55,588 nucleotides of DNA from an uncultured Desulfobulbaceae bacterium. Lineage in GTDB: Bacteria > Desulfobacterota > Desulfobulbia > Desulfobulbales > Desulfocapsaceae. The notes beneath the pieces were generated by a model that worked only from the letters and a program-made list of their open reading frames with translations, made no database searches and was not told the DNA's origin. The DNA is taken from the NCBI GenBank assembly GCA_903887485.1, contig CAISPV010000117.1, positions 1-55,588 on the forward strand, written 5' to 3'. The position numbers and the translations under genes are program-made. The stretch's first letter is position 1, and each line of letters opens with the position of its first letter. Of this stretch, positions 1 to 55,588 are shown in pieces.

Positions 1-56
1 CGATGATCCATCTCGGTGATTTGAACTAACAATTTAGAAAAGGACTCGTTCTCCAT
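1..56 (-). CDS. Unidentified gene, first 18 codons only (cut by window edge)
   Basis: An ATG at 56 on the minus strand is preceded by a strong Shine-Dalgarno sequence (AAGGAGGGAACC, GGAGG about 5 nt from the ATG). The open frame runs to the window edge and reads MENESFSKLLVQITEMDH. It lies 83 bp downstream of glgP on the same strand, so the two may be co-transcribed. Too little is visible to name a function. The ribosome binding site is what makes the call credible. Confidence 0.6.
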   Translation of the reverse strand, partial: MENESFSKLLVQITEMDH

Positions 57-139
57 GGTTCCCTCCTTCTTGTGATATATCAAAAAGATAAGAACCATTG
101 CTTATTTTTCAACACTTAACGGGAACAGAGCCAAAAAAA

Positions 140-2344
140 TTAGCAGTTACTGTTGTAAAGACTGCCAAAATGGCGCATTTCCTGTTGCTGTTGTTCAGGC
201 AGGCGTAAGTTATATTTGGCCAGATACTCTGCCGCCATGCGATGGGTGTTGAAGATGGGGATGTTCATGGTGAGGTTCATGATAGTTTTATCAAGAAAGG
301 CAGAGGCATTGTCCGCTTGATAAAATTCCTTGAGGATGGTTGGCAGGAGTTGATAAAAAGAGGCAGAGTCTTCACTGTAGAGTAGCGTTTCAGGCGCTTC
401 GCTCAAGTTTGCCTCGTCAACAGGTCCTTCGAGTCCAAATTTCCATCCGGTCTGGCCATTGTGATATCCTTCAACCCACCAACCGTCCATGATTGAAATA
501 TTGGGCACACCATTCATGGCCGCTTTCATGCCACTGGTGCCTGATGCCTCCAGCGGTCGTTTGGGACTGTTGAGCCAAGCATGGACGCCCGCAACCATCA
601 TCTTGGCGATTTTCATATCATAGTTCGGGATAAAAATTAAATTGGCAAGCCCTTTACTTTTTTGGTGCAGTTCTTTTTGGTAGTCCAGGATGAGTTTAAT
701 GACTGATTTTCCTGGTTCGTCGGCTGGATGAGCCTTGCCGGCAAAGATAAAATTTATGGGCCAGTTGTTGCTGACGAGGATATCGCAAAGGGTGTCCAGA
801 TTGTCAAAAATCAGATCCGCCCGTTTGTAGGTAGAAAAACGTCTGGCGAAACCAATCGTAAAGACCTGGGGGTTCATCCGGGTGTTGCGGTCAATGAGAG
901 ATGAGAAAAAGTTGGGAGGGTCAATCCAGGTTTCGAGTTTCTCGTCGCGGTGCTTCAGGAGCATGGTGTTGATGTAATGAAACAGGATGGTCGTGTCTTG
1001 TTTCCAGGCTTCGCTGAGATAACTGCGAAATCTTGGATCTTGGGCCAAGCCCCCCCCCAACTTGGCGAAAACGCCGGGGTCATGTTGCCAGTTTTGCAAT
1101 TCTGGAAAGAGGTTGAAGACCTTGGCCCTGGCATCACTGATCCAGGTAAGGTGGTGGACGCCATTGGTGATAGCTGTGATCTTTTGGGCAAACAGGGGAA
1201 ACTGTTTGTGGGTTACATCCCGATGGAGTCTGCTGACACTGTTGGCGGCCCTGTTCACGGCCATGGCCATGGTGGTAAAATTATAATTATGGGGGTTTCC
1301 CTCGTCGTGGGCCAGGACGTCCAGTATTCTTTGGCAGGACTTGTGGCTGATTCCCGCATAGAGTGACTTCTCGAAACGATCATGTCCGGCCTTGACCGGT
1401 GTGTGAATGGTATAAATTGTCCGTTGAGCAACCTTGTCGCTTGCTTCCAGTACCTGTTGGTCTGTGGCCTTGTAGATGTCAGGATGACCGAGGATTTTTT
1501 GTAACTCTTCAGCGATCAGTTGTAAAATGGCAATGACGCCGTGCTGTTCGTTCAGGTGAAAGGTGTTGGCGGTAAAGCCCAGTTTGTTCAGTGCCGGAAT
1601 GATTCCAGTGCCGAGCATCCGTCTTTGCACGGCTTTCACTATGGAAGATTCGGAGTTGTAGAGTTGTCCTGCAGCGTTGCTGAAGACCTCTGGAGTTTCC
1701 GGCAGGGAGAAGTCAAGGAGGATTTCCGGGATGAAAAAGTCAAGGGAGTGATTGATCTCCATCTTCATCCAGATCTGAGCCCGTATCATGGTTATCTGAT
1801 TATCCGTATTATAAAAAGGAACCTCGATCTGCAGTGGCTTCTCGGGATTTTGCGGGTCATGTAACAGGTAGAGTCCGTGCGTGGCTTCTGGATCCCATTG
1901 GACTGTCTGGGCAATCTGACCAATCTTTGAATCGATGATCTGGGAAAAGTATCCTTGTCGATAGAGGAGGCTGACAGCGACTACCGGGATCTTGCAATCA
2001 GCAAAACTTTTGAGGGTGTCCCCTGCGAGAACCCCAAGGCCGCCGCTGTATGTGGGTATTTTCTCCGGTCCATGAAAAAGTCTTTTGATGAAACCCTTCA
2101 GCTTGTTATCCATCGAACTGGTGTGTTCAATGTCAATTAACCGTTGTTTTATGGGATTATAGACATCGGGGTCAGCACCGATTTCCATGGAGATATAGGC
2201 GATTGAGTTGCCATCGGTATGGGTCAGGTTGGCCCATACTTCATCAAATATTTTTTGGCGGATACCAAAAAAAGTGCCAAATTGATTGGATGCTATCAGG
2301 GTGTGAATATTGGTGGGAGTAATGTTCTGGCTTGTATGGGGCAT
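140..2344 (-). CDS. glgP: Alpha-glucan (glycogen) phosphorylase, GT35
   Basis: Phosphorolysis of alpha-1,4-glucans to glucose-1-phosphate, a cytosolic PLP enzyme. The 734-residue protein starts with the family N-terminal pattern IAYISMEIG (residues about 47-55) and carries the PLP-lysine block EASGTSGMKAAMNGVPN, the Lys lying near residue 606, followed by the DGWWVEGY stretch. The length fits the TIGR02094-type alpha-glucan phosphorylases, which are shorter than the 800+ residue classical GlgP. The start at 2344 is the only ATG before the conserved N-terminus, but has no good Shine-Dalgarno sequence. It is divergent from pal. A run of nine G on the coding strand (1050-1058 on plus) encodes three glycines and is intact in frame here. 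The likely physiological role is mobilisation of storage polyglucose. Confidence 0.93.
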   Translation of the reverse strand: MPHTSQNITPTNIHTLIASNQFGTFFGIRQKIFDEVWANLTHTDGNSIAYISMEIGADPDVYNPIKQRLIDIEHTSSMDNKLKGFIKRLFHGPEKIPTYSGGLGVLAGDTLKSFADCKIPVVAVSLLYRQGYFSQIIDSKIGQIAQTVQWDPEATHGLYLLHDPQNPEKPLQIEVPFYNTDNQITMIRAQIWMKMEINHSLDFFIPEILLDFSLPETPEVFSNAAGQLYNSESSIVKAVQRRMLGTGIIPALNKLGFTANTFHLNEQHGVIAILQLIAEELQKILGHPDIYKATDQQVLEASDKVAQRTIYTIHTPVKAGHDRFEKSLYAGISHKSCQRILDVLAHDEGNPHNYNFTTMAMAVNRAANSVSRLHRDVTHKQFPLFAQKITAITNGVHHLTWISDARAKVFNLFPELQNWQHDPGVFAKLGGGLAQDPRFRSYLSEAWKQDTTILFHYINTMLLKHRDEKLETWIDPPNFFSSLIDRNTRMNPQVFTIGFARRFSTYKRADLIFDNLDTLCDILVSNNWPINFIFAGKAHPADEPGKSVIKLILDYQKELHQKSKGLANLIFIPNYDMKIAKMMVAGVHAWLNSPKRPLEASGTSGMKAAMNGVPNISIMDGWWVEGYHNGQTGWKFGLEGPVDEANLSEAPETLLYSEDSASFYQLLPTILKEFYQADNASAFLDKTIMNLTMNIPIFNTHRMAAEYLAKYNLRLPEQQQQEMRHFGSLYNSNC
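1050..1058. repeat. C9 homopolymer tract inside glgP
   Basis: Nine consecutive C on the plus strand (nine G in the coding sense) fall inside glgP and encode part of KLGGGLAQ. The tract is flanked by CCAAG and CTTGG, which can pair around it. Runs of this length are prone to slippage in other bacteria; a one-base change would truncate the enzyme after roughly 430 residues. Confidence 0.9.
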
Positions 2345-2602
2345 GGCTTTTTTGAATTATGTGAACTCGGGAAAGGATGAAGGTCAGGTGGATATCAACA
2401 GTTCATTTATTGAAGTTTCGACCACGAATCTATATGTAGAGGTACTTGGAGATTTTTTCAAGAAAAAACCGTTTTATCAAAAAATCACGAATAAGACCTG
2501 TTTCATTTTTTATGAAGGGGGTGTATAGTCGCTCATATTCTATGAGGAGTCCTTTTTTAGGGGGCATAAAAATAAAAAATTGTAGTATGGAAGGTGTGTG
2601 TG

Positions 2603-3109
2603 ATGAACAAAATGCAGAATGTGTTGTCGGTTGTTCTTGGTTTAATGATGTTGACCTTGGTTGGCTGTGCTGATAAGGCCAAGACCGGTGAAGATATGAA
2701 GGGTGGAAAGGAAGGTGCCATGGGTTCTAAAGAATCTCTGGATTCGCAGCCAATCGGTATCATGGAAGGTCGTACCTCTGGGCCCATGTTGCCGCTCTAT
2801 TTTGATTTTGATTCTTCTGCTATTCGTCAGGATCAGATTACGCGCATGGATGGAAATGCTAATTTTTTGAAGTCTAAATCTGTTTCTATCAGGATTGAAG
2901 GCAATTGTGATCCCCGCGGTACTCAGGAATATAATATGGCATTAGGCGAGCGTCGCGCCCTTAGTGCCCAGAAATACTTGGCAGATAAGGGTGTTGCCAA
3001 AGATAAGATGACCACCATCAGTTATGGCGCTGAGCAGCTCTTGCTGCAGGGCCATGATGAGTTGTCCTGGGCTCAGAACAGGCGTGCTGATTTTGTTATC
3101 GTGAAATAA
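2603..3109 (+). CDS. pal: Peptidoglycan-associated lipoprotein (OmpA-like)
   Basis: Outer-membrane lipoprotein that ties the outer membrane to peptidoglycan, part of the Tol-Pal type system. The ATG at 2603 is chosen over the upstream GTG at 2594 because AAGG lies 8 nt before it and the signal peptide then begins MNKMQN. The hydrophobic segment ends in the lipobox LVGC with lipidated Cys22. An OmpA C-terminal domain covers about residues 65-168, with the peptidoglycan-binding pattern D-P-R-G-T-x-x-Y-N-x-x-L-G-x-R-R-A. The linker between lipobox and domain is Gly/Lys/Ser rich. skp/ompH follows 39 bp downstream. No tolB or tolQR is present in the window. Confidence 0.9.
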   Translation: MNKMQNVLSVVLGLMMLTLVGCADKAKTGEDMKGGKEGAMGSKESLDSQPIGIMEGRTSGPMLPLYFDFDSSAIRQDQITRMDGNANFLKSKSVSIRIEGNCDPRGTQEYNMALGERRALSAQKYLADKGVAKDKMTTISYGAEQLLLQGHDELSWAQNRRADFVIVK

Positions 3110-3148
3110 TAATCCAGATAGGTTAACGAGAAGAAGAAAGGAGAAGGA

Positions 3149-3688
3149 ATGATTTCAAGATCTGTGATTTTTGCTGGACTATTTTTTGCGGTAATGAGCT
3201 TTTGTGGTCAGAATGTCTCTGTCGCTAATGCTGCAGAATTCAAAATAGGCGTGATGAATGTTCAGAAGGTGTTGTTGGATTCTGTCTCTGGCAAAGCAGC
3301 CAAGAATATGTTTGAGGCAAAGGCAAAAGAACTCAAGGGAAAGTTTCAGAGTGAAGAGAACGCCTTAACAGCCATGCAGCAGGAGATTGAAAAAAAGAGT
3401 TCTGCCTGGAGTGCTGAGAAAAAAGAGGCACAGACTCGTGAGTATCAGAAAAAAGGGCGCGAATATCAGGCAAAGACCGAGGATGCCCGTTTTGAGCTCA
3501 AGCAATTGCAGGACAAAGAACTTGAACCGATCCTGAAAACCATGCAGGCAGTTGTCGAGGATTATGGCAAGAAAAATGGATATACCGTTATCCTTGATTC
3601 TAAGGTCGGTGTCCTTTATGCTAACAGTGCCATTGATGTCAGCGTTGAGTTAACCAAGGCGCTTGATCAGGCAATGACAAAAAAATAG
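3149..3688 (+). CDS. skp: OmpH/Skp-family periplasmic chaperone
   Basis: Periplasmic chaperone that holds unfolded outer-membrane proteins. A signal peptide (about residues 1-28, ending SVANA-A) is followed by the family opening F-K-I-G-V-M-N-V-Q-K-V. A long Lys/Glu/Gln-rich helical middle (about 50-135) forms the coiled-coil tentacles, and the C-terminal strand contains YTVILDSKVGVLY. At 179 residues it has normal Skp length. AAGGAGAAGG precedes the ATG. It lies directly after pal in an apparent two-gene envelope operon that ends at the terminator 3773-3816. Confidence 0.88.
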   Translation: MISRSVIFAGLFFAVMSFCGQNVSVANAAEFKIGVMNVQKVLLDSVSGKAAKNMFEAKAKELKGKFQSEENALTAMQQEIEKKSSAWSAEKKEAQTREYQKKGREYQAKTEDARFELKQLQDKELEPILKTMQAVVEDYGKKNGYTVILDSKVGVLYANSAIDVSVELTKALDQAMTKK

Positions 3689-3772
3689 TATTGTGCTTCG
3701 GCTCTTAATGCCGTTTTGGTCATTCACATGACCATGTTATTTACAGCGACTGGGCACAGTTGTATGTGTGTG

Positions 3773-3816
3773 AAAAAAACGATGTGAGGGGATAGGCGCC
3801 TTTGCATCGTTTTTTG
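3773..3816 (+). terminator. Rho-independent terminator after skp
   Basis: Inverted repeat with left arm AAAAAAACGATG (3773-3784) and right arm CATCGTTTTTTG (3805-3816), with a 20-nt loop that itself contains GGCGCC. The right arm ends in a T run, as expected for termination on the plus strand; the A run on the left arm could let it work on the other strand too. From 3817 to 3986 nothing else was recognised. Confidence 0.75.
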
Positions 3817-3986
3817 TTTATCTGGTGCTAATAGCTTGTTTTGGTTTCTGTCCATTTGTCTATTTGGACTGCGTAACTTCTTAATCAAGGAAACAGGCAC
3901 ATTTGGGTTTTGATTGTTGACGATCCACCTTAAATTCTCCGCCCCGCAGGAATTATCATCGGGGTTCAGGCCCTTGAGTAAACGAA

Positions 3987-4811
3987 TTGCAACCTCTTGA
4001 GTTTCTAAAATTTACTCCGAAGACCAATTGCGGAGAATGCGGCTATGCTGCCTGTCTGGCGTTTGCGGCGGCAGTGACCAAGGGCGGAGAAAATCCCGGC
4101 AAGTGTCCTTATGTGGATGTAAGCCGTTTCGGTGACGAATTTGCCATGGCTGGCCTAGGCAAAGGTGTGCTGTCGGGTGTGGCCGGGATTCTGGATGAAA
4201 AAGACATGGCCTTGGTGGCTCACCTGAAAAGCAAGATCAGAAAGGTCGATTTTTCTGCAATCGCGCCGAAACTTGAATGCACGTGGTCAGGTGCGGGAAA
4301 TAATATTATGTCCTTTCGATATCTTGGATATGATGTTACCCTTTCCGCTACGGGAATTTTTTTGGATGGGAAAGAGGCGGAAGAGCCTCGTGATCAGATT
4401 CTTCTTTATAATTATATCTTCTATGGTGGTGGGGCAGCCAGTTCTGGTGTCTGGGTAGGGATGGAATCTTTGCCCAATTCCATTTCCAAGGTGCGCACCT
4501 TGCGGGTCTATTGTGAGGAGCGTATTGCCAACTATTTTTGTGGAAAAGAGGCTTTGCTCAGGGAATGTGCCGGCAAGATTGATGCGGTGTCAAGAGATCA
4601 TCAGGAACCGGGTTGTTCTGCTGCCTTTCAGATAGCGGTGTTGCCGCGTCTGCCCATGTTGCTGCTTTTCTGGGATGAGGATCGTGAAGATGGCTTTCCG
4701 GCCAGGGTCAAGATCCTCTATGATCAGAATGTGTTGGGTGTTCTCGATATAGAATCTCTGGTTTTTGCCTCGGAGCGGATGGCTGAACGTTTAGAAGCCG
4801 TTACGAAATAA
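3987..4811 (+). CDS. Fe-S cluster (PF04060-type) / DUF3786 protein
   Basis: The N-terminus carries a four-cysteine motif, Cys15-x2-Cys18-x4-Cys23 and Cys40-Pro, of the kind found in the [4Fe-4S] domain of corrinoid/CODH gamma subunits and RnfB. The remainder (about residues 60-270) resembles DUF3786, a domain of unknown function common in anaerobes. A stop codon lies four codons upstream and no ATG or GTG precedes the first cysteine, so the start must be TTG at 3987, with a weak ribosome binding site. The role is unknown; the Fe-S domain hints at redox or corrinoid chemistry. The last codons and stop are contributed by the short palindrome at 4791-4871. Confidence 0.72.
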   Translation: MQPLEFLKFTPKTNCGECGYAACLAFAAAVTKGGENPGKCPYVDVSRFGDEFAMAGLGKGVLSGVAGILDEKDMALVAHLKSKIRKVDFSAIAPKLECTWSGAGNNIMSFRYLGYDVTLSATGIFLDGKEAEEPRDQILLYNYIFYGGGAASSGVWVGMESLPNSISKVRTLRVYCEERIANYFCGKEALLRECAGKIDAVSRDHQEPGCSAAFQIAVLPRLPMLLLFWDEDREDGFPARVKILYDQNVLGVLDIESLVFASERMAERLEAVTK

Positions 4812-4871
4812 TCCTTCCTGATTATGTTGTTTCTGCCAACCCGATGACGATGATCTTTTGTTGTAACGGCT
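4791..4871. repeat. Diverged copy of the AGGAGCCGTAACGAAAT palindrome family
   Basis: The left arm TTAGAAGCCGTTACGAAAT (4791-4809) differs at two positions from the 8705 copy, and the right end GTAACGGCT (4863-4871) pairs with AGCCGTTAC (4796-4804). The middle is longer than in the two other copies. It overlaps the 3' end of the DUF3786 gene, supplying its final codons L-E-A-V-T-K and the TAA stop. Confidence 0.6.
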
Positions 4872-4887
4872 AAATGGAGTTGAATGG

Positions 4888-5886
4888 ATGAATACTCGAT
4901 TAATGAAATATGTGCCGCGGTTTGCCGGAACCAGAATCATGGTGATCGGCGATATTATTGTCGATCATTTTATCTGGGGCACAGTGAGCAGGATCTCGCC
5001 TGAGGCCCCGGTGCCGGTGGTGAATGTGACCAGAGAAGAGATGTTGCTGGGCGGCGGCGCCAATGTTCTCCATAATATTTATTCTCTTGGTGGACAGGCG
5101 ACCCTGTGTGGTATTATCGGTAATGATGACATGGGTGGACGCCTGCGACAATTGCTGGCAGATCTCGGTGCCTCCAGCCAGGGGCTTGTCCAGGGAAAAC
5201 GGCCGACTACAGTGAAAACCAGGGTGGTTGCGCATGGCCAGCAGGTGGTCCGTTTTGATCGTGAGCAGACAGGTGCCCCTTCCGAACAGACCATTGGCGC
5301 CATGTGCGATTATATCGATCAGAATCTTGTTGATTTTGATGTGGTAATTGTCTCTGATTATTATAAAGGGGTTATTTCACAACCCCTGATGAGCCATCTG
5401 CTGAGCAAGGTGCGCGAGGTGGAGCAGGAAAGCGGCCACAGGATTCCGGTGGTGGTTGATCCAAAACCTGACCAATCGGACCGGTTCATCGGGGCAACCA
5501 TTATTACCCCCAATCATCTTGAAGCGGAAAAGATGTCAGGCCTGCAGATTACCAATGAACAGGAGTTGATTCAGGCGGCGGAAATTCTGCGGGATAAATT
5601 TTCCTGCGAGGCGGTTTTGATCACCCGTGGTGAGGCCGGGATGTCTCTGCTTGAAACCGGGAAGGATCTTGTTACTATTCCCACCATGGCCCGTGAGGTT
5701 TTTGATGTGACGGGCGCAGGCGATACCGTGATTGCCACTCTGGCCCTTGGTCTGGCAGCCGGGGCCACTTTTGCCGAGGCGGCAGCCCTTGCCAATGTGG
5801 CGGCGGGGATTGTTGTCGGTAAAATCGGGACCGCAACCGTGAGCAGTGCGGAGATCCTGGCTGAGCTTAATGGTGAACATCAATAA
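4888..5886 (+). CDS. hldE1: D-glycero-beta-D-manno-heptose-7-phosphate kinase
   Basis: PfkB-family sugar kinase making heptose-1,7-bisphosphate for the LPS inner core (ADP-heptose pathway). At 332 residues it equals the kinase half of HldE; the C-terminal nucleotidyltransferase half is absent, so that activity must be encoded elsewhere. Visible features are the N-terminal G-D-I-I-V-D-H (residues 21-27), the LGGGANV block (54-60) and the PfkB signature VFDVTGAGDT (271-280) with the catalytic-base Asp279. ATGGAG lies upstream of the ATG. It heads a tight plus-strand run with yicC, remA, gmk and rlmB. Confidence 0.92.
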   Translation: MNTRLMKYVPRFAGTRIMVIGDIIVDHFIWGTVSRISPEAPVPVVNVTREEMLLGGGANVLHNIYSLGGQATLCGIIGNDDMGGRLRQLLADLGASSQGLVQGKRPTTVKTRVVAHGQQVVRFDREQTGAPSEQTIGAMCDYIDQNLVDFDVVIVSDYYKGVISQPLMSHLLSKVREVEQESGHRIPVVVDPKPDQSDRFIGATIITPNHLEAEKMSGLQITNEQELIQAAEILRDKFSCEAVLITRGEAGMSLLETGKDLVTIPTMAREVFDVTGAGDTVIATLALGLAAGATFAEAAALANVAAGIVVGKIGTATVSSAEILAELNGEHQ

Positions 5887-5897
5887 AAGAGGGAAGA

Positions 5898-6788
5898 ATG
5901 GCTTGTAAAAGTATGACCGGTTTTGGCCGAGGCGAGGTCGCATCTGGTGGCCGGGTATGGATGGCGGAAGTGCGCTGTGTCAATAACCGCTATCTTGACC
6001 TGAAGATCAAGATGCCTCAGGGCTATGCCGTGCTTGAAGAACGGGTCCGGAAAAAGGTGAGTGGCTTTCACCAGCGAGGGCGGGTCGATTTGTTGTTGGC
6101 GGTGGGTGGCGATTTTTCTGATCTGGTAAAGATGCAGGTGAATCTGGAGCTGGTCAGAACCTATAAATTTGCCATGGCTCAGATTGCTCAGGAATTGGGC
6201 GTCGAGGCGGCTACTGATTCAGCTTCTGTGGCCTTTGTGGCCTCCCGTTCCGAAGTGCTGGTGCAGGAACAGCAAAATGAAGATATTGAGGCGGCCTGGC
6301 TGTTTCTCGAGCAGGCCCTTGATCAGGCCCTTGTTGAGTGTGAAACCATGCGTCAACAGGAAGGAGCTGCTCTGGTCCGCGATCTCTCGGCGCGGTTGCA
6401 GGTGTTTGCCCAGACTATTGAAAAGATTGAGGTGGCAATTCCCGAACTTCTCAGACAGCGCGAGCAGGTACTTGGTGAGCGGCTGCAAAAACTGCTGGGC
6501 AATGTGCAGCTTGATCAGCAGCGCTTATGTCAGGAGGTGGCAATCCTGGCTGACAAAACCGATGTCACGGAGGAGATTGTCAGGTTGCAAAGTCATATCG
6601 GCCAGTTTCAGTCCTTTCTCACTGAGAAAGAGGCCGTTGGCAGAAAGCTGGACTTTCTTCTTCAGGAGTTTTTGCGTGAAGTCAATACCATCGCCTCCAA
6701 GATCAATGATGCGGCTGTGGCCTATCTCACAGTGGAGCTGAAGAGCGAGCTGGAGAAGATGCGGGAGCAGATCCAGAATATTGAGTAA
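5898..6788 (+). CDS. yicC: YicC-family endoribonuclease
   Basis: The protein opens with the family signature K-S-M-T-G-F-G-R-G and ends with the DUF1732 block (LDFLLQEFLREVNTIASK, about 250-267). It is 296 residues long, close to the family length. YicC proteins are reported as endoribonucleases/RNA regulators; the substrate here is unknown. GAGGGAAG precedes the ATG. The order yicC-remA-gmk is a recurrent arrangement in many bacteria and supports all three names. Confidence 0.9.
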   Translation: MACKSMTGFGRGEVASGGRVWMAEVRCVNNRYLDLKIKMPQGYAVLEERVRKKVSGFHQRGRVDLLLAVGGDFSDLVKMQVNLELVRTYKFAMAQIAQELGVEAATDSASVAFVASRSEVLVQEQQNEDIEAAWLFLEQALDQALVECETMRQQEGAALVRDLSARLQVFAQTIEKIEVAIPELLRQREQVLGERLQKLLGNVQLDQQRLCQEVAILADKTDVTEEIVRLQSHIGQFQSFLTEKEAVGRKLDFLLQEFLREVNTIASKINDAAVAYLTVELKSELEKMREQIQNIE

Positions 6789-6827
6789 TTTTGTGTATGC
6801 TAAAGATTCTGTTAAAGGTGACAAGGG

Positions 6828-7127
6828 ATGAAACTACTTAATGTCGGTTTTGGCAACACGGTTGCCATTGAGCGGATCATTGCTGTGATCAATGCCGGTT
6901 CGGCACCATCCCGGAAGTTGAAAGAATTGGCCAAGCAGGCGGGAAAGCTTGTTGATTCGACCGAAGGAAGAAGAACCCGTTCGATGCTGGTTATGGATTC
7001 CAATCATCTCATCCTGTCATCGGTGCAGCCAGATACCATTGGTCAACGTATGGCCGCGCTGGAGACGGAATATCATCTTGCCGAATTTCAACAGCCACGG
7101 AAACAGGGGAAACAGGACGAGCCATGA
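6828..7127 (+). CDS. remA: RemA-like DUF370 regulatory protein
   Basis: A 99-residue DUF370 protein opening MKLLNVGFGN and containing RIIAVINAGSAPSRKLKELA and later V-Q-P-D-T-I-G-Q-R. In Bacillus RemA is a DNA-binding activator of matrix genes; in proteobacteria the role is undefined. It overlaps gmk by four bases (ATGA), so translation is probably coupled. AGGTG sits upstream of the start. Confidence 0.88.
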   Translation: MKLLNVGFGNTVAIERIIAVINAGSAPSRKLKELAKQAGKLVDSTEGRRTRSMLVMDSNHLILSSVQPDTIGQRMAALETEYHLAEFQQPRKQGKQDEP

Positions 7128-7738
7128 CCACTGGAAAATTATTTATCCTGTCAGCGCCATCAGGGGCCGGCAAGACGACTTTATTGAAGAGGGTGATGGC
7201 GGATTTGCCAGGTCTGGCCTTTTCTATTTCCCATACCACCCGGTTGCCGCGTGCAGGTGAAGTGGACGGCGTTGATTATCATTTTGTCAGCCGTGACAAG
7301 TTTGAGGCCATGCAGGATCAGGGTGTCTTTCTCGAATGGGCTGAGGTTCATGGCAATCTGTATGGAACCAGCAGGCCGGCAGTGCTTGCCCAACTGGCAA
7401 CCGGCCTTGATGTTATCCTGGATATCGATGTTCAGGGCGCGGCAATTCTTCGTGAGTCTGCGGCTATCCCTGCGGCCTCGCTCTTTATTTCCCCGCCTTC
7501 TTTGCCGGAACTGGAACGACGTCTGCGCGGCCGGGGAACCGACAGTGAAGAGACGATTCTCCTCAGATTAAAGAATGCCCGCCAAGAGATGCAGGCTGCC
7601 GCTGACTATGAATATCTGATTATCAATGATCGTCTGGAACAGGCTGTTGATACCCTGCGAGCTATTGTGATAGCCGAGCGCAGCCGGGGGCATCGTCTGC
7701 CAACAGGCCAATCCATTGAAATTTTGAGCGAGCTATGA
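7124..7738 (+). CDS. gmk: Guanylate kinase
   Basis: ATP-dependent phosphorylation of GMP to GDP. The P-loop SAPSGAGKTTL is at residues 9-19, followed by the GMP-binding region with S-H-T-T-R-x-P-R, G-x-D-Y-H-F and the E-W-A-x-V-H-G-N-x-Y-G-T block. The length of 204 residues is typical. The start overlaps remA and the stop overlaps rlmB, both by ATGA. Confidence 0.96.
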   Translation: MTTGKLFILSAPSGAGKTTLLKRVMADLPGLAFSISHTTRLPRAGEVDGVDYHFVSRDKFEAMQDQGVFLEWAEVHGNLYGTSRPAVLAQLATGLDVILDIDVQGAAILRESAAIPAASLFISPPSLPELERRLRGRGTDSEETILLRLKNARQEMQAAADYEYLIINDRLEQAVDTLRAIVIAERSRGHRLPTGQSIEILSEL

Positions 7739-8538
7739 AAGAGAAGAAGGTTGAGAGGCAGGGGCAGAGTCGCGCGTTTCGTATGGATGAGGATCTGCTT
7801 TGGGGTACGCATCCCGTGTATGAGGCCTTGCAGCAGGAGCCGGAACGGATCAGTGAGGTCATCCTCCATAATGATCGCAAAGGGGCTAAGCGGGAAGAGA
7901 TTATTGAGCTGGCCAAGGCGGCAGGAATAAAACTCTCCTTTGTCTCTTCAATTCAACTGACCGGCCCTGATGCGACCCAGGCGCGTCATCAGGGGATTGT
8001 GGCCAGGACCAGTCAGGTTCCATTGCTTCCCTTCGAGACCCTGCTGGCCAATTTTGCGGCCGGGATTGAACGAGGTGAGAAACCCCGGTTGATTGTCCTT
8101 GATTCCATGCAGGATCCTCATAATCTGGGGGCGATTATCCGTTCCGCCCACGCCTCAGGCATGAGCGGGGTGCTGATCACCCGCGAGCGTTCTGCCCCAC
8201 TTGGCGGGACGGCGGCCAAGGCCTCAGCCGGGGCCATTTCCCATATCGACATCTGTCAGGTGGTCAACCTGGCCACTGCCCTGCAAAAATTAAAGAAGGC
8301 CGGGGCCTGGATCTTCGGGGCCGTCAAGGATGAAGCCGCCCAGTCAATCTATAAAACCGATTTTAATCTTCCCGTCTGCGTGATTGTCGGCAGCGAGGGC
8401 CAGGGGATCAGACCCCTGGTCCGTCAGCAGTGTGATGTGCTGATCTCCATTCCCATGGAGGGGAGCCTGGATTCTTTGAATAGTTCTGTGGCTGCCGGAG
8501 TGATCATGTTTGAGATGCTTCGGCAGAGAAGTCTCTAA
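7735..8538 (+). CDS. rlmB: 23S rRNA 2'-O-ribose methyltransferase, TrmH/RlmB family
   Basis: SPOUT-class methyltransferase. An N-terminal substrate-binding domain (about 20-100, beginning LLWGTHPVYEAL) precedes the SpoU domain with motif 1 L-D-x-M-Q-D-P-H-N-L-G-A-I-I-R-S-A, motif 2 V-I-V-G-S-E-G-Q-G-I-R and motif 3 IPMEGSLDSLNSSVAAGV. RlmB methylates G2251 of 23S rRNA in E. coli; RlmB versus another TrmH paralogue cannot be settled here, though the domain layout fits RlmB. It is the last gene of the hldE1-rlmB run. Confidence 0.88.
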   Translation: MKEKKVERQGQSRAFRMDEDLLWGTHPVYEALQQEPERISEVILHNDRKGAKREEIIELAKAAGIKLSFVSSIQLTGPDATQARHQGIVARTSQVPLLPFETLLANFAAGIERGEKPRLIVLDSMQDPHNLGAIIRSAHASGMSGVLITRERSAPLGGTAAKASAGAISHIDICQVVNLATALQKLKKAGAWIFGAVKDEAAQSIYKTDFNLPVCVIVGSEGQGIRPLVRQQCDVLISIPMEGSLDSLNSSVAAGVIMFEMLRQRSL

Positions 8539-8599
8539 GCTGCTTGCTGCCTTCTTTTAGCTTGAACGAGAGTTTGTCGTTTGATTCCTGATCACCGTC

Positions 8600-8661
8600 C
8601 CGTTTAATCAATGATATTTTTTATAATACCATTGATTAAACGGACTGTCGCGAATGACAGT
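8600..8661. terminator. Two adjacent hairpins between convergent genes
   Basis: A perfect 14-bp stem CCGTTTAATCAATG (8600-8613) pairs with 8630-8643 around a 16-nt AT-rich loop. Immediately next, ACTGTC (8644-8649) pairs with GACAGT (8656-8661). They lie between the convergent rlmB and S1-protein genes, where a bidirectional terminator is expected, but neither is followed by a clear T run. The type is therefore tentative. Confidence 0.5.
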
Positions 8662-8704
8662 CACTCTTCCGTCGAGGCGATACCTGGAATATTCATGTTT
8701 TGCG

Positions 8705-8745
8705 TTAGGAGCCGTAACGAAATGGTCATTTCGATCGGCTCCTAA
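8705..8745. repeat. Short palindromic element, copy 1
   Basis: A 41-bp palindrome: outer arms TTAGGAGCCG (8705-8714) and CGGCTCCTAA (8736-8745), inner arms CGAAATG (8718-8724) and CATTTCG (8727-8733). It shares AGGAGCCGTAACGAAATGG with the element at the mnmG start. On the minus strand it encodes the last five residues (RSRSK) and stop codon of the S1-domain protein. On the plus strand it contains AGGAG, an ATG eleven bases later and a seven-codon reading frame MVISIGS. Confidence 0.8.
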
Positions 8746-9931
8746 GTTTATCCTGGAGTAATGCCCCCAGGCTGCCGACAGCGTCCTCCTGTTTTTTTAC
8801 GGACTTCTCTGAAAGAAAATTTTTATACTCGTTCTTCTCTTCTGTTTCCTTGGACTCGCTGCTGACATAATCGGTGGGGGCCAGGCTGATCTTTCTGGTT
8901 TCATTATCAACACCTTCCACCTTGACCTCAACTTCCTGTCCTGCTTCCAGCGCCTCACGTGGGTGATTGATGCGGCGGCCTCCTCCAAGTTTTGAGATGT
9001 GGATCAGGCCATCAATGCCGGGGGCCAGGGTGACAAAGGCCCCAAAGGTAGTCAGGCGGGCAACGGTGCCGGTATGCATGGACCCCTCGGTAAAGCGCTC
9101 CCGTACGGCATCCCAGGGGTTGGCCAAGGTCTCTTTAAGGCTGAGGGTGATACGTCCAGCCTTCCAGTCCAGTTTTTTGATCACGGCGGTGACTTCCTGG
9201 CCAATGGCCAGATGTTCCTTGATATCCTCAACCCGGCTCCAGCCGATTTCCGAGATAGGGATCATGCCGTCCACGCCGCCAATATCGACGAAGGCCCCGA
9301 AATCACGAATGGAGCTGATGGTGCCATGAACGGTTGCACCTTCCTGAAGGCTTGCCTGCAGGGCCTCTTTCTGTTGTTCTCGTTCCTGCTCCAGCAAGGC
9401 CCTGGCTGAGACGACGATATTGCGGCCATTTTCTTCAAAGCGAGTAATCTGGAAGGTCATGTGGCGACCAGTGTATGCTGCTCCGGCATCATCCACTCGG
9501 TGCAGTCCCATTTGGGAGTAAGGGCAGAAGGCGCGGATTGAGCCGCCAAGGGTGATGTCAAAACCACCCTTGATCTCTTCCTTGACCAGGCCTTCAACCG
9601 GAATACCGTTGCGCCAGGCCTCTTCCAGGTGGGTTGCATTTTTTCCCGATCCCAGTTTGATGGTGAAGATCTGCGCTCCGCCGGTGGATTTGAGAAAATA
9701 GACGTCCACCTTGTCACCGATAGCAGCAGAAAGCTCGCCTTCTTTATTGAGTAATTCAGAGATGTCGAGAATCCCTTCATTCTTGCCGCTCACATCAAGA
9801 AAGACCGAGTTGCCGCCAATGCCGACAATGGTTGCCCTTATTTTCTGGCCAGGTTCCAGGTGGCGCAGGGCTTTTGATGAACTTTCCTGGAACAGATCGG
9901 CAAAACTTTGTTCGGTTGATTCCTGAGTCAT
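8726..9931 (-). CDS. S1-domain RNA-binding protein with four S1 repeats
   Basis: The ATG at 9931 (MTQESTEQSF) is chosen because the open frame upstream is low-complexity read-through with no family resemblance. Four S1 OB-folds lie at about residues 26-93, 109-177, 197-265 and 282-351; the last two carry the classic F-G-A-F-V and G-x-I/L-H/P-I-S motifs. A charged tail follows. Ribosomal S1 of Gram-negatives has six repeats, so this is probably an auxiliary RNA-binding protein rather than the main RpsA. Its last residues RSRSK and stop lie inside the palindrome 8705-8745, so the original C-terminus may have been replaced by element sequence. Confidence 0.85.
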   Translation of the reverse strand: MTQESTEQSFADLFQESSSKALRHLEPGQKIRATIVGIGGNSVFLDVSGKNEGILDISELLNKEGELSAAIGDKVDVYFLKSTGGAQIFTIKLGSGKNATHLEEAWRNGIPVEGLVKEEIKGGFDITLGGSIRAFCPYSQMGLHRVDDAGAAYTGRHMTFQITRFEENGRNIVVSARALLEQEREQQKEALQASLQEGATVHGTISSIRDFGAFVDIGGVDGMIPISEIGWSRVEDIKEHLAIGQEVTAVIKKLDWKAGRITLSLKETLANPWDAVRERFTEGSMHTGTVARLTTFGAFVTLAPGIDGLIHISKLGGGRRINHPREALEAGQEVEVKVEGVDNETRKISLAPTDYVSSESKETEEKNEYKNFLSEKSVKKQEDAVGSLGALLQDKLRSRSK

Positions 9932-10052
9932 GGGAGAATACCTTGTGTCAATGTTTGAGAGAGCGCTAATGGCTCGGTTTTTAGGCTGAAGCCTGAATAT
10001 CTGGATAAGTATACTACCATCAAAAAGAAGAAAGTTAAAAATAAAAACAGAT

Positions 10053-11885
10053 TCAGGGGGCGGAGACTGGAATCGCCAGGGCCAGGATTCGGGTTCCTTC
10101 CTGAAACAGGATTCGTTTTGTGGCCAGATCGGCCAGGAAATCGCGCAGGGCCTCTGGTTGGATTGCCGGGAATTGCCGGGCCACATCTTTTTTGTCCCGG
10201 ATCTTTTGGCAGTAGAGATAGATGGCTCGCGAGGTCCCGCGCAACCGGTGCTGCAGGCAGGGGCCGTTGATCTGCTCTTGCCGGATAATAAGAAAGGAGC
10301 CGCCGTCGCGGTAACTCAGCGGTGGGATTCCATGGATGTCGCGCCCAGCGTGGAAGGTCTGCCATTTCACGATTTTTTTGGTGACAGGCCGCCAGAGTCG
10401 GCGCTGCAAGGCCCGGTCACCTCGATGCTCCTTGATCAGCATCGCCATGCCGGCAAGGATCTCCTGGGGAAAGAGCCTGCGGTTTTTGGGATGCTGGAGC
10501 ACTGCGGCAATGCCGAATTTTCTGGGGTTATTGCCGATCGGTGAGCCTTCCCCTAAGAAAAATGCGGCGGCGGCAAGCGGGGTGAAGGGTAGGACAAAAT
10601 TGAGGTTATGCAGGGTCTCGGCCACTTCCTCTTCGGTACTACCGGGAAATTCGGTGATCAGATTGCCATCAAGCTGCATATGGCAGGCCCGGCTCTGTTT
10701 CATGGCGGCGATATTGTCCATGACCGTGGTTCCCTTTTCCATTCGGGCAAGCAGGGTGGTGGAAAGGGATTCGATGCCGACCTGGACCGAAGAGAGACCG
10801 CCGCGGCGATAGGCGGCAAGCTTGTCACCATCGGTGATCACCCGGATCTCGGCAAAGAAATCATAGTCAACGGGTTCTGCGGCCATGGTCTGGAAAAAGA
10901 GATCGGCCTCTTTGGGCGGCAGGGCATTGTCGGTAAAGGTGAAGTCAAGGCAGTCATGGCGCCGGGATTGTTCTCTCACCTCGTGCGCCATCCTGTCGTT
11001 TTGTTTCCACCGGTATCCCTGCCATTGGAGGTTCAGGTTGCAGAAGGTACAGCGGTTCCACCAGCAGCCCCTGGAAAATTCAAGGGGGAGGATGGGGATA
11101 AAGGGCTGTCCGGGGAAGGTGTCCTGCATCTGCTGAAAATAGGGGGTGTAGTCGGGGGTTGGCAGTTGGTTCAGATCGGCAAGCCCTTGGCAAGGGGTTT
11201 CGACAAATGGCCGTGAACGCAGGATGATCTGCAGGGGCAGGGTTTCCAGGGCGTCATTCTGCCGCAAACAATGACAGAGCCGCGCCAGGGATTCTTCTCC
11301 TTCGCCGGAGATCACATAGTCAAGTTGAGGAAAGTTATGGAGCAGGGATGCGCCCATTGGCCCGACACATCCCGACCCGCCAGCGACAATGGGCAGGGCG
11401 GGGTGCAGTTTCTTGATGCGGGCTGCCGCCGTGAGAGATGCGAGCAATTGATTGAAGCAGATGGAAAATCCGATCAGGTGAAAGCTGGCGAGATCAAGGT
11501 CGGCCAGCCATCGGTCAAGGGAGTCGTCAAGGAGCTGGACGGTCTGATCAAAATCAAGCCCGCGCAGCTCGCTGTTGCCTTTTCCTTTATCTTGGCAGCT
11601 CTCGTGAAAGAGTCGGGCGGCCTGCTGTCGCTGCCCTGGAAAGAGCAGGGGGCTGTAGAGGGCCTCACCGGCCCAGCTGTTCCTGGCCAGATGGTGATAG
11701 GTCTCGGTGCCGACCGCCTTTGCCACCTGCAGATAGGGGTGGAAGGTATGGGTCTGGATGGTGTTGTCACGATCCAGCCATGCCTTCAGCGCCCCCAGTT
11801 GCACGGAAGGCCGATTGAAGATAGACCAGGGCATGGAGATCAGGGCAACGCGAAAGAGATCTGCTGGTGGCGCCGGGGTGTTCAT
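10053..11885 (-). CDS. B12-binding radical SAM enzyme, RiPP-maturation type
   Basis: A 610-residue protein: a cobalamin-binding N-terminal domain (about 1-200, with VALISMPWSIFNRPSVQLG at 13-31), a radical SAM core (about 260-470) and a C-terminal extension. Similarity by eye is to the ribosomal-peptide-maturation radical SAM group (TIGR03975): the RPSVQLG opening, SRGCWWxxxCTFC and GIESLSTxLLxxMxKGTT. The cluster cysteines are Cys274, Cys279 and Cys282, so the spacing is CX4CX2C, not the canonical CX3CX2C. Expected chemistry is SAM/B12-dependent C-methylation of a peptide or other molecule. No precursor peptide, protease or transporter is adjacent, so the substrate is unknown. The start ATG at 11885 has no clear Shine-Dalgarno sequence. 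MITE-like copy A lies just upstream. Confidence 0.75.
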   Translation of the reverse strand: MNTPAPPADLFRVALISMPWSIFNRPSVQLGALKAWLDRDNTIQTHTFHPYLQVAKAVGTETYHHLARNSWAGEALYSPLLFPGQRQQAARLFHESCQDKGKGNSELRGLDFDQTVQLLDDSLDRWLADLDLASFHLIGFSICFNQLLASLTAAARIKKLHPALPIVAGGSGCVGPMGASLLHNFPQLDYVISGEGEESLARLCHCLRQNDALETLPLQIILRSRPFVETPCQGLADLNQLPTPDYTPYFQQMQDTFPGQPFIPILPLEFSRGCWWNRCTFCNLNLQWQGYRWKQNDRMAHEVREQSRRHDCLDFTFTDNALPPKEADLFFQTMAAEPVDYDFFAEIRVITDGDKLAAYRRGGLSSVQVGIESLSTTLLARMEKGTTVMDNIAAMKQSRACHMQLDGNLITEFPGSTEEEVAETLHNLNFVLPFTPLAAAAFFLGEGSPIGNNPRKFGIAAVLQHPKNRRLFPQEILAGMAMLIKEHRGDRALQRRLWRPVTKKIVKWQTFHAGRDIHGIPPLSYRDGGSFLIIRQEQINGPCLQHRLRGTSRAIYLYCQKIRDKKDVARQFPAIQPEALRDFLADLATKRILFQEGTRILALAIPVSAP

Positions 11886-11941
11886 TGATGATGGCTTTGA
11901 GAGCGCGCGAGCTTGCGAAATGCCGAAACGTAATCAAGGGG

Positions 11942-12068
11942 GATGGCTAAGCGAAAAGGCCCAAAGACAAGGCGCGTAAGTCCTGAGGAACGAGGCGTAC
12001 TTTTGGGTACGCCGCAGTGACGAAGGATGCAGGGCAACGCAGTATTTGGGCCTTTGCGCTTAGCCATC
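11942..12068 (+). mobile_element. MITE-like palindromic element, copy A (127 bp)
   Basis: Terminal inverted repeats of 24 bp with one mismatch begin GATGGCTAAGCG (11942) and end CGCTTAGCCATC (12068). The centre is a hairpin GGCGTAC-N6-GTACGCC. Related copies occur at 47848-47976 and 51043-51169. Its right end meets the stop codon of lolA (TGA at 12067-12069 on the minus strand). It encodes no transposase; movement, if any, would need one in trans. A short frame across it (LVFGPFRLAI in one reading) is not considered a gene. Confidence 0.85.
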
Positions 12069-12831
12069 ATTGATAGATGATTTCTGTCCCCTCCGGCGGG
12101 GTGTAAAGAAACAGGGCATCCATGGCCTTGTGGTCATCAGTGGCCAGGGTGTTGACCTGCAGGTCGCTGAGATCAAGGGTGGTCCGGGTATCAAAATGGT
12201 CCAAGATGTCTATGCGCTGAATCAGTGAATCGGTGGTCACCCATAGATGGATCTCGCTTACCTGCGATTGGTTTTCCTTGGGTGTCAGCTTGATGACCTT
12301 GGAGCGGCCGGCATCTTCTTTTCCTGGGGTGAATTCAGGATTGGGGGCAGAGATAGAGAAATCCTTGAGCAGGTTACCGGTCCCGGTGAAAAAAGAGTAG
12401 GTGATGTCGGTGCGCATGGTCTCGGCAGGGCTGACGATCATCTGGTGCAGTTTGGCAAAGTACATGGAGAAATTTACGCCATCACTGACCAGAATCTGTT
12501 TTTCCGGGGTGGTGTAGTCCCAACGCATCTTGCCGGGAGTCCCGGGAGTGCCCTGGGTCTTTTTTTCTTTGACAAACCAGGCGGTGCCGTTTCCCTGTTG
12601 CGCTCTGCCGCTTAGTTCCCCTTGGGTCTTCTGGCTGAAATGAAAGCTGAGGCTCTTGATCTGGTCATAGTTTTGTTGCAGTCTTCGGGCGATATCCTCC
12701 GGGGTCTCGGCATTTTTTTGGCCGGCGGTGACCGGCCAGGGCAGGAGCAGGAAAAAGAAAGCAGTGACCGCTAGTATGAGTACGCCGGCGGCAACGGGAG
12801 AAACGGATAGTCTGGTCAGGAAAGGTTTCAT
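12067..12831 (-). CDS. lolA: Outer-membrane lipoprotein carrier protein LolA
   Basis: Periplasmic shuttle that carries lipoproteins from the LolCDE transporter to the outer membrane. The 254-residue protein has an N-terminal hydrophobic segment (about 13-36), then the LolA fold opening D-I-A-R-R-L-Q-Q-N-Y-D-Q-I-K-S-L and the core signature KMRWDYTTPEKQILVSDG. The C-terminal half shows L-x-P-K-E-N-x-S-Q-V-S-E-I-H-L-W-V, also family-like. The start overlaps the murI stop by four bases. Its stop codon coincides with the boundary of MITE-like copy A. Confidence 0.85.
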   Translation of the reverse strand: MKPFLTRLSVSPVAAGVLILAVTAFFFLLLPWPVTAGQKNAETPEDIARRLQQNYDQIKSLSFHFSQKTQGELSGRAQQGNGTAWFVKEKKTQGTPGTPGKMRWDYTTPEKQILVSDGVNFSMYFAKLHQMIVSPAETMRTDITYSFFTGTGNLLKDFSISAPNPEFTPGKEDAGRSKVIKLTPKENQSQVSEIHLWVTTDSLIQRIDILDHFDTRTTLDLSDLQVNTLATDDHKAMDALFLYTPPEGTEIIYQ

Positions 12832-13610
12832 GTAAGAATCAGCTCCAGGGGACGTGCGAATATTTTTCGGGCAACCGTTTGTGCGGAATCGGTCAGGTCT
12901 GAGACATAATAGCGGTGTGTGGTTGTGCCGTTTTCTTCCCTGGCGACGAGTTGCGGCTGCTCGGTCAGCAGATCGCGGACATATTTTGCGGTCTCCACCG
13001 AGGAGTCAATCAGGGTGACCCGCTTGCCCACCCTTGTCTGGATCAACTTGGTGAGCAGGGGGTAGTGGGTGCAGCCCAGCACCAGAGTATCGATCTGTCT
13101 GTCTTTTAAAGGGTGGAGGTAGCGCCGGATAATCATCTTGGTCTCCTGCTTGTTGGTCCATCCCTCTTCCACCAGCGGCACGAGCAGGGGACAGGCCTCG
13201 GAAAAAACGTGGAAATCCGGACGTTGGCCGCAGATGGTCTGTTCGTACACCCCGCTTCTGATGGTGGCCCTGGTGCCGATGACCCCAATCCTGCCGGTCT
13301 TGGTGGTGGCAATGGCCTTGTTGGCTGCTGGCGTGATCACCTCGATGATCGGCACCTGGAATTCCCGGCGTAAGGACTCGGTCGCCACACTGGAGGCGGA
13401 GTTGCAGGCAATGATGATAATCTCCGCTCCTTTTTTGAGCAGGAATTCGGTGTTGCGCAGGGAGTAATCGGTGATGGTTGCCGCGCTTTTTGAGCCATAG
13501 GGGGTGCGGGCGATGTCACCAAAATAAACGATGGAGTAATCGGGCAGCAGTTGTTCTACTGCCCGTGCCACCGTCATACCGCCAATACCTGAATCAAAGA
13601 TGCCTATCAT
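12828..13610 (-). CDS. murI: Glutamate racemase
   Basis: Cofactor-independent interconversion of L- and D-glutamate for peptidoglycan. The start is placed at 13610 (MIGIFDSGIGGMTV), the normal MurI N-terminus, although the frame is open for 35 more codons upstream. Catalytic cysteines are Cys69 in IACNSAS and Cys180 in LGCTHYPLL. The resulting 260 residues match the family. It overlaps lolA by ATGA and lies 118 bp downstream of mutM. Confidence 0.95.
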   Translation of the reverse strand: MIGIFDSGIGGMTVARAVEQLLPDYSIVYFGDIARTPYGSKSAATITDYSLRNTEFLLKKGAEIIIIACNSASSVATESLRREFQVPIIEVITPAANKAIATTKTGRIGVIGTRATIRSGVYEQTICGQRPDFHVFSEACPLLVPLVEEGWTNKQETKMIIRRYLHPLKDRQIDTLVLGCTHYPLLTKLIQTRVGKRVTLIDSSVETAKYVRDLLTEQPQLVAREENGTTTHRYYVSDLTDSAQTVARKIFARPLELILT

Positions 13611-13727
13611 GGGAAAGGATTTCGTGTCTGTGCAAAAGGTGAAGAGAGAAAGAATCCTTTTCAGGGAATCTTGAGGAGACTTTTCTTTTATACCAGAAAG
13701 AGGAGAAAACGACAATATTGATGGTTT

Positions 13728-14561
13728 CTATCCTTGCTGGCAGATGGGGCAGAAATAGGTCGCCCTGCCGCTTATCTGAATCTTCTCGATGGGAGAGCCG
13801 CACTGGTGACAGGGCTGGTTTTTCCGGCCATAGACCTGGAAGTGCATTTGAAAGTAGCCCTGTTCGCCGCTGGCATTGATGAAATCACTGATGGTTGAGC
13901 CGCCGCATCCAATGGCCTGAGTCAGGATCCGGCGGATCAGGGGGATGAGTCTCTGCCAGTCGTGTTCCAGCAAGGTGCAGGCCGGGCGGGTGGGATGGAT
14001 GCCGGCGGCCATCAGGGCCTCGTTGGCGTAGATGTTGCCGATGCCCGCCACCACCTTGCTGTCCATGAGAAAAGTCTTGATCGGCTGTTGCCTCTTGCGG
14101 GCGAGGGCCATGAAATGAGCAGGGGTGCAGAGGCTGCTGAACGGTTCCGGTCCGGTGTTGGCGAAAAATTCGATTTCCCGGTTTCTTGCCTGTTCCGGGG
14201 GCAGCAGCCAGACGGCGCCAAAGCGCCTGCTGTCGTTGAGGCGCAGCTCCAGGCCATTGTCCAGTTGCCAGCGGACATGATCATGGACTTTGACCGGGGT
14301 GGAGTGGGGGAAGAGGCCAAGGTTCCCTGTCATTCCCAGATGGATGATGAGCAGCGTTTCATCTTCGGTGGCGATGAGCAGGTACTTGGCCCGTCGCTCG
14401 ACTGTGCGGATTGTCTGGCCGCAGAGCAGTTCGTCCATGGCGGCATGGGGAACAGGATGGCGCAGGGGTTTGCCGCTGCAGCGGATACCGGTGATGAGAC
14501 GATTGGTCAGGTGCGGGCGCAATCCCTGGCAGATGACCTCGACCTCCGGGAGCTCAGGCAT
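13728..14561 (-). CDS. mutM: Formamidopyrimidine-DNA glycosylase
   Basis: Base-excision repair glycosylase/AP lyase for 8-oxoguanine. The start at 14561 gives the invariant MPELPEVE N-terminus, whose Pro2 is the catalytic nucleophile; the longer frame is rejected. The C-terminal zinc finger reads C-H-Q-C ... C-P-I-C. The protein is 277 residues long. The gene overlaps the phosphopantetheinyl transferase gene by 8 bp, suggesting translational coupling. Confidence 0.95.
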   Translation of the reverse strand: MPELPEVEVICQGLRPHLTNRLITGIRCSGKPLRHPVPHAAMDELLCGQTIRTVERRAKYLLIATEDETLLIIHLGMTGNLGLFPHSTPVKVHDHVRWQLDNGLELRLNDSRRFGAVWLLPPEQARNREIEFFANTGPEPFSSLCTPAHFMALARKRQQPIKTFLMDSKVVAGIGNIYANEALMAAGIHPTRPACTLLEHDWQRLIPLIRRILTQAIGCGGSTISDFINASGEQGYFQMHFQVYGRKNQPCHQCGSPIEKIQISGRATYFCPICQQG

Positions 14562-15396
14562 GATTGACTCCGGGGCAGGGCAGGGCAGGGAGGACGTACA
14601 GGCCGATTCCATATCCCTGATACAGGCAGACGGTTACCTGGAATTGCAGTTGAGGGTTGCCCGATTCCCGGTGGCTGTCTTGATAATCAAGGGTGAAGAG
14701 GCAGTAGGCACGGCCTTCTGTCTCCGGGATGTCCTTGATCTGAGTCAGCGCCAGATCTAGAAAACCAGGCATGCGGGTAAGCTCGGCACCCTTTTTGACC
14801 GCCTCTTTAGCGGCCCAGAGCAGGGTGAGATGATCTGGAAGTTGCATTTTCTTCAGGTCGCAGCCCAGAATCCCCTCTTCTTCTTGGGAACAGAAACGAT
14901 CCTGGACCCGGCCCAAGGCGTCGCTGGTTACCTGGATATCAATGCCGCAAGGGGTGGAGGCGGCCACGGCCACGGCATACCTTCGGGAATGGGAGATGGA
15001 AATGTGGGGTATGCTCAAATCTGCCGGCAAGGCGCTGATGTCCAGAAAGGGGCGGCCGGATGCTGCGGTCTTGATCTGGAGCTGCGGGGCGCGCAGGGCT
15101 GTCGGTGCTGATGGATTGTCATGCAGGTAGTGGAGAGCGGCCTGCTTGGCACAGATCCTGCCGCCCAGCCATTCAAGGTGTCTCTTCTCGTAGTGCAGGG
15201 TCTGTAATCTTTCCTGTTCTTCCCGGTGCAGCCACTCCTGGCCCAAGGCCTTTTCCTGTCCAATGTGGATAAGCGTTCGTAGATGATCAAGATCCAGCAT
15301 TGCCCCGTGTAGGCGTGTCCCTGCAAAGCTCTTGTTGATACCAATGACCAGGGATTCGGGAAGGGGTGAAAGGTGCATAGCTCTGTTGGCGGTCAT
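14554..15396 (-). CDS. 4'-phosphopantetheinyl transferase (Sfp-type)
   Basis: Transfers phosphopantetheine from CoA to a carrier-protein serine. Motifs seen are W-L-G-G-R-I-C-A-K-Q-A (about 75-85), the Mg-binding G-I-D-I-Q and the W-A-A-K-E-A-V-K-K-G block of the superfamily. At 280 residues it is longer than AcpS and resembles Sfp/EntD types. The target carrier (fatty acid or a biosynthetic cluster) is not shown by the neighbourhood. The ATG at 15396 gives a sensible N-terminus. It is the first gene of the minus-strand run to mutM and murI. Confidence 0.82.
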   Translation of the reverse strand: MTANRAMHLSPLPESLVIGINKSFAGTRLHGAMLDLDHLRTLIHIGQEKALGQEWLHREEQERLQTLHYEKRHLEWLGGRICAKQAALHYLHDNPSAPTALRAPQLQIKTAASGRPFLDISALPADLSIPHISISHSRRYAVAVAASTPCGIDIQVTSDALGRVQDRFCSQEEEGILGCDLKKMQLPDHLTLLWAAKEAVKKGAELTRMPGFLDLALTQIKDIPETEGRAYCLFTLDYQDSHRESGNPQLQFQVTVCLYQGYGIGLYVLPALPCPGVNHA

Positions 15397-15499
15397 GAGA
15401 GTAGAAAATAATCTCTTGCAATTTCAACTATTCCTGCTAAAAATCGTGCAGGATGTCGTCACGTTCAGTGTTACGAGTGTTTTTTTATGGGGAAGAGAT

Positions 15500-16144
15500 A
15501 TGGGCATGGGGTTGAATATGGCGGGGTATGATCTGGTCATTGCCGCTATTTTTGTTTTTTTTATGGTGCGGGGGATCTGGGTTGGTCTCTTGGGGCAGGT
15601 CACGGTGATTGTCGCCCTCTATGTCGGCTATCTTGTTTCCGGCCAGTATCATGACAAACTTTTCCCTTTTTTGCGAGGGGTTTCAGCAAATCCTCAGGTC
15701 GTGTTTCTGCTGGCCTATGCCATTCTCTTTACCTGTACCTACGTGCTGACCATGCTTGTGGGCAAGGCGCTGGCCGGGGTGGTCCAACTGACCATTGCCG
15801 GCTGGTTTGACAAGGTGCTCGGCGCCATCTTTGGCGCGGTCAAGGCCCTGATCTTTGTTATCCTCCTGCATATGCTCCTTACAACCTTTCTGGCCCCGGA
15901 TACGCCCATACTGCGTCAGTGTCAGCTGTGCCCGTATCTGTCCCAGGCTTTGACCTGGTCGCAACAGATGATTAAAGATGACAAGGTGCGGCAGGCCTTT
16001 CAAAAAAAGATGCCGGCCATCCCTGATCAGGTCAAGGCGCCTCATGCTGTGCTGATTGTGAAGCCGGCTGCGCCCGCAGCTCCGCCTGTGCAAAAGAAAC
16101 CAGTCGAACCGGATCCGGCCAAATCTCTACCTGCGGTACAGTGA
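15500..16144 (+). CDS. cvpA: CvpA-family inner-membrane protein
   Basis: The start is set at 15500 (MGMGLNMAGYDLVIA) because GGGGAAGAG lies just before it and longer versions would run into the divergent transferase gene. Four hydrophobic segments (about 9-28, 32-52, 70-92 and 105-130) follow the CvpA pattern, with an N-x-Y-D-L opening and F-D-K-V-L-G-A-I-F-G-A-V-K. A Pro/Ala/Lys-rich cytoplasmic tail ends the 214 residues. CvpA is needed for colicin V export and envelope functions in E. coli; the molecular role is unclear. Its 3' end overlaps the convergent glycosyltransferase by 18 bp. Confidence 0.78.
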   Translation: MGMGLNMAGYDLVIAAIFVFFMVRGIWVGLLGQVTVIVALYVGYLVSGQYHDKLFPFLRGVSANPQVVFLLAYAILFTCTYVLTMLVGKALAGVVQLTIAGWFDKVLGAIFGAVKALIFVILLHMLLTTFLAPDTPILRQCQLCPYLSQALTWSQQMIKDDKVRQAFQKKMPAIPDQVKAPHAVLIVKPAAPAAPPVQKKPVEPDPAKSLPAVQ

Positions 16145-16843
16145 GGCCAGTTTCTGTAAGGGAACGCGGGCGCAAAAGCCCAGGATCACAAACTGGTTGA
16201 TCAGGGTGGTGCGGATAATCCCCAGGCGTTGCCAGCGTCTGGCAGAGGTGGTCACCTTTTGCGGTAGGGTGGTGATTCTGCCTTTCTGTCTGGCCATTCT
16301 GATAAAGATGAAGTCTTCCATGATCGGGGCCTCCGGGAACCCGTCCAGTTGCAGAAAATCGTCACGGCGGATGAAGATGGCCTGATCACCATAGGGCAGC
16401 TGCAGGAGGCGTGAGCGTAGATTGGCGCCGAGACAGACGGCTTGCAGCAGCAGCCCCGCATCTTCAATGGTGAGGCTGAAGGCCCCGGCAATGGCAGGGG
16501 TGTTGTTGAGACAATGGAGGAGCGGCTTGGCAAAGTCTGCGGGCAGCTCAGTGTCGGCATGGAGAAAGAGCAGGACCTTGCCGCTGGCCAGCTTGGCCCC
16601 GTGATTGAGCTGGGTGCCGCGGCCGGGCCGGCAGCTCTCAACCCGGAACCCCTGGCTGCGGGCCAGGGATACGGTCTGGTCGCTGCTGCCGCCATCGACA
16701 ATGATGATCTCGCAGGGCAATGCCCCTGTGTCGTGACCGACCGCCAACGACCGGAGCCTTTGCCAGTTGCCGATCTGGGATTCTTCATTGAGGGTGGGGA
16801 TGATGATGGAGATGTCTGAGGTCTGCAGGTGTGTCGATGTCAT
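16127..16843 (-). CDS. Family 2 glycosyltransferase (TIGR04283-type)
   Basis: GT-A fold transferase: ISIIIPTLNEE at about residues 11-21, the nucleotide-binding I-I-I-V-D-G-G-S-S-D and the acidic motif L-H-A-D-T-E-L-P. The C-terminal G-x-P-E-A-P-I-M-E-D-F-I-F fits the TIGR04283 subgroup, named rSAM/selenodomain-associated transferase 2. Its first ~20 codons overlap the end of the upstream transferase 1 gene by 59 bp; an alternative CTG start would shorten this. The acceptor is unknown. The pair is often found together and probably acts in one glycolipid or glycan pathway. Confidence 0.82.
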   Translation of the reverse strand: MTSTHLQTSDISIIIPTLNEESQIGNWQRLRSLAVGHDTGALPCEIIIVDGGSSDQTVSLARSQGFRVESCRPGRGTQLNHGAKLASGKVLLFLHADTELPADFAKPLLHCLNNTPAIAGAFSLTIEDAGLLLQAVCLGANLRSRLLQLPYGDQAIFIRRDDFLQLDGFPEAPIMEDFIFIRMARQKGRITTLPQKVTTSARRWQRLGIIRTTLINQFVILGFCARVPLQKLASLYRR

Positions 16844-17426
16844 GGAGTCTGGTCAGGGTGTGGCAGCGCAGCCGGTGCTGCTCCGCCCGTGTTTTTGTGG
16901 TTGAGTAAACGCTATCCGTGCCCCAGGGGATATCCTGGAACAGGTTTCGGCAGATAAGACTTGAGCTTTCCTGGTGCGTTCCGATAAGGTAATAGCCGCC
17001 ATCAAAGGCTGGACCGAGGACAAGATCGCGGGTGGTCAGGGCAATAAAGGCCTCCTCCATGATCTCGGCGGTGAGATCCGGGCAGTCGGAGCCGATGAGA
17101 AGCATGCGGTGCATCCGGCCTTGGTGACGGGCAATGGCAGCCTGCATCCGACAGCCGATGTCGCCATCTGCCTGCTGCCGGTAGTGGCGGTCCGTGCCGA
17201 GCCATAAGCGCATCTGCTCCTCGGTGCCGCCGTCGTAGTGGATCTCCAGAAGATGCGGGTGGATGGCTGCCAGTCTGGTCAGTTGGGCAAGGACCCGGTG
17301 GGTCATATCCCGGTGGAGATCTGCGGCCCCATCCCGTCCCAGTGCCGGGATAAGTCGGGTTTTGCATCGTCCCGGTTCGGGATAACGGGTAAAAAGAAGA
17401 ACAAGATCGGGTGGAGCTGGCATCAT
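16785..17426 (-). CDS. DUF2064 / TIGR04282-type nucleotidyl-glycosyl transferase
   Basis: The start is placed at 17426 (MMPAPPDLVLLFTRYPEPGRCKTRL), which matches the family opening F-x-R-Y-P-x-P-G-x-x-K-T-R-L; the open frame before it is not conserved-looking. Later motifs are G-S-D-C-P-D-L and LGPAFDGGYYLIG, typical of DUF2064. The family is named rSAM/selenodomain-associated transferase 1 and resembles MobA/GlmU-type nucleotidyltransferases. It overlaps the downstream glycosyltransferase and lies divergent from the UPF0280 gene. The reaction is not established. Confidence 0.82.
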   Translation of the reverse strand: MMPAPPDLVLLFTRYPEPGRCKTRLIPALGRDGAADLHRDMTHRVLAQLTRLAAIHPHLLEIHYDGGTEEQMRLWLGTDRHYRQQADGDIGCRMQAAIARHQGRMHRMLLIGSDCPDLTAEIMEEAFIALTTRDLVLGPAFDGGYYLIGTHQESSSLICRNLFQDIPWGTDSVYSTTKTRAEQHRLRCHTLTRLHDIDTPADLRHLHHHPHPQ

Positions 17427-17460
17427 AATCGTATGGTCGGGAGTAGCAGTCAGGAAATAT

Positions 17461-18234
17461 ATGAAAGCAGGAAAACGCCTCAAAAAACCGGAATCATACC
17501 GCACCCGCACATATCGCCAGTTTCCGGATCAGACAGGACTGGTGGCAACCCAGGTGATGATTCAGGAGACTGATCTTCATATCCTGGCCACCAGGGATGT
17601 GCATGAGCGGGCAACCGAGCTTGTCCTCCAGTATCGTCTGCAGCTGGAAAATTATATTGTAAAGCATCCACTGTTTTTAGCAACGCTTGATCCCATGCCC
17701 ATGGATTTTCTGGCGCCGCCCCTGGTACGAGAGATGCTTACCGCTGCTCAGCAGGCAGGGGTTGGCCCCATGGCCGCTGTGGCCGGCGCCATTGCCGAGT
17801 TTGTCGGCAAGGCGCTGGCGGCCGAGGGGGTTGAAGAGATTATTGTCGAAAATGGCGGGGATATCTATGTGCAGCGGCTCAAGGAGTGTTCGGTGGCCAT
17901 CTTTGCCGGGCAGTCGCCACTCAGTTACAAGGTTGGGCTGCGTCTGCTTCCTGCCCAGATGCCGGTCGGGGTCTGTACCTCATCAGGGACTGTGGGCCAT
18001 TCGCTCAGTTTCGGCAAGGCCGATGCGGTGACCGTGGTGGCCAGATCAACGGCCCTGGCCGATGCCATGGCCACCTGTATCGGCAATGAGGTGGGCACAA
18101 CGCTCAGTGCCAAGGCAGGTGTTGAGCGGGCGCTGGCCAAGGCCAGGGAGATCGAGGGCATCGAAGGGGCGGTGGTGATCTGTGGTGAGGTGATGGGGGC
18201 GATGGGCGCAGTCGAGCTGGTGCGTCTGGCATAG
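17461..18234 (+). CDS. UPF0280 protein (ApbE superfamily)
   Basis: A 257-residue protein with ApbE-like blocks: G-P-M-A-A-V-A-G-A-I-A-E, V-E-N-G-G-D-I-Y and a C-terminal S-T-A-L-A-D-A-M-A-T. In ApbE these regions bind FAD and Mg during flavinylation. UPF0280 members are shorter and uncharacterised, common in anaerobic bacteria and archaea. It stands 26 bp before the phosphomannomutase gene with no known functional link. Confidence 0.82.
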   Translation: MKAGKRLKKPESYRTRTYRQFPDQTGLVATQVMIQETDLHILATRDVHERATELVLQYRLQLENYIVKHPLFLATLDPMPMDFLAPPLVREMLTAAQQAGVGPMAAVAGAIAEFVGKALAAEGVEEIIVENGGDIYVQRLKECSVAIFAGQSPLSYKVGLRLLPAQMPVGVCTSSGTVGHSLSFGKADAVTVVARSTALADAMATCIGNEVGTTLSAKAGVERALAKAREIEGIEGAVVICGEVMGAMGAVELVRLA

Positions 18235-18260
18235 TAATTCAGTAAAAGGGGAACAAACCG

Positions 18261-19637
18261 ATGGAACCAATTCCAACCATCCCGGCCTGTTTCAAGGCCT
18301 ATGACATCCGGGGCCGGGTGCCGGATGAACTCAATCCGCAGCTGGCCCGAGACATAGGCCGCGCCTTTGCCGCCGTATTTGCGCCGCGGAAGATGGTGAT
18401 TGGCCGTGATATCCGCCTGAGCAGTGCATCACTGACCGAGGCCCTGATCTCCGGGTTGCTGGAATCAGGAGTCGATGTCCTCGATTTGGGTCTGTGCGGC
18501 ACCGAGGAGATCTATCATGCTGCCTTCAGTCTGGAGCAGGCGGGGGTGGATGGCGGTATTGTGGTCACCGCCAGTCATAATCCAGCGGATTATAACGGCA
18601 TGAAGTTTGTGACGGTCGGGGCGCGGCCGGTGACCGGGGAGTCGGGGCTTAAAAAGATGGCGGAGATGATCGTCAACGGCCGGCTGCCGGAGCTGCGGGC
18701 GACGCAAGGACAGCGGAGCAGCGTTGCCGGTAAGGAGAGCTATATCCAGCACCTCCTTGGCTATGTGGATTTGGCCGCGCTGAAACCCCTGAAACTGGTG
18801 GTCAACAGCGGCAACGGTTGCGCCGGGGCGGTAATTGATCTGCTGGAGCCGTATCTGCCCTTTACCTTTATCAAGATCCATCACCAGTCGGACGGCACTT
18901 TTCCCCATGGCGTCCCCAATCCCTTGCTCCCCGAAAAACGGGAGGAGACCGCCCGGCTGGTGCGTGAGCACGGGGCCGATCTGGGCATTGCCTGGGATGG
19001 TGATTTTGATCGCTGTTTTTTTTGGGACGCCGAGGGCAATTTTATTGAGGGCTATTATATCGTCGGTCTGCTGGCCCTGGAACTCCTGACCCAGGAACCG
19101 AATGGTAAGATCCTCCATGATCCACGTCTGGTTTGGAATACGCAGGAGCTGGTGCGGGGTGCAGGCGGTATCCCGGTGATGACCCGGACCGGTCATGCCT
19201 TTATCAAGGAGCGGATGCGTCAGGAAGACGCGATCTACGGCGGCGAGATGTCCGCCCATCATTATTTTCGGGATTTCGGCTACTGTGACTCGGGGATGAT
19301 CCCCTGGCTGCTGATCTGCTCACTTCTTTCCAGAAAGAATGCAACACTCACCAGTCTGGTGCAGGATCGGATGGCGGCCTATCCGGTCTCAGGTGAGATC
19401 AACAGCGTGGTCGATGACCCGGATGCGGCCATTGCCCGGGTCAAGGCCCGATTTGCACAGGGGGAAGAAGATGACACCGACGGTCTGAGTGTGACTTTTC
19501 CCGACTTCCGGTTTAATATCCGCAAGTCCAATACCGAACCGCTGCTCCGACTCAACGTGGAGAGCCGCCATGATCCTGTTCTGCTGGCCAAAAAAACTAA
19601 AGAGCTGCTGGCTCTGATCAGGAAGAACAAAGAGTAG
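18261..19637 (+). CDS. manB: Phosphomannomutase / phosphoglucomutase
   Basis: Interconverts hexose-6-phosphate and hexose-1-phosphate. The phosphoserine loop TASHNP is at 103-108 (Ser105), the Mg-binding D-G-D-F-D-R at about 245-250, the sugar-binding GGEMSAHH at about 328-335, and the phosphate-binding R-x-S-N-T-E-P at about 425. At 458 residues it matches AlgC/ManB. AAGGGG lies upstream of the ATG. It is followed by manC, giving the mannose-6-P to GDP-mannose route for surface polysaccharide. Confidence 0.92.
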   Translation: MEPIPTIPACFKAYDIRGRVPDELNPQLARDIGRAFAAVFAPRKMVIGRDIRLSSASLTEALISGLLESGVDVLDLGLCGTEEIYHAAFSLEQAGVDGGIVVTASHNPADYNGMKFVTVGARPVTGESGLKKMAEMIVNGRLPELRATQGQRSSVAGKESYIQHLLGYVDLAALKPLKLVVNSGNGCAGAVIDLLEPYLPFTFIKIHHQSDGTFPHGVPNPLLPEKREETARLVREHGADLGIAWDGDFDRCFFWDAEGNFIEGYYIVGLLALELLTQEPNGKILHDPRLVWNTQELVRGAGGIPVMTRTGHAFIKERMRQEDAIYGGEMSAHHYFRDFGYCDSGMIPWLLICSLLSRKNATLTSLVQDRMAAYPVSGEINSVVDDPDAAIARVKARFAQGEEDDTDGLSVTFPDFRFNIRKSNTEPLLRLNVESRHDPVLLAKKTKELLALIRKNKE

Positions 19638-19684
19638 AAAGGATAATGTTCAAAGTTGATAGCCAATTTTAAGGAGAACATACC

Positions 19685-21121
19685 ATGGTTAAAATCCAAC
19701 CCGTAATCCTGGCCGGTGGTACCGGTTCCAGGTTGTGGCCCCTGTCGCGGGAGCTTTATCCCAAACAGCTCCTGCAGTTGATTGATGAGACGTCCCTGCT
19801 CCAGACCACGGTGCTGCGGGTCTGTCAACTGGCCGATGTCCTTCCTCCGGTGGTGGTGGTGGGCGAGGAACATCGTTTTATCACCCGCAGTCAGATTGAT
19901 GCCCTGGCCGTTGCTGCAAATTATTCTATCCTGCTTGAACCCATTGGCCGCAATACCGCACCTGCGGTGTGCGGGGCCGTGGAGTTCTGCGCCCTGACAG
20001 ACGATGAAGATACTATTCTTCTGGTACTGCCTGCTGATCATCTGATCCTGCGGCAGGAAGAATTTGCCAAGGCGGTACGACAGGCGGCGGAGCTCGCGGC
20101 TGCAGGGGCTATTGTCACCTTCGGCATTGAACCGCAGAGTCCGGAAACAGGGTATGGGTATATAGAGCGGGGCGAGGGCAGTTCTGTTCTCTCATTTAAG
20201 GAAAAACCTGATCTGGCCACGGCCATGGCTTATGTGCAGAGTGGAAATTACTTCTGGAATAGCGGGATGTTTGCTTTTTCCATCAAGACCTTTCGCGCCG
20301 AGATGGAGATCCATGCCCCAGAGATGCTCGCGGCCATGGCCGAAGCTGTTTGTCATGGTACGCGGGATGGAAAATTTTATCGCCTGGATAGCACTGCCAT
20401 GGCCGCATCCCCCAGTGACTCCATTGATTATGCCTTGATGGAAAAGACTGATAAGGCTGCGGTAGTGGCGGCCAATCTTGACTGGAGTGATATCGGTTCC
20501 TGGAAGGCGTTGTGGGATGTGTCCAGCAAGGATGAGCGGGGTAATGTCAGCACCGGGGATGTGATCCTTGAAGATACCAAAAATTGTCTGGTCCGTTCGG
20601 AAAGTAAGCTGGTGGCAACCGTAGGCCTCGAAGACACGCTGGTGGTTGAGACTGCGGATGCGGTTCTGGTGGCGCCTCTGTCGCGGTCCCAGGATGTGAA
20701 AAAGATTGTGACCCGCCTGCAGAAGAAACAGCGTGATGAATTCCGGTTTCACCGGACGGTTTTTCGTCCATGGGGCAGTTATACGGTACTTGAACAGCAG
20801 CCGCGGTATCAGATTAAACGGATAACGGTCTATCCAGGGGAAAAACTGTCCCTGCAGATGCATCATCATCGGCATGAACACTGGGTGATTGTTACCGGAA
20901 TTGCCCAGATCACCAATGGTGAGGAGATCTTTCTGTTGCATGAGAACCAGTCCACCTATATCCCGGCCGGCGTTCAGCATAGGCTGGAGAATCCAGGAGT
21001 TATCGCCCTGGAGCTCATAGAGGTGCAGAATGGCAGCTATCTGGGTGAGGACGATATCGTCCGCTTTGATGATGATTATGGCCGGGGAGCTGCCGGGAAA
21101 CAGGTGACGGAGGACAGTTGA
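19685..21121 (+). CDS. manC: Mannose-1-phosphate guanylyltransferase / mannose-6-phosphate isomerase
   Basis: Bifunctional GDP-mannose enzyme. The N-terminal nucleotidyltransferase domain (about 1-340) opens with L-A-G-G-T-G-S-R-L-W-P-L-S-R and contains the F-x-E-K-P and N-S-G-M-F motifs. The C-terminal type II PMI cupin (about 350-470) carries R-P-W-G-S-Y, the metal-binding L-Q-M-H-H-H-R-H-E-H-W and P-x-G-x-Q-H-R-L-E-N. The 478-residue length is standard. AAGGAGA precedes the ATG. It forms an operon with manB. Confidence 0.95.
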   Translation: MVKIQPVILAGGTGSRLWPLSRELYPKQLLQLIDETSLLQTTVLRVCQLADVLPPVVVVGEEHRFITRSQIDALAVAANYSILLEPIGRNTAPAVCGAVEFCALTDDEDTILLVLPADHLILRQEEFAKAVRQAAELAAAGAIVTFGIEPQSPETGYGYIERGEGSSVLSFKEKPDLATAMAYVQSGNYFWNSGMFAFSIKTFRAEMEIHAPEMLAAMAEAVCHGTRDGKFYRLDSTAMAASPSDSIDYALMEKTDKAAVVAANLDWSDIGSWKALWDVSSKDERGNVSTGDVILEDTKNCLVRSESKLVATVGLEDTLVVETADAVLVAPLSRSQDVKKIVTRLQKKQRDEFRFHRTVFRPWGSYTVLEQQPRYQIKRITVYPGEKLSLQMHHHRHEHWVIVTGIAQITNGEEIFLLHENQSTYIPAGVQHRLENPGVIALELIEVQNGSYLGEDDIVRFDDDYGRGAAGKQVTEDS

Positions 21122-21347
21122 GACTTATCAGTCTGTGAGTGCTCCGCCACCATTCTGCCCCGTCCTTTGTATTCTGATCTCGCTCATCCACCAAGCTCTG
21201 TCTTCTGTTGCGCCAGATATGTCGATCGTCAGATGAAACGCATGGACGGTGGCGCCTATCTGAAATAAACTTTCGTGACCGGAAAGAAATAAACAGGAAT
21301 CAAAAGAAGGTGTAATTGCAGGGGAGAGGGATTTTCTTCTTTAAATT

Positions 21348-21391
21348 ACATATTATGAGAGAGGCACCGGGGTGTCTCTCTCATAATATGT
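21348..21391. terminator. Long hairpin between convergent manC and cytochrome genes
   Basis: A 21-bp stem with one mismatch: ACATATTATGAGAGAGGCACC (21348-21368) pairs with 21371-21391 across a two-base loop. It lies in the 305-bp gap between the 3' ends of manC (plus) and the cytochrome gene (minus), fitting a bidirectional transcription stop, though T runs are short. The rest of the gap (21122-21347) shows nothing recognisable. Confidence 0.55.
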
Positions 21392-21426
21392 CCTAAGGGC
21401 GTGGAGTTTTCTGGGTAAACTCCGTA

Positions 21427-22944
21427 TCAGGGATTGGGGCCATTATGACAGCTCCAGCAACTTACTTGATAACCCGCTGGCCAGTTTTTCACTCCATATT
21501 CACCCGCATTGATGGTTTCTGCAACTTTTACCGCACTGTATGGGGTGCCGGCACTTGTTGTGCCATGACACTGGGTGCAGGTACTTTTATTGGCGCTTTG
21601 ATGGCCACTTACCCAAGTCTGGCCAATCGGGTGCATGATATCATTGTGTGGACCACCGAAGGAAGGTTGGGTTATATGGCAGACTGTGCAGGTATCAACG
21701 GTTCCGGCATGGCCTTGCAGAAGGATTGACTGGATGTTGTCATTTGGTTGCGTTGAAGGATATTCAGCATGCTGACTGCCATGGCAGGCCTGGCAATAGA
21801 TGCCCTGGTGTCCTCTAGAAAAGCGGTATAAGGTACCGCTGTTTTCACTGTGTGCCGCGTCGTGGCATTGGGCGCAACGAGGCTCATCCATCCAGGGTCT
21901 GCGTTTTGAGTTGGCTACTGCTGTGAGGTTGCCGTGACAGTCATAACAGGTTTTTCCTGCCGCAAACATGGCCCCGCGCAGACATTTTGTCTGAGCGCCG
22001 GGATGACACTTATAGCAGGTTCCTGTCATGGTCCCATCGTCAATGCCCACTGCTGCATGTCTTCCGTGGATGGCGCGGGACAGGCTGGGAAGACCAGGCT
22101 TTCCCGCAAGGCCAAGGGCATTTGAACTGTGGCAACTGGCGCAGAGTACAGGCCGTTGAGCCATGAGGCTGGTAGAGTGCTTTTGATCATGGAGTGTAAG
22201 GATGTTTTGTTTCACCTTGCCGGTGGCAATACCATGATTTGCTGAACCGTTGTCATTATGGCAGGCTGCGCAGTTCATTTCGGTAGAAACAGGGGCCACG
22301 GTCTGGGTGCTGGCTAAAATGTTGCCGTTGCCGTCCTTGGCTACAAGTTCAGCTACCTGATAGGGATAAGGTTTTGTCGGGTTGTTGTCCAGATATTCGG
22401 TGAGCGGTATTGCCTCGGCAACGAAATGGTCGCCGGCTGCGGTCATTCGTCCACTCAGGCCATTTCCTTTGAGACCAATATTGGGGGTAAGGGGTTGTGG
22501 CAGGCCAAAAAGTTTTTGTGCATATTGCCAGAAATTTGTTTTGTTATCAGATCTTGTGTTTCCAAGTATCCGATATTCAACGATAATATTGGAGGTGACA
22601 ATGGCGGGTCCGTCACCACGGTGAATAACCTGCGCCAAGAGGGTGTTGTAAGGGGGGAGAACTGAAAAATCTTCATAGCTGGGATCCATGCAATGCATCC
22701 CCAGTTCATTCCAGGCAATGAGGGTGTATTGGCCATTCCCTTTTGGCGGGCTCCCTATCCCAGGAGGATTGGGAGAATGATTGATAATTGCGGGAAGAAA
22801 GAGAAGCATGCTGGACTTGGGCTGGGCTTCAGTAATGCCGGGTAGGGTTAAAAGGCAGATGATGCCAAGAACAGGTAGAGTGACGAGTTTTTTCATTTGC
22901 ACAAAGTATTTCAAGAGATTGTTTTTTTTGCTACTTATGCCCAT
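21427..22944 (-). CDS. Exported multiheme c-type cytochrome (nine CXXCH)
   Basis: The ATG at 22944 has an excellent AAGGAG six bases upstream. A signal peptide (hydrophobic MKKLVTLPVLGIICLLTLPG, residues 17-36, cleavage near TEA-Q) precedes a non-heme domain of about 190 residues and then nine CXXCH haem c sites between roughly residue 215 and the C-terminus: CAACH, CASCH, CYKCH, CYDCH, CAQCH, CQACH, CTVCH, CTQCH and CWSCH. It should be a periplasmic or surface electron carrier. No partner reductase, porin or membrane quinol oxidase is next to it, so the redox partner is unknown. Confidence 0.85.
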   Translation of the reverse strand: MGISSKKNNLLKYFVQMKKLVTLPVLGIICLLTLPGITEAQPKSSMLLFLPAIINHSPNPPGIGSPPKGNGQYTLIAWNELGMHCMDPSYEDFSVLPPYNTLLAQVIHRGDGPAIVTSNIIVEYRILGNTRSDNKTNFWQYAQKLFGLPQPLTPNIGLKGNGLSGRMTAAGDHFVAEAIPLTEYLDNNPTKPYPYQVAELVAKDGNGNILASTQTVAPVSTEMNCAACHNDNGSANHGIATGKVKQNILTLHDQKHSTSLMAQRPVLCASCHSSNALGLAGKPGLPSLSRAIHGRHAAVGIDDGTMTGTCYKCHPGAQTKCLRGAMFAAGKTCYDCHGNLTAVANSKRRPWMDEPRCAQCHDAAHSENSGTLYRFSRGHQGIYCQACHGSQHAEYPSTQPNDNIQSILLQGHAGTVDTCTVCHITQPSFGGPHNDIMHPIGQTWVSGHQSANKSTCTQCHGTTSAGTPYSAVKVAETINAGEYGVKNWPAGYQVSCWSCHNGPNP

Positions 22945-23176
22945 GATGTGCTCCTTTTGTTTGTCGTGCCGTTATGGCAGTTATTCAATACATCTGATTC
23001 AGATATCTTTTTAAGGAATCTGTTCAAGGCAAAGAATGATATTTATTCTCATTTTAACCAAAATAAGATGAAAGTCTGATTATTGCAAGGGGTAAAGGTC
23101 GATTTTATTTATTGGCTGCAATAATCAGTTTATTATAAGGTGGAGAGTTTGGCGCCAGGGAGGATGGAGAGCAAGC

Positions 23177-23216
23177 AAAAAAACGTTTCTACCTACGCAG
23201 GCAGAAACGTTTTTTT
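23177..23216 (-). terminator. Rho-independent terminator of the metV operon
   Basis: AAAAAAACGTTTCT (23177-23190) pairs with AGAAACGTTTTTTT (23203-23216) around a 12-nt loop. On the minus strand the right side ends in a run of T, about 115 bp after the metV stop. It is symmetrical enough to act on both strands. The remainder of the 386-bp gap 22945-23330 is AT-rich with no gene recognised. Confidence 0.75.
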
Positions 23217-23330
23217 TAGAAAAAGTTGTGGAGGTTTATTGCAGAATTGTATTTCCGGTCCCCTGAATGAAAAAAACTGATTCTGTAATATTCCCTCATG
23301 TCAGATCGCTTTGACTGTGTTTTTATAACC

Positions 23331-24002
23331 TTACGAAATCATCAGGTCGGCACGTACGGTCTTGCGAGGGCCGCCATGTCCGGTTGTTGACCAGTCACGG
23401 ATGGGGGCGATTGCCTCCATCTGTGACTGACGTCCAAAACTTCCCAGGCGGTCATGGATGGACTGCCAGATACATTCGGTATTCTTGTTAATCTCACATC
23501 GGCCACCCACCGATCCGCCGCAAGGGCCGTTCATCAGACTCTTGGCGCAACGGGCCACAGGACAGAGTCCGCCGGTGAGATGGAGGACGCAGTTGCCGCA
23601 ACCGGCGCATTGTTCCGTCCAGATTCCCTGCTCGGCTGATCCGCCAAAGAAGGTGGTGTTCAGTGCCGGATAGACCATGGTCTCCTTGCGCAGATTGGCA
23701 ATGAAGTTGACGCCGACTCCACAGGCCGTGGAGACAATGGCATCGTATTGACCTTTCCACTCATCTATGGTGTCAATATATTCCTTGTCGCACTGTCTGA
23801 CCAGACTGCCCTCAATGACCTGAATGGTCTTGCCCTCTTTCTTCATGCCCAGACGGATCAGGGAAGCCAAGGCCGCCGCCTCGCGCTCGCCACCGGCGGA
23901 ACAGACGGTGACGCAACCGCGACAGGCCAGAACCAGAACTCTGGAGCAATCTTTTACCATTTCTATAATTTCAGCCATCGGCTTACGTTCTGCGACAATC
24001 AT
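23331..24002 (-). CDS. metV: Methylene-THF reductase C-terminal-domain protein MetV
   Basis: A 223-residue protein of the MTHFR_C family with cysteine-rich blocks: C-R-G-C-V-T-V-C-S-A-G-G near the start, T-A-C-G-V-G-V-N, C-A-G-C-G-N-C-V and N-G-P-C-G-G-S. In acetogens and sulfate reducers MetV carries Fe-S/zinc sites and partners MetF, the flavoprotein reducing methylene-tetrahydrofolate in the Wood-Ljungdahl pathway. MetF is not adjacent. It is third of a minus-strand operon behind hdrC-like and mvhD-like genes, which implies electron delivery to or from a heterodisulfide-reductase-type module. Confidence 0.85.
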   Translation of the reverse strand: MIVAERKPMAEIIEMVKDCSRVLVLACRGCVTVCSAGGEREAAALASLIRLGMKKEGKTIQVIEGSLVRQCDKEYIDTIDEWKGQYDAIVSTACGVGVNFIANLRKETMVYPALNTTFFGGSAEQGIWTEQCAGCGNCVLHLTGGLCPVARCAKSLMNGPCGGSVGGRCEINKNTECIWQSIHDRLGSFGRQSQMEAIAPIRDWSTTGHGGPRKTVRADLMIS

Positions 24003-24020
24003 CCTCTATTCTCCCTGATT

Positions 24021-24434
24021 TCAACTCTGAAAAGGACTTGGGCCAAGGGTACGGATCTTTTTATCCATTGCCACCCCAGCGGCCACAAATTCCGGGTGCA
24101 GCCCGCGGGGAAGATGGAACATCTCAATCCTTCCACTCTCAACATCGAGCTCTTCCAGGGCTTTTTTTACTGCCGCCACCCTTTTGGCAGCCCTGACACT
24201 TCCCTTGACATTGTGACAGCCATCCACCGGACAACCAACCACATAGACGCCATCGGCCCCGTCTTCAAAGGCCTGCAACAGGGTTGTCACCTGTACTTTT
24301 CCGGTACAGGGAACCCTGACCAAGGTAATGGTTGCGGGGAAACCAAGCTGCTGCAATTCTTTTCCCTTTTCAGCGCAACTCTGCTGTGACGCGTAATGAC
24401 AACTGAACAGGGTTATCTTTGGTTCAAAACTCAT
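24021..24434 (-). CDS. mvhD: MvhD-type hydrogenase iron-sulfur subunit
   Basis: A 137-residue MvhD-family protein with the cysteine blocks S-C-H-Y-A-x-x-x-x-C-A-E, V-P-C-T-G-K-V and V-V-G-C-P-V-D-G-C-H-N. MvhD holds a [2Fe-2S] cluster and passes electrons from a hydrogenase or formate dehydrogenase to HdrA. Here no hdrA or hydrogenase gene is adjacent; the fused ferredoxin of the upstream HdrC-like protein is the obvious contact. It starts 49 bp after hdrC and ends 18 bp before metV. Confidence 0.85.
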   Translation of the reverse strand: MSFEPKITLFSCHYASQQSCAEKGKELQQLGFPATITLVRVPCTGKVQVTTLLQAFEDGADGVYVVGCPVDGCHNVKGSVRAAKRVAAVKKALEELDVESGRIEMFHLPRGLHPEFVAAGVAMDKKIRTLGPSPFQS

Positions 24435-24483
24435 TTTATATTCCTCGTCTTCATCAACGACTTTCGCGCACGTAGCCTCCTGC

Positions 24484-25056
24484 TTAAACTCCGCAGGCCG
24501 CGATTAACCGCGCATCTTCAGATTCATTCAGTCTGATTGCCCGGGCTGGACACTCCTCAACGCAGATCCCGCAGGCCCTGCATGCCTCAACATCAATGAC
24601 TGCCACTCCCTGTTTATCAATCCTGGGAATTGACCAGGGACAGACGCGGACACAGGTGAGACAGGCGACACAGAGATCCCGTTCCACCTGGGCGGCCTTG
24701 CCCTTGTCAATCAGGTCCTGTTCGCTCACATAGCCTTCTTGCAGGGCCAGCTTGGCCAGGGCGCCCATGATCTCGGCAAAACGCACATCCTGCGGGCAGA
24801 CAAAGATACAGGATTTGCACCCGGAACAGTACCAGAGAAAATCGGAACCCAGCAAGCGATCCTTCATCCCCATGCGGATCATGTGGATAATCTTTCGCGG
24901 ATCAAACTCAGGAATGGCCTGACTGACTGGGCATATGCCGCTGCACGCCCCGCACGAAAAACAACTGTTCAGATGTTCGCCGCCTGGAACAGCAATAACC
25001 TCGCTGTTGAAGGCAGGATTAAGTGTACTGGCTTTTGTACTGGCTGGTTTTCCCAT
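24484..25056 (-). CDS. hdrC: HdrC-like protein with added two-cluster ferredoxin domain
   Basis: Four [4Fe-4S] motifs are visible. Cys32/35/38/42 and Cys77/80/83/87 make the HdrC-type pair in the first 100 residues. Cys129/132/135/139 and Cys159/162/165/169 make a C-terminal ferredoxin of the kind usually found at the end of HdrA. The total is 190 residues. The architecture suggests a compact electron wire replacing HdrA as docking partner for MvhD. It is first of the operon hdrC-mvhD-metV, with a promoter candidate at 25167-25195. Confidence 0.82.
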   Translation of the reverse strand: MGKPASTKASTLNPAFNSEVIAVPGGEHLNSCFSCGACSGICPVSQAIPEFDPRKIIHMIRMGMKDRLLGSDFLWYCSGCKSCIFVCPQDVRFAEIMGALAKLALQEGYVSEQDLIDKGKAAQVERDLCVACLTCVRVCPWSIPRIDKQGVAVIDVEACRACGICVEECPARAIRLNESEDARLIAACGV

Positions 25057-25166
25057 TTTGACAACCTAATTTGGCAATTCTTGCTTTTCTTCTTTCTTTT
25101 TCAAGCAGTGAAAAGAGAAAAAATCCTGACACCACGTTGACTGATACATTTCATAAAAGAAATTTA

Positions 25167-25195
25167 TATCTACTTGAACAAGCCTTATTTGTCAA
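25167..25195 (-). promoter_or_regulatory. Sigma-70-type promoter for hdrC-mvhD-metV
   Basis: On the minus strand TTGACA (25195-25190) is followed after 17 bp by TAGATA (25172-25167), about 110 bp upstream of the hdrC ATG. The -35 is perfect; the -10 matches three of six. Confidence 0.45.
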
Positions 25196-25286
25196 CAGGG
25201 GAAAAACCATTATTAACTGATATCAGCAAGCCTTTGGTGAAGTTTTTTGCTTCAGGAGAGTGGCGCTACGCATGCTCATTAAGTCC

Positions 25287-25315
25287 TTGACTTTGCCCTT
25301 GCGGCAGACCATAAA
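25287..25315 (+). promoter_or_regulatory. Sigma-70-type promoter for hpt
   Basis: TTGACT (25287-25292) and CATAAA (25310-25315) are spaced by 17 bp, about 45 bp before the hpt ATG. This and the divergent promoter at 25167-25195 account for the 304-bp gap 25057-25360. Confidence 0.42.
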
Positions 25316-25360
25316 GAAGAAGGAATTCAGAGAATAAACAGAAAATTATAGGGGTATGGT

Positions 25361-25891
25361 ATGGAAAACACTGAGCGGGATATTATTTTAGATGCCCTGT
25401 CCATCCAGAAACGGATAGCGCAACTGGGAGAGGCAATCAGTCGTGATTATGCGGCCGGAAATCTGCTGGTAATTGGGGTTCTGAAAGGGGCTTTTGTCTT
25501 TATGGCTGATTTGGTCCGCGCTATTGATATCCCGCTGGCCATCGATTTTATCCAGGTTTCTTCCTATGGCAAGGGGGCGTCTTCATCCGGTGATATTATC
25601 CTGCGCAGCACACCTACCATTGCGGTACAGGGATATGACGTGCTGCTGGTGGAAGATATCATCGATAGTGGCCTGACCGTGCAATGGTTGATGGCTCATC
25701 TTGCCGACCAGGGGGCAAATTCAGTCAAGATCTGTGCCCTTATTGATAAAGCGGAACGCCGCACGCATCCGGTGCAGATTGATTATTGCGGTTTTTCTAT
25801 TTCTCAAGGATTTCTTGTTGGGTATGGTCTTGATTTTAATGAAAAATACCGTAACTTGCCGATAATCTGTCACCTTAAGAATCCTGTCTAA
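25361..25891 (+). CDS. hpt: Hypoxanthine phosphoribosyltransferase
   Basis: Purine salvage enzyme converting hypoxanthine/guanine plus PRPP to IMP/GMP. The PRPP motif V-E-D-I-I-D-S-G-L-T is at about residues 103-112, with V-L-K-G-A-F-V-F-M-A-D-L near residue 44 and the C-terminal VGYGLDFNEKYRNLP typical of the family. The 176-residue length is normal. The following histidine kinase gene starts 30 bp after, so read-through is possible. Confidence 0.95.
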   Translation: MENTERDIILDALSIQKRIAQLGEAISRDYAAGNLLVIGVLKGAFVFMADLVRAIDIPLAIDFIQVSSYGKGASSSGDIILRSTPTIAVQGYDVLLVEDIIDSGLTVQWLMAHLADQGANSVKICALIDKAERRTHPVQIDYCGFSISQGFLVGYGLDFNEKYRNLPIICHLKNPV

Positions 25892-25921
25892 TCACAGCTC
25901 CTTTCGTGGTGTCCCCTCTTT

Positions 25922-27184
25922 ATGTTTCGCTTTAGCGCTTTCTTCCTGATTTTTGTGACTGTTCTTGTTTTGACCGGCGGCCTTTCCTGGTTCGCGATTC
26001 GCAATTATCGAATGGCGGCGCCGGTGGCCCAGGAGAATTTGCGTGGTCTGGCCTTGACTATGGCAACTGCCATGGAAGGTGTAGCTGCCCGCGACCCTTC
26101 CTTAAAATCGCTGGCCTCGTTTCAGACCTCTGAGATTGCGTATGCGGCTATTCTTTCTGCCAATGGCAAGATCATTTTTCATACAAATTCCAATCTCATT
26201 GGTTCTGATGTAACGGATGAACGTTATCGGTCTCTTTTGATCAAGGGAGGCTTGAGTGAGAAGCGAATACAGTTGGGAACCGGTGAAATGGTTTATGAAT
26301 TTCAGACCCCGGTCCATCTCGCAGGTCAGACCTGTATTCTCCGTCTTGCCCTGCATACCTGGCGCTCCGATACTGTCATACACCGGGCGCGTCAGGGGGT
26401 GACGGTCATCTTTTCTTTGTTGTTTCTGGGCTGGGGGCTGGGTCTAAGTATTATCTGGTTATTACGACAGCAGGGGCGGCGAGAGCGTCATCTTGCCCGT
26501 CAGCAAGAACTGGCGCGGTTAGGGGAGGTAGGGGCGGTGCTGGCCCATGAGATCCGTAACCCGCTGGCAGGTATCAAGGGATATGGCCAGCTCCTGGAAG
26601 AGAGGCTGGCTGATGGCAAAGAGCGGGGCTTTGCCGCCCTGATCGTCAGCGAGGCCCAACGCTTAGAAGGATTGGCCCATGACATCTTGCTCTATACCCG
26701 TCCTGATTCCTTAGCGGCGGCTTCATGTCAACTTTTGACCGTGGTGAGGGCCGTGCTGGCGTTGCTGGTGCCCCAGGCGAAGGAACAGGGCATCCAGCTT
26801 GTTTGCGAACTTCCCGATGACCTCATGGTTTCTTGTGCAGAGGATGGTCTTCATCAGCTCGTGCTTAATCTTCTCACGAATGGCATGCAGGCATCTGCTC
26901 TCTCTTCTCAGGCTGGAGTTATTATAGTTTCTGGACGACGGGCAGGAAAATGGGTGGAGCTCATGGTAACCGATAATGGTCCCGGTATTGCTGTTGAAAT
27001 GCAGAAAGTATTATTTGAGCCCTTTCGGACCAATAAAGCCCGAGGTGCTGGTTTAGGGTTGGCGGTCTGTAAAAAGATTGTTGATGGTTGCGGTGGCAGT
27101 ATAGAGGTAAAAAACAGAGTTGAAGGTGGGGCGGAATTTACAGTGCGATTGATAGCGGTTGAGAGCAAGGGAGAGATTAGATGA
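25922..27184 (+). CDS. Membrane sensor histidine kinase (ZraS/HydH-like)
   Basis: A 420-residue inner-membrane kinase. The first membrane helix is at about 5-25, a periplasmic sensor region at about 28-155 and the second helix at about 158-182. The HisKA domain has the phospho-acceptor His209 in LAHEIRNPLAGIKGYGQLL, and the ATPase domain has N-L-L-T-N-G-M-Q-A, D-N-G-P-G-I and G-A-G-L-G-L-A-V. The signal is unknown. It overlaps the response regulator by ATGA, making an evident two-component pair. The topology resembles ZraS, which senses envelope or metal stress, and the exported proteins downstream are compatible with that. Confidence 0.9.
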   Translation: MFRFSAFFLIFVTVLVLTGGLSWFAIRNYRMAAPVAQENLRGLALTMATAMEGVAARDPSLKSLASFQTSEIAYAAILSANGKIIFHTNSNLIGSDVTDERYRSLLIKGGLSEKRIQLGTGEMVYEFQTPVHLAGQTCILRLALHTWRSDTVIHRARQGVTVIFSLLFLGWGLGLSIIWLLRQQGRRERHLARQQELARLGEVGAVLAHEIRNPLAGIKGYGQLLEERLADGKERGFAALIVSEAQRLEGLAHDILLYTRPDSLAAASCQLLTVVRAVLALLVPQAKEQGIQLVCELPDDLMVSCAEDGLHQLVLNLLTNGMQASALSSQAGVIIVSGRRAGKWVELMVTDNGPGIAVEMQKVLFEPFRTNKARGAGLGLAVCKKIVDGCGGSIEVKNRVEGGAEFTVRLIAVESKGEIR

Positions 27185-28575
27185 GCGGGCGCATCTTGAT
27201 TGTTGAAGATGATACTACCTTTCGGGGGTTGCTTGCCGCTATTCTCGAAGATGCGGGCCATGAGGTGATCCAGGCGGTGGATGGTGCGGCGGGGCTGGTC
27301 AAGCTGCAACAAGAATCCTTTGACCTGGTGTTGTCTGATCTTAAGATGCCAAAAATGGGAGGGCTTGAGTTGTTTATGGCCAGTCGGAACGACCCTGCCG
27401 CTCCGCCCTTTGTCTTGATCACCGCCTTTGGCACGGTGGAAGAAGCGGTGTCGGCAATTAAAGACGGGGTCAGTGATTTTCTGACTAAGCCGCTCAAGGA
27501 TCCTGCTACCTTGCGGGCCTTGGTTGATCGTTTGCTTACGGAGAATATTCGTAAGAGGCGGCTAACGGCCCTTGATGAGGTTGAGATGGTTGGATTGCCG
27601 CCACTTGATATCCTTTTTGCAGGTACGGCCATGGACAAAGTGCGTTGGCTAGTAGGTGAGGCTGCACCAACCGAGGCTACCGTGTTGATTGGAGGTGAGA
27701 GCGGCACCGGCAAGGAGTTGTTGGCCCGCTATATCCATCTTGTAAGTCCTCGCAAAGGTGGCCCGTTTATCGCGGTGAACTGTGCGGCTATCCCTGAAAA
27801 CTTGCTGGAGAGCGAGCTCTTTGGCCATGAAAGGGGGGCCTTCACTGGTGCATCCACTACTCGTCAGGGGAAATTTGAACTGGCTGCCGGCGGCACTATC
27901 CTGCTCGATGAGATTGGTGAAATGGTTCTGCCGATGCAGGCAAAAATATTGCGCATCCTTCAGGAACGCAGTTTTCAGAGGGTAGGAGGCAGTCGGGATA
28001 TCCATGCCAATGTGCGGGTTTTGGCCGCCACCAATCGTGATTTGGCCCAGGAGATTGCCAACGGTCGCTTTCGTGAAGACCTTTTTTATCGCTTGAATGT
28101 TTTTCCTGTAACCCTGCCTTCCTTGTGTGATCGCCTTGATGCCATTGATGATCTGGCTAATTTTTTTGTCCGTCTGCATAGTAGGAGTATGGGAAAAGAG
28201 ATTTCGGGAATAGCTATTTCGGCACTCAGGGCCCTCCACACTTACCACTGGCCTGGTAACATTCGTGAGCTGCAAAATGTCCTGGAGCGGGCGGTTATTC
28301 TGGCACGGGGTGAGATAAAACGAGCGGAGCTTCCTGAACTCTTGCAGGGTGAAAATAAAAAAAAATTAAATGAGAGTACAACTGTTTCTTTGGGCGGCAT
28401 TCCGCCTGCAGAAAGTGGCATGCTGAAAGAGGCGGAACGTCAGGCGATTATGATGGCCCTCCAGACTACTGATGGCAATCGACGTTTAGCTGCCGATCGC
28501 TTGGGGATTTCACGGCGCACTCTTCAGTATCGTCTGAAAGAATATGGACTGGCTGATGAGGAAAGGGAAGAGTAA
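27181..28575 (+). CDS. NtrC-family sigma-54 response regulator (ZraR-like)
   Basis: The receiver domain is at 1-120 with phospho-acceptor Asp53 (SDLKMP) and a conserved Lys in LTKPLKD. The AAA+ domain (about 140-370) has Walker A GGESGTGKE, the sigma-54 contact loop G-A-F-T-G-A and Walker B G-G-T-I-L-L-D-E-I-G-E. A Fis-type helix-turn-helix ends the 464 residues (GNRRLAADRLGISRRTLQYRLKEYG). It should activate sigma-54 promoters on phosphorylation by the upstream kinase. A weak sigma-54-like site lies at 28721-28735, before the small exported proteins. Confidence 0.94.
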   Translation: MSGRILIVEDDTTFRGLLAAILEDAGHEVIQAVDGAAGLVKLQQESFDLVLSDLKMPKMGGLELFMASRNDPAAPPFVLITAFGTVEEAVSAIKDGVSDFLTKPLKDPATLRALVDRLLTENIRKRRLTALDEVEMVGLPPLDILFAGTAMDKVRWLVGEAAPTEATVLIGGESGTGKELLARYIHLVSPRKGGPFIAVNCAAIPENLLESELFGHERGAFTGASTTRQGKFELAAGGTILLDEIGEMVLPMQAKILRILQERSFQRVGGSRDIHANVRVLAATNRDLAQEIANGRFREDLFYRLNVFPVTLPSLCDRLDAIDDLANFFVRLHSRSMGKEISGIAISALRALHTYHWPGNIRELQNVLERAVILARGEIKRAELPELLQGENKKKLNESTTVSLGGIPPAESGMLKEAERQAIMMALQTTDGNRRLAADRLGISRRTLQYRLKEYGLADEEREE

Positions 28576-28651
28576 TGGTGCAATTTTTTCATAGTTAGTG
28601 CAAAAAGTGCACTGACCTTTTTATGTTAAGGGTGACTGTAAAAATGAAATC

Positions 28652-28676
28652 TATTAAAATTCTATGAATTTTAATA
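28652..28676 (+). terminator. AT-rich hairpin after the response regulator
   Basis: TATTAAAATTC (28652-28662) pairs perfectly with GAATTTTAATA (28666-28676) around a three-base loop. It stands 77 bp after the regulator stop. It is low in GC, so termination is uncertain. Confidence 0.35.
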
Positions 28677-28720
28677 AGTTATGAAAAAATCCCCAAGTGG
28701 CACAGATTGTGAAATACTGG

Positions 28721-28735
28721 TGGCATAACGTTTGA
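28721..28735 (+). promoter_or_regulatory. Possible sigma-54 promoter
   Basis: TGGCAT-N5-TTGA matches eight of ten consensus bases of TGGCAC-N5-TTGC with correct spacing; the -12 C is replaced by A, which weakens it. It sits 70 bp before the first exported-peptide gene and downstream of a sigma-54 activator gene. Three GTGCA boxes at 28578, 28598 and 28607 could be activator sites. Confidence 0.3.
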
Positions 28736-28804
28736 TAGGGATGGCCCTTGTCAAAGAGCACAAGCAGATGTCAACCAGTTTCAAATCACAAGGAGAAAAT
28801 GAAC

Positions 28805-28945
28805 ATGAAAACAAAACGAATGATAGCCCTGACCCTAGCCGCAATTTTTGCAATGACCCTGGTGGGCGAGGCCATGGCCGCCACTAAATTGCAAACGAAA
28901 ACCCAGACGCGTACCCCAACTTCAACCTGCGTTCCCCGCAGGTAA
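28805..28945 (+). CDS. Small exported peptide, 46 residues
   Basis: The ATG at 28805 has AGGAGA eight bases upstream; an ATG at 28799 is too close to it. A clear signal peptide (residues 1-25, ending GEAMA-A) leaves a mature chain of about 21 residues rich in Thr, Gln and Lys, with one Cys near the end. The signal peptide closely resembles that of the next gene, which suggests tandem duplication. The family was not recognised. Confidence 0.65.
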   Translation: MKTKRMIALTLAAIFAMTLVGEAMAATKLQTKTQTRTPTSTCVPRR

Positions 28946-28979
28946 TTATTCAAGTAAACTTACCAAGGAAAAATAAATC

Positions 28980-29294
28980 ATGAAAACCAGAAGAATAATG
29001 GTATTGGGACTGGCCGTGACGTGTGCAATGTCGTTGGCCGGTGAGGCAATGGCTCGCGGCGGGAATGGTGGTGGAAATGGTGGTGGGAATGGAAGCGGGA
29101 GCGGAATCCATACACCCGGCACTGGCACTACATCAACTACAACCACCCGTCCGGTTGGTTCACAACGTCGTGATGGCACGTTTCTGACCACTGGTACGAC
29201 CGCCAATGGTTCCACCTCTCGTCCGGTCAATGGCAATGGATTGCGGGACGGGAGTCGTTTGACCACCAAAACCGTGCCGGTAACAGCTCCATAA
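28980..29294 (+). CDS. Small exported Gly/Thr-rich protein
   Basis: A 104-residue protein with a signal peptide (residues 1-25, ending GEAMA-R) nearly the same as in the gene before. The mature part starts with a Gly/Asn-rich run (repeated G-G-N-G), then Thr/Ser-rich low-complexity sequence in which R-P-V and R-D-G-(T/S) each occur twice. Ribosome binding site AAGGAAA. No cysteine and no known domain is present. It is likely a secreted or periplasmic low-complexity protein; the function is unknown. Confidence 0.65.
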   Translation: MKTRRIMVLGLAVTCAMSLAGEAMARGGNGGGNGGGNGSGSGIHTPGTGTTSTTTTRPVGSQRRDGTFLTTGTTANGSTSRPVNGNGLRDGSRLTTKTVPVTAP

Positions 29295-29313
29295 ATCAAT
29301 AAGAATTAGTTCC

Positions 29314-29343
29314 AGCGGAGGGCGGAGACGTCCTCCGCTTTGT
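29314..29343 (+). terminator. Hairpin with T-rich end after the exported peptides
   Basis: AGCGGAGG (29314-29321) pairs with CCTCCGCT (29332-29339) around ten bases and is followed by TTGTG. It may act as a partial terminator or attenuator before the OB-fold gene at 29347. Confidence 0.5.
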
Positions 29344-29346
29344 GTT

Positions 29347-29874
29347 ATGCGACCAATATTACTCATCATCTCTTCTCTGCTGATCCTTTTTGTGTCTTTC
29401 CCGTTTTCCGCGCAGGCCTTCTGGGGAACTGAGCAAGGGAATCATCAACCTCTAAATCTTGAATCCGGTTACGATGTCAATACCGTAACCACTGTAACTG
29501 GTCAGATCCTCTCGGTTCAGGCCGGTGCTGATCGTCATAATCTCCAGTTGGAGATTGAAGGCGGTGGAGCTAGAATGATCATTTGTCTTGGTCCCCAACG
29601 CTATTGGGTTGACCAGGGTATGCCTTTAAAAGAGGGCGACAAGGTGACGGTTCGCGGCTCTAAAGCCCAGGGACAGGATGGGGTTATCTATATTCTGGCT
29701 CAGAAAATTACGGAAATCGATCAAGGGGTTGCGGTTGTCCTCCGCGATGAGTCCGGGCATCCGAATTGGGCTGGTGGGAGAATGAGGTCTGGGAGTGAAG
29801 TGGGTGGTGGGGGAGGAGGTAGTGGCCGTGGCCGAAGTGATGGCGGTAGAGGAGGGCGAGGTGGTGGTCGGTAA
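29347..29874 (+). CDS. Exported OB-fold-like protein with Gly/Arg-rich tail
   Basis: A signal peptide (about 1-24, ending SAQA-F) is followed by a compact region (about 40-130) that looks like a small OB-fold: V-T-G-Q-I-L-S-V, L-x-L-E-I-E-G-G-G-A, P-L-K-E-G-D-K-V-T-V-R-G-S. From about residue 140 the chain is almost only Gly, Arg and Ser. No cysteine pair is seen in the mature domain apart from a single Cys. It starts 53 bp after the Gly/Thr-rich gene and probably belongs to the same exported set. The function is unknown. Confidence 0.6.
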   Translation: MRPILLIISSLLILFVSFPFSAQAFWGTEQGNHQPLNLESGYDVNTVTTVTGQILSVQAGADRHNLQLEIEGGGARMIICLGPQRYWVDQGMPLKEGDKVTVRGSKAQGQDGVIYILAQKITEIDQGVAVVLRDESGHPNWAGGRMRSGSEVGGGGGGSGRGRSDGGRGGRGGGR

Positions 29875-29999
29875 TAAAATCTCCTTATTTGATGTTGTTG
29901 CACCGCAAGGGTCTATGCTACGCATTGGAAATAGAAAAAAGTCGCTGTCCCTATTTTGCCGCGATATGATCCTGCATAGTTATAAAGGAAAAAAAGAAT

Positions 30000-30665
30000 A
30001 TGAAATGGTACGGCTATTTTTTAGCAGTAGCTGTTGTGGGAATATTGGTTACGGGTTGTATGTCGCATCAGGGACAACCGGATAACACTGCCTCGGGAGC
30101 TTTGGCTGGCGGTGCCACGGGTGTGATCATCGGTAGTATGGCTCGGCATCCGGGTCCCGGTGCGCTCGTCGGTGGAGCTATTGGAGCTTTGGCTGGTGGT
30201 GCCATCGGACATGGTATGGATCAGGTTCAGGATGCACAGTTGCAGGCGCGAGCCTCGCAGGCTATGCAGCGGGTCGAACAGCATCCGCCGTTGACGGTTG
30301 TGGACGTAAAATCGCTGGTGCAGGCAGGGATCAGCGATGATCTCGTCATCAGTCAAATTCGTAATTCTCGGACAGTTTATCACCTCAACACTGCGGATAT
30401 TATTGATCTGAAAAAGGCGAGGGTCAGTGAAAAGATTATTGACTGCATGATCAATACACCGACCGAGATTCAGTCTGCCGAGGTGACGGGTGTGACAAGA
30501 ACTGTATTACCAGCACCGCTGGCTGAACAGGTTGTCGTGGCTCCGGGTCCGGACTACATCTGGGTGGATGGCTCGTGGCTCTGGTTTGCGGATCGTCGGG
30601 TCTGGCATTCCGGCTATTGGCATCAACCGCTGCGATATGGGCATTATGGATGGAGAAGATGGTAA
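30000..30665 (+). CDS. Lipoprotein with glycine-zipper segment
   Basis: The lipobox V-T-G-C (Cys20) follows a short hydrophobic signal. Residues about 32-72 are a Gly/Ala-rich glycine-zipper stretch (ASGALAGGATGVIIGSMA and a similar second block), a pattern found in outer-membrane-inserting lipoproteins. A middle helical domain (about 97-155) contains V-V-D-V-K-S-L-V-Q-A-G-I-S-D-D-L-V-I. The C-terminus is aromatic (Y-I-W-V-D-G-S-W and G-Y-W-H-Q-P), resembling YXWV/YXGY-type tails. It is 221 residues long. The role is unknown, presumably envelope. Confidence 0.7.
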   Translation: MKWYGYFLAVAVVGILVTGCMSHQGQPDNTASGALAGGATGVIIGSMARHPGPGALVGGAIGALAGGAIGHGMDQVQDAQLQARASQAMQRVEQHPPLTVVDVKSLVQAGISDDLVISQIRNSRTVYHLNTADIIDLKKARVSEKIIDCMINTPTEIQSAEVTGVTRTVLPAPLAEQVVVAPGPDYIWVDGSWLWFADRRVWHSGYWHQPLRYGHYGWRRW

Positions 30666-30825
30666 CCCTGTGAAATTCTGGTTTATATGTGCTTCATTCT
30701 GTTTTGAATTTTACTCGCGCAGATCAAGCAGATATGAGAAACTTATTTTTCAAGACCTGACCTTTTTTCTCAAAAATCAAACAAGAAGTTTTTTTATGAA
30801 AAATTCAACCAAAAAAGAGAACACA

Positions 30826-31482
30826 ATGAAAAAATTAGCAATTGTTCTGTCATGCTGTGCCCTTACCCTCTCTGCTACGGCCGCTTCTGCTGCGGGAGTT
30901 TATATCAGCGGCAAGCTGGGAGTTACTGTGACTCCCACGTTAACTGCAAGTGGAGCTGATGGCTGGGGAACTTGGGCCGACGACATATCATTCGATACGG
31001 GATTGGCAATCAATGGTGCAATCGGCTACGATTTTGACACCTTCAGGGCTGAAGTTGAAGTTGGATATCAAAAGAATGATTTCGACTCCTCAGAAAACTA
31101 CAATAATGGAATTTATACTGGAACGACTTCATTTGTTAATGGGGATTTGACATCAAACTCTCTTTTTGCCAATGGCTACTATGATTTCAAAAACAACAGT
31201 CCTCTTGTACCCTACTTAGGTGCTGGTATTGGTTACGCCAATGTTGAACTTAACCATATAAGATCTGATGCCGGTTACGGTAGCTACAGTAACGACGATA
31301 GCGTCTTCGCTTACCAGTTGATGGCTGGCGTCTCTTATGCCATCAACAAAAACGTGGCCATTGATCTCTCCTACCGTTATGTAGGTGCTGCCAATCCTTC
31401 GTTTGATGAAGGTTATGGGTCCACGACTGACTTTGAGTTCTCCAGCCACAACTTTTTGCTGGGCGCACGGTACACATTCTAA
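30826..31482 (+). CDS. Outer-membrane beta-barrel protein (OmpA/OprF-barrel type)
   Basis: The start at 30826 gives a standard signal peptide (MKKLAIVLSCCALTLSATAASA); an ATG at 30796 in the same frame is possible. The 218-residue protein consists of alternating aromatic/hydrophilic strands (FRAEVEVGYQKNDF, PYLGAGIGYANVEL, VAIDLSYRYVGAANP) and ends with LLGARYTF, the terminal-Phe signature recognised by BamA. It fits the small eight-stranded barrel family. It is the last of the exported series after the two-component system; hairpin 31530-31562 lies beyond it. Confidence 0.82.
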   Translation: MKKLAIVLSCCALTLSATAASAAGVYISGKLGVTVTPTLTASGADGWGTWADDISFDTGLAINGAIGYDFDTFRAEVEVGYQKNDFDSSENYNNGIYTGTTSFVNGDLTSNSLFANGYYDFKNNSPLVPYLGAGIGYANVELNHIRSDAGYGSYSNDDSVFAYQLMAGVSYAINKNVAIDLSYRYVGAANPSFDEGYGSTTDFEFSSHNFLLGARYTF

Positions 31483-31529
31483 TTAGATTAACAGGGGGCT
31501 TTTCCCTTCCGCCCCCAAAAATGTAATTT

Positions 31530-31562
31530 ATGGCGTTGATGACAATATATCATCAGCGCCAT
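31530..31562 (+). terminator. Hairpin after the beta-barrel gene
   Basis: ATGGCGTTGATGA (31530-31542) pairs with TCATCAGCGCCAT (31550-31562), one mismatch, loop of seven, followed by TTTAACCTTATTTTT. A smaller GGGGGC/GCCCCC hairpin precedes it at about 31493-31516. Beyond, 31563-31865 holds no gene or RNA recognised. Confidence 0.55.
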
Positions 31563-31865
31563 TTAACCTTATTTTTCCTCATCGAACAGAATGATGTTTC
31601 TACTGCTAATAATGCCCAGTTTTGTCATGGCCTGTACCGATCTTGCTCTCGTTACCAACTGAAATTTAAAAAAGTACTAACAATCCCGCTCCCAGGCGGA
31701 GAGTATCTACAAAAAATTTTACAGGGAAATTTTTAATGGTTTCAGCCTGGAGTAATTCATGTCGTGATTAGCCATAGCTTTGGTTTAGAAGCCTACGGTT
31801 TTGCCGTTGGTGATTTAACTTGCTGTAGTTATTGTTTGTAATTTCATCAAAACAAGGAAAATTCG

Positions 31866-32708
31866 ATGCATTTCCGGAGAATCACCTCATTGACCATGTT
31901 GTTTTCTTTTGTCCTCTGTATTCTCACCAGTATCATCCTCTACATAGTTCCGGAAGGGCGGATTGCCTATTGGTCGGATTGGCAGTTGTGGAGTCTGACT
32001 AAGACCGAGTGGGGGAACTTGCACCTCAATCTCGGTTTCCTTTTTCTGATCACCGGCTTGCTTCACATTTCCTACAATTGGAGTGTGATTGTAGCTTATA
32101 TGAAAAATAAGGCCAGGAAGCTCAAGATTTTTACTGCTAGTTTTAATGTGGCTCTGGTTTTGACTCTGGTGGTGGGACTCGGTACGTATTGGAAGATTCC
32201 CCCCATGTCCAGCGTACTGAAATTTGGACATTATCTTAAGGATGCCGCGGGTAAAAAATATGGTGAGCCGCCCTATGCGCACGCTGAGCTTTCCCCTCTT
32301 GCCTCTTTTTACAGGAAAGCGGAGATTGATCCGGTAAAGGCCATGGAACTCTTGGCCAAGGCTGGGATTATTATGGATAATGATAAACAAACAGTTGCCG
32401 CAATCGCTGTTCGTAACAATATGACCCCCATGACTCTATTTGAAATAATCAAACCTGCCATAACTGTTGTGGAACCGACATTCGTCATTTTCCCGGATGA
32501 GCCGTTGCCTGGGTTTGGTAAAAAGATACTGTCCGAAATTTGTACCGAATATAATTTGCAGTCTGCCTTGATTATTCAAGGATTGGCCAAAGAAAATATT
32601 ACGGCTAGGCCGGAGCAGACGATTCGGGAGATTGCTGAGGCAGCCGACATGGACCCCCACGCATTTTATGCTCTCCTCCATCAAGTGGTCATTGAACAAA
32701 ACAAATAG
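31866..32708 (+). CDS. DUF4405-type membrane protein with duplicated C-terminal helical module
   Basis: Three hydrophobic segments (about 8-28, 52-78 and 88-108) with His53 and His67 in the second recall DUF4405, a cytochrome-b-like membrane family. A soluble region follows in which residues 162-196 and 239-273 appear to be two copies of one module (pattern L-x-A-K-x-x-I ... Q-T-x-x-x-I-A ... M-x-P). The total is 280 residues. AAGGAAA precedes the ATG. It may be a haem-binding membrane anchor, but no partner is adjacent apart from the exported cluster upstream. Confidence 0.62.
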   Translation: MHFRRITSLTMLFSFVLCILTSIILYIVPEGRIAYWSDWQLWSLTKTEWGNLHLNLGFLFLITGLLHISYNWSVIVAYMKNKARKLKIFTASFNVALVLTLVVGLGTYWKIPPMSSVLKFGHYLKDAAGKKYGEPPYAHAELSPLASFYRKAEIDPVKAMELLAKAGIIMDNDKQTVAAIAVRNNMTPMTLFEIIKPAITVVEPTFVIFPDEPLPGFGKKILSEICTEYNLQSALIIQGLAKENITARPEQTIREIAEAADMDPHAFYALLHQVVIEQNK

Positions 32709-32773
32709 TCGCTCTTGCTCCTGGCCTATGAACTTTTTCCGTACAGAAGGCGATATTATTTAGATACAAAGGA

Positions 32774-34180
32774 TTATTTCCCCAGACAGAATTGTTGGAA
32801 GATCAGATCCAGAATATCTTCGGTAGTGGTAATGCCGACAATGGCATCAAGCTCGGCCAGACATTCCTGGAGGTCGATAGCCAGCAGATCGCTGGTGGTT
32901 CCGGTCTGTAGCCCATCCAGCGCCTGGTTGCTGGCCGTATAGGCTCGAGTCAGGGCATCTTTGTGGCGGAGATTTGGCGCACAGCCATCTTCCTCCCACT
33001 GCTCCCTGTTGCCGACCACGGCTTTGAAAATGGCCTGTTTCAGTTCGGTGATTCCTTGTTGTTTCTTGGCCGAGATCAATACCTGCGCCAAGGCGTGATT
33101 GCCAAATTCAGTGAGGTCGGGCAGTCCTTGCGGCAATTGATCCATCTTGTTGGCAACCAGGATCACCGGCTTATGCTGGATACTGTGAAACAGCTCATGA
33201 TCCGCAGCCCTGATCCCCTTTGTCAGATCAATCATGAAAAGGACAAGATCTGCCTGTTGTATTTGTTGCTTCGCTCGCTGGATTCCCAGCTCTTCAACCT
33301 CTTCGGCGTTATCACGAATCCCGGCGGTATCAACGATGCGCACCGGCACCCCTTCAATATCAACATATTCTTCAATGGTATCCCGGGTGGTTCCGGGAAT
33401 GGCGGTGACCAGAGCCCGTTCTTCCTGGAGGAGGGTATTAAGCAGGCTGGACTTGCCCACATTGGGCAGCCCGGCAATGACCACGGTAATCCCTTCCCGG
33501 AAGATCTTGCCTTGATCAGCATTGCGCAGCAGGACAGCAAGGGGGGCTCTGACGCTTACCTCAAGCTGCAGGGTCAATTCGCCATGATTGATAATCTCGT
33601 GGTCTTCGTCAGGAAAATCAATGGCGACCTCGACAATGGCCCGCATGTGCATCAAGGCCTGGCGGATGGCGTCGACCTGGTCATAGAGCCTGCCGGAGAG
33701 TTGGCCCTGAGCCATCTCGATCCCTTTTCTGGTCCTGGCCGAGAGGAGATCAATCACCGCCTCAGCTCGGGTCAGATCGATGCGGCCATTCAAGAAGGCG
33801 CGTTTGGTGAATTCTCCAGGGTCGGCCAGACGAACCGGATAATGGAGCAGGAGTAGTTCAAGGATGGATTGGAGGACAAGGAAGTTGCCGTGCCCATGGA
33901 TCTCAACCACATCCTCACGGGTATAGGTACTGGGGGCGCGCATATAAACGGCCAGAACCTCGTCCACGATTTTTTTTTGTCCGGAGATCCCAGATGCGAG
34001 AATATGGCCGTAATAGAGCTGATGACTGCGGAAGGAGCAGGAGGTGTCGTGGGGTTTGAAGATCTGCTGCAGAACGGCAAAGGCCTGGAGCCCGCTCATG
34101 CGGATTACCCCAATCCCCCCGGCGCCTGGGGGGGTGGAAATGGCGGCGATAGTATCGTTCGTCTCGTTTTCAGCAGCCAT
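32774..34180 (-). CDS. mnmE: tRNA modification GTPase MnmE
   Basis: With MnmG it makes the 5-carboxymethylaminomethyl group on wobble U34 of tRNAs. The ATG at 34180 (MAAENETND) is preferred to the TTG two codons upstream; AAAGG lies before it. The folate-binding N-terminal domain (about 1-120) contains S-T-P-P-G-A-G-G-I-G-V-I-R. The G domain has GLPNVGKSS, G-T-T-R-D-T, D-T-A-G and N-K-M-D. The C-terminal C-L-G-K supplies the catalytic Cys motif. It is last of the rpmH operon; mnmG lies separately at 39180. Confidence 0.95.
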   Translation of the reverse strand: MAAENETNDTIAAISTPPGAGGIGVIRMSGLQAFAVLQQIFKPHDTSCSFRSHQLYYGHILASGISGQKKIVDEVLAVYMRAPSTYTREDVVEIHGHGNFLVLQSILELLLLHYPVRLADPGEFTKRAFLNGRIDLTRAEAVIDLLSARTRKGIEMAQGQLSGRLYDQVDAIRQALMHMRAIVEVAIDFPDEDHEIINHGELTLQLEVSVRAPLAVLLRNADQGKIFREGITVVIAGLPNVGKSSLLNTLLQEERALVTAIPGTTRDTIEEYVDIEGVPVRIVDTAGIRDNAEEVEELGIQRAKQQIQQADLVLFMIDLTKGIRAADHELFHSIQHKPVILVANKMDQLPQGLPDLTEFGNHALAQVLISAKKQQGITELKQAIFKAVVGNREQWEEDGCAPNLRHKDALTRAYTASNQALDGLQTGTTSDLLAIDLQECLAELDAIVGITTTEDILDLIFQQFCLGK

Positions 34181-34224
34181 TATCAAACAACCTTTGTCTC
34201 CTTGACCATTTTGGTGCGAGGATT

Positions 34225-35181
34225 TTATTCGTTCTCGCTATTCTCGGTTGTGGGTTTGCTGCTTTTGCGCCTTCTGCCTCGGGATGAAGGGCGTTTTTTT
34301 GGATTGCCGTCGGTGCTACCGCCAGTGTTACCACCGGTCTTGGGTTTGCCTGGCTTATAAATAAGGATTTTTTTAAACAAGCCGTCACCTACACTGCGGC
34401 TACGGATCTCTTTATCATCCTGCAAGGCCATGTGCACAACACGTCGTTCGGATGGGTTCAATGAAGGGATGACCTGGGTCTTGCCATCCTCCTTGACGAG
34501 CGTTGCCAGTTCTCTGGCCAGATCCTGTAATTCGTCTTGTCGTTTTTCCCGGAAATCACCCACATCAATGGAGATCCGTACCCGTTCCGAGATCTTTCTG
34601 GCGGTTATCTTGCGGAGCAGATACTGCAGGCTGTCCAGGATCTTTCCTTCCTGTCCGGTAAGGTCTTCTTCAAAATCGCCGATTATGTGACATCTTACGG
34701 AACTCCCTTGTGCTTCAATTTCTACCTTTGAGGGAAGGCCCATCAATTGGAGCAAAAGTGTAAGCTCGTGTTGTACCCCATCAATACTTTCCTGGCTGAG
34801 TGGTTCTTCTGAGCTGGGAGCAAGGGGCAAGTCATCCTCGTCATCCTCGCCGGTCAGAGGCTCACCCTCAATGCTTTCATCTGTTGGGATGGTTGGATGC
34901 TGAACGGGTGCTTTGACTTCTGGGGCAGGTGCCTGCGGGACAGGAAGAGTTAGTTTCCTTGCTACCGGCGGTGCAAGCTCTGTTTCAGTGGCAGCAGAAA
35001 CAGCCTCTTTCACCCTGGCACGGATATGGGCCTTCTTGCGGATAAAACCAAAAATACCGGTAGAACCTGTTTCTATTACCTCAATATCCAAGTGTTCCTG
35101 GGGCACTTGCAAAGTATCACAGGCCTGCTTGATTACATCTGCTACTGTTTTTCCAAAAAAATCTTTTTTCTCTAAAGACAT
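34225..35181 (-). CDS. khpB: KhpB/Jag RNA-binding protein
   Basis: A Jag_N domain (residues about 5-55, FFGKTVADVIKQACDTL ... TGIFGFIRKKA) is followed by an acidic/Pro-rich linker (about 60-140), a KH domain (about 150-215) and an R3H domain (about 220-285, L-N-P-S-E-R-R-V-V-H-M-A-L). A Lys/Arg/Gly-rich tail ends the 318 residues. KhpB binds RNA and is linked to membrane-protein biogenesis and division. Its place behind yidC is conserved in many bacteria. Confidence 0.9.
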   Translation of the reverse strand: MSLEKKDFFGKTVADVIKQACDTLQVPQEHLDIEVIETGSTGIFGFIRKKAHIRARVKEAVSAATETELAPPVARKLTLPVPQAPAPEVKAPVQHPTIPTDESIEGEPLTGEDDEDDLPLAPSSEEPLSQESIDGVQHELTLLLQLMGLPSKVEIEAQGSSVRCHIIGDFEEDLTGQEGKILDSLQYLLRKITARKISERVRISIDVGDFREKRQDELQDLARELATLVKEDGKTQVIPSLNPSERRVVHMALQDDKEIRSRSVGDGLFKKILIYKPGKPKTGGNTGGSTDGNPKKRPSSRGRRRKSSKPTTENSENE

Positions 35182-35243
35182 AGGCTATCCTTCAATGGTT
35201 ACTTAAATGGTTGTTTATCATAACTACTCGGGTGGTTAGTCTG

Positions 35244-35281
35244 AAGGCGTGATGATTGAAGTCTCCCAATCGTCACGCCTT
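35244..35281. other. Stem-loop between yidC and khpB
   Basis: AAGGCGTGATGATTG (35244-35258) pairs with CAATCGTCACGCCTT (35267-35281), one mismatch, loop of eight. It sits within the operon in the 237-bp yidC-khpB gap without a T run on the transcribed strand, so it is more likely a processing or stability element than a terminator. Confidence 0.45.
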
Positions 35282-35418
35282 ATTTGTCCTTAAAAACCTT
35301 CGGTCTTCAGTCTACTTACCTGAACAGTTACCATTTATCGTTTAATAATCGGTGGTTCCCTGTGCGCAAGGGGATCAAAGAGGCGCGCAATATAAAGGGG
35401 ATACCCAGAATGGAACAA

Positions 35419-37098
35419 CTACGCTACCAATGGTTTATTGGTTTGTTTGTTGATCAAATATTGCTGCAGGATAGCCAGCAGATTGTTGATAAACCAGTAT
35501 AGAACCAGACCGGATGCAAAATTCAAAAACATAAAGGTAAACATGATCGGCAAAAACATCATGATCTTGGCCTGGGTGGGGTCGGCAGTGGAGGGTGTCA
35601 TCTTCTGCTGCAGGAACATGGAGGCCCCCATGAGCAGGGTGAGTACCGGGATCCCTCCCAGATAGGGAATATCAAACCCAAGCATCAGGCGATCAGGGGC
35701 GGAAAGGTCGGTGATCCAGAGCATGAAAGGGGCATGCCGTAGCTCAATACACATGAGCAGCACCTTGTACAGGGCAAAAAATACCGGGATCTGGAGAACC
35801 ATGGGCAGACAGCCGCCAAGGGGATTCACCTTGTAGGTCTTGTACAGATTCATGACCTCCTTGTTCATCATGGCTGGATCGTCTTTGTACTTTTCCTTGA
35901 TCTTGGCCATTTTTGGCTGCAACTTCTGCATGTTTTTCATGGACTTGAGTCCCTTCTGGGCAATAGGCCAGAAGGCAAGTTTGAAGGCAACCGTTACCAG
36001 GATAATGGCGATCCCGTAATTCTTCAAATAAGTATGGAAAAAATTCAACAGCCAGAGTGTGGGTTTGGCCATGACATCAAACCAGCCGAAATTAACGGCT
36101 TTGTCCAGGTTGTATCCTGTCTTTTGGAGCAGGGAAAGCTTCTTGGGGCCAAAATATACCCGATACTTATAAATCTTTTCCTGGCCGGGCTGCAACGCGT
36201 CGAGTGCGCCGCCAACCTGCATGGTTACCAGCTTATCCGTTTGCTGCATGGTCACGCTGGTGCCGCCTTCATTTTCGGGCAGGATCCCGCACATAAAATA
36301 AGTGCTGTCGTAAGCGGCCCAGTCCACTTTTCCTTGCACGGTCTTGGGCTCACCGGTTATTTCCTTGGTTTTGAATTCCTGGCGCTGACCATCCATAAAG
36401 ATTGCCGGGCCGACAAAAAGGGAGGTTGTGGAGCCCTTAGCGGCTTCTTCAAAGGGAAGGTTGGCCTGGTGCAATAGGGCTGAACCCTGCAGAGGTTTGG
36501 CGGAACCATTTTTTACCCGGACAACGAGTTCCAACAGATAGGTATTGCGGTCAAAACGGTAGGTTCGCTCCAGCTCAAGACCGGACTCGGTAATGCCTTT
36601 CATTGTCAGTGTGCTGGTGGTTTCAGCACCGGCAAACTGCACTTTGTCGGTGCTTGAACTATAAAAGGTATTGGCAGCGGCCACGTCTCCCCATGAAAAT
36701 GTCAAGGGGAACCCTTCCTGCTCTGTGGTCTTGACCAGTTGTACTCCCGGTGAGTTTTTGGCTAGGCTTGCCTTGTAATCTTTCAGGATGAAACTCTTGA
36801 TGGCCCCGCTATTTTCAGTGATCACCGCACTATAGAGATCCGTCTCTACGTTAATCTCACGAATCGTATGATCTGACGAAACAGAGGGTGGCAAAGACTG
36901 TTTCAGCGCTTCTTGTTTTGGGGGTGTTGCCTGGCCCGTCTGATTGAGGGCAGGTGGTGTGGTGACAGAGGATACAGACGTTTGAGTCGCTGGATCTTTT
37001 ACTGCCTTTTTAGAATCAAAACCCACGAAGAAATATTGATAGCCAACCAGAATAACAAACGAAATGACGACAGCCAGAAGTGCTCTATAGGTATCCAT
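35419..37098 (-). CDS. yidC: Membrane protein insertase YidC
   Basis: Inner-membrane insertase working with and without SecYEG. The 559-residue Gram-negative layout is present: an N-terminal membrane helix (about 5-24), a Pro/Thr-rich linker, a large periplasmic domain (about 60-330) and the conserved five-helix insertase core beginning around 350 (NYGIAIILVTVAFKLAFWPI), with QPKMAKIKEKYKDDP in the cytoplasmic coiled region and N-P-L-G-G-C-L-P-M-V-L-Q-I-P. A basic C-terminal tail is nearly absent. It is fourth in the rpmH operon. Confidence 0.95.
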   Translation of the reverse strand: MDTYRALLAVVISFVILVGYQYFFVGFDSKKAVKDPATQTSVSSVTTPPALNQTGQATPPKQEALKQSLPPSVSSDHTIREINVETDLYSAVITENSGAIKSFILKDYKASLAKNSPGVQLVKTTEQEGFPLTFSWGDVAAANTFYSSSTDKVQFAGAETTSTLTMKGITESGLELERTYRFDRNTYLLELVVRVKNGSAKPLQGSALLHQANLPFEEAAKGSTTSLFVGPAIFMDGQRQEFKTKEITGEPKTVQGKVDWAAYDSTYFMCGILPENEGGTSVTMQQTDKLVTMQVGGALDALQPGQEKIYKYRVYFGPKKLSLLQKTGYNLDKAVNFGWFDVMAKPTLWLLNFFHTYLKNYGIAIILVTVAFKLAFWPIAQKGLKSMKNMQKLQPKMAKIKEKYKDDPAMMNKEVMNLYKTYKVNPLGGCLPMVLQIPVFFALYKVLLMCIELRHAPFMLWITDLSAPDRLMLGFDIPYLGGIPVLTLLMGASMFLQQKMTPSTADPTQAKIMMFLPIMFTFMFLNFASGLVLYWFINNLLAILQQYLINKQTNKPLVA

Positions 37099-37214
37099 GC
37101 CATATTCCTGAAATGATTCGCTCCATCAAAGAGAGCCTTTCTGCAAAAAAATCCTGTTTTAATCTTTCGGAGACCTGTTCTTGCCAATCATCGCTTCTCC
37201 GCCAGAGGGAGGTC

Positions 37215-37442
37215 TCAGGGAACAGGATCATAACCACCCCGGCAGAATGGATGACAGCGCAGGAGGCGACGAGTGGCGAGATAGATGCCACGCCATGCGC
37301 CATAGCGTTCTATTGCTTCCATCGCATAGATTGAGCAGGTGGGAGTAAAGCGACAGCCAGGGGGGAGTAGGGGAGAGATAAGATACCGATACCCCTTGAT
37401 AAACCAGATAAATATTCTCTTTATGGACAGATTCATATTCAT
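37215..37442 (-). CDS. yidD: Membrane protein insertion efficiency factor YidD
   Basis: A 75-residue protein with the family block [21 protein letters not shown] and a later [17 protein letters not shown]. It acts beside YidC at the inner membrane. It lies between rnpA and yidC as usual. Two ATG codons (37442, 37436) are possible starts. Confidence 0.93.
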
Positions 37443-37461
37443 AGCAGATAGCCTCCAGGCT

Positions 37462-37797
37462 TCACGCTACTCGACCACAAGCTGCCGTCACTGCTTGATT
37501 GATATCAGCAGTTGAGCCAAAATTTACTCCCGGACGAATGGCAAAAATAATATCAGCACATTCTGGGTACAATTCCCGATGCAGGCGAAAAGACTCTCTT
37601 ATTATCCGTTTGATTCTATTTCTCTTCACGGCCCCTTTGATCTGCCTGTGTACACTGATCCCAATCCTGTTCTGTTCGAGGTTGTTGAGGTGTACGATCA
37701 GGGTAAAACCTTTGCCATGCAATCGCTTGCCCTGTTTGTACACCTGCTCAAACTCCCACCCCTTACGCAGTAGATGATTTTTCTGGAGTTTGAACAC
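37462..37797 (-). CDS. rnpA: Ribonuclease P protein component
   Basis: Protein subunit of RNase P for tRNA 5' processing. It starts with GTG at 37797, ten bases after the rpmH stop. The RNR motif [11 protein letters not shown] is present, as is the [10 protein letters not shown] opening. The length of 111 residues is typical. Confidence 0.93.
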
Positions 37798-37807
37798 CTC
37801 GTCACAA

Positions 37808-37945
37808 TCAGGCAGACAGCCGTTTCCGTCCCTTGGCGCGGCGGGCGCTTAAAATAGAACGACCGGCAGCGGTGCTCATACGATGACGAAAACCATGCTT
37901 ACGTTTCATCTTGATATTACTTGGTTGAAAGGTACGTTTACTCAT
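37808..37945 (-). CDS. rpmH: 50S ribosomal protein L34
   Basis: A 45-residue reading frame, [20 protein letters not shown] onward, with the whole L34 pattern including H-R-M-S-T-A-A-G-R and the final basic [19 protein letters not shown] precedes the ATG at 37945. It is first in the operon rpmH-rnpA-yidD-yidC-khpB-mnmE. Confidence 0.97.
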
Positions 37946-38107
37946 CACTCACTCCTGATTCATGATATTCATGAATGTTTCTAATTGTATCAGCCGGAAT
38001 GCTGGATTTACTAAGTTTTTTTGATTCTTCCGGCCATCTGAATAAAATAATCCTGCTTGACCCTTTGTTGAAAGAGGACATGGTGCAGGTATAAAAATAA
38101 AAAGAAG

Positions 38108-38137
38108 ATTATAAACACAGATGCTGGTAACTGTCAA
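38108..38137 (-). promoter_or_regulatory. Consensus sigma-70 promoter for the rpmH operon
   Basis: On the minus strand TTGACA (38137-38132) and TATAAT (38113-38108) are both perfect matches, spaced 18 bp. The expected transcript start near 38100 leaves a leader of about 155 nt before rpmH. The 301-bp gap 37946-38246 shows no cluster of DnaA boxes by eye. Confidence 0.75.
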
Positions 38138-38246
38138 ACATTTTCATGGCTCTTTTGGGCTTCACTTGCAGAAGCATGAAAGCTGTGCTACTTTTCAGTG
38201 TGTTAGAGTTTCCTTCGTCAATCTTTTTTGAGAGTTGTGTGGTTTT

Positions 38247-39116
38247 ATGCCTATTATGCCCATACCCCCTGAAACAACACTGACAGATATAGACTGGAAT
38301 CTGCTGTGGCAGAATGCGAGAAAACAGAAGTCCTGGTCGAGCAAGGGGGCGGCTGACTGGGATAAAAAGGCAGCTTCCTTTGCCACCAGAAATGTGGGTA
38401 ATTCGTATGTCTCTCTTTTGCTGGAGCGTCTGCCGCTTAGTCCAGATCGAACCATTCTTGACATGGGGTCTGGGCCGGGAACACTGGCTATTCCCCTGGC
38501 GGGGCAGGTTCGCTCAGTAACCGCAGTTGATTATTCAGCAGGGATGCTAGGGGTGCTGACCAGACAGGCCCAGGAAAAAAATATCCAGAATATCCGAACC
38601 ATTCAAGGGGCATGGGAAGATGACTGGCAGCAATTGGGAATAGAAAAACACGATATTGCCATTGCTTCCCGGTCGCTGGCGGTTGACAACCTCTCCCTTG
38701 CCCTGCAGAAACTGAGCGACCATGCCGGCGAGTATGTCTTCATCGCCGATCGGATCTCGCCCACTCCTTTTGATCCGGCCGCCTTTGCCGCCATTGGCCG
38801 TGAGTTTCAGTCTGGCCCGGATTATATCTACACCGTCAACATCCTCTACACCATGGGTATCCATCCCTGTATCGATATCCTGAAACTGGACCGGGATTCG
38901 GTGTTTACTGACCGGGAAGAGGCCCTGCAGGCCTACGGCTGGATGTTCAAAGACCTCATCGCCAAGGAAGAAGACGCGTTACGGCGCTATATCGAGTCCA
39001 GGATCATCACCTCTGAGGGAAATCAGATTACCATCCGCCGCGAACATCCTCCCCAGTGGGCCCTTATCTGGTGGAAAAAAGACTGTCCTTTGGAGCAAGA
39101 ATGTCACAAGAAATAA
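38247..39116 (+). CDS. Class I SAM-dependent methyltransferase
   Basis: The ATG at 38247 (MPIMPIPPETT) is preferred to an in-frame TTG at 38235. Rossmann motif I is ILDMGSGPGTLAIPLAGQ (about residues 75-92), followed by an acidic post-I V-T-A-V-D-Y-S-A-G-M. The C-terminal half shows no diagnostic domain. The total is 289 residues. The substrate is unknown. The gene sits between the divergent rpmH operon and mnmG; an N-terminal D-W-N-x-L-W-Q-N segment is also seen in other anaerobe methyltransferases of this type. Confidence 0.78.
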   Translation: MPIMPIPPETTLTDIDWNLLWQNARKQKSWSSKGAADWDKKAASFATRNVGNSYVSLLLERLPLSPDRTILDMGSGPGTLAIPLAGQVRSVTAVDYSAGMLGVLTRQAQEKNIQNIRTIQGAWEDDWQQLGIEKHDIAIASRSLAVDNLSLALQKLSDHAGEYVFIADRISPTPFDPAAFAAIGREFQSGPDYIYTVNILYTMGIHPCIDILKLDRDSVFTDREEALQAYGWMFKDLIAKEEDALRRYIESRIITSEGNQITIRREHPPQWALIWWKKDCPLEQECHKK

Positions 39117-39164
39117 GCCGTTATAAAAAAATAACACCATCATTGGAATGGCAAAAACGGCATA

Positions 39165-39217
39165 AGGAGCCGTAACGAAATGGAAAAGAATGCAATGGTT
39201 ATTTCGCAACGGCTCCT
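39165..39217. repeat. Short palindromic element, copy 2, at the mnmG start
   Basis: Outer arms AGGAGCCG (39165-39172) and CGGCTCCT (39210-39217), inner arms CGAAAT (39176-39181) and ATTTCG (39201-39206). It matches the 8705 copy on both arms, with about 15 extra bases in the loop. It contains the AGGAG ribosome binding sequence and the ATG (39180) of mnmG, and the first 13 codons or so of mnmG run through it. Confidence 0.8.
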
Positions 39218-41105
39218 AAATACTTACGATGTCGCTGTGATTGGTGCCGGCCATGCCGGTTGTGAGGCCGCCCTGACTGCCGCCAGGATGGGATGCAAGA
39301 CCCTGGTCGTGGTTATTAATGTCGACACCATCGGCGCCATGTCCTGTAACCCGGCCATTGGCGGTTTGGCCAAGGGGCATCTGGTGCGGGAGATCGACGC
39401 ACTCGGCGGCGAGATGGCCAGGAATATTGATGCCACCTCCATCCAGTTCCGGCGTCTCAACACCAGCAAGGGTCCGGCCGTTCGTTCTTCCCGGGCCCAG
39501 GCCGATCGTCTGCTGTACCGTCTGCGGATGAAGTCCATTCTCGAGAATCAGGAGAATTTGGAGATCCGCCAGGCCGTGGTTGATTCGCTGTTGGTGGAAG
39601 ATGGCCGGATCTGCGGGCTTGTCACCTCGCTCGAGGAAGAGATCCGGGTGAAGGCCGTGGTGGTGGCCACCGGCACCTTCCTCAACGGTCTGATCCATGT
39701 GGGCCTCAAACATTTTCCGGCCGGCCGCATGGGGGATAGCCCCTCAACCAGTCTGGCCCGATGGTTCAAGGAAGCCGGGTTCCGGGTGGGGCGGATGAAG
39801 ACCGGGACGGTGCCGCGGATTGCCGCTGGCAGTATCAATTACTCCGAACTGGAAATTCAGCACAGTGATCAGCCGCCCGTCCATTTTTCCTTTGATAATG
39901 CAGGGGAGTATGCCCTGCCTCAGCGGCCCTGTTATATCACCTATACCAATAGCCAGACCCATGCCGTAATCCGGGCCGGCATCGACAAGTCCCCCATGTA
40001 CACCGGGATCATTGAAGGGATCGGGGCCAGGTACTGTCCATCGATTGAGGACAAGGTCATGCGCTTCCCGGACAAAGAGCGGCATCAGGTCTTTCTGGAG
40101 CCGGAGGGGCTGAATACCACCGAGGTCTATCCCAACGGTTTGCCCACCAGTCTGCCGCTCGCCACCCAGGTGGCTATGATCCAGAGCATTAAAGGGCTGG
40201 AGCAGGCCCGGATCATCCGCCCCGGTTACGCCATTGAATATGATTATGTGGATCCCCTGGAACTCAAGCCGTCGCTGGAGACCAAACGCATCCACGGTCT
40301 GTTTCTGGCCGGGCAGATCAACGGCACCTCGGGCTATGAGGAGGCCGCTGCCCAAGGGTTGATGGCGGCGATCAATGCCGTCCATCATGTCAGGGGCCAG
40401 GAACCGCTGGTGCTCGATCGTTCCCAGGCCTATATCGGGGTGCTCATTGATGATCTGGTCACCTGCGGCACCAAGGAGCCGTATCGGCTCTTTACCTCGC
40501 GGGCCGAATACCGGCTGCTGTTGCGTGAGGATAACGCCGACACCCGTCTCTGTCAGATCGGCCATGATATCGGCCTGCTGGATGAGCAGGCGTATCAGCG
40601 CTATCGGGAAAAACAGAGCGCTATTGAGCAGGGTGTGCTTCTGCTTGAATCCATTCTGATAAAGCCGGATAAAGCGATCAATGATGCCCTGCTGGCCCAG
40701 GGGAGCGTTGAGCTCAAACAGAAGATGTCGCTTGCCGAACTCCTGCGCCGCCCCGAACTGGGCCTGGAGCAACTGGCGCGATTGCCCATGGCCGCCGAGA
40801 CCCAGGGGCGTGTCTTGCAACTGGCAAACTCATCGGTCCGGGATGAGATCCAGTTACAGATCAAGTTTCATGGCTACATCCAGCGTCAGCAGGAACAGGT
40901 GGACAGGTTCAAAAAGATGGAGGCGATGGCCCTGCCGGAAGACCTTGAATATAAAGGGCTGGCCGGTCTTTCCAATGAGGTGGTGCAGAAATTGACCACG
41001 GTGCGGCCCTTGTCCCTTGGTCAGGCCTCACGGATCTCAGGGATTACCCCGGCGGCGATTTCCGTCCTCCAGGTCCATCTGAAAAAGATGGAAAAGAATA
41101 AATAG
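39180..41105 (+). CDS. mnmG: tRNA uridine 5-carboxymethylaminomethyl modification enzyme MnmG
   Basis: FAD-dependent partner of MnmE in wobble-uridine modification. The FAD site [12 protein letters not shown] is at about 20-31, and the conserved [20 protein letters not shown] and [16 protein letters not shown] blocks all appear. The C-terminal helical domain ends at 641. The start at 39180 lies in a palindromic element, so the first 14 residues ([14 protein letters not shown]) are element-derived; ATG 39195 (MVISQ) is an alternative. MnmG usually begins just before the YDVxVIG strand, so the extension is dispensable-looking. Confidence 0.95.
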
Positions 41106-41116
41106 GTGCGCCTTTC

Positions 41117-41917
41117 ATGATGACCTTCCCCAATATCGATCCCATTCTTTTCTCCATTGGTCCCCTGCATATCCGCTGGTACGGCCTGATGTATGTGCTG
41201 GGATTTATGGCCAGTTATTTCCTGGTGCGCCGGCAGATCCGGCTCTTTGCGTATCAGGAGCTGGAGGCGTATTTTGAAAATCTGAATCTGGCGCTCATCC
41301 TCTCAGTGGTGCTCGGTGGCCGTCTTGGCTATGTCCTCTTTTATAATTTTTCTTATTACCTGCATCATCCCCTGGAGATTCCGGCAACCTGGACCGGCGG
41401 CATGTCGTTCCATGGCGCCTGTATCGGGGTACTGGTGGGTGGGTGGCTCTATGCGCGGAAAACGAAACTTGATTACTGGAAGGCGGCGGATATCTATGTG
41501 GTGACCGTGCCCATTGGTCTGGGCTTCGGCAGGCTGGGCAATTTTATCAATGGCGAGCTCTATGGTCGGGTCACCGATCTCCCCTGGGGGATGATCTTTC
41601 CCGGAGGCGGTCCCCTGGCCCGGCATCCTTCACAACTCTACGAGATGTTTCTGGAAGGGGTGGTGCTTTTTTCCATCCTTTGGTCGCAGAAACATCGGCC
41701 CTGGCAGCGAAATCCCCGCTGGCCGCATGGCAGTATGGTCTTTCTCTTCCTCATCTGCTACGGTTCGTTTCGATTTCTGGTGGAAACGGTGCGGGAGCCG
41801 GATCCGCAGCTCGGTATTCTCTTTGGCCTGCTGACCATGGGCCAGCTGCTCAGCAGCCTGATGATCGTCAGCGGCCTGCTGCTCTGGCTTGTTTTCTGGC
41901 GGCGGCAGAGTAGGTAA
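41117..41917 (+). CDS. lgt: Prolipoprotein diacylglyceryl transferase
   Basis: Adds diacylglycerol to the lipobox cysteine of prolipoproteins at the inner membrane. The 266 residues carry about seven hydrophobic segments and the Lgt signature GFGRLGNFINGELYGR (about 133-148), with H-P-S-Q-L-Y-E later and I-R-W-Y-G-L-M-Y near the start. It follows mnmG by 11 bp. It would act on Pal and the glycine-zipper lipoprotein of this window. Confidence 0.95.
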   Translation: MMTFPNIDPILFSIGPLHIRWYGLMYVLGFMASYFLVRRQIRLFAYQELEAYFENLNLALILSVVLGGRLGYVLFYNFSYYLHHPLEIPATWTGGMSFHGACIGVLVGGWLYARKTKLDYWKAADIYVVTVPIGLGFGRLGNFINGELYGRVTDLPWGMIFPGGGPLARHPSQLYEMFLEGVVLFSILWSQKHRPWQRNPRWPHGSMVFLFLICYGSFRFLVETVREPDPQLGILFGLLTMGQLLSSLMIVSGLLLWLVFWRRQSR

Positions 41918-41952
41918 AAACGATTGTTTGTGGGCTTTCCAGAGCGAGCGTT

Positions 41953-43398
41953 TTATTTGAAGTCCAGGGCTATTGGGCAGTGGTCTGATCCCTGGATGTC
42001 GGCCAGGATCTCGGCGCCAATTATTCGTGTTTTGCTGGCGGGATCAACGAAGAAATAGTCAATACGCCAGCCGATGTTCCGCTCGCGGGCATTGCTGCGG
42101 TAACTCCACCAGGAATAATTCCCCGGCTTCTGATTGTACTGCCGGAAGGTATCAATCCATCCCCCCTCGATATACGAATCCATCCATTGCCGTTCTTCAG
42201 GAGTGAAACCGGCGTTCTTTACATTGGCCTCCGGGTTGGCCAGGTCTTTTTCAGTATGGGCGACATTGAAATCACCACAGACCACCACCGATTTCGTGCG
42301 GGCCAGCTCTTCAACAAATTTCTGCACCGTGTGATTGAATTCTTGCTTGAGGTCTAACCTGCTCAGGTCGTGGCGGGAGTTGGGGAAATAACAGTTCACA
42401 AAATAGAAATCGCCAAATTCCAGGGTCAGGACTCGCCCTTCTTCGTCAAAACGGGGATCGCCAATGCCATGATAGACCTTGTCTGCCGGTACCCGGCTGT
42501 AAATGGTCACCCCGGCGTAGCCTTTTCTGCGGGCAGGATGGAAATAGCTGGTATATCCGGTTAGCTCCCGCACCGACTCCGGCAACTGTTCAGGGACGGC
42601 CTTGATCTCCTGGAGGGCCAGGATATCGGGGGCCAGCTCCCGCACGATCTCGGTGAAGCCGTTTTTGGCCACTGCCCGCAACCCATTGACATTCCAGGAG
42701 ATCATCCGCTTGATCCCGGATTGCCTTGCGGGTGGTGCTGTCCTGATCTTTCTGGGGGTTACGCCGATCCGGGGACAGAAGGCGGTAAGGACGCAGCTCT
42801 CACAGTGCGGCCCCACCGGTCGGCAGGTTCCCTGGCCAAAGGCCACCAGCAGGGAGTTGACCCGGATCCAGTAGCGTTCAGGAAGCTTTTCTCGCAGGGC
42901 CATCTCGGTCTGCAAGGGGTTTTCTGTTTGTACATAGCCCCAGATGTTCATGATCCGGTGGACATGGGTGTCGACACAGATCGCCGGCTGGCCAAACCCC
43001 TGGGCCCGAACCAGATTGGCGGTCTTCCGGCCCACGCCCGGCAGGGAAGTGAGCTGGTCGATCTCGCTTGGCACCTGCGAGGCAAATTTCTGCTCAAGGA
43101 TGGCGGGCAGGGTGGCCAGATAGCGGGCCTTGTTCTTGTAGAATCCCACCGGGTAGATGAGCTGTTGCAGGGTTTTTTCGTCGAGTGCGGCCAGGGCCTG
43201 GGGGGTAGGGGCTCTGGCAAAGAGGCGGGCGGCGGCCTGGGCGGTCACCTCATCTCTGGTCCGGGCCGAAAGGATGGTCGCCACCAGGACCTTGAAGGGG
43301 TCATGGGTCTGCACGGCAATCAGATCCACCACCGGCACCTGATAGTTCCGCACCTCCTGTTCCAGGATCTGTAAGGCCTGTTCAATATTAAAAGGCAT
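41953..43398 (-). CDS. Endonuclease III - exodeoxyribonuclease III fusion
   Basis: One frame encodes two base-excision repair enzymes. Residues about 1-215 are Nth-like: the helix-hairpin-helix LPGVGRKTANLV with catalytic Lys125, Asp143 in VDTHVHR, and the [4Fe-4S] loop Cys192-x6-Cys199-x2-Cys202-x5-Cys208. After a basic Pro-rich linker, residues 232-481 are Xth-like: MISWNVNGLRA, L-Q-E-I-K, G-D-F-N-V-A-H and S-D-H-C-P-I-A-L-D, holding the metal and catalytic residues. The start ATG at 43398 (MPFNIEQ) lacks a good ribosome binding site; ATG 43470 and GTG 43485 are alternatives. The fusion would couple glycosylase/AP lyase to AP endonuclease/3' cleaning. Confidence 0.9.
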   Translation of the reverse strand: MPFNIEQALQILEQEVRNYQVPVVDLIAVQTHDPFKVLVATILSARTRDEVTAQAAARLFARAPTPQALAALDEKTLQQLIYPVGFYKNKARYLATLPAILEQKFASQVPSEIDQLTSLPGVGRKTANLVRAQGFGQPAICVDTHVHRIMNIWGYVQTENPLQTEMALREKLPERYWIRVNSLLVAFGQGTCRPVGPHCESCVLTAFCPRIGVTPRKIRTAPPARQSGIKRMISWNVNGLRAVAKNGFTEIVRELAPDILALQEIKAVPEQLPESVRELTGYTSYFHPARRKGYAGVTIYSRVPADKVYHGIGDPRFDEEGRVLTLEFGDFYFVNCYFPNSRHDLSRLDLKQEFNHTVQKFVEELARTKSVVVCGDFNVAHTEKDLANPEANVKNAGFTPEERQWMDSYIEGGWIDTFRQYNQKPGNYSWWSYRSNARERNIGWRIDYFFVDPASKTRIIGAEILADIQGSDHCPIALDFK

Positions 43399-43515
43399 CG
43401 GCGAGTTGAAGGGGTGAAGATTAATCGTCCTGTTCTGATTTTTTATTGCATCTCGAATACCTTTTCGCATCTTTTTAACAAACACACAATACCATTCATT
43501 TTTTTCTGAAAATTA

Positions 43516-43544
43516 TTGACAAGCAGCAGGCAACGCCGTAAGAA
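43516..43544 (+). promoter_or_regulatory. Promoter candidate for the Ehr operon
   Basis: TTGACA (43516-43521), 17 bp spacer, TAAGAA (43539-43544), about 40 bp before the first gene. The -35 is perfect and the -10 is weak, which would fit a regulated promoter. Confidence 0.5.
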
Positions 43545-43561
43545 TATGTGCCTGGTCATGA

Positions 43562-43579
43562 TTGGACAAATTTGGACAA
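43562..43579 (+). promoter_or_regulatory. Direct repeat, possible operator
   Basis: TTGGACAA occurs at 43562-43569 and 43572-43579, ten bases apart (one helical turn), between the promoter candidate and the regulator ATG. The position suits autorepression or activation by the adjacent helix-turn-helix/EIIA-like protein. Confidence 0.45.
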
Positions 43580-43585
43580 TAGTGG

Positions 43586-44281
43586 ATGGCAATGGATAAG
43601 ACATTTATCTCAATCAAGGGTGTGGCTGAAAAGCTGGGTGTTTCTGAGAAGACCATTTATCGGATGGTCGGTGACAACCAGATTCCCTTTGCGGTCAAGA
43701 TCGGCGGGCAATGGCGTTTCAAGGCCGACGAGGTCGTTGACTGGATCGACAATCAGAAACAGCCGGCCGCCACCGTACCCCGGCAAAAAACGGATTATCA
43801 TATCTCCCTGGCCTCTGCCCTGGAGAACGGGGCGGTTCTCTATCGGATCCATGGCACCAATCGGGACGAGATCATCGATGAGCTGCTGGCGGCCCTGCCC
43901 TATTCGGCCAACCTTGATCCCAAGGCCATCAAGATCTCCGTGCTGTCGCGGGAGTCGGTGGCTTCCTCCTCCATGGCCGGGATTGCCTGGATGCGCCCTG
44001 ACCCGGCCCTGCCTGTTTATCTGGAAAAGACCATGGTCATTCTTGCCTTTCTCGAACATCCTGTGGATTTCAAGGCCCTTGATCATCGGCAGACGGAGCT
44101 GATTTTTCTGGTGCTGCCCGCCAATAATACCGAGATGGCGATTATTGAACGTAAACTGTGGCGGCTCGCCATGTCCGCCCCTTTCCTGGCCGGGATCCGG
44201 GAGCAGTTGACCCGCAAAAAACTACTCGAATTCATCGTTGCCCAGGAAGGGGCTGTCTTTCACCAGGGGCCCATAAAGTGA
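43586..44281 (+). CDS. Helix-turn-helix / PTS EIIA-like regulator
   Basis: An excisionase/MerR-type helix-turn-helix (residues about 6-58, I-K-G-V-A-E-K-L-G-V-S-E-K-T-I-Y-R with a W-R-F wing) is joined to a PtsN-like EIIA type-2 domain (about 70-220). In PtsN the phosphorylated residue lies in G-I-A-I-P-H; here the aligned stretch is G-I-A-W-M-R, so Arg137 replaces the histidine. The domain therefore cannot be phosphorylated in the usual way and may sense a ligand or partner instead. It is first gene of the Ehr operon, directly before hyfB, and probably regulates it. Starts at 43586 or 43592. Confidence 0.78.
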   Translation: MAMDKTFISIKGVAEKLGVSEKTIYRMVGDNQIPFAVKIGGQWRFKADEVVDWIDNQKQPAATVPRQKTDYHISLASALENGAVLYRIHGTNRDEIIDELLAALPYSANLDPKAIKISVLSRESVASSSMAGIAWMRPDPALPVYLEKTMVILAFLEHPVDFKALDHRQTELIFLVLPANNTEMAIIERKLWRLAMSAPFLAGIREQLTRKKLLEFIVAQEGAVFHQGPIK

Positions 44282-44289
44282 ATTTGAAT

Positions 44290-46260
44290 ATGAATTTTCT
44301 TTTTTTATCCTGGCTGGTGCTGGGCCTTGGCGCCTGTGCGGCAGCCCTGCCCTGGCGTTCTTCTAAAATCACCGCCATCCTTGGCGGCGGCAGCGCTGTG
44401 CTTGGCTGCCTGTCAGGGCTGATCGCCGCCGGGCAGGGCCTGGTTGCCGATACGGCCGCAACATTTTCCCTGCCCTGGTCCATGCCGGGCGGATCGTTTT
44501 CCCTGCGTCTCGACGGGCTGTCGGCTTTTTTCCTGCTGCCGCTCTTTATCATTGGTCTGGTCGGGGCGCTGTACGGGACAGAATACATGCAGAAGGAGAA
44601 GGCGCGTCTGCACTGGACCTGGTACAATCTGCTCCTCATCTCCATGGCCATGGTGGTGACTGCGGCCAACGGTCTGCTGTTCCTCTTTGCCTGGGAGTGC
44701 ATGTCGCTCACCTCTTTTTTCCTGGTGATCACTGAATATGATCTGCCGGAGGTCGTGGCGGCCGGTTGGACCTATCTTCTGGCCACCCATCTCGGTGCGG
44801 CCTGTCTCTTTGCATTTTTCCTAACTGCCGGCGCCTTTTGCGGTAGTCTTGATTTTGCCTCTTTTCATCTCCTGAGCAGGCTCACCGGCCCGGTTATCTC
44901 TGTACTTTTTTTACTGCTGTTGGTGGGGTTTGGCAGCAAGGCCGGTATCTTTCCCTTGCATGTCTGGCTGCCGGATGCCCATCCGGCAGCGCCCAGCCAT
45001 GTCTCGGCGCTCATGAGCGGGGTCATGGTCAAGACCGCCATCTACGGCCTTCTTCGCATGTGTTCCTTCTTTCCAGTGTCCCCGGCCTGGTGGGGCGGTC
45101 TGCTGATGACAATCGGCATCACCGGGGCCCTCTTCGGCATCGCCATGGCCGCCATGCAGCGCGACGTGAAACGTAGCCTTGCTTATTCCACCGTGGAAAA
45201 TGTTGGTATCATCCTCCTGGCCCTTGGCTTCTGGATGCACAGCCGGGCCGCGGGCCAGCATGTTGTGGCCGCCCTGGCCCTGGCTGGCGGCCTGATCCAT
45301 CTCCTGAACCATGCCCTGTTTAAAAGCCTGCTTTTTCTGGGGGCCGGATCCCTGATGCACGGCAGCGGCAGCCGCGATCTGGGCCGCATGGGTGGTCTCA
45401 TGCGTCGCATGCCGGTGACCGGTCTGATGATTGTTTGCGGGGGCATGGCAATCTGCGCCTTACCGCCATTCAATGGCCTGGTCGGCGAATGGTTCATCTA
45501 CCGCGCCCTGGTGGAAAGCGCCGCCACCCTTTCCGGTCTGGGCGGTTTTTTCCCGGTCATGCTTGTCGGTTTTCTGGCCCTGGTGGGCGGTCTGGTTCTC
45601 ATTGTCATGACCCGGATTATCGGCATTGCCCTGCTGGGAGTTCCACGCAGCCCGGCGGCGGCCCAGGCGCACGAGGCTGGCTGGCCCATGCGCAGCGCCA
45701 TGATTGCTTTGGCCCTGCTCTGTCTGGCTGGTGGCCTTATGCCGATCCAGCTGCTGCGGGTGGCTGGACGGGCCGCAGTTCTGCTTGACCCTGATTCGGC
45801 ACATCTGTTTACCAGCCAGGTTATAACTCCTTCGTGGCTGGGAATCATGGCGCTTCTGCTCATAGGGGCCCTGCTGGCAGCATTCAGCTTTAACCGCTGG
45901 CGACAGGGGCGGGGGACAGTGGCTGCTGCCTCCACCTGGGGTTGCGGCTTTGCCTTTCCGTCAAGCCGCATGTCTTACAGCGCTGAGAGTTACAGTGAAC
46001 TTGCTCAAAGCGGGATCCTCTGCAGTTGTCTGACCCCGGAAAGCAGGGACGGCCGCACCATCGGCTTTTTCCCGATGATACGATCCTTTGTCTTTACTGC
46101 CCCTGATCCGGTGCTGGAAAAATTCTTCAAACCCCTGTTTCAGAGGCTCGCAGGCTATTGCCGCCGTTGCTGCCGGTTGCAGTCAGGCAATCTGCATATC
46201 TATCTACTGTATGTCTTCAGCGCCACTGTCCTGCTCCTTTTCTGGGCCGGGCAACGGTGA
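44290..46260 (+). CDS. hyfB: Ehr complex ion-pump subunit, HyfB-like (first copy)
   Basis: NuoL/MrpA-type antiporter-like subunit, 656 residues with about 14-16 hydrophobic segments. Family motifs are the central F-G-S-K-A-G-I-F-P-L-H-V-W-L-P-D-A-H-P and the later N-H-A-L-F-K-S-L-L-F-L-G-A-G. The C-terminal part carries a W-G-C-G-F motif and a cytoplasmic segment R-T-I-G-F-F-P before the last helix, as in HycC/HyfB. The ATG at 44290 is used; a GTG at 44278 overlapping the regulator stop is possible. A second HyfB-like gene ends the operon. Confidence 0.88.
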   Translation: MNFLFLSWLVLGLGACAAALPWRSSKITAILGGGSAVLGCLSGLIAAGQGLVADTAATFSLPWSMPGGSFSLRLDGLSAFFLLPLFIIGLVGALYGTEYMQKEKARLHWTWYNLLLISMAMVVTAANGLLFLFAWECMSLTSFFLVITEYDLPEVVAAGWTYLLATHLGAACLFAFFLTAGAFCGSLDFASFHLLSRLTGPVISVLFLLLLVGFGSKAGIFPLHVWLPDAHPAAPSHVSALMSGVMVKTAIYGLLRMCSFFPVSPAWWGGLLMTIGITGALFGIAMAAMQRDVKRSLAYSTVENVGIILLALGFWMHSRAAGQHVVAALALAGGLIHLLNHALFKSLLFLGAGSLMHGSGSRDLGRMGGLMRRMPVTGLMIVCGGMAICALPPFNGLVGEWFIYRALVESAATLSGLGGFFPVMLVGFLALVGGLVLIVMTRIIGIALLGVPRSPAAAQAHEAGWPMRSAMIALALLCLAGGLMPIQLLRVAGRAAVLLDPDSAHLFTSQVITPSWLGIMALLLIGALLAAFSFNRWRQGRGTVAAASTWGCGFAFPSSRMSYSAESYSELAQSGILCSCLTPESRDGRTIGFFPMIRSFVFTAPDPVLEKFFKPLFQRLAGYCRRCCRLQSGNLHIYLLYVFSATVLLLFWAGQR

Positions 46261-46286
46261 GGAGAATGATGAACCATGGATAAGAA

Positions 46287-47207
46287 ATGAGAACCACAAT
46301 ACTTCAACTGTTTCTGCATCTGTTTTTACTCTTCGGTCTTTCCCCGTTGCTGTCCGGAGTTATCGGCAAGACCAAGGCCCTTTTTGCTGGCCGCGTCGGT
46401 CCACCGCTGCTCCAGTTGTACTTTGATATCTGGAAGCTGTTTGGCAAGGGGATGGTCATCAGCCGCACCACCACCTGGATTTTCCGGGCCGGGCCGGTGG
46501 TCGGCCTTGCCGTGCCGCTGCTGGCGAGCCTCCTGATCCCCTTTGGCCCCGTCGGTGCGCCCATCTCCTTTAGCGGCGATCTGATCTTTTTTGTCTATCT
46601 CTTCGGACTGTCCCGTTTTTTCACGGCCTGCGCCGCACTGGATACCGGCTCTTCCTTTGAGGGCATGGGCGCGGTGCGTGAGGTCACTTTTTCCTGTCTG
46701 GCTGAACCCACCCTCTTTTTTGTCTTCATCGTTCTCGCCCGGCTTTCCGGTTCATTTTCACTCGATGCCATGTTCGGCCAGACCCTGGCTACCTCCTGGC
46801 ATACGGCCGCGCCATCGCTGCTGCTCATTCTGGTGTGTCTGTTCATTGTGACCCTGGTGGAGAACTGCCGTATCCCCTTTGATGATCCGAACACCCATCT
46901 CGAGTTGACCATGATCCACGAAGTCATGGTTCTTGATCACAGTGGGCCGGATCTCGGCATGATCCTGTATGGTGCGGCCATGAAATTCTTGGTCCTTGGC
47001 GCCCTGGTGGTACGGTTGTTTCTTCCCGGAACAACCGGCAATATGGCCCTTGATATCCTGTTGTTTATTGGCGGCCTACTGTTTATGGCCGTGGTTATCG
47101 GGGTGATTGAATCTGTCATGGCGCGCCTGCGGCTGCTGCGGATTCCACAACTCCTGGTGGGCGTCTCGCTGCTCTCCTTTTTCTCGCTGATCCTGCTCTT
47201 AAGGTAA
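46287..47207 (+). CDS. hyfC: Ehr complex membrane subunit, HyfC/HycD-like (NuoH family)
   Basis: A 306-residue membrane protein of the NuoH/HycD family that anchors the peripheral arm. Motifs are G-V-I-G-K-T-K-A-L-F-A-G-R-V-G-P-P near the start, the acidic loop F-E-G-M-G-A-V-R-E and V-E-N-C-R-I-P-F-D-D-P-N-T-H-L-E-L-T-M-I-H-E. About eight hydrophobic segments are seen. It follows hyfB by 26 bp. Confidence 0.92.
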   Translation: MRTTILQLFLHLFLLFGLSPLLSGVIGKTKALFAGRVGPPLLQLYFDIWKLFGKGMVISRTTTWIFRAGPVVGLAVPLLASLLIPFGPVGAPISFSGDLIFFVYLFGLSRFFTACAALDTGSSFEGMGAVREVTFSCLAEPTLFFVFIVLARLSGSFSLDAMFGQTLATSWHTAAPSLLLILVCLFIVTLVENCRIPFDDPNTHLELTMIHEVMVLDHSGPDLGMILYGAAMKFLVLGALVVRLFLPGTTGNMALDILLFIGGLLFMAVVIGVIESVMARLRLLRIPQLLVGVSLLSFFSLILLLR

Positions 47208-47210
47208 CTT

Positions 47211-47849
47211 ATGGATACTCTTCTCAATCTTCTGTTGTTGCTGGTGATCCTGCTCAACTTCTTTCTGCTGGGCAGCAGTCGCTTAGTGAGCTGTATCCGC
47301 ACGATTGCCTTCCAGGGCGGGATCCTTTCCCTGCTCCCTCTTCTCGCGCACGGATTTTCCGGTCATACGCTGTTTCTGGCCGGCGTGGCCTTTCTGCTCA
47401 AGGGGATTGCCATCCCGTACCTGCTTTTCCGGGCTATCCGTCAGGTTCATATCCGCCGGGAGGTAGAGCCATTGATCGGCTATGTACCTACCCTTATCCT
47501 CGGCACGCTGGCCACAGCCGGTGCCTTTATCTTCAGCGGTCGGTTGCCGCTGATTCCCGAACACAGTCAGTCACTTTTCGTCCCTGTTGGTCTTGCCACT
47601 CTTGCCACCGGTTTTCTCATGCTCATCAGCCGACGCAAGGCCATCACCCAGGCCCTTGGTTACCTGATCTTTGAAAACGGCATCTTTATCTTCGGTATGC
47701 TGTTGACAGAGGCCATGCCCCTTATGGTGGAGTCCGGTGTCCTGCTCGATCTGCTGGTCGGGGTCTTTGTTATGACCATTCTCATGCATCAGATCAATCG
47801 GGAATTTTCCACCATGAATACTGACAATCTTACGTCGTTAAAAGAATGA
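47211..47849 (+). CDS. hyfE: Ehr complex membrane subunit, HyfE-like
   Basis: A 212-residue membrane protein with about seven hydrophobic segments; the N-terminal half is HyfE-type and the K-A-I-T-Q-A-L-G-Y-L-I-F-E-N-G-I-F block resembles NuoK. AAGG precedes the ATG three codons after hyfC. Its stop codon TGA (47847-47849) forms the first bases of MITE-like copy B. Confidence 0.87.
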   Translation: MDTLLNLLLLLVILLNFFLLGSSRLVSCIRTIAFQGGILSLLPLLAHGFSGHTLFLAGVAFLLKGIAIPYLLFRAIRQVHIRREVEPLIGYVPTLILGTLATAGAFIFSGRLPLIPEHSQSLFVPVGLATLATGFLMLISRRKAITQALGYLIFENGIFIFGMLLTEAMPLMVESGVLLDLLVGVFVMTILMHQINREFSTMNTDNLTSLKE

Positions 47850-47976
47850 TGGCGTCGCGAAAAGTCCCAAATACTTCGTTGCGTTGCATCCTTCGTCACT
47901 GCGGCGTACCCAAAAGTACGCCTCATTCCTCAGGACTTACGCGCCTCGTCTTTGGGCCTTTTTGCTTAGCCTTATC
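47848..47976 (-). mobile_element. MITE-like palindromic element, copy B
   Basis: Same element as copy A but in opposite orientation, between hyfE and hyfF. It begins GATGGCGTCGCG at the hyfE stop and ends GCTTAGCCTTATC; the central hairpin GGCGTAC-N6-GTACGCC is kept. Its right-hand flank reads as the complement of ATCAAGGATAA, which also adjoins copy C. It would be transcribed within the operon as a long stem-loop. Confidence 0.82.
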
Positions 47977-48011
47977 CTTGATGTTTTTTTTCGAGACTAT
48001 TAAAAAATAAT

Positions 48012-49466
48012 ATGGAAAATAACCTCCTTGCACTCCTTCTCCTTCTGCCTTTCTGTGGCTCTGTACTTGCCTTTAGTCTGCCTTCAGACCGTCTTCGGCC
48101 GTTGTTGTTGCCCCTGTGCGCAACGCCGCATCTGGCGCTGACCTTCCTTGTCATCCAGTCAGGGAGGCCACTGACTACAGCTAATGGCTGGATAGGCGTT
48201 GATCCCCTCAGCCGTCTCATCCTGCCGGTCATCAGTCTGCTTTTTTTGGGCTGTTCGTTTTATGCCGTGGGCTATCTTCGTTGTCGTATCGCCTGGGGAA
48301 ACAGAAACTTTGTGGGCTGCCTGCTGCTTTTCCTCTCCGCCATGACCCTGGCGACTATATCCCGACATTTAGGGCTCCTCTGGGTGGCGGTAGAGACCAC
48401 CACCGTGGCCAGCGCCCCGCTTATCTATTATAATCGGAACCGGCTCTCTATGGAGGCCACCTGGAAATACCTGCTCCTCGGTTCGGTGGGCATTGCCCTG
48501 GCCATGCTCGGCATTCTTTTCATCGCCTACGCCGGTCTTGCCGGAGGCGAACACGTCAGCCTGCAACTTGATGATATCCTCCATGGCGCTGCCAATTACT
48601 CAAGGCCCTGGCTGAGGGCGGGCTTTGTCTTTCTTCTGGTGGGCTTTGGCCTGAAAGTAGGTTTTGCCCCCCTGCACACCTGGAAACCGGATGCCTACGG
48701 TGAGGCGCCCGGTCTGGTCGGCGCTCTCCTGGCGGGCGGGCTGACCAGTGTCGCCTTTCTGGCCCTGCTCAGGACCCTGCAGATCATGGATGCCGCCAGT
48801 GAAGCGGTCATGGCGCGTGAGGCCTTCCTGGCCATGGGTCTTCTCTCTATTGCCTTTGCTGCCGTTTTTGTCGTCCGCCAGCCTGATTTTAAGCGGATGC
48901 TGGCCTATTCCAGTGTTGAACACATGGGGATTCTCGCCATCGGGATCAGTGTCGGTGGGGTTGCCACCTTTGGGGCCATGCTCCATCTGATCAATAACGC
49001 CCTGACCAAGGGAGTGCTCTTTCTGGCGGCGGCCAATATCCATCGTCGTTTTGGCAGCAAAAAGGTGGCTGATGCCCGGGGGGCGATAAGCCTGGTGCCA
49101 CTTTCCGCCACCCTTTTTCTCCTGGGCTTTCTGGCCATTACCGGCTCGCCGCCGTTTGCGCCGTTTATCAGCGAGTTTACCATCCTGCAGGGAGTTTTCA
49201 GCAATGGCCATTTTGTGACCGGTGGTCTTTTTCTTTTCTTTCTGGCGGTTATCTTTATCGGCATGGGCAGCACCGTGCTTTCGGTTGTCTTTGGGACCCC
49301 GCCGGAGAAGACAGGCACAGGCTACGAGAACTATCGGGACACCTTTGCCACCACAGGGGTGCCATTGATTATGCTGTTGATTATCTTCGTCCTGGGGGTT
49401 TATCTGCCGGATCCTGTTCGCCATATCTGTGCTGACGCGGCCGCATTGCTGGAGGTGAGACCATGA
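48012..49466 (+). CDS. hyfF: Ehr complex ion-pump subunit, HyfF-like
   Basis: A 484-residue NuoN/NuoL-like proton-translocating subunit with about 13-14 hydrophobic segments. The central motifs are G-F-G-L-K-V-G-F-A-P-L-H-T-W-K-P-D-A and later N-N-A-L-T-K-G-V-L-F-L-A-A-A-N. It resembles HyfF rather than HyfD. No Shine-Dalgarno is apparent before 48012, which lies 36 bp after element copy B. Its stop overlaps hyfG by four bases. Confidence 0.9.
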   Translation: MENNLLALLLLLPFCGSVLAFSLPSDRLRPLLLPLCATPHLALTFLVIQSGRPLTTANGWIGVDPLSRLILPVISLLFLGCSFYAVGYLRCRIAWGNRNFVGCLLLFLSAMTLATISRHLGLLWVAVETTTVASAPLIYYNRNRLSMEATWKYLLLGSVGIALAMLGILFIAYAGLAGGEHVSLQLDDILHGAANYSRPWLRAGFVFLLVGFGLKVGFAPLHTWKPDAYGEAPGLVGALLAGGLTSVAFLALLRTLQIMDAASEAVMAREAFLAMGLLSIAFAAVFVVRQPDFKRMLAYSSVEHMGILAIGISVGGVATFGAMLHLINNALTKGVLFLAAANIHRRFGSKKVADARGAISLVPLSATLFLLGFLAITGSPPFAPFISEFTILQGVFSNGHFVTGGLFLFFLAVIFIGMGSTVLSVVFGTPPEKTGTGYENYRDTFATTGVPLIMLLIIFVLGVYLPDPVRHICADAAALLEVRP

Positions 49467-50998
49467 TGAAAAATGATCTGGAGGCGCAACTCCTGAAAAA
49501 CGGCGGGACTGTTGATCTGAGCCTGATGGAATCGCTGGGGTATGATGAATTCAGCCGTTGCCTCCTGGCTGAGGTCAAGGCCGGGGGCAGGGTAGCGGCC
49601 CTGTTTGGTGTTCCCGGGGAGGGGAAAAACGAGGGCCTGGAGTTGTTCGCCCTCATTGCCAGGGATCGTTCTGCGCAAATTGCCGTGTATCGAACCGAGG
49701 TCGGGACCAGCTTTCCCTCACTTACCCAGAGTTGTCCGCAGATCCATCTTTTTGAAAGGGAGATTGCTGAACAGTACGGGGTGACACCAACCGGTCATCC
49801 CTGGCTCAAGCCGCTGCGCTTTCATCGGGTATGGCAAGGGGATACTGATGTCTGGGGTCGCCCCCCGGACGAGCGTCCTCGGCCAGGGGACATGGAGTTC
49901 TACCGGATAGAGGGGGAGGGGGTGCATGAGGTGGCGGTCGGACCGGTGCATGCCGGGATCATCGAACCGGGCCATTTCCGTTTCCAGTGTTATGGCGAAA
50001 AGGTGATGCATCTGGAGATCTCCCTGGGCTACCAGCACCGTGCCATCGAGCCGATGCTGCTTGCTGGGCCGCATCCCTTTACCATGGCCCAGATGGAGAC
50101 CATCGCCGGCGACACCACTATCGGTCATGGGCTCGCTTATTGCCAGGTCATCGAGGCCTTGAGCGGCTGCGTGGTGCCGGAGCGGGCCCAGTCCATCCGG
50201 GCCATGGCCCTCGAGCTGGAACGACTGGCCAACCATGTGGGCGACATCGGCGCCCTGGCTGGTGATATCGGCTTTTTGCCCACCGCCTCTTTTTGCGGCC
50301 GTCTGCGCGGCGACTATCTCAACCTGAGCGCGGCCCTGTGCGGCAGTCGTTTTGGACGGGGTCTGGTGCGGCCCGGTGGGGTTCTTTTTGACCTTGACGC
50401 GACCCTCGCCAGCGGGATGCAGACCCGGATTGATGAGATTGAGGGCAATACCCTGGGTGCCCTCAATCTTTTTTTTGACGAACCTTCGGTCTTGGGCCGC
50501 CTGGAAGGCACCGGCAGGGTGTCCCGCTCGGTGGCGGAAGATCTGGGGCTGGTGGGGGTGGCTGCCAAGGCCTGCGGCGTCCCCCGCGACAGCCGTTTTT
50601 TTCACCCCACGGGTGTGTATCGGCAGCTTTTTGATGAGATGATCACTGAGGAAACGGGTGATGCCATGGCCAGGGCCCATGTCCGTCTCCGGGAGACTAT
50701 GGTCTCTATCGACCTGCTCCGGCGGATCGGCACCAGCCTGCCGGCCGGGCCGGTCAAGGTCCCGGTCGGGCCGCTCAAGGCCAATACCCTGGCGGTTTCT
50801 CTGGTGGAGGGGTGGCGGGGGGAGGTGGTTCATGTGGGCATTACTGATGCCGGCGGTCGTCTGCGGCGGTACAAGATCGTTGACCCCTCTTTTCATAATT
50901 GGAGCGGGTTGGCCATGGCCCTGCGCGATGAACAGATCTCGGATTTTCCCCTGTGTAACAAGAGCTTTGGTCTGTCTTACTGCGGGTTTGATTTATAG
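49463..50998 (+). CDS. hyfG: Ehr catalytic-type large subunit without NiFe ligands (HyfG/NuoCD-like)
   Basis: A NuoC-like N-terminal domain (about 1-130, with L-F-E-R-E-I-A-E-Q-Y-G-V) is fused to a NuoD/hydrogenase-large-subunit domain (about 150-511). In HycE/HyfG the NiFe site uses C-G-I-C-x3-H and D-P-C-x2-C. Here the aligned residues are Ala215-Gly-Asp-Thr218 with His222 kept, and Asp-Pro-Ser476-x2-Asn479, so all four ligands are missing. This marks the energy-converting hydrogenase-related (Ehr) class rather than an active hydrogenase. The site may bind quinone-like or another substrate, as in NuoD. The true redox reaction is unknown. Confidence 0.88.
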   Translation: MMKNDLEAQLLKNGGTVDLSLMESLGYDEFSRCLLAEVKAGGRVAALFGVPGEGKNEGLELFALIARDRSAQIAVYRTEVGTSFPSLTQSCPQIHLFEREIAEQYGVTPTGHPWLKPLRFHRVWQGDTDVWGRPPDERPRPGDMEFYRIEGEGVHEVAVGPVHAGIIEPGHFRFQCYGEKVMHLEISLGYQHRAIEPMLLAGPHPFTMAQMETIAGDTTIGHGLAYCQVIEALSGCVVPERAQSIRAMALELERLANHVGDIGALAGDIGFLPTASFCGRLRGDYLNLSAALCGSRFGRGLVRPGGVLFDLDATLASGMQTRIDEIEGNTLGALNLFFDEPSVLGRLEGTGRVSRSVAEDLGLVGVAAKACGVPRDSRFFHPTGVYRQLFDEMITEETGDAMARAHVRLRETMVSIDLLRRIGTSLPAGPVKVPVGPLKANTLAVSLVEGWRGEVVHVGITDAGGRLRRYKIVDPSFHNWSGLAMALRDEQISDFPLCNKSFGLSYCGFDL

Positions 50999-51042
50999 CC
51001 GAGAAAACATAAAAAATATTTCTCGTGAAAAATTCTTAAGAA

Positions 51043-51169
51043 GATGGCTAGGCAAAAAGGCCCAAAGACGAGGCGCACAAATCCTGAGGAATGAGGCGTA
51101 CAATAAGTACGCCGCAGTGACGAAGGATGCAAGTGCAACGAAGTATTTTGGACTTTTTGTAACGCCATC
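51043..51169 (+). mobile_element. MITE-like palindromic element, copy C
   Basis: Same orientation as copy A, between hyfG and the hyfH-hyfI gene. It runs from GATGGCTAGGC (51043) to GTAACGCCATC (51169); the central hairpin GGCGTAC-N5-GTACGCC is kept with a changed loop. The bases just after it (AAGGA, 51170-51174) serve as the ribosome binding site of the next gene. Confidence 0.83.
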
Positions 51170-51183
51170 AAGGATAAAATAAC

Positions 51184-51933
51184 ATGTGGCGTGTAATCAG
51201 TGAGCGATTTCATCAGGGGTTTCGGACCGGGAAATTTCCCTTGGAGGAGCCAAAGCTGCCTCCGCGCTTTCGCGGCCTGCCCCGGTTTGATGGGGAGTGT
51301 CCATCAGGCTGTCGGGCCTGTGAAGAGCTTTGTCCGTTTGGCGCCTGTGCGGTGCGGGAACGGAAGATGGCCATCGATCTTGGCCGCTGCCTGTTCTGCG
51401 CCGATTGTCCGGCCTGCCCGCAGGGCCGCATCACCTTTAGCAATGACTACCGGCTGGCGGTGCGCCGACGGCAGGATCTCCTCTACAGCGGCGGAGCATA
51501 TCCCTTGGCGGAACCCCTTGAACCTGCCCGGCTCAAGCTCTTTGGCCGCTCGCTCAAACTGCGCCAGGTCTCCGCGGGCGGTTGCAACGCCTGCGAGGCC
51601 GACTGCAACGTGCTCAATACTTTGGTCTTTGACCTTGGCCGTTTCGGCATTCAGTTTGTCGCCTCGCCCCGCCACGCCGACGGGATCCTGCTTACCGGGC
51701 CGGTCACCGAGAATATGCGCAGCGCGGTGCTGGACACCTATGAGGCGGTGCCTGGACCCAAGGTCGTCATTGCGGTCGGGGCCTGCGGGGTCAACGGCGG
51801 GCCTTTTGTCGACAGCCCTGAAACCAATCAGGGGCTGGGAACATTGTTGCCCGTGGATCTTTATATTCCGGGCTGTCCACCGCATCCTTACACCATCCTT
51901 GACGGCCTGCTGCGGCTGCTTGGCAGAAGGTAA
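51184..51933 (+). CDS. hyfI: Ehr electron-transfer subunit: HyfH-HyfI fusion
   Basis: The first ~105 residues match HycF/HyfH ferredoxins (F-R-G-L-P opening, Cys39/43/46/50, then D-L-G-R-C-L-F-C with Cys69/72/75/78). The rest is a NuoB/HyfI-type small subunit with proximal-cluster ligands Cys134, Cys137 (G-G-C-N-A-C), Cys201 (V-G-A-C-G) and Cys231 (P-G-C-P-P-H-P). The 249-residue protein can thus hold three [4Fe-4S] clusters leading to the large subunit. No separate hyfH or hyfA gene is present in the operon. AAGGA lies nine bases before the ATG. Confidence 0.9.
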   Translation: MWRVISERFHQGFRTGKFPLEEPKLPPRFRGLPRFDGECPSGCRACEELCPFGACAVRERKMAIDLGRCLFCADCPACPQGRITFSNDYRLAVRRRQDLLYSGGAYPLAEPLEPARLKLFGRSLKLRQVSAGGCNACEADCNVLNTLVFDLGRFGIQFVASPRHADGILLTGPVTENMRSAVLDTYEAVPGPKVVIAVGACGVNGGPFVDSPETNQGLGTLLPVDLYIPGCPPHPYTILDGLLRLLGRR

Positions 51934-51950
51934 GGGAGGGGGCAGAAAGC

Positions 51951-53990
51951 ATGGCTGAACTCTTTCTTGCTGCCCTCATCCTGATATTCTGTTCCGGTCT
52001 GCCGGCCCTGGTCTGCGGTCGCTCTTCCACCGGGACGATCCCTGCCGCGAGCGATACTGGGCCAGCCCCGGCCTGCGATCGCTGGGGCCGACGCGGTGAG
52101 CTGGCCTCGGTTATCCTGCTGGTATTGGGGGTCTCTCTGGCCCTTGTTGCAACGCTTGCCGCTGTCCGGCAGGTGCCATCACCCATCCTGGCCCTTGCAT
52201 GGGCGCATCCAGCCGGTCGGTTTGTCCTGGAGCTGGATGGAATTGCCGTGCTCTTTCTCCTGCCGGCCCTGGTCATCCTGGGCATGGGAGGTATCTACGG
52301 CCTTGGCTACTTTCCCCAGGCCAAGGCCGGGCCGGTGGCAGGCAGGGTTCGTTTTTTTTACGGCATATTGGGCGCCTCCGTTGCCCTCCTGCCGGTCTGT
52401 CGTAATGGTATTCTCTTTCTCATGGCCTGGGAGGTCATGGCCCTCAGTTGTTTTTTCCTGATCCTCACCGACCAAAAGGAGGAGTCAGCCCGCCGGGCCG
52501 CCTACGTCTATCTGATGGCGACCCATGCCGGAACCCTGGCCCTCTTTGCCCTGTTCATCCTGCTGGCGGGCAGCAGCGGCAACATGGATTTTCCCCAAGC
52601 CGCGACCTTGCCGGGGGCAACGGTCACTGCCGGTGCGGTTTTTCTCCTGGCCTTGTTCGGCTTCGGGATGAAAGCGGGCATGATGCCGCTCCACTTCTGG
52701 CTGCCGGCCGCCCACGCCAACGCGCCCACTCATGTCTCCGCTTTCATGAGCGGGGTGATGATCAAGATGGGGATTTACGGTCTGGTGCGCATCACCAGCT
52801 TTTACAGCACTCCACCTGCCTGGTGGGGCTGGACTGTCCTGGCGCTGGGGGTGACTTCGGCCATCATGGGTGTGGTCTTTGCCTTGGCCCAGCATGATAT
52901 CAAGCGTCTGCTCGCCTATCATAGCGTCGAAAATATCGGCATCATTCTCATCGGTCTGGGTTGCGCCCTGCTGGGGCAGAGCTTTCACCATCCTTCGGTG
53001 GTGGCCCTTGGTCTGGCCGGGGCCTTGCTCCATGTGGTCAATCATGGCCTGTTCAAGTCCCTGCTTTTTCTCGGTGCGGGTTCGGTGATCCAGGCCACCG
53101 GAACGCGGATGATCGATCATTACGGCGGGTTGCTGCGGGCCATGCCGTACACCGCCTTTTTCTTTCTGGGCGGGGCGGTGGCCATCTGCGGGCTGCCGCC
53201 GCTCAACGGTTTTGTCAGCGAATGGTTGATTTACCTTGGCCTGCTGCACAGTCAGACGGAGGGCACGATTTTCCCGCTTTCCCTGGCCGTGCTGGCCATC
53301 CCCGCCCTGGCCATGACCGGGGCTTTGGCCTTGGCCTGTTTTGTCAAGGTCTTCGGTGTTACCTTTTTGGGAACAGCGCGTCAGGAGTTTCAGAACCCGC
53401 CCCATGAAGCGCCTGGCAGCATGCTCCTGCCCATGGCCGTGCTTTTTCTCGGCTGTCTGACTATCGGTCTGATGCCATGGGCCATTGTTCCTCTGTTGCA
53501 GCGGGGAAACGGCTCCTGGCTGGGGACGGGATCACTTGCTGTACCGCTTCTCACCACCCTGGCGCCGGTAACCTGGATCAGTGTCGGTGCCGTTCTGCTG
53601 CTGGGGATCATCGGCGTTGTCTGGTACTGGCAAAGCTTTCCTGAAGATGACTGGCAGCGGCGTCCTGCTACCTGGGGCTGTGGCTATATCAAGGGAACGG
53701 CCCGGATGCAATACACCGCCTCCTCCTTTGCCGAACAGCTCGTCCGCCTCTTCCACTGGGGGTTATGGAGTGATATCTCCGCAGGACGGACCATTGGTTT
53801 TTTCCCATCCCTGGCCCGTTTTGCCGATCACACCCCCGATGTTGTCCTTGATCGTCTGTTGTATCCCATCTTCCGCGCCCTGACCAAGGCGGCCTTTCTC
53901 GTCCGTTCGTTTTTCCACCAGGGCCGGATTAACGTCTATCTGCTCTATTGCGCCCTGACCCTTTGTCTGCTGCTGATCTGGATTATTTGA
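51951..53990 (+). CDS. hyfB2: Ehr complex ion-pump subunit, HyfB-like (second copy)
   Basis: A 679-residue antiporter-like subunit with the same plan as the first HyfB: G-F-G-M-K-A-G-M-M-P-L-H-F-W-L-P-A-A-H-A, N-H-G-L-F-K-S-L-L-F-L-G-A-G, a late W-G-C-G-Y and R-T-I-G-F-F-P before the terminal helix. The two copies clearly differ in sequence, so the duplication is not recent. A strong GGAGGGGG precedes the ATG. With HyfB and HyfF it gives the complex three potential ion-translocating subunits. It is the last gene of the operon. Confidence 0.9.
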   Translation: MAELFLAALILIFCSGLPALVCGRSSTGTIPAASDTGPAPACDRWGRRGELASVILLVLGVSLALVATLAAVRQVPSPILALAWAHPAGRFVLELDGIAVLFLLPALVILGMGGIYGLGYFPQAKAGPVAGRVRFFYGILGASVALLPVCRNGILFLMAWEVMALSCFFLILTDQKEESARRAAYVYLMATHAGTLALFALFILLAGSSGNMDFPQAATLPGATVTAGAVFLLALFGFGMKAGMMPLHFWLPAAHANAPTHVSAFMSGVMIKMGIYGLVRITSFYSTPPAWWGWTVLALGVTSAIMGVVFALAQHDIKRLLAYHSVENIGIILIGLGCALLGQSFHHPSVVALGLAGALLHVVNHGLFKSLLFLGAGSVIQATGTRMIDHYGGLLRAMPYTAFFFLGGAVAICGLPPLNGFVSEWLIYLGLLHSQTEGTIFPLSLAVLAIPALAMTGALALACFVKVFGVTFLGTARQEFQNPPHEAPGSMLLPMAVLFLGCLTIGLMPWAIVPLLQRGNGSWLGTGSLAVPLLTTLAPVTWISVGAVLLLGIIGVVWYWQSFPEDDWQRRPATWGCGYIKGTARMQYTASSFAEQLVRLFHWGLWSDISAGRTIGFFPSLARFADHTPDVVLDRLLYPIFRALTKAAFLVRSFFHQGRINVYLLYCALTLCLLLIWII

Positions 53991-54093
53991 AAACTGAAGA
54001 ATAAGAATGGCGTTCTTTTCTTTTGATCAGCCGTGTCGTACTACAGTGCCCGGATGATCAGGAACGAATTTCTGGGGGGAAAGGAAAGGAATG

Positions 54094-54128
54094 GCGGGCG
54101 TCGACCTGTTATAGGAGCGCGCCCGCCA
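54094..54128. terminator. GC-rich hairpin between convergent hyfB2 and alcohol dehydrogenase genes
   Basis: GGCGGGCG (54094-54101) pairs with CGCCCGCC (54121-54128) around 19 bases. No T run follows, but its site between convergent genes suits a transcription barrier. Confidence 0.45.
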
Positions 54129-54166
54129 CATCAAGGCAGGGATCTGGCGGTAGAAGCCGTTCTTAC

Positions 54167-55315
54167 TTACACCGCCAGCCTCAGGATCTCGGCAATGGTT
54201 TCCCTGGGGTAGAGGTCACCAATACCCCATTGGCGGGCCAGTCCTTCGGCGTTCTCGGCGATGGCCTCGATGTCGGCCGCCGGGATTTTTACCTCGTGCA
54301 GACGCACCGGCGATTTGATCGTCACAAACCACTGCTCCAGTGCTGCAATCCCTGCTATCCCCGAATCAAGTTCGAAGATCTCCTTGGCAAACCGTTCAAA
54401 CTGGCCGGGGTTCCTGGCCAGATACCACTTCATCCAGGCGGGCATGACAATCGACAGTCCGGCCCCGTGCGGGATATTGTAGATGGCGCTCATGGCATGC
54501 TCGATCATGTGGTTGGGAAAGCTGTATTCGCCGATCCCGGCCGGGGTCAGGCCGTTCAGGGCCAGGGTGGCAGCCCACATGAAGGAGGCGCGCGCCTGGG
54601 CGTGGCCGGGATCGGCCATGATCAGGTCGTCGGTGGTCTCGATCACCGTCTTGATGATCCCTTCCACCAGCCGGTCCTGGAGATGGGTCCCGGGCTGCTT
54701 GGTGAAATAGCCCTCAATGACATGGCAGATGGCATCCACCGCGCTGTAGGCCGTGTAACTCAGGGGCACGGAATGGGTCAGCTCCGGGTTGAGGATGGAG
54801 ACCTTGGGGTAGACGTGGGGCGAGGCGATATTGTATTTCTGCCGGGTATCGGCATTGGTGACCACCGAGTTGCCGTTCATCTCGCTGCCGGTGGCGGCCA
54901 GAGTCAGGATGGTGAAGACCGGCAGGGCTCGCTCCACCTCCTTGCCGACAAAGAAGTCCCAGACATCCGTGTCGCTCAGGGCACCCACGGCGATGGCCTT
55001 GGACTCGTCGATTACCGAACCGCCGCCCACCGCCAGGATCGCCTCCACCTTCTCCCGCTTGGCCAGGGCCACGCCTTCCCTGGTATGGGAAATCAAGGGG
55101 TTGGAGTCCACTCCGCCATACTGGCTGCAGGTGATATTGCCGGCCTTGAGGCTGGCCAGGACCCGGTCGAGCAGGCCGCTTTTGACCACCGAGTTGCGGC
55201 CATAGACCAGCAGGACCCTGGTTATTCCGGCAGCGTTCAGTTCGGCGCCGATCAGGGCCTCTTTGCCGGCGCCGAAGATGATCTTGGTCGGGTTGTGAAA
55301 GGTGAAATCAAACAT
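54167..55315 (-). CDS. Iron-dependent alcohol dehydrogenase (butanol dehydrogenase-like)
   Basis: Group III metal-dependent alcohol dehydrogenase reducing aldehydes with NAD(P)H. The dinucleotide motif G-G-G-S-V-I-D is at 97-103. The Fe/Zn ligands by family alignment are Asp194, His198, His269 and His283, in A-V-D-A-I-C-H and H-M-I-E-H-A-M-S-A-I-Y-N-I-P-H-G. The 382 residues match YqhD/BdhA length. The ATG at 55315 follows AAGGAGAGAC. It stands alone, so its fermentative or aldehyde-detoxifying role is not shown by neighbours. Confidence 0.92.
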   Translation of the reverse strand: MFDFTFHNPTKIIFGAGKEALIGAELNAAGITRVLLVYGRNSVVKSGLLDRVLASLKAGNITCSQYGGVDSNPLISHTREGVALAKREKVEAILAVGGGSVIDESKAIAVGALSDTDVWDFFVGKEVERALPVFTILTLAATGSEMNGNSVVTNADTRQKYNIASPHVYPKVSILNPELTHSVPLSYTAYSAVDAICHVIEGYFTKQPGTHLQDRLVEGIIKTVIETTDDLIMADPGHAQARASFMWAATLALNGLTPAGIGEYSFPNHMIEHAMSAIYNIPHGAGLSIVMPAWMKWYLARNPGQFERFAKEIFELDSGIAGIAALEQWFVTIKSPVRLHEVKIPAADIEAIAENAEGLARQWGIGDLYPRETIAEILRLAV

Positions 55316-55548
55316 GAGTCTCTCCTTATGGTGGATGGTCTGGTTTTTTGTGCTCGGTTTGAGGATAGAGAACGTCTTTAATCAGCGGGTGGCGCCATTG
55401 AACTTGCCGCGCAGCGCCGCAGACGTTCTCGCCATCCGCTGAATTATATTGTTGAACGAAGCCGCTCCCGCGGCGGAAAAAGCAAAAAACAGTGTATAAC
55501 TCCAGTCGGTGTCCAATCCCGGGCACTTACAATAAGAAGGAGTGTACC

Positions 55549-55588
55549 ATGGAATCATCTGAAGTAAAACGATTTGCAGCCCTCTACG
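55549..55588 (+). CDS. Unidentified gene, first 13 codons only (cut by window edge)
   Basis: An ATG at 55549 follows AAGAAGGAGTGTACC, an excellent ribosome binding site. The open frame MESSEVKRFAALY reaches the window end. It is too short to identify. The divergent spacing from the alcohol dehydrogenase (233 bp) leaves room for promoters, but none was convincing. Confidence 0.6.
   Translation, partial: MESSEVKRFAALY

Follow-up and report, generated by a model that had tools for sequence, protein, structure and literature searches.

Energy-converting hydrogenase-related (Ehr) complexes are spread over many phyla, including model Geobacter and comammox Nitrospira. The published passages on the class define it by the absence of the NiFe-binding CxxC motifs, which they report as lost (PMC4378227, PMC10284858), and papers from 2014 to 2023, including the same two, give its function as unknown in the parts that treat it. 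In Geobacter sulfurreducens the complex is encoded by GSU0739-0745 (ehrA-1, ehrA-2, B, C, D, L and S), a seven-gene set like the one analyzed here, with two NuoL-like A subunits already named as such, and it is described in the relevant passages as lacking a NiFe center. The assignments of KN400_0713 as ehrA-2 and KN400_0718 as ehrB, as given in part of the literature, would fit our gene order. Both the Ehr class itself and operons with two A subunits were therefore known beforehand.

The locus also resembles Hyf and Hyc of E. coli. Homologs of HyfB, C, E, F, G, H and I are all present in the window, by which we mean the whole 55,588-nucleotide stretch of DNA that was analyzed. Three antiporter subunits occur in both Hyf and the window complex, although the place of HyfD in Hyf is taken in Ehr by a second protein of the HyfB type, and HycE is the nearest solved structure to the large subunit, EhrL. 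Ehr differs from Hyf and Hyc in lacking the four Cys ligands and the C-terminal tail of the large subunit, and in having H and I fused. Pyrococcus MBS is a non-hydrogenase group 4 relative found by sequence; MbsL keeps one Cys pair, whereas Ehr keeps none. Cyanobacterial NDH-1MS with CupA and the DAB system (DabA-DabB) combine a NuoL-type subunit with a carbonic anhydrase-like protein and resemble only those Ehr relatives that are linked to a carbonic anhydrase-like gene. These relatives differ from NDH-1MS and DAB in carrying an LCIB-like protein together with a hydrogenase-like L/S module, and the window genome differs in having no match to LCIB or to the LCIB-like gene, F393, described below.

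Organization of the operon

The window operon encodes an Ehr complex, with subunits homologous to those of group 4 hydrogenases and complex I, including Mrp/NuoL-type membrane subunits. A regulator gene is followed by ehrA1-B-C-D-L-S-A2 on one strand, with intergenic gaps, from the regulator through ehrA2, of -4, 26, 3, 162, -4, 185 and 17 bp:

43586-44281, + strand: ehr-linked regulator, HTH_17 fused to a PTS IIA-like domain (Pfam HTH_17, 1.1e-13; PTS_EIIA_2, 6.3e-07)
44278-46260, + strand: ehrA1, HyfB/NuoL-type antiporter subunit (Proton_antipo_M, 1.5e-52)
46287-47207, + strand: ehrB, NuoH/HyfC-type membrane subunit (NADHdh, 3.3e-38)
47211-47849, + strand: ehrC, HyfE-type membrane subunit (hydrogenase 4 membrane subunit model, 2.3e-24, below cut-off)
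48012-49466, + strand: ehrD, HyfF/NuoN-type antiporter subunit (Proton_antipo_M, 1.9e-50)
49463-50998, + strand: ehrL, fused NuoC-NuoD/HyfG-type large subunit without NiFe ligands (Complex1_49kDa, 3.9e-32; Complex1_30kDa, 1.8e-07)
50105-50116, + strand: codons of Ala215-Gly216-Asp217-Thr218, in place of the first CxxC (alignment)
50957-50995, + strand: codons of Asn499-Leu511 (NKSFGLSYCGFDL), the C-terminal end in place of DPCxxC (alignment)
51184-51933, + strand: ehrS, 2[4Fe-4S] ferredoxin domain fused to a NuoB/HyfI-type small subunit (Oxidored_q6, 1.5e-26)
51951-53990, + strand: ehrA2, second HyfB/NuoL-type antiporter subunit (Proton_antipo_M, 1.5e-54)

Codon positions of the two replacement stretches were computed from the ehrL start at 49463. 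The order and positions of the seven Hyf-like subunit genes in the initial annotation were borne out; the interval 43586-44281 at their head is, by its Pfam domains, a regulator rather than a subunit of the complex. The GTG start of ehrA1 overlaps the regulator stop, and an ATG is present at 44290. EhrA1 scored 536.6 bits against the hydrogenase 4 subunit B model, under that model's cut-off of 667, and EhrD matched the subunit F model at 3.6e-90, also below cut-off; the Pfam scan of EhrC gave no match.

Our reading is that the complex works as a redox-driven ion pump with the architecture of formate hydrogenlyase or complex I, rather than as a hydrogenase (probability about 0.7). The operon itself holds no donor or acceptor gene, which counts against this reading. 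It had also been noted that no formate dehydrogenase or maturation gene lies nearby, and indeed none was found among the 20 window proteins scanned with Pfam. Since HypD and NiFe hydrogenases are present in the same genome, on other contigs, the organism is probably capable of NiFe-site maturation. The lack of a formate dehydrogenase among those 20 proteins speaks against a non-hydrogen, formate-driven pump made of Ehr and such an enzyme. Parts of the literature favor this arrangement, in that Geobacter Ehr subunits are given as commoner on formate and a formate dehydrogenase-Ehr complex is proposed for Riflemargulisbacteria. However, no formate dehydrogenase family occurred in at least two of the 111 nearest neighbors scanned in other Ehr loci, and we consider the arrangement improbable.

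That scan covered 111 of the 112 nearest neighbors at loci L036-L111 (one giant open reading frame at L087 was left out), with one gene per side where the flank exceeded 1.2 kb. A conserved donor gene adjoining the operon was considered and rejected, the most frequent family appearing in only 3 of the 111. Because the picking of open reading frames is crude in GC-rich DNA, some of these neighbors may be spurious.

Loss of the NiFe ligands and the replacement site in EhrL

All four ligand columns of EhrL hold residues other than Cys, as the initial annotation had claimed. Its placement of Ala215 and Thr218 in the columns of the first CxxC stands, but its second pair, Ser476 and Asn479, lies within DPSFHNW, which aligns with 'AATYANW' of HycE and is the wrong column; the alignment puts the true C-terminal ligand columns at Ser505 and Gly508, at the very end of the protein. 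Cys507 adjoins these columns, and a shift of one residue would allow at most one of the four Cys to be claimed. The tail that a protease removes from group 4 NiFe hydrogenases is missing as well, with 0 residues after the motif in EhrL vs. 32 in HyfG and HycE.

Conservation was assessed in 107 rows, equal to 105 distinct Ehr large subunits, as two genes were present twice (L013/L118 and L121/L030) and repeats were not counted; the sister-type set includes one row, L028, that is a fragment of the window type. None of the 105 has Cys in any of the four ligand columns, and Gly216-Asp217 is found in every one. Asn499-Lys500-Ser501 together with Ser505, Tyr506, Gly508 and Asp510 is likewise present in 103 of the 103 that reach the C-terminus. 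This alignment newly shows that the lost NiFe ligands are replaced by one single conserved site (Gly-Asp; Asn-Lys-Ser; Ser-Tyr-x-Gly-x-Asp), which points to residues worth mutating. The site recurs, slightly altered, in plasmid-borne relatives from aerobes. The large subunits of M. branderi and Alicyclobacillus have neither the NiFe ligands nor the Ehr motif, which counts against the proposed substrate site, and sit on long branches that meet.

A decayed hydrogenase under relaxed selection would account for the loss of every NiFe ligand, and the Geobacter Ehr is termed nonfunctional in a passage of PMC13194489. The presence of the replacement site in all complete EhrL argues against decay, as does the near-invariance, across many phyla, of the residues at this site, of the ligands to the proximal Fe-S cluster and of the pump residues, and we give this explanation very little credence.

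In a tree of 40 hand-chosen large-subunit rows, EhrL grouped with other Ehr: a branch with support of 100/100 separated 33 Ehr-like proteins from five NiFe enzymes and two NuoD rows. The assignment to the Ehr type rather than to hydrogenases thus agrees with the phylogeny. The best solved relative of EhrL was HycE (7z0s_E; 5.3e-44 by sequence, and 3.0e-31 with a TM score of 0.84 by fold), vs. 3.0e-20 by sequence for 6u8y_L, an entry labeled NADH dehydrogenase subunit D that we take to be MBS, the sulfane sulfur reductase of Pyrococcus. The predicted EhrL model has pLDDT below 50 at residues 501-511 and so gives no reliable pocket geometry, a point against the reading.

Ehr might instead act as a short complex I that transfers electrons from ferredoxin to menaquinone at a quinone site of altered shape. 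The quinone chamber of complex I is formed by parts of NuoH, NuoB and NuoD; EhrB is NuoH-like, NuoB- and NuoD-like parts are present, and the fold of EhrL is similar to NuoCD. However, the quinone-site Tyr and His of NuoD are lost: the columns that we take to correspond to Tyr87 and His38 of Thermus NuoD hold Gly216 and Ile167, respectively, both invariant across the Ehr sample. The organism also already owns a separate nuo cluster, and a quinone-reducing role seems to us rather unlikely.

Iron-sulfur ligands and the proposed mechanism

EhrS joins a HycF/HyfH-like ferredoxin domain and a NuoB domain in one protein, and all 12 presumed cluster Cys are in place in the window protein. Among 99 EhrS rows covering at least 80% of it, the four proximal-cluster Cys are found in 97 or 98, and Cys50, Cys69 and Cys72 in all 99, while Cys39 and Cys43 of the ferredoxin domain are each absent from about one quarter. 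In several Ehr that are divergent or encoded on plasmids, the small subunit consists of the NuoB part alone. Entry of electrons through ferredoxin is therefore not universal.

For the redox-driven pump, we infer the donor, the acceptor and the direction of electron flow as follows. A low-potential carrier such as ferredoxin would pass electrons to the N-terminal domain of EhrS with its two clusters, from where they would move on to the proximal cluster in the NuoB domain. The last step would deliver them to a putative small polar substrate in EhrL, held at the place of the former NiFe center by the conserved residues Gly-Asp and Asn-Lys-Ser...Ser-Tyr-x-Gly-x-Asp. Energy from this reaction would then move ions through EhrB and through D, A1 and A2, the three antiporter subunits. 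Inorganic carbon is the best lead to the substrate, since a carbonic anhydrase-like gene heads the operon in several relatives.

Antiporter subunits and the second A gene

EhrA1, EhrD and EhrA2 each match Proton_antipo_M, in agreement with the three antiporter-type subunits proposed earlier. The pump residues are intact in A1 (E140, K221, K298, H341, H345, K349 and E404) and A2 (E161, K241, K318, H361, H365, K369 and E424), and nearly so in D, where Asn replaces the second His and the column of NuoM K265 is occupied by Ser, departures that count against the pump reading. In 51 A sequences, from 29 chosen loci plus the window, the NuoL columns E144, K229, K305, H334, H338, K342 and K399 read E, K, K, H, H, K and E without exception. 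A longer membrane arm and more ions per turnover than in Hyf had been suggested, but E. coli HyfB, HyfD and HyfF are also three antiporter subunits, and since the two complexes have the same number, neither a longer arm nor greater pumping than in Hyf is supported.

The second A gene of the window starts 17 bp after ehrS and is very likely co-transcribed with it. The further expectation that both hyfB genes are always kept together in relatives does not generally hold. Among the 38 named operons whose flanks extend at least 2.5 kb past the subunit genes on both sides, two A subunits are found in 15, one only in 22 and none in one; with the upstream requirement relaxed to 1 kb, the corresponding numbers among 46 operons are 21, 24 and one, both counts being made by flank length alone with flanks that end at 10 kb. 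Divergent transcription of the second A along with the regulator was seen in 4 of 46 operons, in a separate count in which regulator presence could mark the upstream end and favor operons that have one. Unlike in the window, the Geobacter loci among those named have their second A upstream in tandem or else transcribed divergently with the regulator. HyfB duplication arose several times and the copies were kept, which is a further point against a decayed hydrogenase. Repeated gains of HyfB-type subunits on one core form a natural series in which to ask whether more antiporter subunits move more ions per electron pair.

A carbonic anhydrase-like gene in relatives

F393 is a gene of approximately 393 amino acids, LCIB-like, that lies near sister-type ehr. 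Among 257 genomes of the window's order, 41 carry it within 15 kb of a sister-type EhrL (42 copies), compared with a chance expectation of about 0.5 over the 55 genomes that have both, and always on the EhrL strand (42/42). F393 is upstream of EhrL in 38 copies, 37 of them at 5.0-5.8 kb with A-B-C-D between and one, a second copy, at 7.8 kb; the other four are downstream at 1.1-1.2 kb. No same-contig F393 farther than 15 kb from a sister-type EhrL was found in the 257 genomes. Outside the order, the arrangement F393-HTH-IIA-A-A-B-C-D-L-S is present in two genera of one family (L240 and L238, the latter with its second A split over three open reading frames), and two genomes have F393 next to the sister type (L241 and L233, in the latter beside an A fragment at the contig end). 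To find an LCIB-like gene next to the sister ehr type, and at the head of an HTH-IIA/two-A operon in two other genera, is new, and this link offers a specific, testable function for the Ehr class. Six genomes outside the order carry F393 at 72-80% identity; it adjoins ehr genes in four, the contig ends beside it in one, and in the last a SulP-like gene (126 bits) adjoins, with no Ehr in the stretch. Two of four weak matches outside the order were inspected, and no Ehr was present there. Copies of F393 also occur beside other ion transporters or signaling genes, so the gene is not exclusive to Ehr.

Against Pfam LCIB_C_CA, F393 scored 17.1-18.6 bits in all three close homologs scanned, and scores reached 22.0 bits in a sample of the phylum, all under the curated cut-off of 25. 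A profile comparison by hhalign with seven LCIB-family proteins gave a probability of 92.9 (E 3.8e-07) and aligned Cys-x-Asp-Glu, the His of SHV and the Cys of CG between the two. C54, D56, H106 and C133, invariant in seven F393 sequences, align with C45, D47, H104 and C127 of the LCIB family, which we take to be the active-site residues. F393 therefore resembles LCIB carbonic anhydrases, is homologous to that family by hhalign and is a candidate for such an enzyme. A distant copy (L118) was rejected as an LCIB relative, having no significant match.

These findings suggest that Ehr may be an energy-coupled inorganic-carbon device, in which redox chemistry or the proton motive force drives the antiporter arm and a carbonic anhydrase-like partner makes CO2/HCO3- interconversion vectorial, perhaps in the manner of NDH-1MS with CupA or of DAB. 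Relatives would encode this partner within the operon; in the window species it would be missing or replaced. The linkage and shared strand of F393 and sister-type ehr, its position at or beside ehr outside the order and its likeness to LCIB all favor such a device, as do the SulP transporters adjoining 6 of 18 sister-type loci and, according to part of one paper, a beta carbonic anhydrase beside the hyfBCEFG cluster of A. caldus. On the other hand, the window genome lacks F393, and its two beta carbonic anhydrases are on other contigs. F393 is absent from all 80 named loci (flanks up to 10 kb), and no family recurs in the 111 scanned neighbors. Sister-type ehr is without F393 in 37 of 92 genomes, and F393 without the sister type in 14 of 69; single-sequence and profile searches of F393 against PDB sequences gave nothing up to E 10, and the L118 copy does not match LCIB. 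Hydration of CO2, moreover, requires no electrons. We hold this explanation only tentatively, and regard a role of Ehr in handling inorganic carbon or pH as plausible but not as proven. A bolder version, which we doubt slightly more, would make Ehr redox-powered inorganic-carbon machines, combining a hydrogenase-derived pump, its substrate site remade, with an LCIB-type carbonic anhydrase and sometimes SulP for CO2/HCO3- conversion or import in anaerobes. Such a machine would be an NDH-1MS analog made from a former hydrogenase, with the window complex as a member that lost or exchanged its linked anhydrase.

The regulator

A gene joining HTH and PTS-IIA domains stands at the head of most ehr operons. 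By alignment, the IIA histidine motif, [ILV]A[ILMV]PH, is lost in the clade of the window, and in 12 of 59 aligned homologs overall, the window included. It is kept in the other 47, and the Geobacter regulator retains the histidine.

The ehr operon and the active site of its large subunit

The genes studied here form a genuine Ehr (energy-converting hydrogenase-related) operon of an architecture that is already known:

43586-53990, + strand: one packed operon, an HTH_17 plus PTS IIA-like regulator followed by A1-B-C-D-L-S-A2

The A subunits are HyfB/NuoL-type, B is NuoH/HyfC-type, C is HyfE-type, D is HyfF/NuoN-type, and L and S are the large and small subunits. Successive gaps from the regulator through A2 are -4, 26, 3, 162, -4, 185 and 17 bp, so A2 is very probably co-transcribed with the rest. 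A simple promoter and terminator scan of the operon gave nothing decisive. The five closest named EhrL relatives (86-91% identity) are from MAGs labelled Desulfocapsaceae (two), Desulfobulbaceae, Desulfoarculaceae and Proteobacteria.

The initial annotation had located the replaced NiFe ligands of EhrL at Ala215/Thr218 and Ser476/Asn479. By HMMER and MAFFT alignment against E. coli HycE, HyfG and NuoCD, the first pair is in the right columns, but the true second pair is Ser505/Gly508; Ser476 and Asn479 both lie in DPSFHNW, a separate conserved stretch, and were rejected. EhrL stops at Leu511, whereas E. coli HycE and HyfG run 32 residues further. Compared with HycE, HyfG of E. coli K-12 (L112) is missing about 16 residues in one stretch.

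Cysteine was found in none of the four ligand columns across 107 Ehr large-subunit rows (105 distinct). These columns read ATSG in 95 rows, ASSG, STSG and SSSG in three each and GSSG in one, with AT only in two truncated rows. Gly216-Asp217 is kept in all 105 distinct sequences, and Asn499-Lys500-Ser501, Ser505, Tyr506, Gly508 and Asp510 in all 103 distinct rows that reach the C-terminus. Residues specific to Ehr, in that none of four NiFe and two Nuo rows used for comparison has them, include D217, N257, G260, D261, W451, D474, F495, N499, K500, S505 and G508. The motif recurs with small departures in plasmid-borne relatives from Variovorax, Rhodococcus, Rhizobium, Bradyrhizobium, Methylovirgula, Azospirillum thermophilum, Cupriavidus and Paraburkholderia; departures include Asn at 505 in Paraburkholderia and GE instead of GD in Allomeiothermus. 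Plasmid large subunits from Mycobacterium branderi and Alicyclobacillus (L224 and L225) have neither the NiFe ligands nor the Ehr motif, and may represent a second kind of ligand-free site.

Gly216 and Ile167 of EhrL occupy the columns that we take to be the quinone Tyr and His sites of complex I. Since these two positions and all four ligands are replaced, the EhrL site is not that of a NiFe enzyme, nor is it a standard quinone site. Its conservation argues against EhrL being a decaying protein, and the view of Ehr as a nonfunctional relic, expressed in the available part of PMC13194489, does not fit it.

An AlphaFold model of EhrL, built with 24 sequences (mean pLDDT 83.7; residues 501-511 below 50), had FHL HycE as its best fold match (7z0s_E; E 3.0e-31, TM 0.84), with complex I NuoCD behind. 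In agreement with the initial annotation, a tree of 40 chosen large-subunit rows separated 33 Ehr-like sequences from five NiFe enzymes and two NuoD on a 100/100 branch; nesting of EhrL within active hydrogenases was not found in this tree, in which NiFe enzymes are few and reference Ech, Mbh and MBS sequences are absent.

Electron entry, membrane arm and regulator

EhrS is a ferredoxin domain fused to a NuoB domain, with 12 presumed cluster cysteines in the window protein. Their conservation was scored in 99 rows covering at least 80% of window EhrS, a threshold that drops NuoB-only small subunits. Proximal Cys134, 137, 201 and 231 are each present in 97 or 98 of the 99. Of the ferredoxin-domain cysteines, Cys50, 69 and 72 occur in every row, Cys46 in 90/99 and Cys75 in each of the 95 rows that are not gapped there; Cys39 (71/99), Cys43 (71/97) and Cys78 (75/98) are less conserved. 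The small subunit is NuoB-only in divergent and several plasmid-borne Ehr. Ferredoxin is therefore a plausible electron donor for the window complex, which has these cysteines, but not a general one across Ehr, where they are partly variable and NuoB-only forms exist.

At the columns of NuoL E144, K229, K305, H334, H338, K342 and K399, all 51 A sequences compared (29 chosen loci plus the window, A1 and A2 included) have E, K, K, H, H, K and E, respectively, and 49 have Lys at that of NuoM K265. Subunit D of the window matches A in its pump residues with two exceptions: Asn stands in place of the second His, and the K265 column has Ser. The suggestion that this arm moves more ions than Hyf found no support, since the antiporter-type subunits of E. 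coli Hyf also number three (HyfB, HyfD and HyfF).

Nor are both hyfB genes always kept together in relatives. Among 80 named loci, 38 operons have at least 2.5 kb past the subunit genes on each side; 15 have two A copies, 22 one and one none (21, 24 and one of 46 when only 1 kb is required upstream). In an A tree made by a quick method with SH-aLRT support only, A1 and A2 of Desulfobulbales/Desulfuromonadales-type operons form two separate groups, and separate duplications appear in a Planctomycetes-Spirochaetes-Kiritimatiellae-Latescibacterota set and in Geobacter, for which published work already names ehrA-1 and ehrA-2. One operon (L123, genome G044) has the order regulator-A-B-C-D-L-S-A-A, giving three HyfB-type and four antiporter subunits in all. 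L034 and L035, both closely related to the window, and Desulfobulbus Tol-SR (L048) lack the first A. Because of these separate duplications, one-A operons and losses, the HyfB duplication is both recurrent and dispensable.

Among named operons whose subunit genes are preceded by 2.5 kb or more of sequence, 40 of 50 have an HTH-IIA regulator gene; with a minimum of 1 kb the figure is 49 of 60. The PTS IIA-type motif [ILV]A[ILMV]PH is present in 47 of 59 aligned homologues; the remaining 12 comprise the window and its near relatives. We infer that ehr operons would generally be controlled through PTS-type phosphorylation or by a ligand, and that phosphorylation of the regulator has probably been lost in the window clade.

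A second ehr type and its link to an LCIB-like gene

The window's genus also has a second ehr type, with one A and an EhrL 47-50% identical to that of the window. In two congeners (L034/L136 and L035/L140) it immediately precedes the window type, the two being separated by a SulP transporter; the downstream cluster there has neither the first A subunit nor the regulator. SulP adjoins 6 of 18 second-type loci examined, and a gene of about 393 aa, F393, lies upstream of the second type in 12 of the 18 (one a distant copy).

We also surveyed 257 genomes of the order, taking as second-type any EhrL at least 56% identical to that of L136. F393 occurred in 69 of the genomes used (70 by the search tool's tally), second-type EhrL in 92 and both in 55 (Fisher odds 16, p 1e-18, relatedness ignored). 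Within 15 kb of second-type EhrL there were 42 F393 copies in 41 genomes, all on the same strand, against a chance expectation of roughly 0.5 (estimated for 3.5-Mb genomes). Upstream copies numbered 38, with 37 at 5.0-5.8 kb and one second copy at 7.8 kb; the other four lie 1.1-1.2 kb downstream. Seven copies from a single genus, merely 26-35% identical, hold the same position by ehr.

F393 was present in 11 of 395 genomes sampled across the phylum. In L240 and L238 it precedes HTH-IIA-A-A-B-C-D-L-S, 28 bp from the regulator in L240; this is the window's type (regulator and two A), but with the A genes in tandem. The second A in L238 (11495-13493) is split over three ORFs, by assembly error or decay. 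F393 accompanies the second type in L241 and L233 (in L233, by an A fragment at a contig end). In L202, L204 and L239 it stands without Ehr in the stretch examined, beside Na+/anion or Na+/H+ transporter-like (L202 by eye) or SulP-like genes.

Pfam LCIB_C_CA scored 17.1-18.6 bits against three of three close F393 homologues and up to 22.0 in the phylum sample, below the cut-off of 25. An F393 profile matched seven LCIB-family proteins of the phylum over 107 columns (probability 92.9, E 3.8e-07), with Cys-x-Asp-Glu, the His of SHV and the Cys of CG aligned; PDB sequences gave no match. We read F393 as a putative, divergent LCIB-type carbonic anhydrase.

For parts of the Ehr family, an inorganic-carbon role is a strong lead. 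For the window it is only a possibility, because neither F393 nor LCIB was found in its genome, the genes for its two beta carbonic anhydrases lie on other contigs than ehr, and the 80 named loci (flanks up to 10 kb) have neither F393 nor, among 111 of their nearest neighbours, a recurring family. In the available parts of earlier papers, Ehr is described as missing the NiFe motifs and of unknown function (PMC6349859, PMC10284858, PMC4378227, PMC10432482), and Geobacter Ehr is treated by proteomics (PMC7894505, PMC8691401). PMC3826726 places hyf of A. caldus next to a beta carbonic anhydrase and interprets this hyf as H2-evolving; a DAB2 paper (PMC13144422) mentions LCIB in a reference only. 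No report of an Ehr-LCIB link was found by title or abstract among the matches listed, in a coverage that mostly excludes subscription journals. With a conserved replacement site and a linkage to a carbonic-anhydrase-like gene, Ehr function becomes a testable question.

Finally, besides ehrL, the one 49-kDa-type gene in the window genome (3.19 Mb, 97.7% complete) is that of its own NuoD; genes for HypD and for NiFe hydrogenases lie on contigs other than that of the window. Its nuo cluster (L115, 10661-17173; genome C22) has four antiporter-type subunits: two proteins with antiporter subunit D as best NCBIfam model, NuoM and a NuoN-like protein. At 41953-43485 on the - strand of the window, a single ORF joins an endonuclease III-like part (residues 38-228) to exodeoxyribonuclease III (260-510), an unusual repair-gene fusion.
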